Assembly (NCBI GenBank): GCA_024279425.1
Contig: JAJRRO010000097.1
Location: 1 to 64,000, forward strand
Length of the DNA: 64,000 nucleotides
Reading direction: 5' to 3'
Source: Bacteroidota bacterium
GTDB taxonomy: Bacteria; Bacteroidota; Bacteroidia; Flavobacteriales; Flavobacteriaceae
Part shown: positions 1-64,000 of the stretch, piece by piece
Layout of the letters: every line of letters starts with the position of its first letter
Numbering within the stretch: position 1 is the first letter of the stretch
Made by a program: the position numbers and the translations under genes
Notes under the pieces: generated by a model
Database searches by the model: none
What the model was told of the DNA's origin: nothing
What the model saw: the letters and a program-made list of their open reading frames with translations, nothing else

Positions 1-1
1 A

Positions 2-145
2 GAAGTTAAAACAAAGAAAAATGACAAAAAACAGAACACTGGAAGCAAGAAAAAAACAGTTCAGGGAAAATCATTTAACTTCGTGAAAGCACTCTCTTAT
101 AAATTAACCCTAAAGAGTTCAGATTTATTTGACGACATACACTAA
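2..145 (+). CDS. C-terminal tail of an unknown protein (partial at left edge)
   Basis: An open frame enters from the left edge and runs 47 codons to a TAA at 143-145. It is lysine-rich at first, then reads SFNFVKALSYKLTLKSSDLF, which looks like real protein rather than random sequence. I do not recognise the family. It is convergent with the integrase gene and would lie inside any element that the integrase mobilises. The rest of the gap up to 313 shows nothing recognisable. The frame could be chance, since only its 3' end is visible. Confidence 0.3.
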   Translation, partial: EVKTKKNDKKQNTGSKKKTVQGKSFNFVKALSYKLTLKSSDLFDDIH

Positions 146-313
146 AGATAATGATATGAAAGAGAGAAGTAATTAATTTATAACTTTTAGCAATTATTAC
201 ACGTAAGCTCATTCCATGTAAGTTACCCTCGTCTATTCTTCTGATGAATTATCAGATTAGGCTTGTATAATAAAAGCTTCCTTACATTTTTAAAGAAAAA
301 TCATCTAGAAAGA

Positions 314-1570
314 TTATTGGCCAACTTTGGAGACTTTTCGTTTATCCCCTCTTAGTTCCATTATAGCCATCAAATTCTGCATATCCTCCCCTACTTTCTT
401 TTCCACAACCCTCGCATAAATTTGTGTAGTCGAAAGCTTAGTATGACCTAACAGCTTGGAAACGGTTTCAATTGGCACCCCATTTGAAAGTGTAATCGCA
501 GTTGCGAACGTATGCCGTGCCACATGAAAAGTTATCTTCTTTTGAATTCCACAGACTTTAGCAATATCCTTCAAAGTCCGGTTAATCATTGGATTGCTGT
601 ACATGGGCAGCAACCTTCCCTTTTTAAATAAATCAAGGTCATCTTTATACTTATCTATAATTTCCTTGGCCTTTGGTAACAAGGGAATCTTTAAAGGTTC
701 ATCGGTCTTCGTTCGTTTAGTGTAGAGCCAATCGTTGCCATCCATACCTTTTACCAAATGGTCGGCTTTTAATTCTTGTACATCAATAAAGGACAGGCCT
801 GTATAGCAGGCAAAAATAAACAGGTCTTGGATGTGTTGGGTACTTGGTACTTTAAAGGTAGTTTCTTCAATCAGTTGTAGCTCCCGTTCCGTTAAGAACT
901 GACGTTCGGTTTTTTCGAATCGTAACTTGAAATTGATAAAGGGGTCTTTTTCCAGCCATTCCAATTTTACGGCAAGCCTTGACATCTTTTTTAACCGCTC
1001 CATATGTTTCATGGTTCCGTTATTGGCACAACCCATTCTTGTGGCTGGTTTGTATTTTCTTATGTACAGTTCGAAATCAACAATAAAACCATAGTTCAGT
1101 TTTTTGAGTGGCACATCTTCAACATTCTTTTCCTCTTTCAAAAATTCTTTGATACAACGTTCCGTGCTGTAGTAGTTTTTCATTGTACCTTTTCTCAGCA
1201 CAGTAAGCATAGAAGTATTGTGATACGTAATCAATTCCAGCAAAGTTTTGTACCTCTCATCTTGCCCTAGATATCTTGCCTTTATTCCTGCTGAAGTAAT
1301 GTCAACTTCCTCTTGTAAAAGTTGCCGATGTGCCTCGTGCAATCCAGTAAAAACTTGGTCTAAATATTTGTTTAAAGAGATTACATACTTTGAAAATCCT
1401 TTGCCTCTTTTGCTTCTATTATCCCATAAAGAGGCCTTCAATTCCCGATTGAGACTAAATTCCGCTCTTTTACCGTCTACGGTGACACGAGCGTAAAGCA
1501 TTAAGTTTTCAGTTTCTCTTTCGAGCTTTCTGGTAATGAATACGACCGATAATCTACTGTTTTCTAACAT
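314..1570 (-). CDS. Tyrosine recombinase / site-specific integrase (Bacteroidota transposon type)
   Basis: This 418-residue protein has the three parts of a phage-type integrase: an arm-binding N-terminal domain (about 10-95), a SAM-like core-binding domain (about 105-205) and a catalytic domain (about 225-400). Visible catalytic residues are H349 and R352 (HVARHTFAT), H376 (LLGHTKLSTTQIY) and the nucleophile Y385. The first catalytic Arg, usually in TGLRxxE, is absent: the motif reads CYTGLSFIDV. That substitution is known from integrases of Bacteroidota conjugative transposons such as IntDOT. The gene points away from the tRNA-Ser/tRNA-Pro pair, with its 5' end 226 bp from the tRNA-Pro 3' end, as expected for an integrase next to its attachment site. 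No excisionase or relaxase is visible in the window, so the class of element is unknown. Confidence 0.93.
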   Translation of the reverse strand: MLENSRLSVVFITRKLERETENLMLYARVTVDGKRAEFSLNRELKASLWDNRSKRGKGFSKYVISLNKYLDQVFTGLHEAHRQLLQEEVDITSAGIKARYLGQDERYKTLLELITYHNTSMLTVLRKGTMKNYYSTERCIKEFLKEEKNVEDVPLKKLNYGFIVDFELYIRKYKPATRMGCANNGTMKHMERLKKMSRLAVKLEWLEKDPFINFKLRFEKTERQFLTERELQLIEETTFKVPSTQHIQDLFIFACYTGLSFIDVQELKADHLVKGMDGNDWLYTKRTKTDEPLKIPLLPKAKEIIDKYKDDLDLFKKGRLLPMYSNPMINRTLKDIAKVCGIQKKITFHVARHTFATAITLSNGVPIETVSKLLGHTKLSTTQIYARVVEKKVGEDMQNLMAIMELRGDKRKVSKVGQ

Positions 1571-1686
1571 GTTACGTAGCTTTAAATTAGTAAATAAATG
1601 GTAAAAAACACGAGGTCAAATACCTTTAAAAGCTACTTCAATGTACAAAAAATACTGTGGTGTCCAATTCCCGAATCCCACACCAG

Positions 1687-1731
1687 AGAGGTGCTTTCAG
1701 GTAGTTTCATGAGGTTTCATTTGATACCTCT
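1687..1731. repeat. Short repeats upstream of the integrase (possible recombinase arm sites)
   Basis: Between the integrase start and the tRNA terminator, GTTTCAT occurs twice, at 1704-1710 and 1714-1720, one helical turn apart. They sit inside the inverted pairs AGAGGT/ACCTCT (1687-1692, 1726-1731) and AGGTA/TACCT (1699-1703, 1725-1729). Short repeats here fit integrase arm sites or an autoregulatory operator, but the repeats are short and may be chance. Confidence 0.25.
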
Positions 1732-1742
1732 AAAAACATAAA

Positions 1743-1770
1743 ACGTTGCAAATCAGGTGATTTGCAACGT
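1743..1770 (-). terminator. Intrinsic terminator of the tRNA-Ser/tRNA-Pro transcript
   Basis: A perfect 13-bp inverted repeat (ACGTTGCAAATCA and its complement) with a 2-nt centre. On the minus strand it is followed by a T-rich tail, TTTTATGTTTTT. It lies 26 bp past the 3' end of tRNA-Pro. Confidence 0.75.
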
Positions 1771-1796
1771 CATGCAACTAAAAGAAATTAGTTAAG

Positions 1797-1871
1797 TCGG
1801 GGTGGCAGGATTCGAACCTGCGACCTCCGCGTCCCAAACGCGGCGCGATAACCGGGCTACGCTACACCCCG
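1797..1871 (-). tRNA. tRNA-Pro(TGG)
   Basis: A 75-nt cloverleaf read on the minus strand. The acceptor arms CGGGGTG and CACCCCG pair and the discriminator is A. The T-loop reads GGTTCGAATCC and the anticodon loop TTTGGGA gives anticodon TGG. CCA is not encoded. It lies 37 bp after tRNA-Ser and is probably co-transcribed with it. Its 3' end faces the integrase and is a candidate attachment site. Confidence 0.95.
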
Positions 1872-1908
1872 ATAGGTTATCTATATCTGTCTCTCTCACA
1901 GACTCTTG

Positions 1909-1997
1909 CGGAGAGACAGGGATTCGAACCCTGGGTACCCTTGTTAGGGTACGACGATTTAGCAAACCGCTCCTTTCGGCCACTCAGGCACCTCTCC
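1909..1997 (-). tRNA. tRNA-Ser(GCT)
   Basis: An 89-nt class II tRNA on the minus strand. The acceptor stem GGAGAGG pairs with TCTCTCC, the discriminator is G, and there is a long variable arm (GTACCC...GGGTAC). The anticodon loop TTGCTAA gives anticodon GCT. CCA is not encoded. Confidence 0.94.
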
Positions 1998-2104
1998 TAT
2001 ATATCTTTAATGAACTTCGCCCGAAAGCGGTTGCAAATGTACATTTTTCTAATACTATAATGCAACATTTTATTTACTTTTTTTATCCTTGAATTAACTA
2101 ATTC

Positions 2105-4213
2105 TCATTCGGGGTATTCTACCCTTAAATGATAGATGTTCGTGAGCTTTTGTTTAAAGATTTTCTTTATGGTTTCTATCTCTCTAAATGTAATGTCCGC
2201 ATTCAAAAATTGATTGGCGCTCATCTGACCTCCAATAATTTTATCAACAAATTCATCAATAATCATAAAAGTCGGATTCTTTAGACTCTTGGAAGCAGCT
2301 TCAACAGAATCGGCCATCATCAAAATTGCAGTTTCTTTGGAAAAAGGTATAGGGCCAGGATAACAAAAATCCTCCTCATTTAAACGTTCACCGGATTCCT
2401 GCTGCTTTTTGAAAAAGTAATAGACCAAAGTTGTACCGTGATGAGATCTAATAAAATCAATGACTCTATCGGGCAAATTGTTCTTACGGGCCAACTCTAT
2501 TCCCTCTATAACATGATTAATAATAATTTTTGCACTATCCATTGCCGTCAGGTCATCGTGGGGATTCACGTTCGTTATCTGATTTTCTGTAAAATAGTTG
2601 GGATTACCCAACTTTCCTATGTCGTGATATAATGCTCCTACGCGCACCAGCATTGCATTGGCCCCAATTTCATTGGCGGCAGCCTCTGCCAAATTTGCCA
2701 CTTGCAAAGAATGATTGAATGTACCAGGTGCCTTATTTGAAAGTTCCTTAAGCAGTCTGGAATTCGTGTCGGATAGTTCTAAAAGTGATACATCGGAAAC
2801 CAATCCAAATATCTTTTCATATGCGTATATCAAGGGTTGTACAAAAAGAGTTATCATTCCATTTAATAAAAACAAGCCCAATGTCAGCCAAATAATATTA
2901 TCTAAATTACCTTCATGAATTATATGAAAGGCCAAGTATCCAACAATATAAATAAGGGTAATCTGACCTACCGATATGAACAGATTGGCACGTTTATAAA
3001 GTTCTGAAACGGTCAATATCGTAACTATTCCGGCAATTATCTGAATAAAAATATATTCGAAACTATTTGGTACCACAAAACCCAAGATCAGCACTGTTAA
3101 CACATGTACAAAAAGACCCAGCCTAGCATCAAAAAAGGTTTTCAATATGAGAGGTAGAATACATAAAGGGACTACAAAAATGTAGCCTTCGTTATACTTC
3201 ACCATCAGGGTAGTAACAAATACCATTAAAAGAATGTTGAAAAAGATAAAAGTTACCTTGTTGCCATTCTCAAAAACCTCAAGGCGATATTTTTTCAAGA
3301 AAAGAAAAAGCATCATCAATACCAAAGCCACCAAAACGGTATAACCTCCCAGTATGAAATAATAATTATTGGAAGCCCATAATTCAGACTCAAATTCATC
3401 TTTAAGGGATTCTAGGATTTTATAATTATCCGATTCAACAACCTCGCCCTTGGCAATTATCAGTTTACCTTCATCTATGGTCCCCCGGGTGAGCGAAATC
3501 TTCGAAAGCTCATCATCAAGTGCTTTTTGTGAAAGATTACTGTCATATACTACATTAGGCTTGACAAGGTTAAAGAAAAGCGATTGAAAACTGGTGCCGA
3601 AAGACGCTAGTTGCTTTTCTTTCAAAATATTATCTATTACCCTTTCGATATCTCGAATTCGATATAAATCATCAAAATCAATTTGGTTGGCCTCGTTCTG
3701 TCTTATCAAGTAAACCTGCTTGCCCTCTTCACTTTGATCCGGTCTTAAAAGAATTCCATTTTCATAGACCCTTTCAAGTATAGCCAAACCAACCATTTTC
3801 AATGCTGGAAGCTGATTTGGGTCATATTGATCAGCAGTGAAGGACTCTTGAAATTTTATATCGAATGCATTGAAAACCCCTTTTACCACTTCCCTATCAT
3901 ACCTGTAGTAATTCAGCTGTTCTTCACTTATTCTCTGTTTTTCCCCAGAAATTTCCGCTTCACTTTTTTTTATTGAAAAATCGAAAGGAGCATACAGGTT
4001 CTCATATTGCCAAGGTTTACCCTTTTGGAATTCATATTTGAACTGGCCTCCTTTTGGAAAGAAAAACACAATGCAAAAAACAGATACAGCGTAAAGGAAG
4101 TATTTATAAATTAAAGATTGGTTTTTGTATATCCTGTCCAAGAAAAATGTATCAAATTTATTATTATCATCAAAAATAGAAAATATAAGTAGACCTTTTG
4201 CGAGTCCAATCAT
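2105..4213 (-). CDS. HD-domain membrane phosphohydrolase (YqfF/PgpH-like, 7TMR-HD)
   Basis: This 702-residue membrane protein has an N-terminal segment (YFLYAVSVFCIVFFF), a periplasmic sensor region to about residue 280, a block of about seven membrane segments (about 290-480) and a cytoplasmic HD domain. The HD signature is LVRVGALYHDIGKLGNP, with downstream HHGT and MADSVEAASKS motifs. The Gram-positive homologue PgpH hydrolyses cyclic di-AMP; that activity here is inference. The ATG at 4213 gives an unusual hydrophobic leader, so an in-frame TTG at 4141 (giving a DRIYKNQSL start) may be the real start. It is divergent from the thiolase gene, whose promoter begins at this gene's first codon. 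Confidence 0.9.
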   Translation of the reverse strand: MIGLAKGLLIFSIFDDNNKFDTFFLDRIYKNQSLIYKYFLYAVSVFCIVFFFPKGGQFKYEFQKGKPWQYENLYAPFDFSIKKSEAEISGEKQRISEEQLNYYRYDREVVKGVFNAFDIKFQESFTADQYDPNQLPALKMVGLAILERVYENGILLRPDQSEEGKQVYLIRQNEANQIDFDDLYRIRDIERVIDNILKEKQLASFGTSFQSLFFNLVKPNVVYDSNLSQKALDDELSKISLTRGTIDEGKLIIAKGEVVESDNYKILESLKDEFESELWASNNYYFILGGYTVLVALVLMMLFLFLKKYRLEVFENGNKVTFIFFNILLMVFVTTLMVKYNEGYIFVVPLCILPLILKTFFDARLGLFVHVLTVLILGFVVPNSFEYIFIQIIAGIVTILTVSELYKRANLFISVGQITLIYIVGYLAFHIIHEGNLDNIIWLTLGLFLLNGMITLFVQPLIYAYEKIFGLVSDVSLLELSDTNSRLLKELSNKAPGTFNHSLQVANLAEAAANEIGANAMLVRVGALYHDIGKLGNPNYFTENQITNVNPHDDLTAMDSAKIIINHVIEGIELARKNNLPDRVIDFIRSHHGTTLVYYFFKKQQESGERLNEEDFCYPGPIPFSKETAILMMADSVEAASKSLKNPTFMIIDEFVDKIIGGQMSANQFLNADITFREIETIKKIFKQKLTNIYHLRVEYPE

Positions 4214-4242
4214 TTTGATTGCACTTTAATTTATTAATTTCG
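4214..4242 (+). promoter_or_regulatory. Predicted promoter of the thiolase gene
   Basis: TTTG (4214-4217), a 17-bp spacer, then TAATTTCG (4235-4242), which matches the Bacteroidota -7 box TAnnTTTG at all but one position. It lies 21 bp before the thiolase ATG at 4264. Confidence 0.5.
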
Positions 4243-4263
4243 CATCATCAAAATAGTCTGGTT

Positions 4264-5439
4264 ATGAACGATGTTGTAATAGTATCTGCTGTTAGAACCC
4301 CCATAGGTAGTTTTATGGGTTCGCTTTCAACGATTCCTGCCCCTAAATTGGGTGCTTTTGCCATAAAAGGTGTTTTGGACAAAATAAAATTGGATCCCAA
4401 ACAAGTCGAAGAAGTTCTAATGGGCAATGTGGTCCAAGCCGGAACTGGCCAAGCACCGGCTAGGCAGGCGGCTATATATGCGGGTATTCCCAGTAACGTT
4501 CCATGTACCACAGTGAATAAAGTATGTGCTTCGGGCATGAAAGCTGTGATGCAAGCGGCACAGGCAATTGCCTTGGGAGATATTTCAATTGCCGTTGCAG
4601 GTGGCATGGAAAATATGAGCCTTATCCCACATTACATGTACATGAGAACAGGATTGAGGTTTGGTCCCACCTCATTGATAGATGGCATGCAAAAAGATGG
4701 GCTCGTGGACGTATATGATCAAAATGCCATGGGAGTTTGTGCAGATGCTTGTGCTGTGGAACACAAATTCAGTCGTGAGGATCAAGATGATTTTGCGATT
4801 CAGTCTTATAAAAGATCTGCTGAGGCATGGAAAAGTGGAAAATTCGCCAATGAAGTCATTCCCGTAGAAGTACCACAAAGGAGAGGGGAACCAATTGTTG
4901 TTGATGAAGATGAAGAATATAAGAATGTTAAAATAGAAAAAATTCCAGCTTTACGACCTGCATTTACCAAAGATGGTAGCGTAACAGCGGCCAATGCCTC
5001 CACAATCAATGATGGTGCAGCGGCAATGGTTCTAATGAGTGCTGATAAAGCAAGAGAATTGAATATTAGTCCTTTAGCTACAATAAAAGGTTATGCCGAT
5101 GCTGCCCAGGAACCGAAATGGTTTACAACCGCTCCAGCCAAGGCATTGCCAAAAGCTCTTGCCAAAGCGGGGGTTTCGTTGGAAGACGTAGATTATTTTG
5201 AGTTCAATGAAGCTTTTTCAATCGTAGGCCTTGCCAATATGAAATTATTGGGTCTAAATGACAAAAACGTGAATGTAAATGGTGGTGCAGTTTCCTTGGG
5301 CCATCCTTTGGGATGTTCAGGAGCTCGAATCATGATTACGTTACTTAATGTTTTGGAACAAAACAATTCCAAAATCGGGGCTGCGACAATTTGCAATGGC
5401 GGAGGTGGGGCATCAGCCATTATTTTGGAAAGAAATTAA
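4264..5439 (+). CDS. Acetyl-CoA C-acyltransferase (thiolase)
   Basis: A full-length thiolase of 391 residues that condenses or cleaves acyl-CoA units, probably in acetoacetyl-CoA metabolism. The nucleophile is C88 (NKVCASGMK). The other active-site residues are H347 (GGAVSLGHPLGCSGAR) and C377 (CNGGGGAS), and NEAF is present. I chose the ATG at 4264 because family members start with MNDVVIVSAVRTPIG; an upstream ATG at 4219 would add 15 non-homologous residues inside the promoter. The NlpC/P60-like gene follows after 18 bp, so the two are probably co-transcribed. Chain-length preference cannot be read from the sequence. Confidence 0.95.
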   Translation: MNDVVIVSAVRTPIGSFMGSLSTIPAPKLGAFAIKGVLDKIKLDPKQVEEVLMGNVVQAGTGQAPARQAAIYAGIPSNVPCTTVNKVCASGMKAVMQAAQAIALGDISIAVAGGMENMSLIPHYMYMRTGLRFGPTSLIDGMQKDGLVDVYDQNAMGVCADACAVEHKFSREDQDDFAIQSYKRSAEAWKSGKFANEVIPVEVPQRRGEPIVVDEDEEYKNVKIEKIPALRPAFTKDGSVTAANASTINDGAAAMVLMSADKARELNISPLATIKGYADAAQEPKWFTTAPAKALPKALAKAGVSLEDVDYFEFNEAFSIVGLANMKLLGLNDKNVNVNGGAVSLGHPLGCSGARIMITLLNVLEQNNSKIGAATICNGGGGASAIILERN

Positions 5440-5457
5440 TTTGTTCCTGAAGAATCT

Positions 5458-6204
5458 ATGCAATACGGTATTTGCAATTTGAGTATTGTCCCCATAAGGT
5501 CAATTGCAGAAAACTCTGCAGAAATGGTCTCGCAACTACTGTATGGCGAGCATTTTAAAATATTGGAACAACGCAAACAGTGGAGTAAAATTCGTACTGC
5601 ATTTGACAATTGCGAAGGATGGGTCCAGAACCTCCAAATAACTTTATTGACAGAGAGTGAATACCAGGAATTGGATGATATAGCTTCTCCCCATTACACG
5701 GCTGATCTTGTTTCATTTATTGAAACCGAAAAAAACCATTTATTGCCTATCGTAATGGGCTCAGTAATCAACAAGTCTTCAAATCATGGGTATGAAGGAA
5801 GCTTGGTTTCTGCAAAAAAGGATAAAAACAACCTAATTAAAACAGCTGTACACTATTTAAACACGCCCTATTTGTGGGGTGGAAAGACCCCTTTTGGCCT
5901 AGACGATTCCGGTTTTACACAAATGGTATATAAAATCAATGGATACGGACTGCTGCGCAAAGCTGCGGAACAGGCAACTCAGGGCGATCCGCTAAGTTTT
6001 ATTGAAGAATGTGAGGCAGGTGATTTGGCATTTTTCGACAATAGCGAAGGAATCATTGATCATGTGGGAATCATTATGGATAACAATTACATTATCCACG
6101 CACATGGTAAAGTCCGAATTGATAGAATTGATCATACCGGGGTTTTCAATAACGAAACCAAGACTTATACCCACCAGCTCAGGGTAATAAAACAGGTTGT
6201 ATAA
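5458..6204 (+). CDS. SH3 plus NlpC/P60-like protein with altered catalytic Cys
   Basis: A 248-residue protein with an N-terminal bacterial SH3-like domain (about 1-65), a linker, and a C-terminal NlpC/P60 domain (about 125-245) of the kind that cleaves peptidoglycan stem peptides. The fold motif YLWGGKTPFGLDDSGF is clear, but residue 150, normally the nucleophilic Cys of DCSGF, is Asp (codon GAT). The expected histidines remain at H202 (DHVGI) and H214 (HAHGK). Cysteine peptidase activity is therefore unlikely unless another residue substitutes; a binding or scaffold role is possible. No signal peptide is visible, as is common in this flavobacterial group. Confidence 0.88.
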   Translation: MQYGICNLSIVPIRSIAENSAEMVSQLLYGEHFKILEQRKQWSKIRTAFDNCEGWVQNLQITLLTESEYQELDDIASPHYTADLVSFIETEKNHLLPIVMGSVINKSSNHGYEGSLVSAKKDKNNLIKTAVHYLNTPYLWGGKTPFGLDDSGFTQMVYKINGYGLLRKAAEQATQGDPLSFIEECEAGDLAFFDNSEGIIDHVGIIMDNNYIIHAHGKVRIDRIDHTGVFNNETKTYTHQLRVIKQVV

Positions 6205-6229
6205 AAAACCCCGACTCAGGGTCAGGGTC
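6205..6229 (-). terminator. Terminator of the gyrA-TPR transcript
   Basis: An imperfect hairpin, ACCC-GAC with GTC-GGGT (6208-6228, one mismatch). On the minus strand it is followed by GGGGTTTTTTATAC. It lies between the convergent NlpC/P60-like and TPR genes and may serve both. Confidence 0.5.
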
Positions 6230-6253
6230 TTTATAAATCTTGTTTTGGAAAAT

Positions 6254-7516
6254 CTATTCTCCCAATAACTTTTTCAACCTCAAGTAGTTCTCATCATCGC
6301 CCATGGCTCCATAGATATTCCTCAATTGGGTTAAAATTCCTTGGTTGTCTGGGTTCATTTTCAAAGCATCTTCCAATACCGTAGCACCTACTTTGAACAA
6401 ATCATCTTTTTGTTGCTTTAATTCATCGTATCTGGCAATATCTGCTCGAGAATCCCCTAAGGTATTCATTTCATCAATAAGCCCATTACCTTCATTTACA
6501 TATGTGGTTGAAAGATTTAACTGGGCATTCGTATATCCAGGGTTTATTTCCAAGGCCTTTCTATAAGATGCTCGGGCCTCTTCAATATTATTTTGTTCCA
6601 TATTGATTACCCCTATATTGTAATGCAAATCTGGATTGTCGGGAGCGACAGTAGCAGCTTCAGCCATCAATGCCTTGAATTTTTCCTTATCTCCCATCTT
6701 ATAGTACAAATTAGCCTCATTCAATATCAGGTTTACATCCTTGGGGTCGTTTGCCCTTGCGGCTTGGTATGCTTCCAATGCCTTATCATCTTGACCCAAT
6801 TGTGTGTAGATCAAAGCCGTGTTTTTGACAATCTCAGCGGTTTTTGATGGGGTATTTTCATCAATCGGATCTTTATAGGTGCCAGATTTAACCATCAAAT
6901 CTCTTTGTACTTTATCCATTTCCTCAACCTCTCCCGACTCAATATTGGTAGCCTTATAGACAACGCCACTACCATCATAGCCCAAAACCTGAAGTTCATT
7001 ATAATAGGTCAATGCCTGCTCATAATGCCCTCCATTTACGGCACTACTTGCCGCATAGTAGAGATAGGAAGTATCCTTTGGGCTAAGTTTATAGCTCATA
7101 TAAAGTTTCTCACCAGCCTCCTTGAACTTCTTGTTGCCATTATCCTCAACCGCCGAATTCACTAAATCAGCCGTAACGGAGGCCATATATTGCTCAATAT
7201 CCTTACCATACTTCGCTTTTCCAATTTGTGTTTCAATTTCATCTGCTTTTTTAAATGATGAAATCGCTTCTTCAAAGGCACTATCATCTCCTTTTTTAGC
7301 CAAATCTGCGTAAATTTTCCCCCTTACAAAGTGGTATTGCGCTTGGATCTTTGCATCTGCTGAAGAAACTGACCCTTCTGCAGCTTCAAGAGCACTTTTA
7401 GCACCAGCGGAATCACCTCCTTTAAGGGCTTTCTCTGCCGCTTTTATCTCATTTTTCTGAGCAAATCCGACCATCGTAAAGGATATGGCCATTAATATTA
7501 GAACTTTAGTTTTCAT
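6254..7516 (-). CDS. Secreted tetratricopeptide-repeat protein
   Basis: A 420-residue protein with a typical signal peptide (KVLILMAISFTMVGFAQ) followed by helical TPR units. The clearest are around PDLHYNIGVINMEQNN and ARASYRKALEINPGYTNAQ, giving a solenoid likely to bind protein partners in the periplasm. It starts 31 bp after the gyrA stop with no terminator between, so it is probably transcribed with gyrA. Its function is unknown; the link to gyrA may be only shared transcription. Confidence 0.85.
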   Translation of the reverse strand: MKTKVLILMAISFTMVGFAQKNEIKAAEKALKGGDSAGAKSALEAAEGSVSSADAKIQAQYHFVRGKIYADLAKKGDDSAFEEAISSFKKADEIETQIGKAKYGKDIEQYMASVTADLVNSAVEDNGNKKFKEAGEKLYMSYKLSPKDTSYLYYAASSAVNGGHYEQALTYYNELQVLGYDGSGVVYKATNIESGEVEEMDKVQRDLMVKSGTYKDPIDENTPSKTAEIVKNTALIYTQLGQDDKALEAYQAARANDPKDVNLILNEANLYYKMGDKEKFKALMAEAATVAPDNPDLHYNIGVINMEQNNIEEARASYRKALEINPGYTNAQLNLSTTYVNEGNGLIDEMNTLGDSRADIARYDELKQQKDDLFKVGATVLEDALKMNPDNQGILTQLRNIYGAMGDDENYLRLKKLLGE

Positions 7517-7547
7517 TTCTATTTAATTAAAATATTAGTAGTGTTTA

Positions 7548-10082
7548 TTATTCCTTTGTTTCATCTGTACCTCCATTATCAATAGCCGTGCCACCTTCAG
7601 GCTTGACCTCTATATTCATGATATCGGCTTCTTCAACAGCGTCATCATCTTTCATGACCTTCGCGACGGCGGCAATACTATCATTCTCTTTTATATTGAT
7701 AAGTTTAACCCCCTGGGTTGCCCTACCCATGACCCTAAGATCCTCAACACTCATTCTAATGGCAATTCCCGATTTGTTGATTATCATTAGGTCATCTGAA
7801 TCAGAGACATTTTTTATAGCTACCAAGTCCCCTGTCTTTTCTGTAATGGAAATGGTCTTAACCCCTTTACCACCACGATTAGTGACTCTATAATCGTCAA
7901 TACTTGAACGTTTGCCATAACCATTTTCTGATACAACAAGAATTTCTTCATCAAAATTATGAACAGATACCATGCCGATTACCTCATCATTGTCATTTGC
8001 CAATCGAATACCCCTTACACCAGATGCATTACGTCCCATAGGCCTTGTCTTGCCTTCCTCAAACCTAATAGCTTTTCCAGATTTTAGACCAAGGAAGATC
8101 TGACTGGTTCCTGTTGTGAGTTTTGCTTCCAATAATTCATCATCTTCCCGAATGCCTATGGCATTAATCCCATTTTGACGAGGTCGGGAATACTGTTCAA
8201 GCGATGTCTTCTTGACCGTTCCTTTTTTGGTGGCCATAATAACAAAATGATTGTTCACATAATCCTCATCTTTCAAGTCTTGGGTACAAATGAATGCCTT
8301 GACCTTATCATCCTGTTCAATGTTGATCAAATTCTGAATAGCCCTTCCCTTCGAAGTTCGGCTACCTTCAGGAATCTCGTAAACTCGCATCCAGAAACAT
8401 TTACCTTTCTGTGTAAAGAACAACATGTATTGATGGTTGGTACCTACAAACAAATGCTCTAAGAAATCCTCATTACGGGTCGAAGAAGCTTTTTGTCCAA
8501 CTCCTCCCCTATTTTGCGTCTTATATTCCGTAAGAGGGGTTCTTTTTATGTAACCGGCATGTGATATTGTAATAACCACTTGCTCGTTGGGTATCATATC
8601 TTCGATACTCAAATCCCCACCTGCAAAATTAATTTCCGAGCGCCTTTCATCACCATATTTATTCTTAACCTCAAGGAGCTCGTCTTTAATGATTTGCATT
8701 CTTCGTTCCTTTCTATCCAAGATATCCTTTAACTCTGTAATAGTTTTGATGATTTCATCATATTCAGACCTTAATTTATCTTGTTCCAGTCCGGTAAGTT
8801 GACGAAGACGCATCTCTACAATCGCCTTAGCTTGAACCTCACTCAATTCAAATCTTTCAATCAAATTCGCTCTAGCTTCATCCGCATTGGAAGACCCCCG
8901 GATTATGGATATGACCTCATCAATGTTGTCGGAAGCAATTATGAGTCCCTCAAGTATATGAGCCCTGTCCTGTGCTTTTTTCAGTTCGAATTTGGTCCTT
9001 CTGACAACCACTTCATGCCTATGCTCCACAAAATAGTGAATCATGTCCTTTACATTCAACATTTGTGGCCTACCATTGACCAAAGCAATGTTATTAACGC
9101 TGAACGAGGATTGTAGCGCCGTATATTTATAGAGAGTATTAAGAACAATATTGGGTATAGCATCTCTTTTAAGAATATAAACGATACGCATTCCCTTTCT
9201 ATCTGACTCATCCCGAATTGTGGAAATGCCCTCAATTTTCTTATCATTGATCAAATCAGCGGTTTTTTTGATCATGTCCGCTTTATTGACTTGATACGGA
9301 ATTTCAGTTACAATGATGCATTCCCGACCTTGCACTTCCTCAAAAGACGTTCTGGCCCGCAATACCACCCTTCCCCTTCCGGTGAGAAAAGCTTCCTTAA
9401 CACCATCATACCCATAAATTATCCCTCCAGTTGGGAAATCTGGGGCTTTAATATGGGTTATTAGCTCATCTATCTCTATATCATTATTGTCTATATAGGC
9501 AATTGTACCATCAACCACTTCCGAAAGATTATGTGGAGGCATATTGGTTGCCATACCAACAGCAATACCCGAAGCGCCATTGACCAATAAATTAGGTATT
9601 CTGGTAGGTAGAACTGTTGGCTCCTGGAGTGAATCATCAAAATTGAGTTGATGATCAACCGTATCCTTATCAATATCTGCCAACATATCATCGGCTATCT
9701 TACGCATACGGGCTTCAGTATATCGCATTGCTGCAGGGCTATCCCCATCAATTGACCCAAAGTTACCTTGGCCATCTACCAACATATACCTCAAACTCCA
9801 TTCTTGTGCCATACGGACCATGGAATCATACACGGAAGTATCGCCATGTGGATGGTATTTACCCAAAACCTCACCAACAATACGGGCAGATTTTTTATGT
9901 GCACTATTTGAACGAACACCCAGTTCGTGCATACCGAACAAAACCCTTCTATGTACGGGTTTCAAACCATCTCTGACATCTGGCAAAGCACGTGACACAA
10001 TGACCGACATTGAGTAATCAATGTAGGCTGACTTCATTTCGTCTTCAATGTTGATAGGAATCAATTTTTCTCCTTCTGCCAT
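7548..10082 (-). CDS. gyrA: DNA gyrase subunit A
   Basis: The 844-residue breakage-reunion subunit of gyrase, which introduces negative supercoils with GyrB. The N-terminal half has the winged-helix/tower region with the catalytic Tyr at 121 ([10 protein letters not shown]). The quinolone region reads [17 protein letters not shown], with Thr where E. coli has Ser83; Thr is also wild type in other flavobacteria, so it is not by itself evidence of resistance. The C-terminal beta-pinwheel carries the GyrA box-like QNRGGVGQK and repeats such as [10 protein letters not shown]. It ends in an acidic tail. gyrB is not in the window. Confidence 0.97.
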
Positions 10083-10340
10083 TCTTATATTTTATCTATT
10101 TGACTTAGTTAAAAAAACATGCCAATATACGTAAATTCAAAGCTCTCAATGTATATATCAAATACTTTATTCAAAAATTTATTAACACTTTACGACTCTA
10201 CTTTAGTTGATAATTAACATGTTAAATATTTTGTGTTTCGAGGCTTTTTTCGTCATTTAGAATATGTTTATCGATTATAGGTACGGTATTTGAACAAGAT
10301 TGGTATAGTTTTACTAATTTTATTGCAGAAAGAATAATAT

Positions 10341-12893
10341 ATGGATGATAATTTTTCACCAAGGGTAAAAGATGTAATTGCCTACAGCAAAGAAGAAGCA
10401 TTAAGATTGGGCCATGATTTTATTGGTACTGAGCATTTAATGCTTGGGCTTTTGCGTGATGGAAATGGGAAAGCAATAAGCATTCTTGATGCTTTGGAAG
10501 TAGATTTGGACCATTTGCGAAGAAAAGTGGAAATACTTAGTCCGTCTAACCCAAATCCAAGTAATGTTCAAAAAGACAAAAAAAACTTGCATTTAACAAG
10601 GCAAGCAGAACGTGCTTTGAAAACAACTTTTCTAGAGGCAAAACTTTTTCAAAGTTCTTCTATCAATACAGCACATTTACTATTGTGTATTCTTAGAAAC
10701 GAAAATGATCCAACTACCAAGTTGCTCCACAAACTTAAGGTTGATTATGACGGGGTTAAGGAGCAATTCAAATTCATGATTACCAGCGATGACGACATTG
10801 TTGATGCACCCACCTCGGAATCCTTTCCCAGTGATTCAGATGATGCGAACGAAAGTAAGGAAAGTACGTTCGGCACTACATCAGGGCAAAAAGGGAACAA
10901 AAAATCAAAAACACCAGTTCTTGACAACTTTGGAAGAGATCTTACCCAAATGGCAGAGGAAGATAAATTGGATCCTGTTGTTGGTCGTGAAAAAGAGATT
11001 GAAAGGGTTTCCCAGATCCTTAGCCGAAGAAAGAAGAACAACCCATTATTGATTGGTGAACCCGGTGTAGGCAAAAGTGCCATTGCTGAAGGTCTTGCAC
11101 TGCGTATTATCAATAAAAAAGTTTCTAGAATACTTTATAACAAACGAGTGGTGACCCTTGATTTGGCTTCACTTGTTGCCGGAACAAAATATAGAGGACA
11201 ATTCGAGGAGCGGATGAAAGCTGTAATGAATGAGCTCGAAAAGAATGAGGATGTTATTCTCTTCATAGATGAAATACATACCATTGTTGGAGCCGGTGGG
11301 GCTACTGGGAGCCTTGATGCTTCCAATATGTTCAAACCTGCATTGGCAAGAGGGGAAATTCAATGTATTGGAGCGACAACATTAGATGAATATAGACAGT
11401 ATATTGAAAAAGATGGGGCATTGGAACGAAGATTCCAAAAAGTCATAGTAGAACCCACTACGGTCAGTGAAACCATAGAAATATTGCAAAATATTAAAGG
11501 GAAATACGAAGATCACCATAATGTCAGTTATACTCAAGAGGCCATTATTGCTTGTGTAAAATTGACCAATAGATATATGACAGATAGGTTTCTTCCAGAT
11601 AAGGCCATTGACGCCCTGGATGAATCTGGTTCTAGGGTACATATCGTCAATATGGACGTCCCCAAACAGATTTTAGAGCTTGAAAAGCAGCTTGAAGATG
11701 TACGGGAATTAAAAAATAATGTGGTCAAAAAACAAAAATATGAAGAGGCTGCCAAACTACGTGATGACGAAAAAAGATTGGAAAAAGAACTCGCCATAGC
11801 CCAGGAAAAATGGGAAGAGGACAGCAAATTACATAAAGAAGTAGTTTCTGAGGATAACGTTGCCGATGTCGTCTCTATGATGAGTGGTATTCCTGTTAAT
11901 AGAATAGCACAGACCGAGAGCAATAAACTAGCTGAATTACCCAATCTCATAAAGTCAAATGTAATAGGCCAAGATGAAGCTGTGGCCAAAGTCGCCAAGG
12001 CCATTCAACGTAATCGTGCAGGGCTCAAAGACCCAAACAAGCCTATTGGTTCATTCATTTTCTTGGGCCAGACCGGAGTTGGTAAGACACAACTTGCCAA
12101 AGTTTTGGCCAAAGAACTATTTGATTCGGAAGATGCATTAATACGAATTGACATGAGTGAATACATGGAGAAATTTGCCATTTCCAGATTGGTTGGGGCA
12201 CCTCCGGGGTATGTAGGCTATGAAGAAGGAGGGCAATTGACGGAAAAAGTGCGTCGCAAGCCATACTCTGTAATACTTTTAGACGAAGTTGAAAAGGCGC
12301 ATCCCGATGTCTTTAATATGATGCTTCAGGTTTTGGATGATGGCTTTCTAACCGATAGCTTAGGTAGGAAAATTGATTTTAGGAATACGATAATTATCAT
12401 GACCTCTAATATTGGGTCTAGACAGCTCAAAGATTTTGGTCAAGGGGTTGGGTTCGGTACCGCTGCCAAAAAATCCCAGGTCGACAGCCATCAAAAAAGC
12501 GTCATAGAAAATGCATTGAAGAAAGCTTTTGCACCCGAATTCCTGAATAGGATCGATGATGTTGTCATATTCAATGCCTTGGAAAGAGAGGATATACATA
12601 AAATCATCGATATTGAATTAGAGAAACTCTTTGCGCGCATCAAAGACATTGGTTATGAACTTAACTTGACAGAAAAAGCCAAGGATTACATAGCCGAAAA
12701 AGGTTTTGATAAGCAATTTGGGGCAAGACCTTTGAAGAGAGCGATCCAAAAATATATTGAAGATGCGTTGGCCGAGGAAATAGTCAATTCAAAGCTTGAA
12801 GAAGGTGACAGTATTTTTATGGATTTGGACAAGAAGAAAGACACCTTGACCATTAAAATCAAAAAGGCCGAAAAATCATCACCTAAGACATAA
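10341..12893 (+). CDS. clpC: ATP-dependent Clp protease ATP-binding subunit ClpC
   Basis: An 850-residue Hsp100 unfoldase that feeds substrates to ClpP. In order: an N-terminal double Clp-N repeat (about 1-145), a low-complexity linker (about 150-190), AAA domain 1 with Walker A GEPGVGKSAIAEG, and a middle coiled-coil with a UVR motif (YEEAAKLRDDEKRLEKEL). This is followed by AAA domain 2 with Walker A GQTGVGKTQLAK and Walker B VILLDEVEKAH, then a C-terminal D2-small domain. The short M-domain and UVR motif point to ClpC rather than ClpB. The ATG lies 258 bp from the divergent gyrA; no convincing promoter box or CIRCE element is visible in that gap. Confidence 0.96.
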   Translation: MDDNFSPRVKDVIAYSKEEALRLGHDFIGTEHLMLGLLRDGNGKAISILDALEVDLDHLRRKVEILSPSNPNPSNVQKDKKNLHLTRQAERALKTTFLEAKLFQSSSINTAHLLLCILRNENDPTTKLLHKLKVDYDGVKEQFKFMITSDDDIVDAPTSESFPSDSDDANESKESTFGTTSGQKGNKKSKTPVLDNFGRDLTQMAEEDKLDPVVGREKEIERVSQILSRRKKNNPLLIGEPGVGKSAIAEGLALRIINKKVSRILYNKRVVTLDLASLVAGTKYRGQFEERMKAVMNELEKNEDVILFIDEIHTIVGAGGATGSLDASNMFKPALARGEIQCIGATTLDEYRQYIEKDGALERRFQKVIVEPTTVSETIEILQNIKGKYEDHHNVSYTQEAIIACVKLTNRYMTDRFLPDKAIDALDESGSRVHIVNMDVPKQILELEKQLEDVRELKNNVVKKQKYEEAAKLRDDEKRLEKELAIAQEKWEEDSKLHKEVVSEDNVADVVSMMSGIPVNRIAQTESNKLAELPNLIKSNVIGQDEAVAKVAKAIQRNRAGLKDPNKPIGSFIFLGQTGVGKTQLAKVLAKELFDSEDALIRIDMSEYMEKFAISRLVGAPPGYVGYEEGGQLTEKVRRKPYSVILLDEVEKAHPDVFNMMLQVLDDGFLTDSLGRKIDFRNTIIIMTSNIGSRQLKDFGQGVGFGTAAKKSQVDSHQKSVIENALKKAFAPEFLNRIDDVVIFNALEREDIHKIIDIELEKLFARIKDIGYELNLTEKAKDYIAEKGFDKQFGARPLKRAIQKYIEDALAEEIVNSKLEEGDSIFMDLDKKKDTLTIKIKKAEKSSPKT

Positions 12894-12918
12894 ATTATCC
12901 GAAGATGGAGTAATATAA

Positions 12919-12942
12919 AAGGAGCCGTGGCTCTTTTTTTTT
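12919..12942 (+). terminator. Intrinsic terminator after clpC
   Basis: Hairpin AAGGAGCC/GGCTCTT (GAGC-CGTG-GCTC core) followed directly by nine T residues, 26 bp after the clpC stop. Confidence 0.8.
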
Positions 12943-13089
12943 GTCCACACTTCTTGAGAAGTAGGAAATAAAATACAACAGGAAAGACGCAAAGACAGTA
13001 TACACGATATTTAAGCGTTTAATCTAATTTTTTCTTTATTACCTATACATACATCTACTTTCGTTCTGAGACACTATAAGACAAAAGAA

Positions 13090-13491
13090 ATGAATGTGGG
13101 ATCAGCCAAGAAAACCGTGATTGTCAGGGAGTACCAATTAGACATAGGAAAAGTCCAGGTATACGATAATTATATGGTAGCAATCTTCGAAGAAGGCGCT
13201 ACCTTAACATTAGAAAGAGCCTATCAAATTATAGGAATATCTGAAATTCACTTTAGAGAAAAGCCTTTTGGTTACATAAGCTTACGTAAGCATGCTTATG
13301 CGGTCGACCCTACGGTTTATACATATCTTAGAGAACTTGATAACATGAAGGCCTTTGCGATTGTTTCGGTAAAGGAAATTGATATGCACAACTTTAAGAT
13401 TGAAAAGCTCTTCTATAAAAAATCAATGAAATTTTTCATTGAATATGATAATGCATTGGCTTGGGTAAAAGGCAGGGTAAAAGGCAAATAA
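13090..13491 (+). CDS. Conserved hypothetical protein, possibly STAS/SpoIIAA-like
   Basis: A 133-residue soluble protein without signal peptide or membrane segment. The alternating strand-helix pattern and the ending FFIEYDNALAWVKGRVKG resemble small SpoIIAA-like flavobacterial proteins, but I see no decisive motif. It is monocistronic, between the clpC terminator and the convergent nnr gene. A weak -7-like TACTTTCG lies about 25 bp upstream of the start. No function is proposed. Confidence 0.7.
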   Translation: MNVGSAKKTVIVREYQLDIGKVQVYDNYMVAIFEEGATLTLERAYQIIGISEIHFREKPFGYISLRKHAYAVDPTVYTYLRELDNMKAFAIVSVKEIDMHNFKIEKLFYKKSMKFFIEYDNALAWVKGRVKGK

Positions 13492-13527
13492 TCCATTAAC
13501 GGTCTAGCTGTAGCGTAAAACAAGAGA

Positions 13528-15078
13528 TCACTGCTCACCACCCTGCGCAGCCTCCTGCTCAGGGGTTTCTGGCACTTGGAATAGATCAATATAAGCTAAT
13601 CCTAATGCATTGATCAACTTTGAAGCCGTTAATGATTGATATCCTGTTTTTTCCATAGCAATATCTCCTGCTCTTCCGTGCAGGTATATTCCAAAAATAG
13701 AAGCTTCTAATGGCTCATATCCTTGAGCGATCAGTCCTGTTATAATACCGGTAAGGACATCTCCACTACCCGCGGTTGCCATTCCCGGATTGCCTGTCGT
13801 ATTCACATAGCCATGATTCTCATAAATCGTAATTGTATGGGCTCCCTTAATAACAAGGACAATATCATGCTTTTTTGAAAAAGCTTTGGCCTTTTTCAAT
13901 TTATCAAAGTCATTTTCCCATTTACCCACTAGTCGCTCCAATTCCCTTGGATGCGGGGTAAAAACAGATCTCGAAGGTATCTTTTTGAGTAAATTCTTGT
14001 TCTTTGACAAGATATTCAACGCATCAGCATCTACTACCAATGGAACGTCTGCCTTATCCAAAAAACTGGAAAACGCGCTTACGGTCTCCTTTTTAAAACC
14101 AAGGCCAACTCCGATTCCGATTACATCCGGTGATATTTTAAAATCAATATTGGAAATACATTCTTCCCCCTTGTCCGTAATTACAATGGCCTCAGGAAAT
14201 GATGTTTGAATCGGCAAGTAACCACATTTGGGTATGTAGGTAGTCACCAATCCACTTCCTATCTCCAAACAGGCCCTAGCTGCCAAAGAAACCGCCCCTA
14301 TTTTGCCATAGCTCCCACCAATGATCATTGAATGTCCATAAGTGCCCTTGTGGGAATATTTCTTTCTAGGTTTATAGATTGGAAGCACTTCATCTTTTGC
14401 AATCACCTCATACTCGGTTTCAGAACTAGCCAAAATTTCAAGATCCAAATCAATATCCACAATTTCCCATTGATTGCTATAAATACCTGTTTCCGGAAGG
14501 AAAAAAATCAATTTTGGTGTTTGAAAACTCAATACGTAATTTGCTTTTATCACTGCATCTTCATTCTCAACAGGCCTATTCATAAATACACCTGAAGGAA
14601 TGTCTATAGACAGGATAAAAGCTTTGGAATCATTTAGGTGTTGCATGAGGTTTGCAACCCAAGAATTGGGCGACCTGTTGAGCCCAATCCCAAATATGGC
14701 ATCTACTATAATATCATCTTTGCCTATTTCAGGTAGCTCACAATCACTCTCTAAAAACTGGGGCCAAACCTTACGATCCTTTAATCGATCAAGGTTTATC
14801 AGAAAATCTTTAGAGCGCTTATCACTATAGTTCACCACGTTAACCCCAATATTGTAACCGTGTTCCTGTAAATGTCTTGCCAAGGCAATTCCGTCTCCTC
14901 CATTGTTACCAATACCACAGAATAAATGTATTTTGACTTGGGCGCCCTGCATACGCGAATGCAGCCAATTAAACACTTGCACGGCAGCACGTTCCATAAG
15001 TTCGTTGCTCGAAATTTGCTGCTTTTTAATTGTGAATTTATCAGCAGCATATATCTGCTCGGCATTTAAAAGTTTCAT
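13528..15078 (-). CDS. nnr: Bifunctional NAD(P)H-hydrate epimerase / dehydratase
   Basis: A 516-residue repair enzyme that restores NAD(P)H damaged by hydration. The N-terminal YjeF-N epimerase domain (about 1-215) has CGIGNNGGDGIALARHL and DIIVDAIFGIGLNR. The C-terminal ribokinase-like ADP/ATP-dependent dehydratase domain (about 225-500) has HKGTYGHSMIIGGSYGKIGA, VVDADALN, FTPHPRELERL and the substrate loop NTTGNPGMATAGSGDVL. Both domains are complete. It is divergent from the threonine operon; the 267-bp gap holds the thr promoter and leader. The last ten residues (EQEAAQGGEQ) form an uncommon Gln/Glu-rich tail. Confidence 0.95.
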   Translation of the reverse strand: MKLLNAEQIYAADKFTIKKQQISSNELMERAAVQVFNWLHSRMQGAQVKIHLFCGIGNNGGDGIALARHLQEHGYNIGVNVVNYSDKRSKDFLINLDRLKDRKVWPQFLESDCELPEIGKDDIIVDAIFGIGLNRSPNSWVANLMQHLNDSKAFILSIDIPSGVFMNRPVENEDAVIKANYVLSFQTPKLIFFLPETGIYSNQWEIVDIDLDLEILASSETEYEVIAKDEVLPIYKPRKKYSHKGTYGHSMIIGGSYGKIGAVSLAARACLEIGSGLVTTYIPKCGYLPIQTSFPEAIVITDKGEECISNIDFKISPDVIGIGVGLGFKKETVSAFSSFLDKADVPLVVDADALNILSKNKNLLKKIPSRSVFTPHPRELERLVGKWENDFDKLKKAKAFSKKHDIVLVIKGAHTITIYENHGYVNTTGNPGMATAGSGDVLTGIITGLIAQGYEPLEASIFGIYLHGRAGDIAMEKTGYQSLTASKLINALGLAYIDLFQVPETPEQEAAQGGEQ

Positions 15079-15131
15079 TCAATAAGAATTTTTGATAAAT
15101 TTTGCCAATTCCATAAAAATATTGGGAAACG

Positions 15132-15162
15132 TTTGATTAGCAAGCCAAAAGTACTACATTTG
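15132..15162 (+). promoter_or_regulatory. Predicted promoter of the threonine operon
   Basis: A perfect Bacteroidota promoter: TTTG (15132-15135), a 19-bp spacer and TACATTTG (15155-15162). The expected transcription start near 15168 puts the leader-peptide ATG (15179) only about ten nucleotides into the transcript. Confidence 0.72.
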
Positions 15163-15178
15163 AAGCTTACAAGGAAGC

Positions 15179-15271
15179 ATGACTTTTAACAATTCGGACA
15201 TAAAAACCTTATCTTATCCATTCACTAATGGATGCGAAACTACTATTACCCACACTACCCCATTGGGGTAA
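15179..15271 (+). CDS. Threonine operon leader peptide (ThrL-like attenuator ORF)
   Basis: A 30-codon ORF from ATG 15179 to TAA 15269-15271, between the thr promoter and thrA (start 15346). Eight of its 30 residues are Thr, and the last eleven codons before the stop read ETTITHTTPLG. This matches the logic of E. coli ThrL, whose Thr and Ile codons stall ribosomes when those amino acids are scarce. The stop codon overlaps a hairpin (15256-15270). It is too short for routine gene callers. I see no strong U-tract terminator before thrA, so whether control is by termination or by translation is unclear. Confidence 0.68.
   Translation: MTFNNSDIKTLSYPFTNGCETTITHTTPLG
15256..15270 (+). promoter_or_regulatory. 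Leader hairpin with competing pairings (thr attenuator)
   Basis: TACCCC (15256-15261), loop ATT and GGGGTA (15265-15270) form a perfect 6-bp hairpin at the end of the Thr codon run. The right arm GGGGTAA could instead pair with TTACCC upstream (15247-15251 region), or its GGTAA with TTACC further down (about 15303-15307). Such mutually exclusive pairings are what an attenuator needs. Confidence 0.4.
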
Positions 15272-15345
15272 GAAACTACATATTATCAGTCCGTTTTTGC
15301 GTTTACCGCATTCAATCAATTACCACAAGTTAACCAACATACGTA

Positions 15346-17790
15346 ATGAAAGTTTTAAAATACGGCGGCACATCAGTAGCCAACGCCCATAATATAGCCA
15401 TAGTTAAAGATATTGTTTCGAAAACTGAAAGCGATAAGACCATCGTGGTTGTCTCGGCGCTTGGAGGGATAACGGACTTATTACTGAACATGGCCCATCT
15501 TGCCGCATCACAGGATGATTCTTATAAATCGCTCTTAGAACAAATAGAGGGCAGGCATTTAGACATCATTAAAGAACTTATATCCATCAACTCCCAAAGT
15601 AAGGTTTTGAGTAAGGTCAAAAGTGAATTGAACACCTTGGAAACCCTTCTTGAAGGGGCATTTATAATTGGTGAGATAACGCCAAAGCTCTCCGATAAGA
15701 TTGTGAGTTATGGTGAACTATTATCATCGTATATCATCAGTGAGTTCTTCAGTGAATCTGGCATAGATATAACCCATAAAGATAGCCGTGAACTCATAAA
15801 GACAAATGATGTGAATGGTAAGGCATCGGTTAATTTTGACCTAACCAATACATTATGTAGGGAATTCTTGAGCAAAACACCCTATAAGGTAGTTGTGCTG
15901 GCTGGTTTTATTGCATCATCCGAAGATGGCGATTCGACCACCTTGGGACGAGGGGGCTCAGATTATACGGCCGCCATTGTGGCAGCAGCGATACATGCCG
16001 AAATTCTGGAAATATGGACTGACGTAAGCGGAATGTATACGGCGAATCCCAAACTCGTAAAGCAAGCGAAAGCCATTCCACATATTTCGTATGAAGAAGC
16101 GATGGAGCTTTCGCATTTTGGCGCAAAGGTTCTCTATCCCCCAACAATCCAACCCGTTCTGGCCAAAGGTATTTCAATCCTGATAAAAAATACGTTTGAG
16201 CCTGAGAGCCCTGGCACTATTATAACCAAAAATAAAAACGAAAAGAGTAAAACCGTCCGTGGTATCACCCATATTGAAAACATAGCATTGTTGTCATTAG
16301 AGGGCCCTGGAATGGTAGGTATACCAGGAATATCCAAACGATTTTTCGAAGTACTATCCCAAGAAGAAATAAGTGTAGTGCTCATAACACAGGCCTCTTC
16401 AGAACATTCCATTTGCGTAGGTATTTCAACCGGGGATATAAACTTGGTAATTCAGTCGATCAATGAAGCATTTGCCTATGAAATCAATACTGGCAAAATA
16501 GACCCCATAATTGTAGAAACAAATTTGGCAATTATTGCTCTTGTTGGAGACGACATGAAAAGTCATCAAGGTTTAAGTGGTAAAATGTTCAGCACTCTTG
16601 GCCGTAACAATGTAAATATAAGGGCAATTGCACAAGGTGCTTCAGAGCGTAATATCTCCGCTGTAATACGAAGAGAAGATGTTAAAAAAGCCTTGAATTC
16701 GCTTCATGAAGAATTTTTCGAGGAAAACATTAAGCAACTCAACCTCTTTGTCATGGGAGTAGGAAATGTTGGAGGTAAGTTTTTAAATCAAATAAAACAG
16801 CAGAAAAAATACCTGAAAGAGCATTTAAAACTAAATCTTCGTGTCATTGGAATATCCAATTCAAGAACCATGGTTTTTGATGAAGAAGGAATCTCCTTAA
16901 AAAACTGGGAAGCACTACTGACCGAAGGTGAAAAAGCAGATAAATCAAAGTTCTTCGATGCCGTTAACACGTTAAATTATCGCAACAGCATTTTTGTAGA
17001 CAACACTGCCAGCGATGAGGTTTCTTCAACCTACGGTGCTTATTTAACAAATAGCATTTCAGTGGTGACCTGTAATAAAATTGCCTGCTCTTCCCATTAT
17101 TCCAATTATTTGGAATTGAAGAAATTGGCTAGGGAATACAATGCTCCATTTTTGTTTGAAACCAACGTTGGAGCGGGCTTGCCAATTATAGACACTTTAA
17201 AACATTTGATTGCCTCTGGCGACAAAGTGCAAAAAATACAGGCTGTACTTTCTGGCAGTCTAAATTTTGTGTTCAATAATTTCAATGATAAGACCACTTT
17301 TCAAAATGTGGTCAAACAAGCGCAAGCAGAAGGATATACAGAGCCAGATCCAAAAATTGATTTAAGTGGTATTGATGTTATGCGTAAAATATTGATTCTA
17401 GCTAGGGAAAGCGGCAATCAATTGGAAATAGATGATATTGTGAACGAACCGTTTTTACCCCAAGAGAGTTTGGAAACCACAAACAATGATGACTTCTTCA
17501 TTTCCTTAGAAAAACACGAAGCTTCATTTCAAGCATTGTATAAGAATGCGGTAAACAAGGATAGCAAGTTAAAATATGTTGCCCAGTTTGAAAATGGACA
17601 AGCCAGTGTTGGTCTACAGCAAATTCCTAAAGGGCACGATTTTTATAATTTAGAGGGTAGCGATAATATTGTGCTTTTCTATACCGAGCGTTATCCAAAT
17701 CAACCCATGATCATCAAAGGGGCCGGTGCTGGTGCAGATGTTACAGCTTCGGGTATTTTTGCTGATATTATACGAATCGGAAACTTTTAA
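15346..17790 (+). CDS. thrA: Bifunctional aspartate kinase / homoserine dehydrogenase
   Basis: An 814-residue fusion catalysing the first and third steps from aspartate to threonine. The N-terminal aspartokinase (about 1-285) has the KYGGTSV motif and GRGGSDYTAA. It is followed by two ACT regulatory domains (about 310-455) that in homologues bind threonine. The C-terminal homoserine dehydrogenase (about 460-812) has the NAD(P) motif GVGNVGG, the TCNKIA segment and the catalytic stretch GLPIIDTL...LSGSLNFVFN. It is first in thrABC and thrB follows after 3 bp. Allosteric inhibition by threonine is expected from the ACT domains. Confidence 0.97.
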   Translation: MKVLKYGGTSVANAHNIAIVKDIVSKTESDKTIVVVSALGGITDLLLNMAHLAASQDDSYKSLLEQIEGRHLDIIKELISINSQSKVLSKVKSELNTLETLLEGAFIIGEITPKLSDKIVSYGELLSSYIISEFFSESGIDITHKDSRELIKTNDVNGKASVNFDLTNTLCREFLSKTPYKVVVLAGFIASSEDGDSTTLGRGGSDYTAAIVAAAIHAEILEIWTDVSGMYTANPKLVKQAKAIPHISYEEAMELSHFGAKVLYPPTIQPVLAKGISILIKNTFEPESPGTIITKNKNEKSKTVRGITHIENIALLSLEGPGMVGIPGISKRFFEVLSQEEISVVLITQASSEHSICVGISTGDINLVIQSINEAFAYEINTGKIDPIIVETNLAIIALVGDDMKSHQGLSGKMFSTLGRNNVNIRAIAQGASERNISAVIRREDVKKALNSLHEEFFEENIKQLNLFVMGVGNVGGKFLNQIKQQKKYLKEHLKLNLRVIGISNSRTMVFDEEGISLKNWEALLTEGEKADKSKFFDAVNTLNYRNSIFVDNTASDEVSSTYGAYLTNSISVVTCNKIACSSHYSNYLELKKLAREYNAPFLFETNVGAGLPIIDTLKHLIASGDKVQKIQAVLSGSLNFVFNNFNDKTTFQNVVKQAQAEGYTEPDPKIDLSGIDVMRKILILARESGNQLEIDDIVNEPFLPQESLETTNNDDFFISLEKHEASFQALYKNAVNKDSKLKYVAQFENGQASVGLQQIPKGHDFYNLEGSDNIVLFYTERYPNQPMIIKGAGAGADVTASGIFADIIRIGNF

Positions 17791-17793
17791 AAA

Positions 17794-18720
17794 ATGGAAT
17801 CGCTAAAAATATTCTGCCCGGCAACTATTGCCAATATCTCATGTGGTTTCGATGTACTGGGAGTTGCCTTGGATGCGATTGGGGATGAAATGATAATTAG
17901 TAAGGTAAATGAAAAAGGCATTCGAATCACTAAATTGGAAGGTCAGGATCTACCGATGGAAACGCTAAAGAACGTTGCTGGGGTTGCAGGCTTGGCGCTT
18001 TTGGCGAAATGTGATTACAAAGGCGGATTCGAAATTGAAATCTACAAAAAAATAAAGGCCGGTAGTGGTATCGGAAGTAGTGCAGCAAGTTCAACAGGAG
18101 CTGTTTGGGCTATGAACAAACTACTCGGAGAGCCATTTTCAACAACGGAGTTAGTTAAATTTGCAATGGAAGGGGAACGCTTGGCCAGTGGGGTTGCCCA
18201 TGCAGATAATGTGGCCCCGGCCTTGTTTGGCGGATTTACCCTGGTTCGTAGTTATGAGCCTTTGGATATCGTCCCAATCAATAGTCCATCAGAACTCTAT
18301 GCCACGGTAATCCATCCACAAATCGAGGTTAAAACCTCGGATTCAAGAAAGATTCTCAAAACCAAAATTTCATTGAAAGATGGAATAAAACAATGGGGAA
18401 ATGTAGGAGGGTTGATTGCGGGGCTTTATACCGAGGATTACGAATTGATTGGCCGCTCTTTGGTAGATTATATTGTAGAACCTATACGGTCCATACTTAT
18501 TCCTGCATTTGATGATGTAAAGTCAAAATCATTGAAGGCTGGAGCCCTAGGATGTGGAATTTCCGGTTCTGGCCCATCAATTTTTGCCTTTAGCAAAGGC
18601 GAGAATATTGCACTAAAAGTCGCCCAGGCCATGAAAGACGTGTACCAGAATATAGGAATAGATTATGATGTACATGTTTCAAAAGTTAATATTGACGGAA
18701 TACGGGAAATCAAAAGCTAA
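17794..18720 (+). CDS. thrB: Homoserine kinase
   Basis: A 308-residue GHMP-family kinase that phosphorylates homoserine with ATP. The N-terminal motif is CPATIANISCGFDVLGVAL, the phosphate-binding loop is KAGSGIGSSAASSTGA, and the C-terminal GHMP motif is GCGISGSGPSIFAF. The length is normal for the family. It sits 3 bp after thrA and is translationally coupled in effect. thrC follows after 87 bp containing two small hairpins. Confidence 0.96.
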   Translation: MESLKIFCPATIANISCGFDVLGVALDAIGDEMIISKVNEKGIRITKLEGQDLPMETLKNVAGVAGLALLAKCDYKGGFEIEIYKKIKAGSGIGSSAASSTGAVWAMNKLLGEPFSTTELVKFAMEGERLASGVAHADNVAPALFGGFTLVRSYEPLDIVPINSPSELYATVIHPQIEVKTSDSRKILKTKISLKDGIKQWGNVGGLIAGLYTEDYELIGRSLVDYIVEPIRSILIPAFDDVKSKSLKAGALGCGISGSGPSIFAFSKGENIALKVAQAMKDVYQNIGIDYDVHVSKVNIDGIREIKS

Positions 18721-18773
18721 AAGCCAGATTATATCTGATTAACATTCACCGAAAATCCATATAACCAAAATAT

Positions 18774-18793
18774 ATTCCTGTTTTCACAGGAAT
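18774..18793 (+). promoter_or_regulatory. Stem-loop in the thrB-thrC intergenic region
   Basis: ATTCCTG and CAGGAAT form a perfect 7-bp stem with a 6-nt loop, ending 14 nt before the thrC ATG. There is no T-tract, so it is not a classical terminator. It could be a processing or stability element. A smaller dyad, CAGAT/ATCTG, lies at 18725-18737. Confidence 0.3.
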
Positions 18794-18807
18794 GATAGGA
18801 AAAACAA

Positions 18808-20106
18808 ATGAAATTCTATAGTCTAAATAAAAAAGCACCTCAAGTAACTTTCAAAGACGCGGTAATAAAAGGAATAGCGCCTGACAAAGGATTGTATTTT
18901 CCAGAAAGTATTACCCCTTTACCCAGCAGTTTTTTTGAAAATATTGAAGAGCTTTCCAATCATGAAATCGCTTTTGAAGCCATTGGTCAATTCGTAAGCG
19001 AGGAAATTCCGGAAACTATTCTAAAAGACATTTTAAGTGATATTTTGGATTTTGATTTTCCAATAGTGGAGATTGAGGAGAATGTGGCAACTTTAGAACT
19101 TTTTCACGGCCCTACCATGGCCTTTAAAGATGTTGGCGCACGGTTTATGGCACATTGTCTGGGCCATTTTTCTTCAAACACTGAAAACGAAGTAACTGTC
19201 TTAGTAGCCACATCGGGGGATACAGGAGGTGCTGTGGCCAATGGTTTTCTCGGTGTAAAAGGAGTGAAAGTGGTCATCCTTTACCCAAGTGGAAAAGTTA
19301 GTGATATCCAGGAACGGCAACTAACCACCTTAGGTCAAAATATAACAGCATTGAAAGTCAATGGCACTTTTGATGATTGTCAAAAAATGGTCAAAACGGC
19401 CTTTCTAGATGAAGAATTACTGAAAAACATGCAATTGACCTCCGCAAATTCAATCAATGTAGCACGTTGGTTACCACAGTTGTTTTACTTTCTTTTTGCA
19501 TATAAACAACTTAAGTCCAAAGGAAGGGAATTGGTTTTTTCTGTTCCTAGCGGGAATTTTGGCAATATCTGTGCAGGTATGGTTGCACAAAGGTTGGGAA
19601 TGCCCGTAAAACATTTTGTGGCCTCCACTAATGTTAATAATACTGTTCCTGAATTTATGAGAACTGGAAATTACAACCCTAAACCTTCTACCGCAACAAT
19701 TTCCAATGCTATGGATGTGGGGGACCCAAGTAATTTTATTAGAATTCGGCATTTATTTCAAGATGATCTTGAGATGCTAAATCAAAGCCTAAGCTCGTAT
19801 TCGTTCAACGACGTTGAAACAAAACAGGTTATGAAAGAGATTTACAAATCAACAGGATATATTACCGATCCGCATGGGGCAGTAGGTTATTTGGGCCTCA
19901 AGAAGTATCAAAACAATTACCCTGAAACCTATGGCGTCTTTTTGGAGACAGCTCATCCTGTAAAGTTTTTAGACGTGGTTGAAGAAACAATTGGCTTGAC
20001 ATTGGATATACCCTCGCAAATTAAAAAGGTAATGGATAAAGAGAAGAAATCTGTAAAAATCAGCGAGTACAGTGAATTAAAAGGGTATTTACTTGAGCAC
20101 AATTAA
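18808..20106 (+). CDS. thrC: Threonine synthase
   Basis: A 432-residue PLP enzyme converting O-phosphohomoserine to threonine, the last step of the operon. The PLP lysine lies in PTMAFKDVGARFM. ATSGDTGGAVANGF and the phosphate-binding VPSGNFGNICAGM are present. The N-terminal region (YSLNKKAPQVTFKDAV) and length fit the short bacterial form without an N-terminal regulatory extension. It is the third gene of thrABC. The 227-bp gap before gcvT contains an imperfect inverted repeat (20137-20147 with 20206-20217). Confidence 0.97.
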   Translation: MKFYSLNKKAPQVTFKDAVIKGIAPDKGLYFPESITPLPSSFFENIEELSNHEIAFEAIGQFVSEEIPETILKDILSDILDFDFPIVEIEENVATLELFHGPTMAFKDVGARFMAHCLGHFSSNTENEVTVLVATSGDTGGAVANGFLGVKGVKVVILYPSGKVSDIQERQLTTLGQNITALKVNGTFDDCQKMVKTAFLDEELLKNMQLTSANSINVARWLPQLFYFLFAYKQLKSKGRELVFSVPSGNFGNICAGMVAQRLGMPVKHFVASTNVNNTVPEFMRTGNYNPKPSTATISNAMDVGDPSNFIRIRHLFQDDLEMLNQSLSSYSFNDVETKQVMKEIYKSTGYITDPHGAVGYLGLKKYQNNYPETYGVFLETAHPVKFLDVVEETIGLTLDIPSQIKKVMDKEKKSVKISEYSELKGYLLEHN

Positions 20107-20283
20107 TATTTCGTTTTTGAAATTTGTTATACGTTACTTTTTCGTCAATTGAGGCTTCAAAAAAGCGGTTTGGCAGTGTCAAGTGAGTATTTTGTTAACG
20201 AAAAGTGACGGAAAAAGAGCCATAACAAAACCGAAGGATGAAATTTAAACAGGCTCTTATTCTAAACATTGGTTAAGACCACA

Positions 20284-20312
20284 TTGTAGTCTTCTTATTT
20301 TGAATACATTTG
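20284..20312 (+). promoter_or_regulatory. Predicted promoter of gcvT
   Basis: TTG (20284-20286), an 18-bp spacer and a perfect -7 box TACATTTG (20305-20312), ending 21 bp before the gcvT ATG at 20334. Confidence 0.65.
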
Positions 20313-20333
20313 CCCAACCAAAAATAAGCCTTT

Positions 20334-21419
20334 ATGAAAAACACCGCCTTAACTGAAACCCATGAAGCCTTGGGGGCCAAAATGGTATCTTTTGCAGGGT
20401 ACAATATGCCAGTCTCTTATGAAGGTGTAAATAGTGAGCACGAAACCGTGAGAAATGGAGTCGGTGTTTTTGATGTATCACATATGGGTGAATTTCTGAT
20501 TGAAGGCCCAAATGCATTGAATTTAATTCAAAAAGTCACCTCGAATGATGCTTCTAAACTAACTGTCGGAAAAGCACAGTATAGTTGTTTACCCAATGAA
20601 ACAGGTGGCATAGTTGATGATTTAATCGTCTATAGGATAAAGGATGAAACTTATCTTTTAGTAGTCAATGCCTCGAATATTGAAAAAGATTGGAATCATA
20701 TTTCACGATATAATGAATCATTCCATGCAGAGATGAAAGATATCTCTGAGGGCTATTCACTTCTTGCTATACAGGGACCCAAAGCTGTTGAAGCCATGCA
20801 AAGTATTACTTCGGTGGATTTGGGCGCGATTAAATTCTATAATTTCGTAGTTGGTGATTTTGCAGGCATTGAGCATGTCATTATTTCTGCGACAGGATAT
20901 ACAGGTTCTGGTGGATTTGAAATTTACTGCAAAAACAGCGAAGTAAAACAAATCTGGGACAAGGTCTTTGAAGCAGGTGCTGATTTTGGCATTAAACCCA
21001 TAGGTTTGGCCGCAAGGGATACGTTGAGATTGGAAATGGGCTATTGTTTATATGGCAATGATATTACCGATGAAACATCGCCTTTCGATGCCGGTCTTGG
21101 ATGGATTACCAAATTCACCAAAGATTTTGTAAATAGTGAGCAACTGGCCAAGGAAAAAGAACATGGACCAAAACATAAGCTCATTGCTTTTGAACTCGAT
21201 GACCGAGGTATTCCCCGACAAGGTTATGATATTGTTGATGGTCAGGGGAAGACCATAGGAGTTGTGTCTTCAGGAACCATGTCTCCGTCTATGGGCAAGG
21301 GTATAGGCTTAGGGTATGTGCCTAAGGTGTTTTCTGAAATAGGGAGTAAAATCAATATTCAAATTAGAAAAAATGCAGTGCCAGCGACGATTGTAAAACT
21401 CCCATTCTATAAAGTGTAA
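20334..21419 (+). CDS. gcvT: Aminomethyltransferase (glycine cleavage system T protein)
   Basis: A 361-residue T protein that transfers the aminomethyl carbon of glycine from the H protein to tetrahydrofolate. Motifs include [11 protein letters not shown] near residue 43, [30 protein letters not shown] (folate-site region) and the C-terminal [18 protein letters not shown]. The length is typical. Partner genes gcvP and gcvH are not in the window. An SDR gene follows after about 30 bp. Confidence 0.96.
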
Positions 21420-21448
21420 ACCCCCTTTTGATAGTTGTTCGAAGATCC

Positions 21449-22276
21449 ATGGAAGCAGGAGGTAAAAAAATACTGATTTTGGGTGGAAGTGGCTTTCTAG
21501 GGAATGCTGTTTACAAAGAACTCTGCTCCTATTTTGACACGTATGCCACTTACAATTCAGCGAGAAGAACCTTCGAAGAAAATCAACAATTTTTCAAATA
21601 TGACTTAGAAGAAGACGATATTTTCCTATTGCTGGAAAAGATTCGTCCGCAAATCATTATATCAGCATTACGTGGAAATTTTGCGTCTCAAATTCAGGCC
21701 CATCAGCATATTGTTGAATACATTTCAGAAAATGATTGCAAACTCTACTTTGTATCCTCGGCAAATGTCTTTGATGCATATAGCAAATACCCTTCATATG
21801 AGCTTGATAAAACCCTTTCAGAAAGTATATACGGAAGGTTGAAAATCAAAATAGAAAACATGCTGCTCAGGCTTCCAAAAGAGAAAGCAGCTATATTGAG
21901 GGTACCTATGGTATTTGGTAACTCCTCCCCTCGCATCAAGGAAATTAAAAGTCGTATATGGAACAATGAATCCATTGAAGTGTTTCCAAACCTGATAATG
22001 AATGTCACCAATGATGATACGTTTACCCAGCAACTCCACTATTTGATTAACCATGGCAAAAGTGGTATATTTCATTTGGGCAGTAATGACCTGGTACATC
22101 ATGAAGATTTCATCAAGGACGTTTTGGAACGTATCGGTAAATTCAATCCAATCTTAAAAAGAGTCTTCACAAGTAATGAAGATCGATATTTGGCAGTCCT
22201 CCCAAGGACGAACAAGCTTCCAAAAAACCTTCAGACCTCATATCAGGAAATTATTGACCATCATGTTTTGATATAG
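21449..22276 (+). CDS. NAD-dependent epimerase/reductase-like SDR (RmlD-like)
   Basis: An extended short-chain dehydrogenase fold of about 275 residues. The N-terminal Rossmann motif is ILGGSGFLGNAVYKEL; a VSSANVFDAYSKYPSYELD stretch resembles the Ser/Tyr/Lys active-site region of RmlD-type dTDP-4-dehydrorhamnose reductases. I chose the ATG at 21449; an in-frame TTG at 21428 would add seven residues. It follows gcvT closely and may be in the same transcript. Its substrate cannot be inferred, and the absence of other rml genes argues against a dedicated rhamnose role. Confidence 0.8.
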   Translation: MEAGGKKILILGGSGFLGNAVYKELCSYFDTYATYNSARRTFEENQQFFKYDLEEDDIFLLLEKIRPQIIISALRGNFASQIQAHQHIVEYISENDCKLYFVSSANVFDAYSKYPSYELDKTLSESIYGRLKIKIENMLLRLPKEKAAILRVPMVFGNSSPRIKEIKSRIWNNESIEVFPNLIMNVTNDDTFTQQLHYLINHGKSGIFHLGSNDLVHHEDFIKDVLERIGKFNPILKRVFTSNEDRYLAVLPRTNKLPKNLQTSYQEIIDHHVLI

Positions 22277-22331
22277 CCCTTAATTTCTTCTGTGCATTTT
22301 ACTTTCTTAACTTTATAGAAAAACACAGGAC

Positions 22332-22619
22332 ATGAAGAAAATGAACGAAGTTGAGATTCAGCAACAGTTGGAAAAACTGGAAGGTTGGGAATATATTGAT
22401 GGCGCTTTGGAAACTACTTTTGAGTTCAAGAATTTCAAGGAGGCCTTTTCGATAATGACCCGAATCGCTTTTGAATGCGAAGCGCAAAATCATCACCCCG
22501 ATTGGAGCAACGTGTACAACACCTTGAATATTCGGCTAAAAACGCACGATGTGGCCGGAGTCAGCGAAAATGATTTTAAATTGGCCAAAAGCATTGAAGC
22601 GATAATTGAAAGTGAGTGA
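22332..22619 (+). CDS. 4a-hydroxytetrahydrobiopterin dehydratase (pterin-4a-carbinolamine dehydratase)
   Basis: A 95-residue protein of the PCD/DCoH family, which dehydrates the pterin carbinolamine formed by aromatic amino acid hydroxylases. The family motif is visible as CEAQNHHPDWSNVYNTLNIR, with the paired active-site His residues, and the C-terminal THDVAGVSENDF. The length is standard. It is monocistronic between the SDR and YebC genes. No phenylalanine hydroxylase is in the window. Confidence 0.92.
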   Translation: MKKMNEVEIQQQLEKLEGWEYIDGALETTFEFKNFKEAFSIMTRIAFECEAQNHHPDWSNVYNTLNIRLKTHDVAGVSENDFKLAKSIEAIIESE

Positions 22620-22639
22620 TTCAGGGCATCATATTCTAC

Positions 22640-22674
22640 TTGTAACGAGAGTAAATTTTATTAAATTTGCTCTC
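22640..22674 (+). promoter_or_regulatory. yebC-type gene promoter overlapped by a 12-bp dyad
   Basis: TTG (22640-22642), a 19-bp spacer and a perfect -7 box TAAATTTG (22662-22669). A 12-bp inverted repeat, GAGAGTAAATTT (22647-22658) with AAATTTGCTCTC (22663-22674), allowing one G-T pair, is centred on the -7 box with a 4-bp spacer. It could be an operator, or a stem-loop ending the upstream transcript. Confidence 0.55.
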
Positions 22675-22696
22675 TTTGAAATTAAACACATAAACA

Positions 22697-23407
22697 ATGG
22701 GAAGAGCTTTTGAGTTTAGAAAGGCACGTAAGATGAAAAGGTGGTCTGCAATGTCCAAAGCCTTTACACGTATTGGAAAGGATATTGTTATGGCCGTAAA
22801 AGAAGGTGGTCCAGATCCACACTCCAATTCAAGGCTTAGAGCTGTTATACAGAACGCCAAATCTGTAAACATGCCCAAAGACAACGTCGAAAGAGCAATA
22901 AAAAGAGCGACGGATAAAAGCCTGGGGGATTATAAAGAGGTACTGTTCGAAGGTTATGCTCCCCACGGAATTGCCATCTTGGTTGAAACAGCCACGGACA
23001 ATAATACCAGGACTGTTGCCAATGTAAGAAGCTATTTCAATAAATGCAACGGAAGTTTGGGTACTTCCGGATCTGTTGAATTTATGTTCGACCATACCTG
23101 TAATTTCCGTATTCCGGCTGAAGGAATTGATCCTGAAGAGCTTGAATTGGAGATGATAGACTTCGGCACGGAAGAGGTTTTTGTTGATGAAGATGGCATT
23201 TTAATCTATGCTCCATTTGAAAGTTTCGGTTCTATTCAAAAAGAGTTGGAAAATAGGGAAATCGAAATTTTGTCTTCTGGCTTTGAGCGAATACCCCAAG
23301 TGACCAAAGAATTATCCGAAGAAGAAGCTGCCGATGTTGAAAAACTATTGGAGAAGATTGAGGAGGACGATGATGTACAAAACGTATATCATACCATGCT
23401 GGAGTAA
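22697..23407 (+). CDS. YebC/PmpR/TACO1-family protein
   Basis: A 236-residue member of the universal YebC family. It begins MGRAFEFRKARKMKRWSAM and contains NARLR-type stretches such as GGPDPHSNSRLRAVIQNAK and MPKDNVERAIKRAT, then the beta-rich domains 2 and 3 with TATDNNTRTVANVRSYF. Members are annotated as DNA-binding regulators (PmpR) or as translation factors that help ribosomes through poly-proline; which applies here is open. It has its own promoter with an overlapping dyad. Confidence 0.94.
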   Translation: MGRAFEFRKARKMKRWSAMSKAFTRIGKDIVMAVKEGGPDPHSNSRLRAVIQNAKSVNMPKDNVERAIKRATDKSLGDYKEVLFEGYAPHGIAILVETATDNNTRTVANVRSYFNKCNGSLGTSGSVEFMFDHTCNFRIPAEGIDPEELELEMIDFGTEEVFVDEDGILIYAPFESFGSIQKELENREIEILSSGFERIPQVTKELSEEEAADVEKLLEKIEEDDDVQNVYHTMLE

Positions 23408-23473
23408 GATTTGAAGATTTTTCTCTTTTGTAAATAAAGTAGCTTCTGCGCGACTGACCAGTAAACTATTGGC

Positions 23474-23983
23474 ATGGGTCGGCTCTTATTTTTCTCAATG
23501 TTCCTGGGTTTCGTTTTTCTCCAAAGCGCCTATTCTCAAGAAATGAACCCGGAAAAGCTTAAGGAAATTATTTCCAAGGTCTCGGATACCGCAATTACGA
23601 ATGGTAATTCCATCCAATTTCTATACAAAGAAAGAGTATTGATTTGCATATACGATGAAAATGCAAATCGAATGCGTATTATTTCTCCCGTTGTACAACG
23701 GGAAAAACTAGAGGAAGACCAAATTTTAAATGCCTTAGTGGCCAATTTTCATTCTGCCTTGGATGTTAAATATGCCTTAAGCGACGAAATAATATGGTCA
23801 GTATTTACCCATCCCCTAAAAGAACTTTATAAACATCAAGTGCAAGATGCGATAGCCCAAGTATATTTGGCCTCAGTCACTTTTGGTAGTACATATTCAA
23901 GCACCAACCTTACATTTCCTGGAAATACAAAGAGGAAAGAAACAACAAAGTTGAAAAAGTTGATAGAAAAAGATACGATTTAA
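23474..23983 (+). CDS. Secreted hypothetical protein
   Basis: A 169-residue protein with a clear N-terminal signal peptide (LLFFSMFLGFVFLQSAYSQ) and a mixed alpha/beta mature part. The C-terminus is Lys/Thr-rich (NTKRKETTKLKKLIEKDT). I do not recognise a domain. It starts 66 bp after the YebC-family gene and may share its transcript. It is convergent with the acyltransferase gene. Confidence 0.7.
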   Translation: MGRLLFFSMFLGFVFLQSAYSQEMNPEKLKEIISKVSDTAITNGNSIQFLYKERVLICIYDENANRMRIISPVVQREKLEEDQILNALVANFHSALDVKYALSDEIIWSVFTHPLKELYKHQVQDAIAQVYLASVTFGSTYSSTNLTFPGNTKRKETTKLKKLIEKDTI

Positions 23984-24034
23984 CAGAGTTATTCCAAAAT
24001 CACCTAAAAAACCAAAAAGAGTTTCCAATGAGAC

Positions 24035-24580
24035 TTAAAACTGAGTCGTATACTCAGGAATTTTACCCATTACCCCCTTGAAAAAGGCTTTGTACGTTAA
24101 CAGATCTTGCTCCTTATTATCTGTTGTAAAATAGGGTTTTGAAAATTTTATTTGTTTTTTTCCATAATCAAAAGCTACTAAAACAATAGGGACATTGACT
24201 GTTTTAGCTATATAATAGAAGCCTGTTTTCCATTTTTCAACTTTCTTACGTGTCCCTTCTGGGGACAAGGCCAATCTAAATACCTCCTTTTCATTAAAGA
24301 TATTGGCAATTGCGGTTACTGCATCACTGCTCTTGCTACGATCAATGGGCGAACCTCCGGTCCATTTAAAAAACCATCCGAAGGGCGGTCGAAAAAGACT
24401 CTTTTTACCCACATAGTTTACTTCTTCATTCCAGACCTTTCGAACCAATAACCCCAGGAAAAAATCGACCCAACTAGTGTGTGGTGCTATGGCCACAACA
24501 CATTTGTCCAACTTAGGAAATCCCCCTACGATCTTCCATCCCAGAAGCTTGTAATACATAAATTTCGCAAGCGTATGCAT
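24035..24580 (-). CDS. PlsC-like 1-acylglycerol-phosphate acyltransferase family protein
   Basis: A 181-residue acyltransferase. The catalytic HX4D motif is APHTSWVDFFLG, and the acceptor-binding block SPEGTRKKVEKWKTGFYYIA is present. It is shorter than E. coli PlsC (245) and lacks an obvious N-terminal membrane helix, as is common for the short Bacteroidota branch. The acyl acceptor is probably a lysophosphatidate or another lipid head group. It is last in a minus-strand run with the HAD gene and kdsB. Confidence 0.87.
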   Translation of the reverse strand: MHTLAKFMYYKLLGWKIVGGFPKLDKCVVAIAPHTSWVDFFLGLLVRKVWNEEVNYVGKKSLFRPPFGWFFKWTGGSPIDRSKSSDAVTAIANIFNEKEVFRLALSPEGTRKKVEKWKTGFYYIAKTVNVPIVLVAFDYGKKQIKFSKPYFTTDNKEQDLLTYKAFFKGVMGKIPEYTTQF

Positions 24581-24650
24581 TTTATATATCTATATTTTTT
24601 TTTGATTAGGGTACACCTTTTATTTCTTTTTACTCCTCAAATTCCATAAC

Positions 24651-25352
24651 CTAGTCCAAATAGTTCAAAACATCCTTCAAACTATTAACCTTCAAATAAT
24701 CATGACTTTTATCCTCAATCGAAACCAGCTCGTGTTGCCAGGTGGTATGAAAGGGAACATGCACGGCATGGGCGCCGATATTAATAATGGGCAGCACATC
24801 AGATTTTAGAGAGTTTCCTATCATTAAAAACTCATTAACATTAATTTCAAGGTGTTCCAAGAGGTTTTTGTAATTCTCCTCTTTCTTGTCGCTCAAAACT
24901 TCAACATGGTGAAAATATTCAGATAGGCTAGACTTCTCCAATTTGCGTTCTTGATCTAGTAAATCCCCTTTGGTCAAGACAATCAGACGGTATTTTTTGC
25001 TTAATACCTGCAATACTTCATTTACCCCATCCAATAACTCTACGGGGTGAGCAATCATTCCTTTGCCCAAATTCAAAATGTCCCGGATGGTTGCCTGGGA
25101 AACTTGGTTATTTGACAACTCCAAGGCCGATTCAATCATAGAAAGCATAAAACCCTTAATTCCATAGCCATAGAGCTCAAGATTATCCATTTCCTTTTTG
25201 AACAGCTCTTGGTCTATTTTGTTCTTGGTCTCGTAGCCTTCCAGAAGATTTGCAAATTGCTCCTCGGTATCCCTAAAATAAGTTTCATTGACCCACAGTG
25301 TGTCATCGGCATCAAAACCGATTACCTTTATTTTACTAAAATCTATTTCCAT
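24651..25352 (-). CDS. HAD-superfamily hydrolase
   Basis: A 233-residue HAD phosphatase. Motif I is [11 protein letters not shown] (nucleophile and acid/base Asp), motif II VLTKGD, and motif III/IV lies in [16 protein letters not shown] helical cap (about residues 20-100) places it in class C1. It overlaps the 3' end of kdsB by 10 bp, so it is co-translated with it. Given that link it might act on a sugar phosphate, but it is not a KdsC homologue by length, so the substrate is unknown. Confidence 0.88.
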
Positions 25353-26071
25353 GCGGCCTTTGCCTTTATCAAATCCTCAGGAGTGTCAATACCTATACCA
25401 CTCACAACGGTTTCAACCATTTTAATTTTTTTGCCATACTCCAAATATCGAATGGCCTCAATTTTCTCTTTGGCCTCCAAGGGTAACATGGGCAATCGTT
25501 GAAAATCCATCAAAGCCCTTTTTCGAAAAGCATAAATCCCTATATGCCTATAATAGATATCTTCAATCTCCCTGTCTCTAGGATACGGAATGGGCGACCT
25601 TGAAAAATACAGGGCGAAACTGCGATTATCAACAATTACCTTGACGGTATTTGAATTACCTATTTCTTCCCAATCCCTAATCCGAACCATTAGGGAAGCT
25701 AAATCAATCTCTTCCTCTTTATCATTCTTAAACACTCCAAGAACGCTCGCCAAACTTTCCCTATCGATAAAAGGCTCATCGCCCTGAACATTAACAATGA
25801 TATCGACATTCATATCCGCAACGGCTTCAGCAATACGATCGCTTCCACAATCATGCTCCTTAATGCTCCTAATCACATTACCTCCTGCACCGCTAATGGT
25901 TTTATAAATAATAGGGCTGTCTGTAACAACATAGACCTCATCAAACAATTGAGTATGGATTGCCGCTTCATATGTTCGTAAGATCACCGGTTTCCCAGCT
26001 AAATCCTGCATTAATTTTGCTGGAAATCTAGAGGCAGCGTAACGCGCCGGAATCATGGCTATTATTTTCAC
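25343..26071 (-). CDS. kdsB: 3-deoxy-manno-octulosonate cytidylyltransferase
   Basis: A 242-residue CMP-Kdo synthetase that activates Kdo with CTP for lipopolysaccharide inner-core synthesis. It has the N-terminal nucleotide-binding motif [15 protein letters not shown], the VVTDSP and NVQGDEPFI motifs, and [12 protein letters not shown]. The length is normal. It lies between DUF4126 and the HAD hydrolase gene. Its presence indicates a Kdo-containing outer membrane. Confidence 0.95.
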
Positions 26072-26094
26072 TTATGTCTTTTTATATGGATCAA

Positions 26095-26664
26095 CTACAC
26101 CTTGGGTTTAGGTCTTAACTTTCGGTATATCATAAAAATGAATACCAAAATCATAATTACCAAAAAAGCTGCTAGAATGGGTGCGAAAATCGAGGCTACT
26201 GAAACCACCAACGCAGTTCCTGTTTCTACGGTTGAAACCAACGGGTTACCTATTCCTCCAGTTGTTGCCGTTGACACCAAACGCGTTGAAGCCCCAGCCC
26301 CTTTGATAGCAGTAGCCGTACCGCCACCAGCAATTATCGCCAAAGACCAAGTTACCACAGGATCTAAATTGGCCACGGTAGATACCATAACGGCCGTCCC
26401 AGCAATGGCAGCAAGGGGAATTGCCATACTATCCATCAGATTATCTACCCAAGGAATGAAATAGGCAAATATTTCGGCCAATGTCGCCACGCCCAGGGCA
26501 ATCAATGCCGCAATGCTTCCTATCCATTGCCAGCTTTCATTCAACTCCCATACTCCAAAATAGGATGCAAGGCTAAGAGCGAACAGTGGTAAGAAAATGC
26601 GAAAACCTACGGAGGCTGCCAAACCTACCCCCAAAAAAATACTGATTATCGTTTCCGACGTCAT
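26095..26664 (-). CDS. DUF4126 membrane protein
   Basis: A 189-residue integral membrane protein with about four hydrophobic segments and Gly/Ala/Thr-rich repeats (GGGTATAIKGAGASTRLV, TTGGIGNPLVSTVETG) typical of DUF4126. The family has no established function; the inverted-repeat look suggests a channel or transporter-like fold. It is 23 bp from kdsB and 27 bp from the helicase gene in the same orientation. Confidence 0.85.
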   Translation of the reverse strand: MTSETIISIFLGVGLAASVGFRIFLPLFALSLASYFGVWELNESWQWIGSIAALIALGVATLAEIFAYFIPWVDNLMDSMAIPLAAIAGTAVMVSTVANLDPVVTWSLAIIAGGGTATAIKGAGASTRLVSTATTGGIGNPLVSTVETGTALVVSVASIFAPILAAFLVIMILVFIFMIYRKLRPKPKV

Positions 26665-26691
26665 CCTTTTGATTATTTATACTAAAGTAGA

Positions 26692-28140
26692 TTATTCCGA
26701 GTCAAGAAAAAAATCAGATTTGAATCCTATTAAATACAGCTGCTTTTTTGCTCTGGTAACAGCTGTATACAACCAGCGTAAATATTCTTTGTCAATGCCA
26801 TTGGGTAAATAGGGTTGCTCAACAAAGACCGTATTCCACTGCCCTCCCTGGGACTTATGGCACGTAATCGCATATGAGAATTTAACCTGCAAAGCATTAA
26901 AATATTTATTGTTCTTTACCCCCAAGAACTTTTTATATTTGGATCTTTCGTTGGCATAATCTTTCATGACTTCCTGGTACAATCTGTTACCATCTTCATA
27001 GGACAAGGAAGGGGTCACAGCCTGTATGGTATCCAATAATAGAACCGTTTCAAACGGACTTTGGTTGGGGTAATCGACCATTTTCACTTTAACCTCCGCA
27101 AACTTGAATCCATAAAGTTCTTTGATCGCAAATATTTCAAGGATCTCGATAATATCCCCATTGGCAATGAATCCTGCTTCGGAGGTGGGTTTCAACCAAA
27201 AGTAATTGTTCTTTACCACCATCATAAAATCTCCAACGGCCAAATCGTTTTCTAAATAAAGAATACGACTTCGAATATTTTCATTATAAAGGTTGGCCCT
27301 TTTGTTTGAGCGCACAATAATGGTCGTTTCTTCTTTTCCATTTTCGGCATAGGAGCCGTCTATGGCTTCTTGGATTTCATAACCATCAACCAATCTAACG
27401 ATGTCAGAAAACCGACGTACATCAAATTTGAAATCGTCAAAAAAGAAGCCTTGTAATTGCTCTCTTAAAAGCGTGGCATTCACTAATATGCCCGAATCCT
27501 CGGATTGCCGAACAACCTCATCCAACTCCAACTTTGTTACCTCCTTGTTGTAATTAAGTGAAAGCTTTCCCTCATCCAACGCCGGACTTAAATCTAGATG
27601 TACTGGCGGAAGTTGCGCGGTATCCCCAATCAATACAAGTTTGCAATTATGCCCAGAATAGGTAAACATCATCAAATCATCAAGTAGGGACCCATTTTCG
27701 AAAAGTTTGGAATCTGCAGGAGTATCCGGAATCATAGATGCTTCATCCACTATAAAAATGGTGTTCCTATGCTTGTTAGGTGCCATTACAAATTGCACCC
27801 CGCCCCCACTCTGCTTTTTAGGGAAATATATTTTGCGATGTATGGTAAAGGCCTGAGTTTTGGAATAGTTTGACATTACTTTGGCCGCTCTCCCCGTAGG
27901 GGCCATAAGTACGGCCTTCATCGTGGTTCTCCATAAATTGTTTACCAAAGTCCCTACTATTGTCGTTTTTCCGGTTCCGGCAAAGCCTTTTAGCAAAAAC
28001 AATTGTTCCTTTTCTTTAGAAAGCACGTAGCTCGCCAATTTTTGCAATGCCACCGATTGGGTCAGCGTAGGTTCGTGGGGAAATTTTTCCCTAAGAACGG
28101 TATAAAAAGAGGCGTCTGTTAACGGAGTCATAGACCTCAA
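26692..28140 (-). CDS. RecD-like / Dda-type ATP-dependent DNA helicase
   Basis: A 482-residue superfamily 1B helicase. Walker A is LLKGFAGTGKTTIVGTL, Walker B FIVDEASMI, followed by LIGDTAQLPPV (motif III). The C-terminal UvrD-like domain has YAITCHKSQGGQWNTVFVE and RWLYTAVTRAKKQLYLIG. It resembles the shorter RecD/Dda class rather than a full RecD2. The first ATG or the fourth codon ATG (28131) could be the start. It leads the minus-strand run and probably acts in DNA repair or replication. Confidence 0.9.
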   Translation of the reverse strand: MRSMTPLTDASFYTVLREKFPHEPTLTQSVALQKLASYVLSKEKEQLFLLKGFAGTGKTTIVGTLVNNLWRTTMKAVLMAPTGRAAKVMSNYSKTQAFTIHRKIYFPKKQSGGGVQFVMAPNKHRNTIFIVDEASMIPDTPADSKLFENGSLLDDLMMFTYSGHNCKLVLIGDTAQLPPVHLDLSPALDEGKLSLNYNKEVTKLELDEVVRQSEDSGILVNATLLREQLQGFFFDDFKFDVRRFSDIVRLVDGYEIQEAIDGSYAENGKEETTIIVRSNKRANLYNENIRSRILYLENDLAVGDFMMVVKNNYFWLKPTSEAGFIANGDIIEILEIFAIKELYGFKFAEVKVKMVDYPNQSPFETVLLLDTIQAVTPSLSYEDGNRLYQEVMKDYANERSKYKKFLGVKNNKYFNALQVKFSYAITCHKSQGGQWNTVFVEQPYLPNGIDKEYLRWLYTAVTRAKKQLYLIGFKSDFFLDSE

Positions 28141-28337
28141 ATATACTCAGGATTATTGGTCAAAAACAGCTTCATTCAAATTATATATCCAAATTATTTC
28201 AGGTACCCCCTATATCCGATTAATTGCTCCATTTAAACTAAAACCCCTGCAATCATAGCTTAATATCAAGATCAGTTACTATGACTTTTCAACAAGTTAA
28301 TTTAAAAAATCGCTGTTCCAAATCTGCCAATAAAATA

Positions 28338-28368
28338 TTAGGCAGTTTGCAAAAAAATTGTAGATTTG
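28338..28368 (+). promoter_or_regulatory. Predicted promoter of the pilin-like protein gene
   Basis: A perfect -7 box TAGATTTG at 28361-28368, 34 bp before the ATG at 28403. The matching -33 element is weak (TTA at 28338-28340, spacer 20). Confidence 0.45.
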
Positions 28369-28402
28369 TGTTTACCACTAAATTAAAATTAACACATACG
28401 AA

Positions 28403-29053
28403 ATGAAGATCATAATACAAGTTGTGCTTTGGATTGCCTGCGTCGCGTTTGGATACCTTATATATCAATCTGTAACAGGGCCCATCCAGTTCAAAAAAGT
28501 GAAGGTAGAACGCTTTGGCAAGGTAATAGCTAAGTTGAAGGACATTAGAAATTCACAGGAAGCATATAAGACCGCAAATGGTAGATATGCAAATGATTTT
28601 AAAACCCTTATTAGTTTCGTGGACACCGGTAATTACACTATTACCCAACAACGGGATTCTTCGTATATGGAGTTTGATAAGACGTATGGCATTGAACTTT
28701 TACAACAAATTAAGATTATTGATACTTTGGGATTCGTCTCCGTTAAGGATTCTCTATTTAAAAAAGACGACCGCTATAAAAGCCTCATGAACGTTCCTGG
28801 AGCAGCTGGAGGAGAAAAATTTGAAATGAAGGCTACCACGATTCAAAAAGGAGATTACACGGCAGCAGTATTCGAGGCCAAGGTAAAAAAAGATGTAGTT
28901 CTTCATGACCAGCCACAAGATCTTCGGGATAGGGAAAATGCACAGATAAGTGTTGAGGAGGTAAATGGGGATGTCATTAAAGTTGGATCTTTGGAACAAG
29001 TTAGCACAAGTGGTAACTGGCCTCCTATTTATGACAGGAAAGGAAACAAATAA
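28403..29053 (+). CDS. Membrane-anchored hypothetical protein, pseudopilin-like N-terminus
   Basis: A 216-residue protein with an N-terminal membrane helix (IIIQVVLWIACVAFGYLIYQ). This is followed by a long helix and a segment RNSQEAYKTANGRYANDFKT that resembles the start of type II/IV pseudopilin globular domains. No prepilin cleavage motif is visible, so membership of that class is uncertain. Its last 23 bp overlap the DUF3822 gene, implying coupled translation; the pair recurs in this family of bacteria. Function unknown. Confidence 0.72.
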   Translation: MKIIIQVVLWIACVAFGYLIYQSVTGPIQFKKVKVERFGKVIAKLKDIRNSQEAYKTANGRYANDFKTLISFVDTGNYTITQQRDSSYMEFDKTYGIELLQQIKIIDTLGFVSVKDSLFKKDDRYKSLMNVPGAAGGEKFEMKATTIQKGDYTAAVFEAKVKKDVVLHDQPQDLRDRENAQISVEEVNGDVIKVGSLEQVSTSGNWPPIYDRKGNK

Positions 29054-29864
29054 CGTTGAGGATATCTCTGTAGAAAAATTTGATAAACTGTCCATTCAAG
29101 TTGGCTTGAATGGACTTTCTTTTTGTGTTCTGGACACCATAGGCAAGAAAATCATCTGCGCTGATCGCTTGGCATTCGAAAAAAGTCTTGCACCTAAAGA
29201 GCTTCAAGAAAATCTTAAATTACTTTTAGAAAAGCATCAATTAACCACTAAGGGTTTCTCTGAAGTAGTTGTTGTTCATAATAACGGTCTATTCAGTTTT
29301 GTTCCAAAATCATTGTTCAATGTTGATGAGTTGGCCAACTACCTAAAATTCAACACTAAGATATTGGCCAATGACCTTATTGCCCATGATACATTGGAGA
29401 GTTATGATCTCGTTAATGTATATGTGCCTTTTGTCAACATAAACAATTACATCTTTGACCTGTTCGGCGAGTTTGAATACAAACATAATGGCACTGTTTT
29501 GGTACAAACTTTATTGAATACCCCCAGCACGACCAAAGAGCCCGTTTGCTATGTACATATTGGCGAAAATCAAATAGAGATCACAGTCATTTCGCAAAAG
29601 AAATTATTGCTTTACAATAGTTTTATTTTCCACACCAAAGAAGATTTTATCTATTACCTGCTCTTTACTATGGAGCAATTGCAATTGGATCTCGAAACCA
29701 CCAAACTAAAACTGTTTGGAAGTATTGAGGAAGGAGACCCGATGTATGACCTTTGCTACCAATATGTAAAGGATGTGACCATTTTTACACCTTCAATTGC
29801 GGCTTACCCAAATGCAACTGCGGATAATGCCTCACTTGATTTCACCCTTTTAAGCGCACTATAA
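29031..29864 (+). CDS. DUF3822 family protein
   Basis: A 277-residue protein with an actin-like-ATPase style fold pattern in the DUF3822 family; no catalytic motif is evident. I chose ATG 29031 (MTGKETNNVEDISVEKF). The longer frame from 28965 would lie mostly inside the preceding gene. It overlaps rsmD by one base (TAATG), so the three genes form one transcript. Its neighbour suggests a role near rRNA modification or envelope assembly, but that is guesswork. Confidence 0.82.
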   Translation: MTGKETNNVEDISVEKFDKLSIQVGLNGLSFCVLDTIGKKIICADRLAFEKSLAPKELQENLKLLLEKHQLTTKGFSEVVVVHNNGLFSFVPKSLFNVDELANYLKFNTKILANDLIAHDTLESYDLVNVYVPFVNINNYIFDLFGEFEYKHNGTVLVQTLLNTPSTTKEPVCYVHIGENQIEITVISQKKLLLYNSFIFHTKEDFIYYLLFTMEQLQLDLETTKLKLFGSIEEGDPMYDLCYQYVKDVTIFTPSIAAYPNATADNASLDFTLLSAL

Positions 29865-30409
29865 TGCGAATAATTTCAGGCAAACATAAAGGCAAAAGAA
29901 TCATTGCACCCAAAAAGTTGCCGGTTCGCCCCACCACTGATATGGCCAAGGAGTCCCTGTTCAATATTTTGAACAACTCCTATTATTTTGAAGACATTGC
30001 ATTGATCGATCTATTCGCAGGGACGGGAAATATTAGTTTTGAATTTGCCTCTCGTGGCACTACCGATTTGGTTGCCGTGGATTTGGATTATGGATGTATT
30101 AAATTTATTGATAAAATCTCGAAGGAGCTTAATTTTGGTATCTCGACCATCAAAGGTGATGTTTTTGGTTTTTTGAAGAAATCAACGCTAAAGGCAGATG
30201 TTATTTTTGCGGACCCGCCCTATGACCTTTCGTTGGAAGACTTCTCAAAAATCCCCGAATTGGTATTCAAAAACCAAATGCTATTGGAAGATGGAGTGCT
30301 GATTATTGAGCATTCAAAGCATATGAAGCTTTCGAAGCTAGAACACTTTAGCACACAGCGTGGATATGGTGGCAGTACTTTTAGTTTTTTTGAGTCTACT
30401 CCAAACTAA
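29864..30409 (+). CDS. rsmD: 16S rRNA (guanine966-N2)-methyltransferase
   Basis: A 181-residue Rossmann-fold methyltransferase. It opens with RIISGKHKGKRI and PTTDMAKESLFNIL, the RsmD signatures. The SAM-binding loop is LIDLFAGTGNISFEF and the catalytic motif IV is FADPPYDL. It methylates N2 of G966 in 16S rRNA using SAM. The start codon overlaps the stop of the DUF3822 gene by one base. Confidence 0.94.
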   Translation: MRIISGKHKGKRIIAPKKLPVRPTTDMAKESLFNILNNSYYFEDIALIDLFAGTGNISFEFASRGTTDLVAVDLDYGCIKFIDKISKELNFGISTIKGDVFGFLKKSTLKADVIFADPPYDLSLEDFSKIPELVFKNQMLLEDGVLIIEHSKHMKLSKLEHFSTQRGYGGSTFSFFESTPN

Positions 30410-30495
30410 TATAGTTTTCATCAGTACCTTTATAAAAGATATTTAGTTAATAACTATATCTCATTGCTAGCCTTCATTAAAGAAAAGAAAACTCA

Positions 30496-31263
30496 ATGAT
30501 AAAATTCTTTCCAAAAATTAGACAAAAATTATTTACTGAAAATAAATTCAGTAAATATCTACTTTATGCCATTGGTGAAATCATTCTTGTTATGATTGGT
30601 ATTCTACTTGCCTTACAGGTAAATAATTTGAATCAAGAAAGACTTAATGCAATTGAAGAGCAGTTTATTCTTCAAGACATATCAAACGAATTACAAGCTT
30701 ATAAATTCCATAATAATAACGGCAGAAATTTACAGGAAAATATATTAAGCGCCACTAAACGATTATTGATTATCATTAATACTTCTCCTTCAAATCTTCC
30801 CATAATGCAGATTAATGAAGATATTGATCTTCTATTACGGAGTTGGATGACTGGTTCCAGCACATCTACCAATATTTATGATGTATTGATAGGTGGTGGT
30901 AAATTAGTACTCTTGTCATCCAAGAAATTACCAAATAAACTTGCAGAATTGAAGAGACATTTTGGCTCCATCTATACACGTGAAATGATGCAGGCCAGAT
31001 TTGTAAACGAACAACTAGCACCGTTTTTAAACCAATATGTAGTCCGGCGACCATGGAAGTCGACTGATTTGAGCGTTGATTCTACCTTCCAAACGAACCG
31101 ATTCGTGTCTAATTATGAAGATTTGCTGAATAGCCAAGAGTTTTACAATCTACTTGTAGATCTTATAAGGCACAGTAATTACGTCGTTAGAGTCTATAAT
31201 AGAATAGAGAATAATATTAATGAGATAGAATTGGAGTTGGGCGAGAATATTATTTCTTTTTAA
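30496..31263 (+). CDS. DUF6090 family membrane protein
   Basis: A 255-residue protein with the standard DUF6090 start: basic KIRQKL, then KYLLYAIGEIILVMIGILLA as a membrane helix and QVNNLNQERLNAIEEQ leading into a helical extracytoplasmic part. Members are abundant, multi-copy and of unknown function in Flavobacteriia. Base composition is more AT-rich than in rsmD or dnaX, and the gene stands alone, consistent with an accessory gene. Confidence 0.85.
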   Translation: MIKFFPKIRQKLFTENKFSKYLLYAIGEIILVMIGILLALQVNNLNQERLNAIEEQFILQDISNELQAYKFHNNNGRNLQENILSATKRLLIIINTSPSNLPIMQINEDIDLLLRSWMTGSSTSTNIYDVLIGGGKLVLLSSKKLPNKLAELKRHFGSIYTREMMQARFVNEQLAPFLNQYVVRRPWKSTDLSVDSTFQTNRFVSNYEDLLNSQEFYNLLVDLIRHSNYVVRVYNRIENNINEIELELGENIISF

Positions 31264-31401
31264 AGGCAACAAATTGAAATCAACATTTTGTATATTAGTT
31301 AGAATGACATAACGAAAGGCTAACAACGGCTCCTATGAAAAGCCCTAGACTCTAAAAGAATGAACAAGTAGCCAGCTATGCAAACGATTTAAAAAAAAGA
31401 A

Positions 31402-31512
31402 ATGGCAGAAGGAATTAATATTGTAATGGTTATAGCCATCATACTATTTGCAAGATTAGGAATACGACTGTATATGGGTTATAAAAAATCTAAAAAAGAT
31501 GATAAAAACTGA
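31402..31512 (+). CDS. Small single-pass membrane protein (36 aa)
   Basis: An ORF of 36 codons from ATG 31402 to TGA 31512, starting MAEGIN. It encodes one hydrophobic helix (IVMVIAIILFARLGIRLYM) and then a basic tail, YKKSKKDDKN. The helix-plus-positive-tail layout is typical of real small membrane proteins. It ends 24 bp before the NYN gene. No homology is recognised and there is no clear promoter, so it remains tentative. The sequence before it contains GGCTAACAACGG, a motif seen in dispersed Bacteroidota repeats. Confidence 0.4.
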   Translation: MAEGINIVMVIAIILFARLGIRLYMGYKKSKKDDKN

Positions 31513-31536
31513 TGCGAACAATGTTAAAATAATTCT

Positions 31537-32298
31537 ATGAATCTAAACTTAGCCGTACTTATAGACGGAGATAATATACCCTCTGCCCATGTAAAGGAGA
31601 TGATGGAGGAAATTGCGAAGTATGGGAATCCGACCATTAAAAGAATTTATGGGGATTGGACCAAACCCCATTTATCAAAATGGAAAAATCTATTACTTCA
31701 AAATGCAATTACCCCCATTCAGCAGTATGCCTATACTACTGGGAAAAATGCAACTGATTCCGCAATGATCATAGATGCAATGGACATTCTATATTCCGAG
31801 AAGGTAAATGGTTTTTGCTTGGTTTCAAGTGACAGCGATTTTACAAGGCTAGCCACTAGATTAAGGGAAGCGGGAATGCAAGTTATAGGTATAGGGGAGA
31901 AAAAGACGCCAACCCCCTTTATTGTAGCCTGCGATAAATTTATCTATGTAGAGATTATCAGAAAGCAGTCCGAAAAGAAAGAAGATGTCAATCAAGTTGA
32001 TACAACCAAAGAAAGCATTGATAAAATCACGCCAAAAGTAATCAAGTTAATATCCGCAACCATCTCTGATCTATCCGATGAAGATGGTTGGGCATTTCTA
32101 GGTGATGTAGGGAGCCTGTTGCAAAAAAAGCAACCTAATTTTGATTCAAGGAATTATGGGTTTGAAAAATTAACGCCATTAATTAAATCCATTGGCAATT
32201 TCGATGTAGAACACAGAGAGAATCCTAAAAGCAAACACAAATTGATTTTCGTAAAGAATAAGGAAAAGCATTCAAAAAAAGTCTCAAAATCAAATTGA
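31537..32298 (+). CDS. NYN-domain protein with OST-HTH/LOTUS domain
   Basis: A 253-residue protein with an N-terminal NYN (PIN-like) nuclease domain. It has the acidic residues of LAVLIDGDNIPS, ATDSAMIIDAMDIL and LVSSDSDFTRLATRLRE, which in the family bind a metal for RNA cleavage. The C-terminal part (about 165-245) matches an OST-HTH/LOTUS RNA-binding winged helix. The combination suggests an RNA-processing nuclease of the LabA/DUF88 group. The C-terminus is Lys-rich. Confidence 0.88.
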   Translation: MNLNLAVLIDGDNIPSAHVKEMMEEIAKYGNPTIKRIYGDWTKPHLSKWKNLLLQNAITPIQQYAYTTGKNATDSAMIIDAMDILYSEKVNGFCLVSSDSDFTRLATRLREAGMQVIGIGEKKTPTPFIVACDKFIYVEIIRKQSEKKEDVNQVDTTKESIDKITPKVIKLISATISDLSDEDGWAFLGDVGSLLQKKQPNFDSRNYGFEKLTPLIKSIGNFDVEHRENPKSKHKLIFVKNKEKHSKKVSKSN

Positions 32299-32368
32299 TA
32301 AACAAAATTGATGGAGGAAAGTCATCCCTTACTGCTCATCTCACACCACAGTGAAAAAATTGATTAAA

Positions 32369-32682
32369 AAAAGCAGGCCATAAGCCGGATTCTGTAAGGC
32401 CCAAAAAGCCTTCCTTATCATTTATCTGGGCCTTTGGTTGCCCAAAGGCTCTAACCGCCTACCCTTCAGCTCGAGCGTACAGCCCTCAAACACTGATTTA
32501 CATGACGTTTCACCACATAGAGTTTACCTGATTTCACTACAGCATTATCTGTACATACTTTCTGTTGCACTTGTCCGCCCTAACGGCAACCGCTAGGGGA
32601 CGGGTGTTACCCGCTATGTTGCACTATGGTGTCCGGACTTTCCTCCATTCGCCAAAGACGAACAGCGATAAGGTGACCTGCT
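32369..32682 (-). ncRNA. rnpB: RNase P RNA component
   Basis: About 314 nt on the minus strand with the universal core. Near the 5' end it reads GAGGAAAGTCCGGACACCAT, and near the 3' end ACAGAATCCGGCTTAT. The P1 helix pairs GCAGGTCA (5') with TGGCCTGC (3'), and a T-run follows the 3' end at about 32364-32371. The ends are set by P1 and by the -7 box just upstream, so they may be off by a few bases. It is the catalytic RNA that matures tRNA 5' ends and fills most of the gap between the NYN gene and dnaX. Confidence 0.95.
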
Positions 32683-32687
32683 AGTCG

Positions 32688-32695
32688 CAAATTTA
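32688..32695 (-). promoter_or_regulatory. -7 promoter box of rnpB
   Basis: TAAATTTG on the minus strand, a perfect TAnnTTTG, six bases before the predicted RNase P RNA 5' end. No clear -33 element is seen at the right spacing. Confidence 0.5.
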
Positions 32696-32783
32696 ACACT
32701 TATTTCAAAGCTTATTGGTCAGAATTGTTGATAAAAAAGTCTTTAATCCCTCTTAAATAAACAGTAGAATACATTGCTATTTT

Positions 32784-32791
32784 TATATTTG
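32784..32791 (+). promoter_or_regulatory. -7 promoter box of dnaX
   Basis: TATATTTG, a perfect -7 box, 48 bp before the dnaX TTG start. The -33 element is not obvious. Confidence 0.4.
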
Positions 32792-32838
32792 TAAAGCACC
32801 CTTGGTATTTATCATAATATCAATAAAAGCGAAGCAAT

Positions 32839-34659
32839 TTGGAGCCATTCATTGTATCAGCACGAAAGTACAGACCACAAACGTTCAAGGATGTTGTTGG
32901 GCAGCAGGCTATTACCAATACCTTATTGAATGCAATTGAGAACAATCATCTTGCCCAGGCCTTGTTGTTTTGTGGACCCCGAGGGGTTGGCAAGACTACC
33001 TGTGCCCGTATTTTGGCAAAACAGATCAACCAAGATGGCACCCAAGGTGAAGATGAGGATTTTGCCTTTAATATTTTTGAACTGGATGCCGCTTCGAACA
33101 ACTCAGTGGATGATATTCGGAGCCTTATAGACCAGGTTCGCATTCCACCCCAGGTAGGTAAGTACAAGGTTTATATTATTGATGAGGTGCATATGCTTTC
33201 CCAATCAGCCTTCAACGCCTTTTTAAAGACCTTGGAAGAGCCTCCAAAACATGCAATCTTTATATTGGCGACCACTGAGAAGCACAAGATCATCCCTACC
33301 ATACTATCCCGTTGTCAAATATTCGATTTTAAACGAATAACGGTAAAGGATGCCGCCGAATATTTAAAATATATTGCAGAAAACCAAGGCATTGAGGCCG
33401 ATGGTGATGCCTTGCATATCATCGCCCAAAAAGCCGACGGGGCTATGCGCGATGCACTTTCAATTTTTGATAGGGTGGTAAGCTTTGCAGGTAAGAATCT
33501 AACTCGAAAAGCAGTTACCGAAAATCTGAATGTACTTGATTACGACACCTATTTCTCAACAACTGATCTTATCCTAAAACATGATATTCCCGGGCTATTG
33601 CTATTGTTCAATCAAACCTTGGCATTGGGCTTCGACGGACATCATTTTATTAATGGACTTGCGTCACATTTTAGGGATTTAATGGTGTGCAAACATCAAG
33701 AAACCATTGAATTATTGGAGGTAGGTGAATCTGCTAAAAAAAATTACTTGGAACAGTCTAAACAAACTTCAAATGCGTTTTTGTTGCAGGCCTTGAATAT
33801 AGCCAATGATTGTGATCTAAAATACAAGACCAGCAAGAACCAAAGACTATTGGTTGAGCTCTCCCTCATGAAATTGGCTTCCATTGATTTTGGGGCCGAA
33901 AAAAAAAATCCTGAATCCATCGCTTTAGAAGATAGTACTATTGAATTCATTGCCCCAGCGGCATTTTTCAAGCAATCCTCCGGTTCAATCATTGCCCCGC
34001 CGTTTAACAAAGAAGCTGTACATGTCGAGGGTATTGTGACTAAACCTAAAGAAAATATTGGTGTGGAAGGCCTTGCCCCTGAAGAAGAAAAAACGGTCGG
34101 TAGCGTTCCCTTTGCCTCCAAATCGCAAGTAGAGGTTATCACAAATACCCAAGTAGAGGAAGCGATCATTACAAAGCCCATTATTAAAACATCCGGCAAA
34201 AGGGTGTCTGGCTTATCTATTTCCAGTTTAAAGGCAAAAAAAGAACATCAACGCAACAAAAAGGATGAGTCGATTGATGAGAGTAAACTGCCTAAAGAAA
34301 CTTTCACTGAGGAAGCTATGCAAAAGCACTGGGAAGATTTTGTCAAAAAAATAGATGCTGATGGCAGAAAGATACTCGCATCGAATCTAGCGACCGACAC
34401 CGCAAAGCTATTGGACGAAACCACCATTTGGATTGAATTGCCAAACGGTACTATGAAAAAGGAGATTGAACGGGAACAGTTTGACCTAATAGAATACCTA
34501 CGCACAAATCTTAATAACCATTTCATCAGCCTCAAAATAACGGTCAATGAAGAAGTTGCCAAAAAGTTTGCTTTCACTCCTGAAGAAAAGTACCAAAAAT
34601 TAAGGGAGAAAAACCCAGCCATTGATATTCTACGAAAAACCTTTGACCTGGATCTATAG
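32839..34659 (+). CDS. dnaX: DNA polymerase III subunit gamma/tau
   Basis: A 606-residue clamp-loader ATPase. The N-terminal AAA+ domain has ARKYRPQTFKDVVGQ, Walker A CGPRGVGKTTCAR, Walker B YIIDEVHML and the SRC motif ILSRCQIFDF. A long variable linker (about 370-470) leads to a C-terminal polymerase-binding region. The start is TTG at 32839: the frame is closed upstream by TAA and no ATG precedes the conserved EPFIVSARKYRP. The four-Cys zinc module of E. coli DnaX is absent between Walker A and FELDAASNNSVDDIR. The stop is 4 bp from the convergent TMEM220-like gene. Confidence 0.96.
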   Translation: MEPFIVSARKYRPQTFKDVVGQQAITNTLLNAIENNHLAQALLFCGPRGVGKTTCARILAKQINQDGTQGEDEDFAFNIFELDAASNNSVDDIRSLIDQVRIPPQVGKYKVYIIDEVHMLSQSAFNAFLKTLEEPPKHAIFILATTEKHKIIPTILSRCQIFDFKRITVKDAAEYLKYIAENQGIEADGDALHIIAQKADGAMRDALSIFDRVVSFAGKNLTRKAVTENLNVLDYDTYFSTTDLILKHDIPGLLLLFNQTLALGFDGHHFINGLASHFRDLMVCKHQETIELLEVGESAKKNYLEQSKQTSNAFLLQALNIANDCDLKYKTSKNQRLLVELSLMKLASIDFGAEKKNPESIALEDSTIEFIAPAAFFKQSSGSIIAPPFNKEAVHVEGIVTKPKENIGVEGLAPEEEKTVGSVPFASKSQVEVITNTQVEEAIITKPIIKTSGKRVSGLSISSLKAKKEHQRNKKDESIDESKLPKETFTEEAMQKHWEDFVKKIDADGRKILASNLATDTAKLLDETTIWIELPNGTMKKEIEREQFDLIEYLRTNLNNHFISLKITVNEEVAKKFAFTPEEKYQKLREKNPAIDILRKTFDLDL

Positions 34660-34663
34660 CCTA

Positions 34664-35014
34664 CTATTTTTTGGTTGCTTTTAATCGCAAGGTATAAATT
34701 AATAGTATCACAGCAGTAATTGCCAACCCTAAAGCTTCCCTGCCCTCTTCAATATTCTTGATGTCTCCTTCGCCAATGGTAATGCCTTCAAACTTTTCCG
34801 GCCAGAATACCAGTGTTCCGACAATATAGGCGACAAAAAGAACAACAGAGGCCAGATATGGTAGTTTATCAACCAAGAACAAAATAGAAGCCAAGGCGGC
34901 CACCCCATAAATAACGTACCATAACATAGGGTCTACATCATTGGCTTGGACAACAATTGAATAAACGAACCATGCCGTAAAAATAAGTGCAAGAACTTTG
35001 AAAACTGTTTTCAT
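34664..35014 (-). CDS. TMEM220-like membrane protein, downstream of the ebo operon
   Basis: A 116-residue protein with four hydrophobic helices (around VFKVLALIFTAWFVYSIVV, PMLWYVIYGVAALASILFL, YLASVVLFVAYIVGTLVF and LGLAITAVILLIYTLRL). It resembles the transmembrane-220 family, whose role is unknown. I chose ATG 35014 (MKTVFKVLALIF); a longer frame from 35059 would run into the upstream gene. It starts 10 bp after the eboF stop, so it is almost certainly transcribed with eboABCDEF. Confidence 0.8.
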   Translation of the reverse strand: MKTVFKVLALIFTAWFVYSIVVQANDVDPMLWYVIYGVAALASILFLVDKLPYLASVVLFVAYIVGTLVFWPEKFEGITIGEGDIKNIEEGREALGLAITAVILLIYTLRLKATKK

Positions 35015-35024
35015 AATAAGGGTT

Positions 35025-36401
35025 TTATGTATTAAGTATATGGTTTTCCAACACGCCAAAAACTTCTGTGGCCAATACTGTTGGTTTTGATATCAAATCC
35101 TTGTTATTGCTTATTAAAATGGGGTGGTCAGCCTCGTCATCCGGTATTCTACCATGCGACCCCTTTACCAAATTTGCATCAATGGGAATAATGTTCAAGA
35201 CCGTTCTAAAACCCAATTTCTTCATCAGCAATTTCCAGACTACCTTGGCCATCACAAACTTATCAGCAGGATCAGTAAGCATTTCCACGGGATCATATCC
35301 CGGTTTTTTGTGAATATCCACCATCCTCGCATAGTCCGGGGCTTTTTTATCATCCAACCAAAAATAATACGTAAACCACGAATTTTCATCAGCAATGGCA
35401 ACTAAATCCCCGCAACGGTCATGATTTAAATTGACGTTGTCCAATTCATCATCAGACAGCACCCGTTCAACTCCATTTTGCTTTTCAAGCAATGCTCTTA
35501 CCTCTTGCTTTATAGACTGATCCTTAATATAAATATGGGCTATCTGGTGATCTGCAACAGCAAATGCCTTACTTGCCCCAGCATCCAAAAGCTCTAATCC
35601 ACGTTCGGTTCTAATCTTCAATAAACCTTGGGTGCGTAAAACGCGATTTAAATGGATAGGGTTGTTTACACTGGTAATGCCATATTCCGATAGTAAAATC
35701 ACATTTGCACCCTGCTTCTGATAGTAGGTGACCAACTGTTTTACAACAGCATCAATTTCAGTAAGATCTTTTGATATTTTATCAAAATCAATTCCATATC
35801 GCTGTAGGTTATAATCCAGATGGGGCAAATAGACCAAGGTCAGTGTAGGGTCATGCAACTTATCTGTTTGTATGGCAGAATCCGCTATCCATTGACTTGA
35901 TTTAATAGAGGTCTTAGGGCCCCAAAAGTGAAATAAAGGAAATGTACCCAATGTTTCCTGTAAGGTATCCCTTAGTTCAGCCGGATGCGAATAAATATCA
36001 GGGATTTTACGTCCGTCAGCCAAATAATTGGGCCTAGGTGTCACGCTATAATCCACCGAGGAATACATATTATACCACCAAAAATGATTGGCACAACTAA
36101 AGTTTTCATTTGCTCTTTTTAGCTTGTCCCAAATTTTATCCTCTTGAACAAGATGATTGGATTGTCTCCAGAATTTAACCTCGCATTCATCCTTAAAATA
36201 CCATCCATTACCAACAATCCCATGTTCCGCTGGCCATTTACCCGTAAGATACGTGGATTGGGCCGAGCAAGTAACCGCTGGTAATACCGGAGTGATAGTA
36301 GCCGAACTGCCTTCTTGTAAAAATGACTCAATATAAGGGGTGTGCTTACCAATCAATCTTTTAGTCAATCCCACAACATTAAGCACAACCGTTTTTCGCA
36401 T
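35025..36401 (-). CDS. eboF: Alkaline phosphatase/nucleotide pyrophosphatase superfamily protein EboF
   Basis: A 458-residue phosphodiesterase/phosphatase-fold protein. The nucleophile region is PVLPAVTCSAQSTYLTGKWP, followed by EHGIVGNGWYF. Metal-site motifs appear in LVYLPHLDYNLQRYG, LLSEYGIT and GSHGRIPDDEADHPIL. It lacks a signal peptide, so it appears cytoplasmic. It is the last ebo gene, 4 bp after eboE. In cyanobacteria the ebo cluster takes part in export of a scytonemin precursor; the substrate in flavobacteria is not known. Assignment as EboF rests mainly on the exact A-F gene order. Confidence 0.87.
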   Translation of the reverse strand: MRKTVVLNVVGLTKRLIGKHTPYIESFLQEGSSATITPVLPAVTCSAQSTYLTGKWPAEHGIVGNGWYFKDECEVKFWRQSNHLVQEDKIWDKLKRANENFSCANHFWWYNMYSSVDYSVTPRPNYLADGRKIPDIYSHPAELRDTLQETLGTFPLFHFWGPKTSIKSSQWIADSAIQTDKLHDPTLTLVYLPHLDYNLQRYGIDFDKISKDLTEIDAVVKQLVTYYQKQGANVILLSEYGITSVNNPIHLNRVLRTQGLLKIRTERGLELLDAGASKAFAVADHQIAHIYIKDQSIKQEVRALLEKQNGVERVLSDDELDNVNLNHDRCGDLVAIADENSWFTYYFWLDDKKAPDYARMVDIHKKPGYDPVEMLTDPADKFVMAKVVWKLLMKKLGFRTVLNIIPIDANLVKGSHGRIPDDEADHPILISNNKDLISKPTVLATEVFGVLENHILNT

Positions 36402-36405
36402 TGGA

Positions 36406-37596
36406 TTATAGCCTTTCTGTTAACCAGTTAATTTCCCTGATAATAGATTCGGAAATGTCTTTCTTTAATGCCTTGGGAAGCACATCCCAGGTGTAAGTCT
36501 CAATTTCCAAGTGCTCAGAAACATTATTATTTTTAAGAATATCAATAACCTTTAGAATATGGTCTTGGGTTGAAGATAAAGATCCAAATTCTTCCAAGAA
36601 GATCGGGACATGAAAATGGGCCCTAAGCTCCTCAAAATCGGGTTTGTTTTCCAAAACAATTGGCAAATCGTTATACGTAACCACTTTACCATCTTTTTTT
36701 TCAGTGACTTGATGCAAATATGTTGGCTCGTTAAAGGCAGCCAAGGCCTCCCAAATCTGTTTGTTATCAGAACCGTCCGAAATAATCTTAAGTGCCGCGC
36801 TTACTTGTATTTTTCCAATTTTTATACCTGCTTCAGCAAATTTTTGAAAAGTTTCGACGGGCTCTTCGTAGGCTAGGGAAAAATGGCAAATATCATAGCA
36901 AACAGTGATATGTCTGTAAATTAAATCTTCAACGCACAATTCATCTCCCAGCTTATCTTTAAGTTTTGGAACGGCAACGGGTAAAAGATGTTCTTTAAAA
37001 AAACGTAATACCTCATCGCTGTTCTCCATAAAACCGTCTGGCTCTGGCTCAATGTCCAAATGGAGATGTTTACCGGTTCGCTTTTCCAAATCATGCAATT
37101 GAAGTATGATTTCAGTTAGGTTTTCTGCACCTTTTACAAATGCACTATGTTGTAATTCTTCCGATGCATACCAGTGTTTATAACTAATGGGTGATGTAGA
37201 AATGCCCCCGCTCATACCATCCGGTAAGAGATAGGCCAATTGCTCAAAGAGTCTTTGGGTATAGGTTAATCTGTCTTGAGTCGTCCAATCCGGTGCATGC
37301 ACCATATCCTTAACTCTTTCATTATGAAAATTCCCATAAGGGAATCCGTTCATAGTGAACACATACAAATCATTGGTAATCAACCACTCTTTAAATTCGG
37401 TCAGATTATTTTGTTCATTCAATTCTGCACTGGCCACATTCGATAGACGCAAGCCCAGACCAAACTGATTCGATTTTGAAACACGTTTTTTTATGCCGGG
37501 AACAAATTCTTTAAGACTATCAAAAGTAGCCTGCCAATCGGCACCGGGATGAATATTGGTACAATAGGTTACTTGATTTTTAGCGTTGACGAACAT
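36406..37596 (-). CDS. eboE: Metabolite traffic protein EboE (TIM-barrel, xylose isomerase-like)
   Basis: A 396-residue TIM-barrel protein. Visible barrel motifs are YCTNIHPGADW at the start, HLDIEPEPDGFMENS and TVCYDICHFSLAYEEP. These carry Asp, Glu and His residues like those that bind metal in xylose isomerase-like enzymes. No signal peptide is seen. It is 1 bp from the eboD stop and 4 bp before eboF. The EboE family is named for its part in the ebo cluster; no catalytic reaction has been shown that I know of. Confidence 0.9.
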   Translation of the reverse strand: MFVNAKNQVTYCTNIHPGADWQATFDSLKEFVPGIKKRVSKSNQFGLGLRLSNVASAELNEQNNLTEFKEWLITNDLYVFTMNGFPYGNFHNERVKDMVHAPDWTTQDRLTYTQRLFEQLAYLLPDGMSGGISTSPISYKHWYASEELQHSAFVKGAENLTEIILQLHDLEKRTGKHLHLDIEPEPDGFMENSDEVLRFFKEHLLPVAVPKLKDKLGDELCVEDLIYRHITVCYDICHFSLAYEEPVETFQKFAEAGIKIGKIQVSAALKIISDGSDNKQIWEALAAFNEPTYLHQVTEKKDGKVVTYNDLPIVLENKPDFEELRAHFHVPIFLEEFGSLSSTQDHILKVIDILKNNNVSEHLEIETYTWDVLPKALKKDISESIIREINWLTERL

Positions 37597-37597
37597 C

Positions 37598-38755
37598 TTA
37601 TGCTTTTTGTTTATTTAATTCACTCAATGTAAGTACGGCCTTCTTCATCAACTGCATGTCGATTTCATGGACGTCTCGTTTTTTTCCGATCCTGGAGAGC
37701 AAGGTTATAGTAAGTTCTCCCCCCAAATGCTCCCTAAACTCTTCAATACCATTTAACAGCTCATCCACCTGGGCTTCGACAGGCATTGACAGATCAAAGC
37801 CAATCTTCTCAAAAAGGTCAATTACTCTATTTAAATCACTTTTATTTATCAACCCAATGAGCTGGGTATAAATAACATCCAACACTATACCTTTTGCAAC
37901 GGCCTCCCCATGTCTGAGAGAATAATGGGTCATTTGCTCCATTTTATGGGCCGCCCAATGCCCAAAATCCAAGGGTCTGGAAGAACCACTTTCAAACGGG
38001 TCGCCCCCTTGCGCAATATGGTGCATGTGTATCTCTGCACATTTGTGAATCAAATACTGCATGGTCTCTTCGTCGCGCTGCCGAATCTTTATAGCATTGT
38101 TTTCCAAGAAATGAAAAAACTCCACATCCTTGATCAAAGCAACCTTTATGGCTTCAGAGACCCCTGCAATCCAATCTCTTTGTTCCAAGGTTTTTAGAAA
38201 TTCGCTATCATTGATTATCGCATATGGTGGAGAGAAAGTGCCCACAAAATTTTTCTTGTTGAAGGCGTTTATTCCATTTTTAACCCCTACGGCAGAATCG
38301 TTCTGAGATAGGACCGTAGTCGGTATTCTAATTAACTTTACTCCTCTGTGTGCTATTGTAGCGGCATAACCCGCCATGTCAATAACCGCACCCCCTCCAA
38401 TGACCACCACAAATGAATGCCGGCAAATCTGCTTTTTATTGATTGAAGAAAGAATCTTTGTAACCGAAGTATCATCATTCTTACTCTGTTCCCCTCCTTT
38501 GACAACCAAGATGTCAGTAAACTTCAATACATCTTCATATGCCTTGCAATACGATTCGATTTTATGCACAAGTTGCGGATGATTATTGGCAACGCCATCA
38601 TCAACAACAAACAATAATTTAACCTTTTTGCCACCTCCGTAAACAGCTATAATATCACTGAACAACTTATTATCTAAATGAAATAAATCCTTCGTAAAAT
38701 GAAGTTTATATTCATAAGAGACTTTGAACGATTGTTCTATGGGCTTTAAAAACAT
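37598..38755 (-). CDS. eboD: 3-dehydroquinate synthase-like protein EboD
   Basis: A 385-residue member of the dehydroquinate synthase fold, distinct from housekeeping AroB. NAD-binding GGGAVIDMAGYAATIAHRG and IPTTVLSQNDSAVGVKNGIN are present, as are the zinc ligands in DFGHWAAHKMEQM and LRHGEAVAKGI. It may make a cyclitol or another cyclised sugar product, as other sugar phosphate cyclases do; that is inference. It is 9 bp from eboC and 1 bp before eboE in the operon. Confidence 0.9.
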   Translation of the reverse strand: MFLKPIEQSFKVSYEYKLHFTKDLFHLDNKLFSDIIAVYGGGKKVKLLFVVDDGVANNHPQLVHKIESYCKAYEDVLKFTDILVVKGGEQSKNDDTSVTKILSSINKKQICRHSFVVVIGGGAVIDMAGYAATIAHRGVKLIRIPTTVLSQNDSAVGVKNGINAFNKKNFVGTFSPPYAIINDSEFLKTLEQRDWIAGVSEAIKVALIKDVEFFHFLENNAIKIRQRDEETMQYLIHKCAEIHMHHIAQGGDPFESGSSRPLDFGHWAAHKMEQMTHYSLRHGEAVAKGIVLDVIYTQLIGLINKSDLNRVIDLFEKIGFDLSMPVEAQVDELLNGIEEFREHLGGELTITLLSRIGKKRDVHEIDMQLMKKAVLTLSELNKQKA

Positions 38756-38764
38756 TGATTTCTT

Positions 38765-39667
38765 TTAGGTTACGGCGAATATTTTTGAAAGAACGAATGA
38801 AATTGGAAGTAATGCAAGTATCAACAAACCATATTGCCAACTACTGTAACCGACCGCCAAGGCAGCATCGAGCACAATTAGTGATAAAACCCCAGCTTTT
38901 ACGGCATTTTTGATGTTCTTAGGTGCGTTGTGCTTATAAGCTTTCAATAAAGGCCTAAAAACCAAAAAACCAAAAAGTATTATAAAAGGAATGGCCTGCA
39001 TCATATTATCGGTATTCATCAGTTGAATACTTGCGACCATAAAGATAACAATGCTATAAAGAATACCCGCCCAAATGATGTGGTTTTTATTATTGCCATG
39101 TACCTCTCCCCTGCTTATCAACGTAATTGCAAAGATATAGACCATGGGTATCAAGGCATACCATAAAAACTGAACACTCCCTAAAATTGCCATTCCCAAG
39201 ATGAGGTTTAATGCTCTGCATAGGCCCATGTTCAGCGGACCAAGGATACCATGCTTTTTTAAAAAGGAATCATAGGCCAGTATCGATACCGCCAATGCAA
39301 TAGCAATAAAACCGCATTTGTTGTTGGCAACAAATGCCAGCAGAATGCCTAAAACCATAAGAAAACCACCATACATTGAAGCACTCTTTACAGAAACAAC
39401 CCCACTGGGAATAGGCCTTTCAGGCCTTTCCACTTTATCAATTTCAATATCAAAGACATCGTTTAATACCACACCTCCAGCATAAAGGAGGACTGAAGAA
39501 AAAACCAGAAATAAAATATCGACAAAAATAGTGGAGCTAAGAAAAGACATGTCTTTAAAACTCACATAAGCTCCAGCAATTGCGACTCCTGAAAGAATGT
39601 CAGCCGCTGCCGTCGGTAGATTTGCCGGGCGGGCAAGCCTTGCGTAACCAACCAATACCTGACTCAT
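38765..39667 (-). CDS. eboC: UbiA-like prenyltransferase EboC
   Basis: A 300-residue integral membrane protein with about eight to nine helices. The first Asp-rich motif of UbiA enzymes is clear: NDVFDIEIDKVERPERP. The second motif is weak (ILAYDSFLKKHGILG). UbiA enzymes attach isoprenyl chains to aromatic or polar acceptors at the membrane. It suggests that the ebo product is prenylated or that a prenyl carrier is used. It starts 1 bp after the eboB stop and is followed closely by eboD. Confidence 0.92.
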   Translation of the reverse strand: MSQVLVGYARLARPANLPTAAADILSGVAIAGAYVSFKDMSFLSSTIFVDILFLVFSSVLLYAGGVVLNDVFDIEIDKVERPERPIPSGVVSVKSASMYGGFLMVLGILLAFVANNKCGFIAIALAVSILAYDSFLKKHGILGPLNMGLCRALNLILGMAILGSVQFLWYALIPMVYIFAITLISRGEVHGNNKNHIIWAGILYSIVIFMVASIQLMNTDNMMQAIPFIILFGFLVFRPLLKAYKHNAPKNIKNAVKAGVLSLIVLDAALAVGYSSWQYGLLILALLPISFVLSKIFAVT

Positions 39668-39668
39668 A

Positions 39669-40586
39669 TTACTTTATTTGGTCAGCATCTATTCTGGGCT
39701 CCTGTCCTCTAAGCACACTATTGTCACTGAACAGCTTGGTTTGGTTTATGCCCTCTGGGTCTAACCAATGGGATTCTTTCATCTTACCGTTTCTGCTAAA
39801 AAAGTCCAAAGCATTTTGATAACAGGTTTTAACAACATCGTTTTTGGCGATACCTCTTTTCAACATTAGGGATGCCGTTTTAGGAACTGCCAGCGGATCA
39901 CTCACACCCCAATCGGCTGAGCTATCCACAATAATATTATCACTACCAAATTTTCTCACCACTTCGACCATACGTTCATTACCCATTTTTGTTTTGGGAT
40001 AAATAGTGAATGCCGCAATAAAACCTCGATCCAGAACATCTTTTACTGTTTCCTCGTTATTATGGTCTATCACCACTTGTGTGGGATCCAAGCCATGCTC
40101 TAAACAAACCTCCATACTTCTTAAAGTACCCGCCTTTTTATCTCGGTGCGGGGTATGAACCTGAACCATCATATTGAGTTCCTTGGCCAGTTCCAATTGT
40201 TCCCGAAAGAATTTGTCCTCAGCTGGGGTCTGATCGTCATATCCTATCTCACCAATGGCCACAACATTTTCTTTATGCAGGTATAAGGGCAACAACTCCA
40301 TGACCTGCTCGGCAAGTGCTTCATTATTGGCTTCTTTGGAATTCAATCCAATGGTACAATAATGTTTAATACCAAACTGACTGGCCCTAAAAGGCTCCCA
40401 CCCTACCAAACTGCTAAAATAATCTTGAAACGAACCTATCTGTGTCCGGGGCTGCCCGAGCCAAAAAGCGGGCTCTATTACAGCTACTACGCCTGCAGCT
40501 GCCATCGCCTCATAGTCATCAGTGGTTCTAGCTGACATGTGTACATGGGGATCTATAATCATTAACATTTCTTCCATAACTATCAT
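39669..40586 (-). CDS. eboB: TatD-family metal-dependent hydrolase EboB
   Basis: A 305-residue amidohydrolase-fold protein. The metal-binding HxH is in IDPHVHMSARTTDDYEAM. EIGYDDQTPAEDKFF carries the Glu of TatD enzymes, and further ligands are in QVHTPHR and DSSADWGVSDPLAVP. The start overlaps the eboA stop as ATGA (4 bp), showing translational coupling; later in-frame ATGs at codons 4, 7 and 9 are alternatives. Its substrate is unknown. Confidence 0.92.
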   Translation of the reverse strand: MIVMEEMLMIIDPHVHMSARTTDDYEAMAAAGVVAVIEPAFWLGQPRTQIGSFQDYFSSLVGWEPFRASQFGIKHYCTIGLNSKEANNEALAEQVMELLPLYLHKENVVAIGEIGYDDQTPAEDKFFREQLELAKELNMMVQVHTPHRDKKAGTLRSMEVCLEHGLDPTQVVIDHNNEETVKDVLDRGFIAAFTIYPKTKMGNERMVEVVRKFGSDNIIVDSSADWGVSDPLAVPKTASLMLKRGIAKNDVVKTCYQNALDFFSRNGKMKESHWLDPEGINQTKLFSDNSVLRGQEPRIDADQIK

Positions 40587-41437
40587 TTTAAACTTTTCCA
40601 GGCAAACTCATTATTACTCACCTCTTTTAATAGATCGGGGTATTTTTCCAAAAGTAGTTTTGCCTCCGTCTTATTTGAATTGTAACAACACAAAGCTGCA
40701 GCCCTATTCTCATTCAAGTTTTCGCTTTTGAACAATTGCTCAATGTCATTGATCAAATCTCCTTCGATATAATTGGAAACCGGTCTCCAAAAAATAGGAT
40801 CTATGTCTCTTGATGCCGCCCATCTTTCATGTGCATAATCCGAAATAATCCGAGTTAAATCCTTATTGGCCCTAATATCAACATCCAATATCTTCGTTAA
40901 ATCCCTTTGCATAAAAGCCGCTTTCAGATACATCTGATTCCATTGCTGCTCATTAAAATATTTGGATGGGTAAGGGTTATTTAGGGTAATCGCATCAAAA
41001 ATGGTACTTATATTGGTCCTCAAGGCCTCCACAGCTGCGAAATTATAATTTTCGGCATTCGGAAGTAACACCAAATATTTTAAAAAAGTCTCTAGTTCAC
41101 CTGTATCCGAAACCTGAATAACATTAGCTACCTTGTCTCTGAAGAATTCACCATCTTCTTTTAAAACGAGTGAAAGTAAATAAACCCTACTGATCTGCAG
41201 TAGGTCAGCCTTCTGTAATTCCAAATAGACTTTTAAATCCCCATCGATGTCATTGAGGTTCACCCTATCGGATTTGTTCATTTTCCCTCCCAATAGGCTA
41301 TACATCAAATATAGTTTCTTCGCTGATTTGGTAGATACTACCTCCTGCTGTTTTTCTTGAATCCAACTTGTAGTGGAATCGTCAAGACTTTGCTTTAAAA
41401 CCACCCATAAATCCTGACTTACTTTCAACGTATTCAT
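40583..41437 (-). CDS. eboA: EboA family protein
   Basis: A 284-residue soluble, mainly helical protein without recognisable catalytic motifs; helices recur as in HEAT-like proteins. It is identified as EboA from position and length: first in an unbroken eboA-B-C-D-E-F series, with its stop overlapping eboB by 4 bp. The gene has a -7 box about 70 bp upstream and is divergent from miaE. Function unknown; it may scaffold the other Ebo proteins. Confidence 0.85.
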   Translation of the reverse strand: MNTLKVSQDLWVVLKQSLDDSTTSWIQEKQQEVVSTKSAKKLYLMYSLLGGKMNKSDRVNLNDIDGDLKVYLELQKADLLQISRVYLLSLVLKEDGEFFRDKVANVIQVSDTGELETFLKYLVLLPNAENYNFAAVEALRTNISTIFDAITLNNPYPSKYFNEQQWNQMYLKAAFMQRDLTKILDVDIRANKDLTRIISDYAHERWAASRDIDPIFWRPVSNYIEGDLINDIEQLFKSENLNENRAAALCCYNSNKTEAKLLLEKYPDLLKEVSNNEFAWKSLK

Positions 41438-41507
41438 AAACTTCGGTTATCATCATTTTATTTGGCAAATTCCAAGCATTCCCTAGTGCCATATTGATAA
41501 CTGCAAA

Positions 41508-41515
41508 CAAAAATA
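41508..41515 (-). promoter_or_regulatory. -7 promoter box of the ebo operon
   Basis: TATTTTTG on the minus strand, a perfect TAnnTTTG, giving a leader of about 65 nt before the eboA ATG at 41437. The -33 element is weak (TTA at a spacing of about 20). Confidence 0.4.
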
Positions 41516-41602
41516 TACATTATAAGTCTGCCTCATAAATTTTGCCACAAAAAAAGTAATGTGTTTCATAGAATTCTTTATAATTTTACAAAAATATGAG
41601 CT

Positions 41603-42184
41603 ATGCTTGGCCTTAAACTGCCCACAGACCCCAGATGGGTCAATATTGTAGAAAAAAATATCGATGAAATTCTCACGGATCATGCCTACTGCGAGCAAAA
41701 AGCGGCAAGTACTGCCATCTCCCTAATTGTATCTTATCCGGAATATACCGAATTAACCCAGGAAATGATCGCTCTTTCCCGAGAGGAAATGGCTCATTTT
41801 AAAATGGTCCATGATAGAATATTGGAAAGAGGGCAGGTCTTAGGACGGAATAGAAAGGATGACTATGTAATTCAATTGCTCAAGTTTTTCCCCAAAGGTG
41901 GAAGTCGCACAACCCAATTGGTTCATAGACTCTTATATGCTGCCCTCATTGAAGCCAGAAGTTGTGAGCGCTTCAGGTTATTATCAGAACAATTGCAGGA
42001 TAAGGAATTGGCTGAATTTTACCATAAGTTAATGATCAGTGAAGCCGGACATTATACCATGTTTTTAAAATTCGCTCGTGAATATGGTAATTTGGAAGAA
42101 GTAAATACCAAATGGCAGGCATTACTTGAATATGAGGCCGAAATAATGAAGGACCTGGGCAAAAAAGAAACGGTACATGGCTAA
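41603..42184 (+). CDS. miaE: tRNA 2-methylthio-N6-isopentenyladenosine hydroxylase
   Basis: A 193-residue non-haem di-iron hydroxylase of the MiaE family, ferritin-like. Iron ligands are visible in SREEMAHFKMVHDRILERG, LIEARSCERFRLL and SEAGHYTMFLKFA (Glu and ExxH-type motifs). It hydroxylates the isopentenyl group of modified A37 in tRNA. It is divergent from eboA with a 165-bp gap and convergent with ppk1 (6 bp between stops). miaA and miaB are not in the window. Confidence 0.92.
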   Translation: MLGLKLPTDPRWVNIVEKNIDEILTDHAYCEQKAASTAISLIVSYPEYTELTQEMIALSREEMAHFKMVHDRILERGQVLGRNRKDDYVIQLLKFFPKGGSRTTQLVHRLLYAALIEARSCERFRLLSEQLQDKELAEFYHKLMISEAGHYTMFLKFAREYGNLEEVNTKWQALLEYEAEIMKDLGKKETVHG

Positions 42185-42190
42185 CCCACT

Positions 42191-44257
42191 TTATCCCTTA
42201 TTCAAATAATAATCGTACATCGCGAATTGTGAACGTACTTTAGGTTCATTATTATTTCTATAGGCGTTATCCTGATTTTCTGAAAAAATACGTGCCTTTA
42301 CATTATCGCTCCAAGATATTTCAAAAGTATCGATTAATTCTTGCCTAATATCCTTATCGTAAATCCTACAGCCTACTTCCACCCTATTGTCTAAATTACG
42401 GGTCATCCAATCTGCTGATGAAATATACACTTTAGGATTCCCTTCATTTCCAAAAATGAATACCCTTGGGTGCTCCAGAAACTTGTCGACCACACTTATG
42501 GCCTCAATATTGTTGCTCATTCCCTTTACTCCTGGAATCAGGCAACAGACCCCTCTGATAATCAATTGGATTTTCACACCTTCATTACTGGCTTCGTACA
42601 ACTTGTCGACCATTTTATAGGACGTGAAACTGTTCATTTTTATTTTTATAGATGCTTCTTTACCTGCTCTTGCATAGGCAATCTCATTATCAATCTGCTT
42701 TATAAAATAGCTTTTGGTATAGTGCGGAGATACCACCAAATGCTTGTACTTATGAATTTTGTAGGTGGTTGTGAAAAAGTCAAATACCTTGTTCAGTTCT
42801 TTAAGAATGGACTCGTGGGCTGTAAACAAGGTATAGTCGGTATAAATACGGGCCGTTGATTCGTTAAAATTACCTGTACTTACGAATCCATAACGTTTCA
42901 TTTTATCTCCTTCCTCGCGTTCAATAACACATATTTTACTATGTACCTTTAAGCCGGGGACACCAAAAATAAGTTTGACACCTTCGGCCTGTAATTGTTC
43001 GGCATAATGAATATTGGCCTGTTCATCAAAACGTGCCCTTAACTCTATCTGCATCGTAACTTTCTTACCGTTTTTCACCGCGTTTATCAATGAAGCAGCT
43101 ACTTGGGAATCATTGGCAAGACGATATACCGTTATTTTTATGCTCCTGACCTTGGGGTCTAAAGCTGCCTCCCTAAGAAATTTGATGACATAAGAAAAGG
43201 TATGATAGGGCGTATATTGCAAATAATCCTTTTGCGCGATTCGTTCCAACAAACTATCTTCCAAACTAAGGCCTTTTACCGGGAGAGGGACAATTTTATC
43301 ATACATTAAATCTTGTCGTCCTAGGCTTGGAAACCCCATATAATCTCTTCTATTATGATATCGTCCCCCAGGAATCACACTATCGGTATCCTCAATTTTC
43401 ATTTTTTTCCTTAAAAACTGAAGTGTATCGTCCTCTATACTTTTATCAAATAGAAACCTAACTGGATCACTTAATTTTCTCCCTTCAACACTTGACGATA
43501 TTTTTTCTATAAAACTCTTACTTAGGTCATTGTCAATATCCAACTCGGCATCGCGCGTAATTTTGATCATATGTGCTGTTATAGACCCATAGGTGAACAT
43601 ACTAAAAATACTTCTTAGGGAATATCGAATCAGGTCATCCAGGATTATTATAAAGTTCTTATCTCCTATTTTCGGAAGAACCACGAAACGGTCTACACTA
43701 CTTGGGATTTCGATCAAGGCATAACTATTCTTCTTTGTATTGAAGCCAGAATCATCCAATAACACCATTTTTACAGCCAGGTAGGCCGCAGTATCCTTCA
43801 ACAATGGGAATTCTGCCAAGTCATTCAAAATAATCGTCATTAAAACCGGACTCACCTCTTGTATGAAATAGTTCTTTACAAATTCCTCGTGTTCTTCCCG
43901 TATTTGGGTCTCATTAATCACAAAAATATTTTGCGTTTCTAATTCTTTTGTAATATCGTCCAGGATTTCTGAACTCTTTGATTGCTGCTTAATAACAATA
44001 TTCGTTATTTCCTCGAGAAGGTCTTTGGCCTTTTCCCCGCCTAGAACGCTTTTTCCCGTTTTACCAGCTTCGACTATTCTTTTTACCGTGGCATAACGAA
44101 CTTTGAAGAACTCGTCCAAATTGTTTGAAAATATCCCCAAAAAACGAAGACGTTCTATTAAAGGCACATTTTTATCGGCACTTTCCTGTAACACCCTATC
44201 ATTAAAACTTAACCAACTTATTTCTCGGTTTATATATTGGTTTTTTGTTTTGATCAT
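42191..44257 (-). CDS. ppk1: Polyphosphate kinase 1
   Basis: A 688-residue enzyme that makes long-chain polyphosphate from ATP. The N-terminal domain begins NREISWLSFNDRVLQE. The catalytic core has the phosphohistidine region GLKVHSKICVIERE and NFNESTARIYTDYTLF, and the C-terminal HKD-like block is SADWMTRNLDNRVEVGCRI. The length is full. The start overlaps the end of the sixA-like gene by 4 bp, so the pair is co-translated: a polyphosphate-making enzyme next to a phosphohistidine phosphatase-like protein. Confidence 0.96.
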   Translation of the reverse strand: MIKTKNQYINREISWLSFNDRVLQESADKNVPLIERLRFLGIFSNNLDEFFKVRYATVKRIVEAGKTGKSVLGGEKAKDLLEEITNIVIKQQSKSSEILDDITKELETQNIFVINETQIREEHEEFVKNYFIQEVSPVLMTIILNDLAEFPLLKDTAAYLAVKMVLLDDSGFNTKKNSYALIEIPSSVDRFVVLPKIGDKNFIIILDDLIRYSLRSIFSMFTYGSITAHMIKITRDAELDIDNDLSKSFIEKISSSVEGRKLSDPVRFLFDKSIEDDTLQFLRKKMKIEDTDSVIPGGRYHNRRDYMGFPSLGRQDLMYDKIVPLPVKGLSLEDSLLERIAQKDYLQYTPYHTFSYVIKFLREAALDPKVRSIKITVYRLANDSQVAASLINAVKNGKKVTMQIELRARFDEQANIHYAEQLQAEGVKLIFGVPGLKVHSKICVIEREEGDKMKRYGFVSTGNFNESTARIYTDYTLFTAHESILKELNKVFDFFTTTYKIHKYKHLVVSPHYTKSYFIKQIDNEIAYARAGKEASIKIKMNSFTSYKMVDKLYEASNEGVKIQLIIRGVCCLIPGVKGMSNNIEAISVVDKFLEHPRVFIFGNEGNPKVYISSADWMTRNLDNRVEVGCRIYDKDIRQELIDTFEISWSDNVKARIFSENQDNAYRNNNEPKVRSQFAMYDYYLNKG

Positions 44258-44742
44258 CCTTTCAACTGTTTTGGGAAAATGGTTTGTGTTGTTTTTCCTT
44301 TAGAGATTGAAGTCCATTTTTCACCCTCAAAGGTCAAGTGAACCAAACCACTAGTGGGTACATTGTCAATATATAGATCTCCAAGGGAATTGGCAATATG
44401 GGTAAAGGCATGATTGTGGCCAAAAATCAATACGGTTTCTAACGAATCATCCAACCTTTGTACAAATTGCAGCACATAATCCCCTGAAAAATCATAAAGT
44501 TCATTGGTGATTTCAAATTGACCATACGGAAAATTGAGTTGTCTCAAAAAAATCAATGCCGTATGCAAAGCCCTGTTTGCTGGGCTTGAGAAAATCGCAT
44601 CAATATTGATGTCTTGTTGTTTGAAATATTCAGCGACCAGATGTCCATCATTTATCCCCCTATCCTTTAAGGGCCTATCCTTATCATTTACTGAATATTC
44701 CCAAGAAGATTTACCATGTCTAACAAGAATTAAGTTTTTCAT
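44254..44742 (-). CDS. sixA: SixA-like histidine phosphatase family protein
   Basis: A 162-residue member of the histidine phosphatase (phosphoglycerate mutase-like) branch. The catalytic motif is LVRHGKSSWEY near residue 5, and the second His is in IFGHNHAFTHI. E. coli SixA removes phosphate from a phosphohistidine; the exact target here is not known. Its stop overlaps the ppk1 start by 4 bp, and pdxH lies 11 bp upstream, so pdxH-sixA-ppk1 form one transcript. Confidence 0.88.
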   Translation of the reverse strand: MKNLILVRHGKSSWEYSVNDKDRPLKDRGINDGHLVAEYFKQQDINIDAIFSSPANRALHTALIFLRQLNFPYGQFEITNELYDFSGDYVLQFVQRLDDSLETVLIFGHNHAFTHIANSLGDLYIDNVPTSGLVHLTFEGEKWTSISKGKTTQTIFPKQLKG

Positions 44743-44753
44743 AAGTGCTGTGT

Positions 44754-45401
44754 TTACGGAGCCAAGCGCTCAATTTTCCAATTGTAATCTTTTTGTAAGG
44801 AGTACCGAATCCTATCGTGTAGACGATTGGGTCTTCCTTGCCAAAATTCAATGGATATGGGTCTCACCATATACCCCCCCCAATATTTGGGCCTTGGTAT
44901 TTCTTTGCCTTCATATTCGGTCTCCAATTGTTTCAGATTTTCTTCCAGTTCTTCTCGTGAAGGAATGACCTGGCTTTGATTGGAAACAATGGCACCTAAT
45001 TTACTTCCATCAGGTCTTGACTCAAAATAACCATCGGACATATTTTCGGAAATCTTTTCAGCTGTTCCTTTTATAATTACCTGTCGCTCCATTTCATGCC
45101 AAAAAAATGACAGACAAACGTTGGCATTTTGGGCAATGGCCCTACCTTTTTCACTTTCGTAATTGGTATAGAATATAAAACCCTCGTGGGTGTATTTCTT
45201 TAAAAGCACTACCCTATTCTTTGGATAACCATCCAAACCAATTGTTGATATTGTCATTGTATTGGCCTCATCAACACTATCCAAAGCCTCTACCTCAAAG
45301 AACCATTTCTGAAACAATTGCATCGGATTGTCTGAAATGGCATCTTCGGTCAGGATACTTTTACCATAGGATTTTCTGGAATCACCAAAGTCTTTTTCCA
45401 T
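44754..45401 (-). CDS. pdxH: Pyridoxamine 5'-phosphate oxidase
   Basis: A 215-residue FMN-dependent oxidase that forms pyridoxal 5'-phosphate from pyridoxine or pyridoxamine phosphate. Motifs include NRVVLLKKYTHEGFIFYTNY, SQVIPSREELEE and the C-terminal FWQGRPNRLHDRIRY (PLP/FMN site). The length is normal. It leads the transcript that continues into sixA and ppk1. Confidence 0.95.
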   Translation of the reverse strand: MEKDFGDSRKSYGKSILTEDAISDNPMQLFQKWFFEVEALDSVDEANTMTISTIGLDGYPKNRVVLLKKYTHEGFIFYTNYESEKGRAIAQNANVCLSFFWHEMERQVIIKGTAEKISENMSDGYFESRPDGSKLGAIVSNQSQVIPSREELEENLKQLETEYEGKEIPRPKYWGGYMVRPISIEFWQGRPNRLHDRIRYSLQKDYNWKIERLAP

Positions 45402-45486
45402 CGAATTTTAATCTTAAAAACAAGATAGACAAAGTTCCGCAAAAGATTGGAAAAAAGGGAAGTATAAAGATTCTTTTATTGAGGTC

Positions 45487-45498
45487 TCGACTCCGCTC
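45487..45498. repeat. Copy of a short dispersed repeat (TCGACTCCGCTC)
   Basis: This 12-mer recurs at 60965-60976. The context here is GGTCTCGACTCCGCTCGACC, a small imperfect palindrome. It sits in the gap between rnz and pdxH, 3' to the rnz stop, and resembles the dispersed CTTCGACTCCGCTCAGG repeats seen in many Bacteroidota genomes. Confidence 0.45.
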
Positions 45499-45527
45499 GA
45501 CCGAACAAGTTGGTAAACTTATAATCG

Positions 45528-46433
45528 TTAAATTTCAAACTGTTTGCCATCATCGGCCAATTCGACATTGGCGAATACTTCCTGGGCTTCTTCTTTAAAT
45601 AATTCTAAAGATTTATAACGTGTTGAGTAGTGTCCGAGGATAAGGGTGCCAACCTCAGCTTCCCTTGCAATTTCAGCGGCTTGTTTTGCTGTGGCGTGCT
45701 TTGTCTTTGCAGATAAATGCGCTTCTGATTCCAAAAAAGTGGATTCATGATAAAGCACGTCGGCCTTTTTAATCTGTTCTACAATTTCAGGGTGGTAACC
45801 CGTGTCACTGCAATAAGCATAGCTCTTGGGTTTGGGTGGATCAAAAGTAAGTTCAACATTTTGAACGATCTTCCCATCATCCAAGGTAATGTCCTTGCCA
45901 TTTTTGATGTTCTGGAAGTAACATTTATCAATTTTGTGTTTTGCAACAGCCTCTATGTTCAACCTACGTTCACCCAATTTCTCTTTGAATAAAAAACCGT
46001 TGGTATATATTCTATGGTCCAAAGGAATGGTTTCCACGGATATCTTTTCATCTTCAAATATGTTCTGGCTTTCCTTTGATGTAAGTTCATGGAACCTGAG
46101 TGGGTAATTCGTCCAAGAATCGCCTAACTTCAAAAATAGGGTTATGGCCTCTTTAATCCCTTTCGGGCCATAAATATGCAATTCCTTGTCCCTACCAAGG
46201 AGGCGAAATGTAGATATTAGCCCAGGCAGACCAAAAAAGTGATCCCCATGCAAATGCGAAATAAAAATATGGTTGATCCTAGAAAACTTGATTTTGTTCT
46301 TGCGAAGCTGCACTTGTGTTCCCTCCCCACAATCTATTAAGAACAAATGGTTCTTAATTTCCAATACCTGGGAGGTAGGATTGGTCAATGTTCTTGGCGT
46401 TGCCGCATAGCAGCCTAAAATTTGTAATCTCAT
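45528..46433 (-). CDS. rnz: Ribonuclease Z
   Basis: A 301-residue metallo-beta-lactamase-fold endonuclease that trims tRNA 3' ends. The zinc motif is ISHLHGDHFFGLPGL (HxHxDH). Further ligands are in YCSDTGYHPE, FLESEAHL and LILGHYSTRYKS. The length fits the short form. Since the tRNAs in this window lack encoded CCA, such trimming is needed before CCA addition. The upstream neighbour is a degraded four-helix gene and then a small STAS-like gene. Confidence 0.94.
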   Translation of the reverse strand: MRLQILGCYAATPRTLTNPTSQVLEIKNHLFLIDCGEGTQVQLRKNKIKFSRINHIFISHLHGDHFFGLPGLISTFRLLGRDKELHIYGPKGIKEAITLFLKLGDSWTNYPLRFHELTSKESQNIFEDEKISVETIPLDHRIYTNGFLFKEKLGERRLNIEAVAKHKIDKCYFQNIKNGKDITLDDGKIVQNVELTFDPPKPKSYAYCSDTGYHPEIVEQIKKADVLYHESTFLESEAHLSAKTKHATAKQAAEIAREAEVGTLILGHYSTRYKSLELFKEEAQEVFANVELADDGKQFEI

Positions 46434-46480
46434 CGAAATGAAAAGGTGAAAATGAAAAATTAAAAATGAACAATCATAAG

Positions 46481-46836
46481 CTAACTAATGCGCTTTGCGG
46501 GTTTTACGATTGAAGCCAATAACTTAATAATTTGTGTTATTTTATCATGGACTTCACTATGTGTTGGCCTTCTAAATAGTCAGACCCATGTAATAAATCC
46601 AACCAATATCTAGTTTCATTCGCTTCCTTTAAACCAATTGACATCTTGTGGATGAAATCTTTTTTGCTCCCTGCATGTTCAGCCTCCCGTACCATTGCAC
46701 CAATGGAAATCCCAAATCTCATCAACTGCTTTAAAAGTATATGTTCATTATGATCAGCTCGTATTTCTTTAACCATTTTTATAATCGACAAAGCAAAATC
46801 AAAGCTCTTTTCTTCAATTATGTTTTTTTCTTTCGT
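46481..46836 (-). pseudogene. Degraded four-helix-bundle protein gene (23S IVS-protein family)
   Basis: The readable core (VKEIRADHNEHILLKQLMRF, GISIGAMVREAEHAGSKKDF, KANETRYWLDLLHGSDYLEG) is a typical member of the four-helix-bundle family. Two lesions are visible. At the 5' end the expected start, upstream of KEKNIIEEKSFDFALSIIK, reads ACG (46834-46836) instead of ATG; the only start-like codon left is an internal TTG at 46791. At the 3' end the frame stops at TAA right after SMIK. The family's usual tail continues in another frame as ITQIIKLLASIVK to a TAG at 46481, which one extra A in the AAAA run would restore. The restored protein would be about 118 residues, the family's normal length. 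A truncated 84-residue product from TTG cannot be excluded. Confidence 0.72.
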
Positions 46837-46866
46837 TTTCCTTTTTCAATTTAGAATTTTATATTC

Positions 46867-47199
46867 TTAAAGATCCAAATCCCTTTCTATTTCCTCCATT
46901 TCAATAATGTCCTTTGCTTCCTGGATTGTAGGAACCACACAGATTTCCTCAGGCACCTCATCAAAAGACACTTTATTGGTAACCAAAACAAAAGACTTTT
47001 TGGTTCCCCTATGATCATTGGATATTTGTAGAAATTCCAAAACATCGCCAGCTGTAAGTTTTGAAAATGAAAAAAGGTTAACGATTATATGGTTATTTTT
47101 GACCTTGGAATAGGCATTTTCTAAATTTTCCATGAATTTTTTAAGAGAAATATCTTCTTGAAAAATAATTGTAGTTGTTCCTTCCTGGTCGAGAATCAT
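46867..47199 (-). CDS. Small conserved hypothetical protein (STAS-like)
   Basis: A 110-residue soluble protein with an alternating strand-helix pattern (IIVNLFSFSKLTAGDVLEFL, KSFVLVTNKVSFDEVPEEI) that resembles a STAS-like fold. The acidic C-terminus reads EMEEIERDLDL. It is 6 bp after pyrB and so is probably the third gene of the pyrR-pyrB transcript, upstream of the degraded four-helix gene and rnz. No motif gives a function. Confidence 0.75.
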   Translation of the reverse strand: MILDQEGTTTIIFQEDISLKKFMENLENAYSKVKNNHIIVNLFSFSKLTAGDVLEFLQISNDHRGTKKSFVLVTNKVSFDEVPEEICVVPTIQEAKDIIEMEEIERDLDL

Positions 47200-47205
47200 A
47201 AAATA

Positions 47206-48132
47206 CTATTTTATCTTTGAGGCCAATAAATAAATTACGGCCATACGTATGGCGACTCCATTTTCAACCTGTCCCAATATAATGGACTGCTTTGAGTCTG
47301 CCACATCACTTGTAATCTCAACGCCTCTATTTATAGGTCCTGGGTGCATTATTACCACTTCTTTATCCAAGGAGTCCAGAAGTGCTTTATTTACACCGAA
47401 CTGCTGTGTATATTCCCGTGTCGTTGGAAAATAACTGATATCAAGTCGTTCGTTCTGTATTCGCAGCATATTGGCCACATCGCACCAATCCAAAGCCTTG
47501 CGCAAATTGGTTTCCACTTCTACTCCTAAAGATTCAATATGTTTTGGCATTAGCGTCTTAGGCCCACATACCTTTACCTTGGCGCCCTGCAATTTTAAGG
47601 CGAAAATATTGGACAAGGCCACTCTGGAATGCAAAATATCACCTACAATCACTACTTTTTTACCCGCAACATCTCCCAACCTTTCACGTATGGAATATGA
47701 ATCGAGCAACGCCTGTGTAGGATGTTCATGAGCTCCGTCACCAGCATTTACTATTGAAGCGTTCACGTGTTTTGACAAGAATATGCCTGCACCAGGATTT
47801 GGGTGGCGCATGACCACCATATCAACCTTCATCGAAAGAATATTGTTCACAGTATCTATAAGGGTCTCCCCTTTCTTTACAGAAGATTGTCCGGCAGAAA
47901 AGTTAATTACATCGGCAGATAGTCTTTTTTCAGCCAATTCAAACGACAATTTTGTCCGTGTACTGTTCTCGAAAAAGATATTCGCTATGGTAATGTCACG
48001 TAAGGATGGTACTTTTTTAATGGAACGATTGATTACCTCCTTGAAATGATCGGCAGTTTCAAAAATGAGCTGTATATCCTTTTCCTTAAGATATTTTATC
48101 CCCAATAAGTGCTTTACACTCAGTTCGCTCAT
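47206..48132 (-). CDS. pyrB: Aspartate carbamoyltransferase catalytic subunit
   Basis: A 308-residue enzyme joining carbamoyl phosphate and aspartate, the committed step of pyrimidine synthesis. The carbamoyl-phosphate site is FFENSTRTKLSFELAE, the 80s loop is INFSAGQSSVKKGETLIDT, and MRHPNPGAG, HPTQALLD and HPGPINRGVEI are all present. It follows pyrR after 3 bp. No pyrI gene is adjacent. Confidence 0.96.
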   Translation of the reverse strand: MSELSVKHLLGIKYLKEKDIQLIFETADHFKEVINRSIKKVPSLRDITIANIFFENSTRTKLSFELAEKRLSADVINFSAGQSSVKKGETLIDTVNNILSMKVDMVVMRHPNPGAGIFLSKHVNASIVNAGDGAHEHPTQALLDSYSIRERLGDVAGKKVVIVGDILHSRVALSNIFALKLQGAKVKVCGPKTLMPKHIESLGVEVETNLRKALDWCDVANMLRIQNERLDISYFPTTREYTQQFGVNKALLDSLDKEVVIMHPGPINRGVEITSDVADSKQSIILGQVENGVAIRMAVIYLLASKIK

Positions 48133-48135
48133 TTT

Positions 48136-48675
48136 TTACTTATTTATCAAATAGATTACATCCTCTCCATCATTTTCCTCCCACATCACCTTTACTTTTT
48201 CCTCATTTATGGCATCAACTTGCCTGCCTCTATAATTAGGCTGAATGGGCAGATGCCTACTAAAACGTCTATCGATCAAGGTTAATAATTCTATTTCGGA
48301 AGGTCTGCCGAATGACTGTATAGCCGTCAATGCCGCTCTAATACTTCGGCCCGTATAAAGTACGTCATCAATTAAAACCACTTTTTTGTCCTCTACTAAA
48401 AAATCAATCTTTGTTTGGGTGGCTTCAAGTGTTTTGTCTCCCCTTCTAAAGTCATCCCTATAAAATGTAATGTCCAAGAAACCAACATCAATATGCTTCA
48501 CTCCATATTCTTCCTGAAGAATTCTAGTAAGCCGATCTGCTACAAAAGTTCCCCTAGGTTGAATTCCAATTAGAACAGTCTCTGAAAAATCGAGATGATT
48601 TTCAAGAAGTTGGCAAGCCAATCGATGAAGGATGATGTTTATTTCTTTTGAGGAGAGTAGTACTTTTTGACTCAT
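48136..48675 (-). CDS. pyrR: Bifunctional PyrR: pyr regulator / uracil phosphoribosyltransferase
   Basis: A 179-residue phosphoribosyltransferase-fold protein. The PRPP loop is KVVLIDDVLYTGRSIRAAL, and LIGIQPRGTFVADRL is present near the N-terminus. PyrR binds pyr mRNA and responds to UMP in other bacteria. Here it is the first gene of the pyr transcript. The distance from the -7 box to its ATG is only about 26 bp, so no upstream attenuator exists; any RNA target must be inside the operon or elsewhere. Confidence 0.93.
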   Translation of the reverse strand: MSQKVLLSSKEINIILHRLACQLLENHLDFSETVLIGIQPRGTFVADRLTRILQEEYGVKHIDVGFLDITFYRDDFRRGDKTLEATQTKIDFLVEDKKVVLIDDVLYTGRSIRAALTAIQSFGRPSEIELLTLIDRRFSRHLPIQPNYRGRQVDAINEEKVKVMWEENDGEDVIYLINK

Positions 48676-49101
48676 ATTAGGTCATCAACACTTTTGTATT
48701 GCAAAAATAGGGAATTCCCATTAAAGTATGAATACATTGAAAAATAAGATACAAACTGCTTTGTATTGATTGTTTTTAAAATCTGCAAAAGTGTTGCTTT
48801 TTGTCCATTCAAACAGTATCGTAAAAGATGGATTAACGAAACTACTAAAAAGGACCGCAAATGGCATTGAAAATGCTTATTTGATTAGCCCGGTTTAGCA
48901 AGTTTCATAAATCGGCCGTTTTATGGGGTCATAGATTTCTTTTGTAAGTCATTGGAGCACATTTCTTTTGGGATTATGGTTAACCACAGGTGAATTGACT
49001 CGAATGGCCTAACTAAAATGAGTGCCCGAGGAATTTCTTAAAATCACCGATCTCGAAAGAATCCTTGAATGTTGGATAAACCACAATTTCGGGTATTCAT
49101 T
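48676..49101. other. 426-bp intergenic region between pyrR and the PQQ dehydrogenase gene
   Basis: It holds the pyrR -7 box at 48702-48709. The remainder has frequent stops on all frames and no RNA gene, repeat or terminator that I can recognise. Confidence 0.5.
48702..48709 (-). promoter_or_regulatory. -7 promoter box of pyrR-pyrB
   Basis: TATTTTTG on the minus strand, a perfect TAnnTTTG, 26 bp before the pyrR ATG at 48675. No convincing -33 element. Confidence 0.5.
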
Positions 49102-51237
49102 TTAGTGGATGTTACCATTCGTTTGATCATTCAAGTCTTTATTATTTCTTAAATCCTTTGCAGCACTTAGAATATAGTTTTTAATATTTTCTATTTTCTT
49201 TTCATCTAAACGATCACCAAAATTGGGCATGCCTTTACCAAGAAATGCTCCTTCCCCTACTATTTGGGAAAATATCCCGAATACTGCTTTATTGGAATAC
49301 GCAATGTCAGGATAGGCGCCTCCTCCATTTCCAGGTGAACCATGACATCTATTACAATATTGGTCAAAAACCAACTTTCCTTGTTCAATATTACCAATAT
49401 CTACAACAACCTCTAGCTCAATAAGTTCCTTTGTCATAACTGGATATTCAGGAATATGCTCATTTTCACCTAATGCAAAAGTATATATAGTACCAGGGTA
49501 TAGTTGATCTGTATATCGTACAAACCGACCACCAACTCCACCCCAACCCGATACTATGGTAACGTATTGTATGTCGTCCACCAGATAGGAAATGGGTGAA
49601 GCGATAACCCCTGATTCCACATTGAATCGCCATTTTTCTGTTCCATCTGCCGCATCATAGGCAACCAGAAAACCTTCAGCATTTCCCTGAAATACTAAAT
49701 CTTCGGTGCTTAGAACGCCAGCATTCCAGGTTGTTTTATGGATTACTTTCCATACTTCTGTTTTCTGAATAGGATCCCAGGCAATCAACATCCCTTTTTC
49801 ATCTGGAGCCAAGGGGTCCATACGGGTAACGGCATTTTTATCTCCCCCAAGGGCAATATTACCGGCTCGAATATCTTTGTTATATTCCCAATGTAAAGGT
49901 TGCCCATAAATCATAGATTGATCCCTTGCCGGTATGTAAACCAATTTCGTGACTGGATTGAAGGCCATAGGTTGCCAGTTATGCCCACCAGATGGACCTG
50001 GGAATATTTGTGCATTAACCTCTTTAAATCGACTAAAATCGGTTTCTATAGGGCGCCCGGTTTCCAAATCAACACTGGTTGCCCAATTAGTATATACATA
50101 AGGGTCTGCTGAAATCAACTTTCCATTCGTACGATCCAGTACGTAGAAGAAGCCGTTTTTGGGTGCTTGCATCAACACTTTTCTGGGAGTTCCATTGATT
50201 TCCAAATCGGCCAAAATAATATGCTGGGTCGCGGTATAATCCCAACTTTCACCGGGTGTTGTCTGATAGTGCCATTTTAATTCCCCATTCTCTGGATTTA
50301 AGGCTACTATAGAGGATAAATAGAGATTATCACCTCCTTGAGGGCTTCTCAATGCCTGATTCCATAAGGTCCCATTCCCGACTCCCACATAGATTAATTT
50401 GAGTTTCGGATCATAAGCAAAAGCATCCCAAGCAGTTCCACCACCACCGGATTCCCACCACTTTCCAGTCCATGTTTTAGCGGCTTCTTCCATAGCCTTC
50501 GATTCAAAACCATCAGCGGGATTGCCAGGTACTGTGTAAAACCTCCAAACCTGATCACCTGTTAGGGCATCATAGGCTGTGACATATCCTCTTACGCCCA
50601 ATTCAGCGCCACCATTTCCAATGATTACTTTTCCATCATATACTCTGGGTGCACCAGTAATGGTATAACTCTCACTTTGATCCACAGTCAAAACCTCCCA
50701 AGCCTTTTTACCAGTTGCAGCGTCAATAGCGACTAACCTTCCGTCAAGTGTTCCGACATAAACAAGACCTTTATACAATGCCACTCCACGATTAACTACA
50801 TCACAACAGGCTATTTCGCCATATTCGCGAGGCACCTTAGGGTCAAAAATCCAAATGATCTCCGCTTTTCTAACATCAACTGCGTATACAATACTCCACG
50901 GTGCACTTACGTACATGATACCATCCACTACCAAAGGTGTTGCTTCAAATCCTTTTGTAGTACCAAGATTTAATGTCCAGGCCAATCCCAAACTATCAAT
51001 GTTGGATTTGGTAATCTTGTTTAAAGCACTGAATCGGTCTTCGCTATAGTTTCTCCCATACGACAGCCAATCTCCGGGTGACTTATCGGTACTTATCAGC
51101 CGATTGTCGTCAATTTTATTCGTTACTGATTGAATATGTTCCTTTGTTCCAGAGACAGAAGTCTGGTTGCAGCTTACCATTATCAATAAGCATACAATTA
51201 AATATGTTGTTTTGGGCAGCGTGATCATATTTTTCAT
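49102..51237 (-). CDS. Lipoprotein PQQ-dependent alcohol dehydrogenase with C-terminal cytochrome c
   Basis: A quinohaemoprotein dehydrogenase of about 711 residues. The N-terminus has a lipoprotein signal (TTYLIVCLLIMVSCNQ). The eight-blade PQQ propeller (about 60-580) shows repeated AxDxxxG-type blades (VAIDAATGKKAWEV, VAYDAADGTEKWRF) and the vicinal Cys pair in GEIACCDVVNRG that contacts PQQ. The C-terminal domain carries a haem c motif, FDQYCNRCHGSPGNGGG. Electrons probably pass from an alcohol or sugar through PQQ and haem to the respiratory chain. I chose ATG 51237; 51255 and 51228 are alternatives. No pqq biosynthesis genes are in the window. The gene stands alone. Confidence 0.92.
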   Translation of the reverse strand: MKNMITLPKTTYLIVCLLIMVSCNQTSVSGTKEHIQSVTNKIDDNRLISTDKSPGDWLSYGRNYSEDRFSALNKITKSNIDSLGLAWTLNLGTTKGFEATPLVVDGIMYVSAPWSIVYAVDVRKAEIIWIFDPKVPREYGEIACCDVVNRGVALYKGLVYVGTLDGRLVAIDAATGKKAWEVLTVDQSESYTITGAPRVYDGKVIIGNGGAELGVRGYVTAYDALTGDQVWRFYTVPGNPADGFESKAMEEAAKTWTGKWWESGGGGTAWDAFAYDPKLKLIYVGVGNGTLWNQALRSPQGGDNLYLSSIVALNPENGELKWHYQTTPGESWDYTATQHIILADLEINGTPRKVLMQAPKNGFFYVLDRTNGKLISADPYVYTNWATSVDLETGRPIETDFSRFKEVNAQIFPGPSGGHNWQPMAFNPVTKLVYIPARDQSMIYGQPLHWEYNKDIRAGNIALGGDKNAVTRMDPLAPDEKGMLIAWDPIQKTEVWKVIHKTTWNAGVLSTEDLVFQGNAEGFLVAYDAADGTEKWRFNVESGVIASPISYLVDDIQYVTIVSGWGGVGGRFVRYTDQLYPGTIYTFALGENEHIPEYPVMTKELIELEVVVDIGNIEQGKLVFDQYCNRCHGSPGNGGGAYPDIAYSNKAVFGIFSQIVGEGAFLGKGMPNFGDRLDEKKIENIKNYILSAAKDLRNNKDLNDQTNGNIH

Positions 51238-51255
51238 TTTATGAATGGTAACCAT

Positions 51256-51629
51256 TGGATATAGTTACGAGTAAGTATATTTCTTTAATGACCTTAATTT
51301 ATGAATATTCTATTGATTATCAATCAATAAGAAAACGAATCAAAGAAGTATACGTATAACATTCGTTTACAAACGGAAATATAACTAACGAGCAAAGTTG
51401 AAGTACTTGGAGAATATCTTTCTAAAATTCCCATAAAACGAACCTTTTTTGGGACATTGACACTCTTCTTCACTCTATTCCTTTAATCAGTGCTTTATGG
51501 GACGTTGAATTTGGAGAATTTTCTATACCAAAAACGCCTATAAATCGTTATTGGTTTATAAAAAATGCTATCAGCTGTCTAGGAGGTCAACCATCATATT
51601 CCTACGTTGGCAGCATTCAAAAAACAACA
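51256..51629. other. 374-bp region with repeats upstream of an AT-rich lipoprotein gene
   Basis: No gene is visible. It contains the inverted pair CCCATAAAAC (51430-51439) and GCTTTATGGG (51492-51501), matching at nine of ten positions. It also contains a nested hairpin at 51564-51617 (AATGCT/AGCATT outside, TAGGA/TCCTA inside) ending 12 bp before the next ATG. Confidence 0.45.
51424..51455. repeat. Left copy of an imperfect 32-bp direct repeat
   Basis: This stretch around TAAAACGAACCTTTT matches 52647-52678 (around CTAAACGAACGTTTT) at 23 of 32 positions. The two copies bracket the AT-rich lipoprotein gene. Confidence 0.35.
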
Positions 51630-52562
51630 ATGAGGATAAGAGCCCTTTTAAAAATCATATTTGTATTATTAATCATTTCTTGTTCATCAAATGAAAGTGA
51701 TAGTATAGAATCAGTAACATATCCTTCATTTGGTTCAGAAACGGAAGTGACCATTAATAATCTTTCTTTTGATGCAATGGAGCCATTCATATCGTCTAAT
51801 GGAAACTATCTGTTCTTTAATAATTTAAATGATGGTGTAAATACGAAACTTTATTATGCTACTAAAATTAATGACTCAACCTTTAATTATGTTGGAGAAT
51901 TGATAGGAACTAATCAACCAACTACACCTCATTTAGATGCAGTTGCCGACATGGATTCTAATGGAAATTTTTACTGGACATCAACAAGAAATTATCCTAA
52001 TGAATTGAACAATCTCTTTCACGGAACTTTTAGCATTGGGAATGTTAGTGATATTGAAAGAGTACAAGGAGATTTTAATATGAATACTTCTGGTTGGCTT
52101 GTAATGGATCACGGAATAAGTTTGGATGGACAATTTTTATACTTCAATAATGCAAGATTTGATGCTGTTAATTGTCAAGGTCCTTGTGAAACCACATTAG
52201 GAGTTGCACAAAAAGACGATGCTTCAACATTTAGTACTCTTCCGAATTCGGAATCAATTTTACAAAACATCAATGATGCAAATTATATCTATTACGCGCC
52301 TTGTATAAGCAGTGATAATTTGGAATTATATTTTACAAGATATTTAAAAGGACAAATTACTTCAAGTACGGTTTTTGAAATATGCGTAGCGGTTAGAGGT
52401 AATTCTTTATCCGAATTTTCAATACCAAAAGTTTTGTTTTCGGAAGTTATTTCAAATTTAATAGAAGCCCCGACTCTTACGGCAGACAAAAACATCATCT
52501 ATTATCATCGAAAAACCTCTGATTCACATAAAATTATGATGAGATATCGAAATACTTTATAA
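51630..52562 (+). CDS. Lipoprotein with TolB/PD40-like beta-propeller repeats
   Basis: A 310-residue lipoprotein. The signal peptide is LLKIIFVLLIISCSSN with a lipobox Cys. The mature part has PD40-like blades such as DAMEPFISSNGNYLFFNN and YYAPCISSDNLELYFTRY, the pattern Px-x-S-x-D/N-G-x-x-L/Y-F of WD40-like TolB propellers. Function unknown; such proteins bind partners or glycans at the envelope. The gene is clearly more AT-rich than its neighbours and lies between imperfect repeats, so it was probably acquired recently. Confidence 0.82.
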   Translation: MRIRALLKIIFVLLIISCSSNESDSIESVTYPSFGSETEVTINNLSFDAMEPFISSNGNYLFFNNLNDGVNTKLYYATKINDSTFNYVGELIGTNQPTTPHLDAVADMDSNGNFYWTSTRNYPNELNNLFHGTFSIGNVSDIERVQGDFNMNTSGWLVMDHGISLDGQFLYFNNARFDAVNCQGPCETTLGVAQKDDASTFSTLPNSESILQNINDANYIYYAPCISSDNLELYFTRYLKGQITSSTVFEICVAVRGNSLSEFSIPKVLFSEVISNLIEAPTLTADKNIIYYHRKTSDSHKIMMRYRNTL

Positions 52563-52646
52563 AGTGATTCTAACACCAATAAAACTACTACCATTAAAGA
52601 ACTGAGTTAAATTTCGAAATTATTCATATACGAAACCATTATTTTC

Positions 52647-52678
52647 AAAAGCTCCACTAAACGAACGTTTTAAGGAAC
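52647..52678. repeat. Right copy of the imperfect 32-bp direct repeat
   Basis: Partner of 51424-51455, 84 bp after the lipoprotein stop. The best-conserved core is AAACGAAC followed by TTTT. Confidence 0.35.
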
Positions 52679-52729
52679 TACTCTTTAGGTTTAGGTATTA
52701 CGATTTAAAAATTATAATCCAAAAACAAA

Positions 52730-52758
52730 AAAGCCCTGACGGGTACCGTCAGGGCTTT
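52730..52758 (-). terminator. Intrinsic terminator of rpsA
   Basis: A perfect 13-bp stem (AAAGCCCTGACGG with its complement, 3-nt loop). On the minus strand it is followed by TTTTTTGTTTTT. It lies 40 bp past the rpsA stop. Confidence 0.85.
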
Positions 52759-52761
52759 AAG

Positions 52762-52781
52762 ATTCCTGCTTAGGCAGGAAT
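52762..52781 (-). other. Second stem-loop before the rpsA terminator
   Basis: ATTCCTGC and GCAGGAAT form a perfect 8-bp stem with a 4-nt loop, just after the rpsA stop and before the terminator hairpin. It has no T-tract and may protect the mRNA 3' end. Confidence 0.45.
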
Positions 52782-52797
52782 AACATTTATTAAGAGC

Positions 52798-54642
52798 TTA
52801 TTTCTTTTTAGAAGCAGCTTCCATTTTATCCTTTAACGCTTGTAAGGTATCATTGGCATCCCCTAATGTAGGTTTGGCCTCCTCTGCACTAGCTGCAGCT
52901 CTTTTAACAGCTGCTTTTATGTTACGTTTCTCCTCTTCCCTAAAGATAGCGGTATGACTCGCAACAACACGTTTAAAGTCTTTATTGAACTCTATGATCT
53001 TGAACTCGGCCTCTTCGCCTTTGCCCAATTTCTTACCGTCCTCTTTTTCTAGATGACGTTGTGGAACAAATGCAGTGATATCCTCATTAAAATCAATAGT
53101 GGCTCCTTTATCGACTATCTCAGTGATAGATGCTTTATGTACCGTATCAAGGGCAAATTCCTTCTCGTATTTGTCCCATGGGTTTTCGGTGGTTTGTTTA
53201 TGACCCAAACTTAATTTGCGTCCTTCAACATCCAATTCCAAAACCTCGACTTCCAAAGTATCTCCGACGGTTACAAACTCTGATGGGTGTTTGACTTTCT
53301 TTGTCCAAGAAAGGTCAGAAATATAGATCAAACCGTCTATACCTTCTTCCAATTCCAAGAATACCCCAAAATTGGTAAAGTTCCTGACAATACCTTTGTG
53401 TTTAGAACCTACAGGATATTTAGTAGTGATATCGGTCCATGGATCTGGTGTCAATTGCTTGATACCCAAAGACATTTTACGATCTTCCCTATCCAAGGTC
53501 AATACAACTGCCTCTATCACATCACCAACTTTTACAAAGTCCTGTGCTGAACGTAAGTGGGTTGACCAAGACATTTCAGAAACGTGAATCAATCCTTCAA
53601 CACCTTCAACAACCTCGATAAACGCACCATAGTCCGCTATAACTACTACTTTACCTTTTACCTTGTCACCGATTTTGATGTCTTCGCTTAACGCTTCCCA
53701 AGGATGTTTTTCCAATTGCTTAAGACCTAATTGGATTCTTGATTTGTTCTCATCAAAATCCAAGATTACTACATTCAATTTTTGGTCTAGCTCAACAATC
53801 TCGTTCGGGTGGTTGATTCTACTCCAAGAAAGATCCGTAATATGCACCAAACCATCAACACCTCCAAGATCGATGAACACACCATAAGAAGTAATGTTTT
53901 TAACAACACCTTCCAATACCTGTCCTTTTTCAAGTTGACTGATGATTTCTTTTTTCTGTTCTTCAATATCCGCTTCGATAAGTGCTTTATGCGAAACAAC
54001 TACGTTCTTGAACTCATGGTTGATTTTAACCACTTTGAATTCCATGGTTTTGTTCACATACTGATCGTAATCCCTAATCGGTTTTACATCGATCTGAGAA
54101 CCAGGCAAGAATGCTTCGATTCCGAAAACATCGACGATCATACCACCTTTGGTTCTGCATTTTACAAAACCACTTACAATTTCTTCTTTATCGTGAGCTG
54201 CGTTTACCCTCTCCCAAGACTTGATAGTCCTGGCCTTTCTGTGCGACAATACCAATTGACCACTTTTATCCTCACGAATGTCAATTAATACCTCTACCTT
54301 ATCACCAACCTTTAAATCTGGGTTGTAACGAAATTCGTTCAAGGAGATAACGCCTTCAGATTTCGCATTGATATCGATAATCGCCTCACGATCGGTCAAG
54401 TACACTACAGTACCTTCCACAACCTCTTCATCGGCAGTATCTACAAAATTTTCGGCAACCAAAATCTCGAATTCCTGAAGTTTGGAATCGTCTACACGTT
54501 CAATGCCTTGTTCGTACTTATCCCAATCAAAATTTTCTAAAAACTCCTTTGGGTCTTGTACCGGTGTTTCCACCTTTGTTTCTTGGGTAGCTTCAGTAGT
54601 CTCTTCTACTTCTACCTCTGTTGTTGCTTTTTCTTCAGCCAT
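52798..54642 (-). CDS. rpsA: 30S ribosomal protein S1
   Basis: A 614-residue protein with an acidic Thr/Glu-rich N-terminus (EVEVEETTEATQE), a feature of Bacteroidota S1. It then has about six S1 RNA-binding repeats; good examples are ITSYGVFIDLGGVDGLVHIT, IADYGAFIEVVEGVEGLIHV and NFTNFGVFLELEEGIDGLIY. S1 helps mRNA bind the 30S subunit, which matters in a phylum that makes little use of Shine-Dalgarno pairing. The C-terminus is Lys/Ala-rich. A strong promoter lies about 120 bp upstream, leaving a long leader. Confidence 0.97.
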   Translation of the reverse strand: MAEEKATTEVEVEETTEATQETKVETPVQDPKEFLENFDWDKYEQGIERVDDSKLQEFEILVAENFVDTADEEVVEGTVVYLTDREAIIDINAKSEGVISLNEFRYNPDLKVGDKVEVLIDIREDKSGQLVLSHRKARTIKSWERVNAAHDKEEIVSGFVKCRTKGGMIVDVFGIEAFLPGSQIDVKPIRDYDQYVNKTMEFKVVKINHEFKNVVVSHKALIEADIEEQKKEIISQLEKGQVLEGVVKNITSYGVFIDLGGVDGLVHITDLSWSRINHPNEIVELDQKLNVVILDFDENKSRIQLGLKQLEKHPWEALSEDIKIGDKVKGKVVVIADYGAFIEVVEGVEGLIHVSEMSWSTHLRSAQDFVKVGDVIEAVVLTLDREDRKMSLGIKQLTPDPWTDITTKYPVGSKHKGIVRNFTNFGVFLELEEGIDGLIYISDLSWTKKVKHPSEFVTVGDTLEVEVLELDVEGRKLSLGHKQTTENPWDKYEKEFALDTVHKASITEIVDKGATIDFNEDITAFVPQRHLEKEDGKKLGKGEEAEFKIIEFNKDFKRVVASHTAIFREEEKRNIKAAVKRAAASAEEAKPTLGDANDTLQALKDKMEAASKKK

Positions 54643-54759
54643 TTTGCTGATTAAATTTGTATTCTATGGACTTACAAGAGTTAAACAATGACCACAGAAG
54701 ATGTTATATCTTTTTTATTTTCGTCTCCTTTTCCTCTTGATTCTTTGCAAAAAAGGAGT

Positions 54760-54791
54760 GCAAAAATACGATTTTTATGTCTATTTACAAA
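54760..54791 (-). promoter_or_regulatory. Predicted promoter of rpsA
   Basis: On the minus strand TTTG (54788-54791), a spacer of about 20 bp and a perfect -7 box TATTTTTG (54760-54767). The leader to the rpsA ATG is about 110 nt, long enough for autoregulation by S1 as known in E. coli. Confidence 0.6.
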
Positions 54792-54905
54792 CAACAATGA
54801 ATGTAAGATGCAGGTCAGCCTGGTATTTTGATCAAATTACCATCAAAGAACCCATTAATTAGTATCTTCAAGCTCATTAATATTAACCATAAATAAACAA
54901 TAACT

Positions 54906-55286
54906 ATGAGCGTTAAAGTAAAATATCAAGCCGTTTTGGACCTTGGTGAGCAATTGGGTATCAAAGATGGAAATGTTACCGAAGAAAATGGAATATTGAA
55001 AATTAAAGGGCTGGCAAGTACCCAATATAAAAAAAACCTTTTATGGGATAAAATAAAGGAGTTGGGTGGTGAACATCCCTCAGATTTAAAAGCCAATATT
55101 ACGGTTGAGGACGATACGGTGTACCACAGACATACCGTAAAAAGTGGGGAATCTTTAAGTAAAATTGCCAAACATTATTATGACGACCCCATGAAATACA
55201 AGCAGATATTCTCGGCAAATACCAATATATTGAGCAATCCGGACGTGATTCATCCCGATCAGGTTTTAGTTATACCGAACCTTTAA
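54906..55286 (+). CDS. LysM-domain protein, Kbp-like
   Basis: A 126-residue protein without a signal peptide. The C-terminal LysM domain (about 78-125) reads HTVKSGESLSKIAKHYY then IHPDQVLVIPNL. The N-terminal 65 residues resemble a small BON domain. E. coli Kbp (YgaU), a cytoplasmic potassium sensor, has the same BON-LysM layout and similar size, so this is the likeliest relative, though potassium binding is inferred. It is monocistronic, with a terminator directly after it. Confidence 0.87.
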   Translation: MSVKVKYQAVLDLGEQLGIKDGNVTEENGILKIKGLASTQYKKNLLWDKIKELGGEHPSDLKANITVEDDTVYHRHTVKSGESLSKIAKHYYDDPMKYKQIFSANTNILSNPDVIHPDQVLVIPNL

Positions 55287-55293
55287 CAGAAGA

Positions 55294-55327
55294 AGACCCG
55301 TCAGGTTTTTAAAAACCTGACGGGTCT
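55294..55327. terminator. Bidirectional terminator between the LysM gene and cmk
   Basis: A perfect 17-bp palindrome without spacer (AGACCCGTCAGGTTTTT and its complement). The central A/T run supplies a loop and T-tract on both strands. It lies 7 bp after the LysM stop and 25 bp after the cmk stop on the other strand. Confidence 0.8.
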
Positions 55328-55352
55328 CTCTTTTATTTTATATTAGAACTCT

Positions 55353-56042
55353 TTAACCTTCTATTACTCGTTTAGCATAGTCCAGCACCCGATCAAACTG
55401 TTCCTCGAGCCCCATATCGCTATTGTCAAATGTTATGGCGTCTTCGGCCTTTTTTAATGGGGATATTTGCCTGTGGGTATCTACATAATCCCGATGCTGT
55501 ACATTTTTAAGCACATCTTCATATGTTACATCCTCTCCTTTATCCAAAAGCTCCTTATATCTCCTTGTAGCTCTTTTTTTCGGAGACGCTGTCATGAATA
55601 ATTTTAACTCAGCGTTTGGGAATACTACGGTTCCAATATCACGACCGTCCATAACTATACCTTTTTCATGACCCATCGCCTTCTGAAGCGACACAAGCTT
55701 TTTTCGAACTTCCTCGATTGTTGCAATTTTGCTGACGTGTCGAGAAACACCCATAGTTCTAATTTCCTTTTCTACATTGAGCCCATTCAAGTAGATTTCT
55801 GCAAAGCCTAAGGACTCATTATACACAAATTTAAGATCAATCCGACTCAAGGATTCTACAAGGCCAGCAGTATTGGCATCTGCTTCATCAATAAAGCCAT
55901 TTTCTATTGCGAATAATGTCACCCCTCTGTACATGGCACCAGTATCCACATATACATAGTCCAAGGCCTTTGCCAATTGTTTGGCAATCGTACTTTTGCC
56001 AGTAGATGAATACCCATCAATTGCAATGGTAATCTTTCCCAT
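55353..56042 (-). CDS. cmk: Cytidylate kinase
   Basis: A 229-residue P-loop kinase that phosphorylates CMP and dCMP. The P-loop is IAIDGYSSTGKSTIAKQLAKA. VYVDTGAMYRGVTLFAI and VMDGRDIGTVVFP are the CMP-site motifs, and the lid region is KKRATRRYKELLDKG. The length is normal. It lies 37 bp after lon in the same orientation. Confidence 0.95.
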   Translation of the reverse strand: MGKITIAIDGYSSTGKSTIAKQLAKALDYVYVDTGAMYRGVTLFAIENGFIDEADANTAGLVESLSRIDLKFVYNESLGFAEIYLNGLNVEKEIRTMGVSRHVSKIATIEEVRKKLVSLQKAMGHEKGIVMDGRDIGTVVFPNAELKLFMTASPKKRATRRYKELLDKGEDVTYEDVLKNVQHRDYVDTHRQISPLKKAEDAITFDNSDMGLEEQFDRVLDYAKRVIEG

Positions 56043-56079
56043 AGGCTAAAAATAGGGAGAAAAACGGAGTCTTAAAGTA

Positions 56080-58530
56080 TTAAAGTGTTTTTGCGTTCTT
56101 TACTTTTTGATTCGTAATGGCCAATTCGACTACCTCACTCATATCAGAGACATAATTAAAGGTAAGTCCCTTTAAGTAATCTTCCTTGATCTCAAGAATA
56201 TCCTTTCTGTTCTCTTCACTAAGAATGATTTCCTTGATTTTGGCGCGCTTGGCAGCTAAGATTTTCTCCTTTATCCCACCTACTGGTAAAACTTTACCAC
56301 GTAGTGTAATCTCACCTGTCATTGCCAAGCTTTTCTTTACCTTTTTCTGGGTAAAAAGCGATACCAACGAAGTTAGCATGGTAATACCGGCACTAGGGCC
56401 ATCTTTCGGAGTAGCTCCTTCAGGTACGTGAATATGTACATTGTATTTATCAAAAACCAACGAATCTATCCCAAAAATATCCGCGTTTGATTTAATATAC
56501 TCCATGGCAATGGTAGCTGATTCTTTCATGACCTTACCCAGGTTACCGGTAATGTTCAAGGTACCTTTACCCTTTGACAAAATGGACTCTATAAAGAGAA
56601 TATCTCCACCAACACTTGTCCATGCAAGACCGGTCACTACCCCCGCAACATCATTGTTTTCATATTTATCACGTTCCATACGTGCAGGGCCCAATATTTT
56701 CTCAACATCGACATTGCTTATTTTGATATTATATTCTTCTTCTATTACAATTGATTTAGCCGCATAACGAACTACTTTGGCTATTTGTTTTTCCAAGGAA
56801 CGAACTCCCGACTCCCTTGTGTATCCCTCAACTATTTTCTCTAATTGTGCCTTCCCAATTTTAAGATCCTTAGTGCTGAGTCCATGCTCTTTCAATTGCT
56901 TGGGCAATAAATGTCTTTTGGCAATTTCAACCTTTTCCTCGATGGTATAACCGCTTACATTTATAATTTCCATTCTATCTCTCAAGGCAGGTTGAACGGT
57001 TGCCAAACTATTTGCGGTTGCAATGAACATTACCTTAGAAAGGTCATAGCCCATCTCCAGGAAATTATCATGAAAATCACTATTCTGTTCTGGGTCCAAA
57101 ACCTCCAACATTGCCGAAGATGGGTCTCCTTGATGGCTACTCGCCAATTTATCGATCTCGTCTAAAATAAATACAGGGTTTGAAGTACCCGCTTTTTTCA
57201 AACTCTGAACAATTCTACCCGGCATGGCGCCGATATACGTTTTACGGTGGCCGCGAATCTCCGCTTCATCCCGCAATCCACCCAATGACATACGCACATA
57301 TTCCCTTCCCAAAGCTTCTGCGACAGATTTCCCCAAAGAGGTTTTCCCGACACCAGGAGGGCCAAGTAAACAAAGAATGGGTGACTTCATATCGTTACGC
57401 AATTTCAGAACTGCCAAATATTCGATAATTCGTCTTTTCACATCTTCAAGGCCATAGTGGTCCCGATCCAATATCTTTTGTGCCCTTTTTAAATCGAATT
57501 TATCCTTCGAAAACTCATTCCAAGGAAGTTCCAAAAACAAGTCCAGATAATTTCTTTGGATTGAATATTCCGCTACTTGCGGATTCATTCGCTGCATTTT
57601 GGACAATTCTTTGTCAAAATGCTCGGCAATTTTAGTATCCCATTTCTTTTCCTTTGCCTTTAAGCGCATTTCACTCACTTCCTCATCATAAGAGACCCCT
57701 CCCAGTTCTTCTTGAATGGTCTTCATTTGTTGATGAAGGAAATATTCTCGTTGTTGTTGGTCCATATCACTGCGAACCTTGGATTGGATCACGTTCTTGA
57801 GTTCCAATTTTTGGAGTTCCACATTCATATACTTCAATGTGGCCAGCGCCCTCTCCTGAAGGTTGCCGATCTCCAATAATTCCTGTTTTTCCTTGACATC
57901 TAGATTAAGATTGGAGGATACAAAATTGATGAGAAACGAATTGCTCTCAATATTCTTAATTGCAAAGGAAGCCTCACTGGGAATATTGGGATTGTCTCTA
58001 ATAATCTTCAACGCCAAGTCTTTAATCGACTCGATAATGGCCAAAAACTCTTGTCCATCTTGATTAGGTCTTTCTTCTAAAGTCTCCCTAACGGTAGCCG
58101 TCATATAAGGTTTCTCCGTTAGGATTTCAGCAACCTCAAATCGCTTTTTTCCTTGAATGATGACCGTCGTATTACCATCGGGCATTTGTAGGACACGTAA
58201 TATTCGGGCAACCGTTCCTAAAGTATTTATATCATTAATTCCAGGGGTTTCGGTCTTCTCATCTTTTTGGGAAACAACCCCAATAACCTTTGAGCCATTA
58301 TTGGCATCCTTTATTAATTTAATCGATTTATCCCTTCCAGCGGTAATAGGGATAACTACCCCAGGAAACAAGACCGTATTGCGCAAGGGCAAAATCGGTA
58401 AAGTTTCGGGCAGGCCCTCATTGTTCATCTCCTCTTCATCTTCGGGGGTCAACAACGGAATCAACTCAGCGTCTTGGTCAATACCTTGCAAGGACATATT
58501 GTCAAAATTTGAAAATTTGGAATCTCCCAT
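56080..58530 (-). CDS. lon: ATP-dependent protease Lon
   Basis: An 816-residue Lon protease. The N-terminal LON substrate domain begins [19 protein letters not shown]. The AAA+ domain has Walker [17 protein letters not shown] and Walker [10 protein letters not shown]. The C-terminal protease has the catalytic Ser in [15 protein letters not shown] and Lys in [16 protein letters not shown] 23-bp dyad lies just upstream (58546-58568) and may control expression. Confidence 0.97.
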
Positions 58531-58545
58531 ATATTTATTTCAGCC

Positions 58546-58568
58546 ATTCTGTCATATTATAACAGAAT
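58546..58568. promoter_or_regulatory. 23-bp dyad upstream of lon
   Basis: ATTCTGT-c-ATA-t-TAT-a-ACAGAAT is symmetrical at all but one pair. Its edge is 15 bp from the lon ATG. On the lon strand it contains TATAAT. It may be an operator or a hairpin in the lon leader. It is not the CIRCE heat-shock sequence. Confidence 0.45.
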
Positions 58569-58744
58569 TCAATGGTACTTAATTGTTATTTAAGGCTCCT
58601 TATTGCCCCATTCGCAATGCTTTAGGGTTTCAGTAGCTTCTTTTTCAACCATAAAAGGCAATTGTTATGCCAACAAGGGTGAAAATTTCGAAGAAACTGT
58701 AACATTACCTAAATTGGGTCATCTATTAGACAAATCAATCACTT

Positions 58745-59299
58745 TTGAGCCACAAAAGAGAACATACTGATGATTTAATACAATTGTGTATTGAAGGGAA
58801 ACAAAGTGCACAAATGGAAATTTACAATCGCTACTACAGAGCCATGTACAACACGTCTTTGAGGATTGTAAAGAACCGTGCCGAAGCCGAAGACGTAATG
58901 CAAGAATCGTTTTTAAACGCGTTTACAAAGTTGCATACGTTCAAAGGCGAAGTAACCTTTGGATCTTGGTTAAAACGTATTGTGATAAACAACAGTATCT
59001 ATCACTACAGAAAGCAACGAAAAAACAGTGAGGTTGCTCTAGATGACATAATGTACAAGGTCGAAGATAATAATGGGGTTGCTTCGGATCATGTGTTTAC
59101 CGAACTGAAGGCTCAAAAAGTGATGGAGACCATGAAACGGTTAAAAGATAATTACAGAATTTCTTTGACCTTACATTTAATAGAAGGATATGATTATGAA
59201 GAAATAGGTACCATAATGAATATGAGTTATGCCAATACCCGAACAACAATTTCAAGGGCAAAGGAAAGTTTACGAAAAAAAATGATAAACGCTTACTAA
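58745..59299 (+). CDS. ECF RNA polymerase sigma factor
   Basis: A 184-residue sigma-70 family extracytoplasmic-function factor. Region 2 is visible as YRAMYNTSLRIVKNRAEAEDVMQESFLNAF and region 4 as LHLIEGYDYEEIGTIMNM followed by the helix-turn-helix YANTRTTISRAKESL. The start is TTG at 58745; no in-frame ATG precedes SHKREHTDDLIQ. The stop overlaps the next gene's ATG by one base. It probably controls an envelope-related operon that includes the three following genes. Confidence 0.94.
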   Translation: MSHKREHTDDLIQLCIEGKQSAQMEIYNRYYRAMYNTSLRIVKNRAEAEDVMQESFLNAFTKLHTFKGEVTFGSWLKRIVINNSIYHYRKQRKNSEVALDDIMYKVEDNNGVASDHVFTELKAQKVMETMKRLKDNYRISLTLHLIEGYDYEEIGTIMNMSYANTRTTISRAKESLRKKMINAY

Positions 59300-59859
59300 T
59301 GGAAAAGGATGAACTAAAAGATGTATTCAACATACTTCAAGGGCAGTTTGATATCGAAGAGCCAAGAACAGGGCATCAAGAACGATTTTTGGACAAATTG
59401 AATAATACAAATCAGGTCGTTGCATTGAACCAACCTAAAAGAAATTGGTGGAAAACCCTTTCGATTGCTGCTTCTATTGCTGTTTTATGCCTAGTCGCCA
59501 TTGGAATTAATAATTCAGGAGGTACTATAGAAGAGCAAGTGGCCAAAATATCCCCAGAAGTTGGTAACACCCAGGTTTATTTTGCCAGCCTTATCGAAGA
59601 CCGTGTAAAAAAACTTAAAAATGAAAGTTCTCCCGAGACTCAAAAGATTATAAGTGATACCATGGTCCAGTTGAAAAAATTGGAGACCAATTATTCCAAA
59701 TTGGAAAAAGATCTTCTGAACGGTGGAAACGACAAATTGCTCTTGAGTGCCATGATTACCAATTTCCAAATCAGGATAGACCTCTTACAGGATGTCATCA
59801 ATCAAATCGAGACAATCAAAAATTTAAAAAAATACAATGATGAAAACTTTACTATTTAA
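59299..59859 (+). CDS. Putative anti-sigma factor (single-pass membrane protein)
   Basis: A 186-residue protein with a cytoplasmic N-terminus (about 1-50), one membrane helix (TLSIAASIAVLCLVAIGI, about 52-70) and a periplasmic part with long coiled-coil-like helices (about 95-180). The topology and the one-base overlap with the ECF sigma gene fit an anti-sigma factor. No ZAS zinc motif is visible, so this is a positional inference. Its 3' end overlaps the next gene by 23 bp. Confidence 0.75.
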   Translation: MEKDELKDVFNILQGQFDIEEPRTGHQERFLDKLNNTNQVVALNQPKRNWWKTLSIAASIAVLCLVAIGINNSGGTIEEQVAKISPEVGNTQVYFASLIEDRVKKLKNESSPETQKIISDTMVQLKKLETNYSKLEKDLLNGGNDKLLLSAMITNFQIRIDLLQDVINQIETIKNLKKYNDENFTI

Positions 59860-60931
59860 ATATGCAGTAATACTACTTATGGTAGTGCCCATTACCCTAG
59901 CGGCCAATGATAGAAATCCCAAAGGTATATACACCGAGGAAAAGACCATAAAAAAGGAATACGATGTCGATTCTGATGCATTGCTCAAGGTAAGCAACAG
60001 CTACGGCAATCTGAACATTACGTCGTGGAATGAGAACAGGATACTCATAGAGGTGCATATTAAGACCAGCGGCAACAACAAAGAAAAAGTGCTGAAGAAA
60101 CTTGAAACCATTACAGTTGATTTTGAAGCCACAAGCTCTATGGTCTCCGCAAAAACCATTTTCAACAAAAACAAAAGCAGGTGGAGTTGGAACTGGGGAA
60201 ACAGCAATGTCAACATGCAAATCAATTACACCATAAAGATACCCGTAAAAAATAGTGTGCATCTGAACAACGATTATGGCAATATAATTTTGGACCGTGT
60301 TGACGGGCATGCTAAAATCAGCTGTGATTACGGTAGGCTTGAAATTGGTGAGTTACGGGGCAGAAACAACTATCTTAACTTTGATTACACCTCTAAATCA
60401 AGTATTGGTTTCATCAACAGTGGCGAAATAAAGGCAGATTATTCTGGATTCACAATCGAAAAAGCTGGGGATTTGACTGTAAAGGCAGATTACACAAATG
60501 CGACCATTGAACAAATGGAAAACCTGCAATACTCCAGTGATTATGGTAATCTTGAAGTTGGTGAGGCAAACAACATACAAGGGGCAGGAGACTACATAAA
60601 TGTGAAATTAGGCACAATTCATGGCAATGTCGACATTAATGCGGATTATGGTTCTCTCAGAATAATAGAAATGGCCGAAGATGCCGGAAACCTACAGATA
60701 AATTCGGATTACACAGGTATTAAAATAGGCTATTCGCCACACTACAATTTTGATTTTGAAATCAAAACAGAGTATGCTAGGGTCAGTGGGAAAGAGGGTT
60801 TTGAAATCAACATCAGTACCGAAAAATCGAGTAACAGGTATTACAAAGGCTATCATGGAAAGGCAAATAGCGGAAATTCTGTTTCCATTGATAGTGAATA
60901 CGGAGGAATATCATTTACTAAAAATCAATAA
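59837..60931 (+). CDS. Secreted DUF4097-like beta-repeat protein
   Basis: A 364-residue protein with a signal peptide (KYAVILLMVVPITLAAND) and a repetitive beta-strand body. DY(G/T/S/I) recurs about every 20 residues: NDYGNI, CDYGRL, FDYTSK, ADYSGF, ADYTNA, SDYGNL, GDYINV, ADYGSL and SDYTGI. This suggests a right-handed beta-helix or solenoid as in DUF4097 adhesin-like proteins. It overlaps the putative anti-sigma gene and is probably its regulated partner. Function unknown. Confidence 0.82.
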   Translation: MMKTLLFKYAVILLMVVPITLAANDRNPKGIYTEEKTIKKEYDVDSDALLKVSNSYGNLNITSWNENRILIEVHIKTSGNNKEKVLKKLETITVDFEATSSMVSAKTIFNKNKSRWSWNWGNSNVNMQINYTIKIPVKNSVHLNNDYGNIILDRVDGHAKISCDYGRLEIGELRGRNNYLNFDYTSKSSIGFINSGEIKADYSGFTIEKAGDLTVKADYTNATIEQMENLQYSSDYGNLEVGEANNIQGAGDYINVKLGTIHGNVDINADYGSLRIIEMAEDAGNLQINSDYTGIKIGYSPHYNFDFEIKTEYARVSGKEGFEINISTEKSSNRYYKGYHGKANSGNSVSIDSEYGGISFTKNQ

Positions 60932-60957
60932 TTAAATAAAAATCGGTCAATCAAGCC

Positions 60958-60986
60958 CTGTCCTTCGACTCCGCTCAGGATGACAG
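60958..60986. repeat. Dispersed hairpin repeat (CTTCGACTCCGCTCAGG type)
   Basis: Outer arms CTGTC (60958-60962) and GACAG (60982-60986) enclose CTTCGACTCCGCTCAGGAT. The core TCGACTCCGCTC also occurs at 45487-45498. It lies between the DUF4097-like and DUF2807 genes. Confidence 0.55.
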
Positions 60987-61009
60987 TTTAGGGTAAAAAA
61001 CACAAAATC

Positions 61010-61735
61010 ATGAAAAAATTAGCAACACTTAGTTTAGTAGCATTATTTACAATTTCCTGTATGGCCCAATGGGGTAAAAAAGTAAATGGAAATGGCAATA
61101 TGGTGACCATAGAAAGGTCGACAGGGGATTATGACGCCGTCGCGGTTTCTGGATGGTTTGATGTTGAGTTGGTTGACGGCAACGAAGGTGATATAACCTT
61201 AAAAGGCGAAGAAAACCTTTTGGAACATATCATTACAGAAGTAAAAGACGGCAAATTGGTGATCAAAGTTGAAAAAGGGTATAATTTAAAGCCATCATCA
61301 TGGAAAGAGGGAATTCACATTACAGTTCCCGTAGAAAGTATTAATTCGGTTGCGCTTTCAGGTTCTGGGGATATTGTGGGCAAGAAAACCATTAAGGCAA
61401 GTAACTTTAAGATCTCAATGTCGGGTTCTGGTGACATCACCTTGGCAGTAGAGTCTAATTCGGTCAATGCTTCAATGTCGGGTTCTGGGGATATTACCTT
61501 GAGCGGTTCAACCATCAATTTTGATGTTACCATTTCAGGTAGCGGAGACATTAAAGCTTATGAATTAGAGGCTGATAATGTTGATGCAACTGTTTCTGGT
61601 TCTGCTGATATCAAAATAACCGCCAAGCAAAAATTAAAAGCAAGGGTATCAGGTTCAGGTGATATAAGCTATAAGGGAAATCCTGAAAAAGTAGATACCA
61701 AGACTTCTGGTTCAGGTGATATCTCAAAAGCATAA
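61010..61735 (+). CDS. Head-GIN domain protein (DUF2807)
   Basis: A 241-residue secreted protein. The signal peptide ends near SCMAQW. A head-GIN domain (GWFDVELVDGNEGDITLKG) is followed by seven SGSGDI-type units: six exact and one SGSADI. They mark turns of a parallel beta-helix. It follows the ECF/anti-sigma/DUF4097 block in the same orientation after 78 bp that include a dispersed repeat, so it may be part of that unit. The exact role is unknown. Confidence 0.88.
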   Translation: MKKLATLSLVALFTISCMAQWGKKVNGNGNMVTIERSTGDYDAVAVSGWFDVELVDGNEGDITLKGEENLLEHIITEVKDGKLVIKVEKGYNLKPSSWKEGIHITVPVESINSVALSGSGDIVGKKTIKASNFKISMSGSGDITLAVESNSVNASMSGSGDITLSGSTINFDVTISGSGDIKAYELEADNVDATVSGSADIKITAKQKLKARVSGSGDISYKGNPEKVDTKTSGSGDISKA

Positions 61736-61776
61736 CTGTTAATCGACAGTGCAATCAAAAAACGTAACAATCAGCG

Positions 61777-61804
61777 AAAGCCTCTTGCAAAAGGGGCTTT
61801 TTGC
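61777..61804 (+). terminator. Terminator after the head-GIN gene
   Basis: AAAGCCTCTT and AAGGGGCTTT pair over ten positions with one G-T, loop GCAA, followed by TTGCTTATTTATT. The T-rich tail runs into the 3' end of the convergent MFS gene. Confidence 0.65.
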
Positions 61805-63130
61805 TTATTTATTCTTACCATTTACCCGTGTCAATAAAAACATCCCGGCAAGAAAAAACAGTCCCAAGAAAATTATGGCATTGCGCATACTACCCGAATA
61901 TTGGGCGACAGCACCATACAAAAAAGTTCCGATTACTATACCTATTTTTTCCGAAACATCATAAAAACTAAAGAAAGAAGCTGTATCAGTGGTCTTGGGA
62001 AGAAACTTGGAATAGGTAGATCTTGATAGTGCCTGAATACCACCCATCACCATACCCACACAGCCGGCTGCAATGTAAAAGTCCATCGGAGTTATTACAA
62101 AATAGGCATATATACATATCATTATCCACAAAATATTGACTACTATAAGCGTCTTTATATTGCCAAATCTCTGAGACGCCAGAGCCGTAAGTGTAGCGCC
62201 TAAAACGGCCACTATTTGGATGACCAAAATACTGACGATCAATCCTGTGGTACGCTCCGTGTCGGACCCCCAATGAATTTCCTCTTCCCCAAAATAGGTA
62301 GCAATGAGCATTACGGTCTGCACAGCCATACTATAAACAAAGAAAGCGCCCAAATAACGTTTCAATCGTACTTCACCACCCAATTGATGCCAAACACTTT
62401 TAAGCTCCTTAAAACCATTTAAAATAACGTGGTCTGTTTTACCTTCCTTTTTATAGCCCTTGGGCAAATGTCGAAAAGTGTACTGACTAAAGGCAATCCA
62501 CCAAATACCTACGGATAGAAAAGAATATTTCATGGCTTTGATTTCGGCAGCTTCGGTTGCGTCGCTTTCAATTCCGAAAAAATCAGGTTTCATGACCATT
62601 GCCAAATTAAACAGCAATAAGATTACACTGCCGACGTAGCCCATTGAAAATCCTTTGGCACTTATACCATCTTGTTGCTCAGGGAAAGCTATATCGGGCA
62701 AATAGGAGTTATTAATGGCGAAGCTCACCCAAAAGCCTACCAACGCAAAAAAGTAACACCCTAGACCCAGGTAAATATTCTCTAAAGAAAACCAATATAG
62801 ACCAATACAAGAGACGCCTCCCAAGTAGCAGAAAAATTTCATAAACATTTTCTTGTTCCCCAAATAATCTGCAATTCCCGATATAAGAGGGGTAATAATG
62901 GCGATAAAAAGAAATGCGGCCGATGTCGTGTAGCTAATCAATGGTGCCCGAGCAATTTCACCACCGAATATGGTTACCTTTTCAATATCGGCTACCCTAA
63001 AAAGGGCGCCATAAAATATCGGGAAAATAGCCGAAGAAATTACGAGGCTGTACACTGAATTGGCCCAATCGTAGAATGCCCACGCATTCAATAATTTTCT
63101 ACTGCCCTTAATGGCCAAGGTTCTAGTCAT
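61805..63130 (-). CDS. MFS transporter, UMF1/Atg22-like
   Basis: A 441-residue membrane protein with twelve hydrophobic segments. The N-terminus has the family motif NAWAFYDWANSVYSLVISSA, followed by FPIFYGALF. Later, GGIQALSRSTYSKFLPKT is the typical conserved loop. These match the UMF1 (Atg22-like) MFS branch. The substrate is unknown, with amino acid export suggested by the eukaryotic relatives. It is convergent with the head-GIN gene and lies upstream of the M48 terminator. Confidence 0.9.
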   Translation of the reverse strand: MTRTLAIKGSRKLLNAWAFYDWANSVYSLVISSAIFPIFYGALFRVADIEKVTIFGGEIARAPLISYTTSAAFLFIAIITPLISGIADYLGNKKMFMKFFCYLGGVSCIGLYWFSLENIYLGLGCYFFALVGFWVSFAINNSYLPDIAFPEQQDGISAKGFSMGYVGSVILLLFNLAMVMKPDFFGIESDATEAAEIKAMKYSFLSVGIWWIAFSQYTFRHLPKGYKKEGKTDHVILNGFKELKSVWHQLGGEVRLKRYLGAFFVYSMAVQTVMLIATYFGEEEIHWGSDTERTTGLIVSILVIQIVAVLGATLTALASQRFGNIKTLIVVNILWIMICIYAYFVITPMDFYIAAGCVGMVMGGIQALSRSTYSKFLPKTTDTASFFSFYDVSEKIGIVIGTFLYGAVAQYSGSMRNAIIFLGLFFLAGMFLLTRVNGKNK

Positions 63131-63140
63131 ATATAAAATA

Positions 63141-63167
63141 AAAGCCGTTCGATAAACGAACAGCTTT
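63141..63167 (-). terminator. Terminator of the M48 peptidase gene
   Basis: AAAGC-GTTCG and CGAAC-GCTTT arms with one mismatch and a 5-nt loop. On the minus strand it is followed by CTTTTATTTTATA. It lies 41 bp after the M48 stop and just upstream of the MFS start. Confidence 0.65.
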
Positions 63168-63207
63168 CAATATACAATTATTACTTAAATAAATTTGAAC
63201 CCGAGGA

Positions 63208-64000
63208 TTATCTAAACGTTGTGACACCAAATTTCATAGCCTCTTGCCTCGCCAGCGGTGCCCATTCGGTTAAATTGGCAATTCTCGTTTCATTGGATGG
63301 GTGTGTACTTAAAAACTCTGGAGGTGTCTCGCCTCCACTGTGTGCTTTCATTCTCTTCCACAGTTCCGCTGCCTCAGTTGGGTCATAACCTGCAATGGCC
63401 ATAATCTGTAGACCGATCCTATCTGCTTCGGTCTCATGACTTCTACTGAACGGAAGCATTAAGCCAATCGTTGAACCAAGACCGTAAGCCTGATTGAACA
63501 TGTTCCTGGTTTTATCATCCTTGAGGGCAATATTTCCGGCTACCGCGCCTACTTGTTGTAAGGTACCTGCGCTCATACGCTGGGCCCCATGATCCGCAAG
63601 CGCATGGGCCACTTCATGCCCCATTACAACCGCTACGCCCCTTTCGGTCTGGGTAATCGGCAATATTCCCGTATAAAAAACAATCTTACCTCCCGGCATA
63701 CACCAAGCATTGACTGTTTTATCGTTTACAAGATTATACTCCCACATATAATCATTAAGATAGCCAGGATAACCATTGGCTGCCAACCAACGTTCTGCAG
63801 CAGAAGATATACGTTGACCCACATTAGTGATCATTCGGGCTTCAGTTGTATTTTCAACAATATTGTTTTCGGTAAGGAATTGATCATACTGGGCAAAGGC
63901 CATTGGGAATATTTGGCTGTTCGGGTAAAAATTCAAAACCTTTTTACCAGTAAAGGGGTTAACCTTACAGGCTGCCACACCCATGAATATGGTAATTATC
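63208..64000 (-). CDS. M48-family metallopeptidase lipoprotein (5' end cut by window)
   Basis: A zinc peptidase of the M48/Oma1-like group. The HExxH motif is in VVMGHEVAHALADHG, and the third ligand lies in RSHETEADRIGLQ. The frame stays open past the first in-window ATG (63984) to the edge, and the residues read IITIFMGVAACKV, a lipobox ending in Cys. The real start therefore lies just beyond 64000, and the protein is a periplasmic lipoprotein likely to act in outer-membrane protein quality control, like BepA or LoiP. A terminator follows it. Confidence 0.92.
   Translation of the reverse strand, partial: IITIFMGVAACKVNPFTGKKVLNFYPNSQIFPMAFAQYDQFLTENNIVENTTEARMITNVGQRISSAAERWLAANGYPGYLNDYMWEYNLVNDKTVNAWCMPGGKIVFYTGILPITQTERGVAVVMGHEVAHALADHGAQRMSAGTLQQVGAVAGNIALKDDKTRNMFNQAYGLGSTIGLMLPFSRSHETEADRIGLQIMAIAGYDPTEAAELWKRMKAHSGGETPPEFLSTHPSNETRIANLTEWAPLARQEAMKFGVTTFR

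Follow-up and report, generated by a model that had tools for sequence, protein, structure and literature searches.

A complete flavobacterial ebo operon and a candidate pathway to a prenylated cyclitol lipid

Introduction

What does an ebo operon make? The question is raised by a complete set of these genes in a 64,000-nucleotide stretch of a flavobacterial contig, hereafter the window. The ebo genes span many phyla and some plastids, and the literature that we found since their naming in 2016 reports no product. The ABCDEF type is known from Bacteroidota and eustigmatophyte plastids, with Bacteroidetes as the most represented phylum and the probable plastid donor (Yurchenko et al. 2016, PMC5133447), and in Nostoc each of the ebo deletions tested, a set that did not include eboD, blocks transfer of the scytonemin monomer to the periplasm, from which a role in crossing the inner membrane was inferred (Klicki et al. 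2018, PMC6282210). The original prediction for this DNA gave the scytonemin and plastid background correctly and suggested a prenylated cyclitol-like compound, which is sound as a proposal; both are already in print in these two papers.

The operon and its neighborhood

The minus strand of the window carries eboA-F in canonical order from 41437 to 35025 (Table 1), with a 4-bp overlap between eboA and eboB and gaps of 1 (B/C), 9 (C/D), 1 (D/E) and 4 bp (E/F), so the coordinates bear out the predicted compact arrangement, in which neighboring genes overlap or lie no more than 9 bp apart. The predicted gene identities are likewise right and previously published (PMC5133447, PMC6282210). The curated models for EboA (NF035938), EboC (NF035940) and EboE (NF035939) are all exceeded; against the stricter EboA_family model NF035937, EboA scores 157 bits, under the cut-off of 320. 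Since the profile search returned no ebo-specific NCBIfam model for EboB, EboD and EboF, their identity is given by homology and position. The order ABCDEF on one strand is kept in 67 of the best 80 related loci of our scan and is thus not due to chance; the other 13 comprise four cyanobacterial loci with eboD apart, one with ABC inverted and eight partial loci, several but not all of which sit on short contigs.

Table 1. Features of the ebo locus in the window
Feature	Coordinates	Strand	Assignment and evidence
eboA	40583..41437	-	all-helical, no known catalytic fold; NF035938 144 bits > 50
eboB	39669..40586	-	TatD-like metallo-hydrolase; PF01026 (TatD_DNase) 68.5 bits > 27
eboC	38765..39667	-	UbiA-type intramembrane prenyltransferase; equivalog NF035940 376 > 250
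eboD	37598..38755	-	sugar phosphate cyclase, atypical for a DHQ synthase; NF004852 558 > 333 and Pfam DHQ_synthase
eboE	36406..37596	-	xylose-isomerase-like TIM barrel; equivalog NF035939 486 > 250
eboF	35025..36401	-	alkaline-phosphatase/NPP fold, degenerate metal site; PF01663 (Phosphodiest) 227 bits > 23
TMEM220-family small membrane protein	34664..35014	-	candidate associated gene; PF15071 67 bits > 27
eboA/miaE intergenic region, divergent	41438..41602	.	promoter-like site 41548-41519 (-), 10/12 matches
miaE-like neighbor, outside operon	41603..42184	+	marks shared site; PF06175 145 bits > 27

The window operon is an ordinary canonical member of the published Bacteroidota-type ebo, having the same six families, order and direction as the operon of PMC5133447, to the account of which we add the co-directional TMEM220 gene, the empty-site comparison, the replacement of EboD and the degenerate EboF. 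In the scytonemin region of Nostoc punctiforme (PMC6282210) the ebo genes are homologous to those of the window, but eboD, though close by, points the other way, and scytonemin genes accompany them, whereas in the window all six are contiguous. As predicted, no scytonemin genes occur among the profiled flanks, which comprise the MiaE-like protein (92 bits against the stricter NF047790, under its cut-off of 320), TMEM220 and ten others, including DnaX, Ppk1, PdxH, RNase Z, RsmD-like and SixA-like proteins. The number of hits in scans for promoters and terminators was close to that expected by chance; the eboA/miaE region has 29 promoter-like sites against 22.0 (sd 4.2) in shuffles, which is not clearly above.

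The original prediction had also asked whether the six genes have unlinked histories. Within groups they do not appear unlinked, pairwise divergence being correlated in 15/15 gene pairs (Spearman 0.44-0.73; 100 six-gene loci with related loci left unthinned, 100 permutations). Across phyla some rows take different positions in the EboB tree and the EboF tree, namely the Gemmatirosa and Roseobacteraceae loci, and the deep histories of the ebo genes appear partly mosaic.

Active sites of the Ebo proteins

EboD has the hallmarks of the sugar phosphate cyclase superfamily, with E201, H266 and H282, which we take to be the Glu/His/His zinc ligands, and G120-G122 and D126, presumably of the NAD-binding region (GGG...D), each conserved in at least 97% of 109 alignment rows. 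It also has its own HWxAHK motif. The site at which 3-dehydroquinate synthase (DHQS) has Asn (Asn268 in what we take to be the fungal numbering), as expected of an AroB, is occupied by D263, Asp in at least 97% of the 109 rows. The EEVS and DDGS cyclases (among the latter we count PDB 5tpr, deposited as a 3-dehydroquinate synthase) are like EboD in fold and zinc ligands, and EEVS also has Asp at the DHQS Asn site; these references, 28% or less identical to EboD, have Pro where EboD keeps a DHQS-type His. The EEVS pattern is thus only partly matched (Asp, with His270 in place of Pro), in a comparison confined to these positions out of the 14-residue fingerprint cited in PMC4426668. Identity between EboD and a real AroB is 28%, and the source genome holds a separate AroB-like gene elsewhere, with the DHQS motif ILNFGHT.

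EboB displays what we take to be the metal ligands of TatD-type metallo-hydrolases (HxH, E, H, H, D), namely H14, H16, E113, H144, H175 and D225; none of the six is conserved in fewer than 97% of 116 rows. The EboE model (pLDDT 91.1) is closest in Foldseek to an Art22 isomerase (3e-8), AsbF (6e-7) and IolI (1e-6), followed by many xylose isomerases. IolI and AsbF work on keto-cyclohexane rings, the former as an inosose isomerase and the latter as a dehydroshikimate dehydratase; the modeled kinship of EboE spans the whole TIM-barrel isomerase fold and proves no substrate.

In EboC, the first Asp-rich motif of the UbiA superfamily (NDxxDxxxD) is present in 118/118 rows, and the second, presumably DxxxD in UbiA prenyltransferases as a rule, is absent, with T182 in 118/118 and E188 in 117/118 rows. 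The nearest solved relative is the digeranylgeranylglyceryl phosphate synthase 6m31 (E 7e-13, partial coverage), an archaeal ether-lipid prenyltransferase that has the first motif in common with EboC, which is missing the second.

EboF has the phosphodiesterase fold that was predicted for it, with a metal site that is degenerate in all 121 rows (119 distinct). Catalytic Type I phosphodiesterases/NPPs presumably use D, T, D, H, D, H and H as their metal/nucleophile set; the window EboF displays V10, T44, D196, Q200, E239, Y240 and H416, and the rows overall V, T, D, Q or L, E or G, Y and H (the last His unaligned in six). As four of these seven residues are changed in every row, the phosphodiesterase annotation of EboF appears doubtful, and the site is a warning against its customary use. 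EboF had been predicted in print as a phosphate hydrolase. For EboA, the AlphaFold2 model (pLDDT 95.7) is an all-helical superhelix without a counterpart in the PDB at E <= 0.001 (lowest E 0.28), and we therefore assign it no function; the published guess of TPRs is unsupported, the weak fold neighbors being HEAT/ARM-like repeats.

Exchange of the ring-forming enzyme

Searching up to 8 kb from the prenyltransferase gene, we found EboD absent and two other proteins present, a homologue of the myo-inositol-phosphate synthase INO1 and an extra TIM-barrel isomerase-like protein, here termed X, in all six loci opened from Actinomycetota, the one from Gemmatimonadota and three of the four from haloarchaea. 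These loci all derive from plasmid-collection records. Every INO1-type locus retains homologues of EboB, EboC and EboF; those of actinomycetes also keep EboE and EboA, and that of Gemmatirosa EboE and EboG. In the haloarchaeal loci EboA is missing and the TIM barrels are short, scoring only weakly as EboE, and sets as divergent as these may make something else. The EboB and EboF trees require at least two changes between the EboD and INO1 types, on well-supported branches. Sugar phosphate cyclases and INO1 alike form cyclitols by ring closure of sugar phosphates, and the presence of INO1 and X in the place of EboD supports EboD as a former of a cyclitol ring over EboD as a dehydroquinate synthase. 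The exchange turns "perhaps a cyclitol" into a directly testable question of cross-complementation.

The ebo-cluster and ordinary INO1 proteins have 44 invariant columns in common, five of them Lys (21 rows, excluding a long-branched wrong pick). The ebo INO1 clade is divergent, a Streptomyces member scoring only 43.6 bits against the mycothiol INO1 model (cut-off 638), so that inositol phosphate is a candidate product only. One 34-bit match to X, at another locus, proved to be a generic TIM barrel. Mutual exclusion of INO1 and EboD across Bacteroidota genomes was not significant (p 0.08 and 0.07): INO1 occurs in 0/15 and 0/12 EboD-type ebo genomes against 33/182 and 42/186 ebo-less ones, with one genome (G162) counted in both sets and G178, the sole ebo-positive genome without EboD in either sample, excluded. 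The only EboD match anywhere in G178 is an AroB-like gene (103 bits); in G518 the eboE contig ends early and EboD is on another contig. G178 also has an INO1 followed by an X-like gene, with the INO1 falling outside the ebo-cluster clade, and the pair as a replacement for EboD is suggestive only.

A proposed pathway and its alternatives

We posit that the ebo genes make a prenylated cyclitol that serves as a membrane carrier, a reading whose chances we consider evenly balanced. It builds on the observed families, conserved motifs, gene order, ring-former exchange and patchy presence. EboD, or INO1 and an isomerase in other phyla, would close a phosphorylated sugar to a six-membered cyclitol ring, which EboE and EboB would rearrange or hydrolyse as an intermediate. 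EboC would then add an isoprenoid chain within the membrane, probably as an ether, while EboA and EboF, the latter with its degenerate metal site, would take part without catalysis or in an unconventional way. As a membrane carrier or cofactor, the lipid so formed would enable the passage of other molecules through the inner membrane. The substrates, all of them, and the sequence of steps are inferred here, as are the ether bond and the role as carrier. We favor this reading because of the exchange between EboD and INO1 with X, the Asp of EboD at the DHQS Asn site together with a second DHQS-type gene, the proximity of EboC to an ether-lipid synthase and of EboE to IolI and AsbF, and the export mutants of Nostoc. 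Against it, EboC is without the second DxxxD, and the degenerate EboF would leave a phosphate-handling step without an assigned enzyme. The word "inositol" does not occur in the main text of PMC5133447. A tentative extension, which we would sooner doubt than assert, is a single bacterial and haloarchaeal lipid-cofactor pathway with a cyclitol prenyl ether core, two unrelated ring formers fitted at least twice, EboF as a family-wide pseudo-phosphodiesterase and TMEM220 as a frequent membrane partner. If this extension is true, the carrier would be a new class of bacterial isoprenoid ether lipid exporting diverse aromatic cargo.

The flavobacterial product is indeed undescribed, as the original prediction had it, but flavobacterial EboC enzymes have already been assayed: those of Maribacter and Zobellia farnesylate 8-hydroxyquinoline-2-carboxylic acid (8-HQA) in vitro, the Maribacter homologue also accepts quinaldic acid, and one from Algoriphagus is active on 8-HQA (PMC9235831). 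These UbiA-297/G2 prenyltransferases resemble the window EboC in kind and in their marine Flavobacteria neighborhood; the study assayed the prenyltransferase alone, and the window EboC, which exceeds the EboC equivalog cut-off, is known from sequence. The operon could accordingly yield a prenylated quinoline-type aromatic, EboC farnesylating a quinoline-2-carboxylate that the other enzymes make or tailor, and the reported activity counts against the cyclitol reading in that it fits an aromatic acceptor too. We consider this unlikely: the cluster is without any quinoline-maker-like enzyme, the swap of EboD for INO1 and X has no obvious role in a quinoline pathway, and the acceptor panel in PMC9235831 comprised 14 aromatics and is not known to have included a cyclitol.

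The single export phenotype of all tested Nostoc ebo mutants (PMC6282210) would also suit a membrane-anchored Ebo complex acting itself as the inner-membrane transporter of small molecules, its enzyme folds serving as scaffold with no dedicated lipid; the degenerate site of EboF and the modeled EboA superhelix, which would lend itself to protein contacts, are in keeping with this. Such a complex seems improbable to us, in that EboB, EboC, EboD and EboE retain near-invariant motifs typical of active enzymes, and an exchange between unrelated ring formers preserves chemistry, not surface contacts.

The distribution of the operon is patchy. It occurs in 2/12 genomes of the genus, the source genome included, EboC is above its cut-off in 4/196 genomes of the order, and six ebo-less congeners have a clean junction of 76-80 bp where the operon would sit. 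An accessory island that is dispensable, possibly decaying and without present function in the source species could look like this; we hold it to be quite remote, given six intact frames with conserved motifs, protein identities of 91-98% across the six genes of the two ebo-positive congeners, and a site in common with other genera. Ebo-positive and ebo-negative congeners at one site constitute a natural mutant series for metabolomics. Finally, a reading in which EboD supplies the shikimate pathway as a 3-dehydroquinate synthase, the operon making a shikimate-derived aromatic, is scarcely credible despite the score of EboD against NF004852, named "3-dehydroquinate synthase", given the Asn-to-Asp change, the low identity to AroB, the separate AroB-like gene, the replacement by INO1 in other phyla and the placement of EboD outside DHQS by Yurchenko et al. 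2016 (PMC5133447).

TMEM220 as a candidate partner

Beyond the six genes of the prenyl-cyclitol proposal, a co-directional TMEM220 gene, missed by the original prediction, starts with an ATG at 35014, 10 bp past eboF. Relatives repeat the gene order miaE-ABCDEF-TMEM220. Phylum-wide, TMEM220 is found in 13/16 ebo-positive against 13/182 ebo-negative genomes (p 6e-11). In one family (f5) it is common regardless of ebo (12/13 against 106/186, p 0.016), which undercuts it as a specific seventh Ebo protein and leaves it a candidate only. Of the 13 phylum-sample genomes having both, five carry it no more than about 6 kb from eboE, and in the other eight it is farther away or on another contig.

Operon layout and gene identities

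The original prediction of a complete ebo operon in the window is confirmed: all six ORFs lie on the minus strand (41437-35025), with a 4-bp overlap and then gaps of 1, 9, 1 and 4 bp in the order eboA-F, and profile searches bear out the family assignments, by curated models or by more general models combined with position. This copy is a new instance of an architecture already known for Bacteroidota.

Coordinates of the ebo genes and their neighbors, with the basis of each assignment
Gene	Coordinates	Strand or direction	Basis or remark
eboA	41437-40583	minus	curated EboA domain model above cut-off
eboB	40586-39669	minus	Pfam or generic model plus position
eboC	39667-38765	minus	curated model above cut-off
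eboD	38755-37598	minus	Pfam or generic model plus position
eboE	37596-36406	minus	curated model above cut-off
eboF	36401-35025	minus	Pfam or generic model plus position
TMEM220-family gene	ATG 35014, end 34664	same direction as ebo	begins 10 bp past eboF
miaE-like gene		upstream of eboA, divergent	Pfam above cut-off, NCBIfam equivalog below cut-off

Exchange of the ring-forming enzyme

We aligned the window EboD with five other EboD proteins, two annotated sedoheptulose 7-phosphate cyclases, one DDGS-like protein and one AroB. EboD retains the Zn ligands, displays an Asp at the AroB Asn site like the EEVS-like pair, keeps a His where the EEVS- and DDGS-like rows have Pro, and carries an HWxAHK motif private to EboD in this alignment; each of these features recurs in at least 97% of 109 EboD rows. 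The DDGS-like reference matches PDB 5tpr (3.6e-203), deposited as a 3-dehydroquinate synthase (DHQS) and taken by us to be a DDGS, and one EEVS-like reference matches ValA (PDB 4p53; 5.2e-98). The source genome codes for a further homologue with the DHQS-type motif ILNFGHTLGH, which, together with the residue pattern of EboD, makes '3-dehydroquinate synthase' a doubtful name in the databases; Yurchenko et al. had already argued this from a tree (PMC5133447).

The plasmid collection yielded 42 records with an EboC match, from which 19 regions of ~16 kb were opened. Eight are of the EboD type and carry neither INO1 nor X: Deinococcus (2), Salipiger (2), Azospirillum, Roseivivax, Mycetohabitans and Aureibacter. 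EboD is absent from the stretch, and an INO1 homologue (myo-inositol-phosphate synthase) is accompanied by X, an extra PF01261-type TIM-barrel protein, in 6/6 Actinomycetota (Streptomyces (3), Embleya (2), Nonomuraea), in the one Gemmatirosa, where EboG is also present, and in three of the four haloarchaea (Halocatena, Natronococcus, Halobaculum); Haladaptatus has X-like genes, and INO1 was not found in its opened stretch. These four haloarchaeal plasmid loci (L023, L024, L130, L131) encode a TatD, two short TIM barrels, a UbiA and an EboF-like protein, with neither EboA nor a clear EboE in the opened regions; the two Halocatena barrels score 20.6 and 27.0 bits against the EboE model (cut-off 250). 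In two of the actinomycete loci, X and EboA are fused into a single ORF. 'Xylose isomerase' hybrids with EboA were already noted by Yurchenko et al., the main text of which lacks the word 'inositol' (PMC5133447), and a search of open-licence literature brought up no paper joining EboA with inositol-3-phosphate synthase.

The EboF and EboB trees, with 34 rows apiece, require two changes of the EboD/INO1 label, both forced by well-supported branches; Gemmatirosa stands among EboD-type Proteobacteria in the former (99/98) and with EboD-type Deinococcus in the latter (100/100). The ten ebo-cluster INO1 proteins form one clade (98/100); a second (98/99) holds nine of the ten usable Bacteroidota rows from ebo-less genomes. 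All 21 INO1 share 44 invariant columns, including Lys 222, 269, 273, 301 and 362. The Bacteroidota genome G178 has eboABCEF and, genome-wide, no EboD, only an AroB-like match; its INO1 lies elsewhere, with an X-like gene 16 bp after it. This pair is only suggestive as an EboD substitute, since the G178 INO1, like the tenth ebo-less row, is placed in neither clade. EboD-family and INO1 enzymes are unrelated, and each closes a sugar phosphate into a carbocycle. The exchange of one ring former for the other is the best available evidence that EboD would form a cyclitol.

Proposed processing and prenylation, and the EboF site

EboB retains the full TatD-type metal set, and the EboE structure model (pLDDT 91.1) has its nearest folds among TIM-barrel isomerases and dehydratases, with Art22, AsbF and IolI ahead of xylose isomerases. 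The all-helical EboA model (pLDDT 95.7) gave no confident match to PDB folds; across 52 EboA sequences R84, E114, R140, N142, N154, N167, Q168, K172, F175, N191, E204, R205, A208 and R210 are invariant.

EboF was aligned to the classical NPP L189 (hhalign probability 98.4). At the positions that we take to be the catalytic and metal set of the superfamily, D/T/D/H/D/H/H, the window protein has V/T/D/Q/E/Y/H. Across 121 EboF rows (119 distinct), V, T, D and Y are found in all 121, Q in 118 (L in 3), E in 116 (G in 5) and the last H in 115, with six unaligned there. The Asp-to-Glu change is mild and the other three are not. These changes call into question the phosphate-hydrolase role published for EboF, which may instead perform another kind of catalysis.

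In EboC, the first Asp motif is present in 118/118 rows, and the usual second Asp-rich UbiA motif is missing from the family, with Thr182 and Glu188 near-invariant there. The closest solved sequence is digeranylgeranylglyceryl phosphate synthase (6m31, E 7e-13).

We give about even chances to a reading in which EboD would make a cyclitol, EboE and EboB would process it, EboC would attach a prenyl group, and the resulting lipid would serve export as a carrier; this final step follows the model that Klicki et al. put forward from Nostoc mutants (PMC6282210). EboC homologues of Maribacter, Zobellia and Algoriphagus transfer a farnesyl group to 8-HQA in vitro (PMC9235831); an aromatic meroterpenoid as the ebo product nevertheless seems unlikely to us, and we rate equally low a direct transport complex of the Ebo proteins. 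That the operon is a dispensable island is quite improbable, and that EboD is a true DHQS, given its residues and the separate DHQS-type homologue, scarcely credible.

New here, and all comparative, are the repeated ring-former exchange, the family-wide EboF metal-site change, the series of empty sites and the link to TMEM220; searches of open-licence literature yielded no paper on any of them.

In one betaproteobacterial and three Bacteroidota loci (L028:792-3810, L030:2150-5210, L034, L122), two genes directly upstream of ebo, for a large protein and a PF12902 ferritin-like protein, together resemble a split VioB; the large protein of Aureibacter aligns with a central part of the VioB model at 2e-7, well short of its cut-off. 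These genes hint that ebo might accompany aromatic-dimer chemistry beyond scytonemin. A gene annotated ScyD/ScyE family lies immediately upstream of an INO1-type cluster on a Streptomyces plasmid (L022:5373-6572).

Distribution, empty site and linked history

An EboE-profile scan of genome records confirmed at least 576 relatives. Among the best 80, which were retained, 67 have ABCDEF on a single strand, four cyanobacterial loci have eboD separate on the opposite strand, one has eboABC inverted and eight have a partial set. Counting the source genome, EboE is above cut-off in 16/198 genomes of the phylum sample and 2/12 of the genus sample, and EboC in 4/196 of the order sample.

The genus sample has miaE in 10/12 genomes and TMEM220 in 8/12. 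Both ebo-positive genomes have the operon between the two genes, which lie 76-80 bp apart in six of the ten ebo-less ones; in two others dnaX adjoins miaE without a TMEM220 match, and the remaining two, both fragmented assemblies, gave no miaE match. Other genera, including Eudoraea, Poritiphilus, Croceivirga, Allomuricauda and Robertkochia, share the arrangement miaE-ABCDEF-TMEM220. Thus, ebo was gained or lost as a single block at a site common to relatives. One ebo-less congener has an in-frame stop in TMEM220 beside the empty site (G373:C27:33607-33936; L154, L161).

TMEM220 occurs in 13/16 ebo-positive versus 13/182 ebo-negative genomes of the phylum sample (by genus, 10/11 versus 7/91); in a further family-level sample it is common regardless of ebo (12/13 versus 106/186). 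Identity of the window TMEM220 is 48-55% to the ebo-linked copies of ten loci from other genera, and 41-49% to the copies of six congeners without ebo. For miaE the trend is reversed, with 77-87% identity in the same ten loci and 87-90% in eight congeners that lack ebo. These identities would fit relaxed constraint on TMEM220 once ebo is lost; a function common to TMEM220 and Ebo is not proven.

For the six genes, a linked history is supported within groups and partly contradicted between phyla. Across 100 six-gene loci, pairwise distances correlate for 15/15 gene pairs (Spearman coefficients 0.444-0.725, against at most 0.17 in 100 label permutations of each pair), which, as these loci are related, unthinned (98 distinct EboF) and share a species history, indicates co-inheritance within groups and no more. 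Between phyla, the EboB and EboF trees conflict in placing the Gemmatirosa and Roseobacteraceae loci, so that some deep reassortment of ebo genes is likely. In one Bacteroidota genome, eboE is in two reading frames (G179:C1:3566071-3567236; L045), and this cluster may be decaying or misassembled. Two plasmids of one Salipiger strain carry closely similar ebo clusters (L026, L134).
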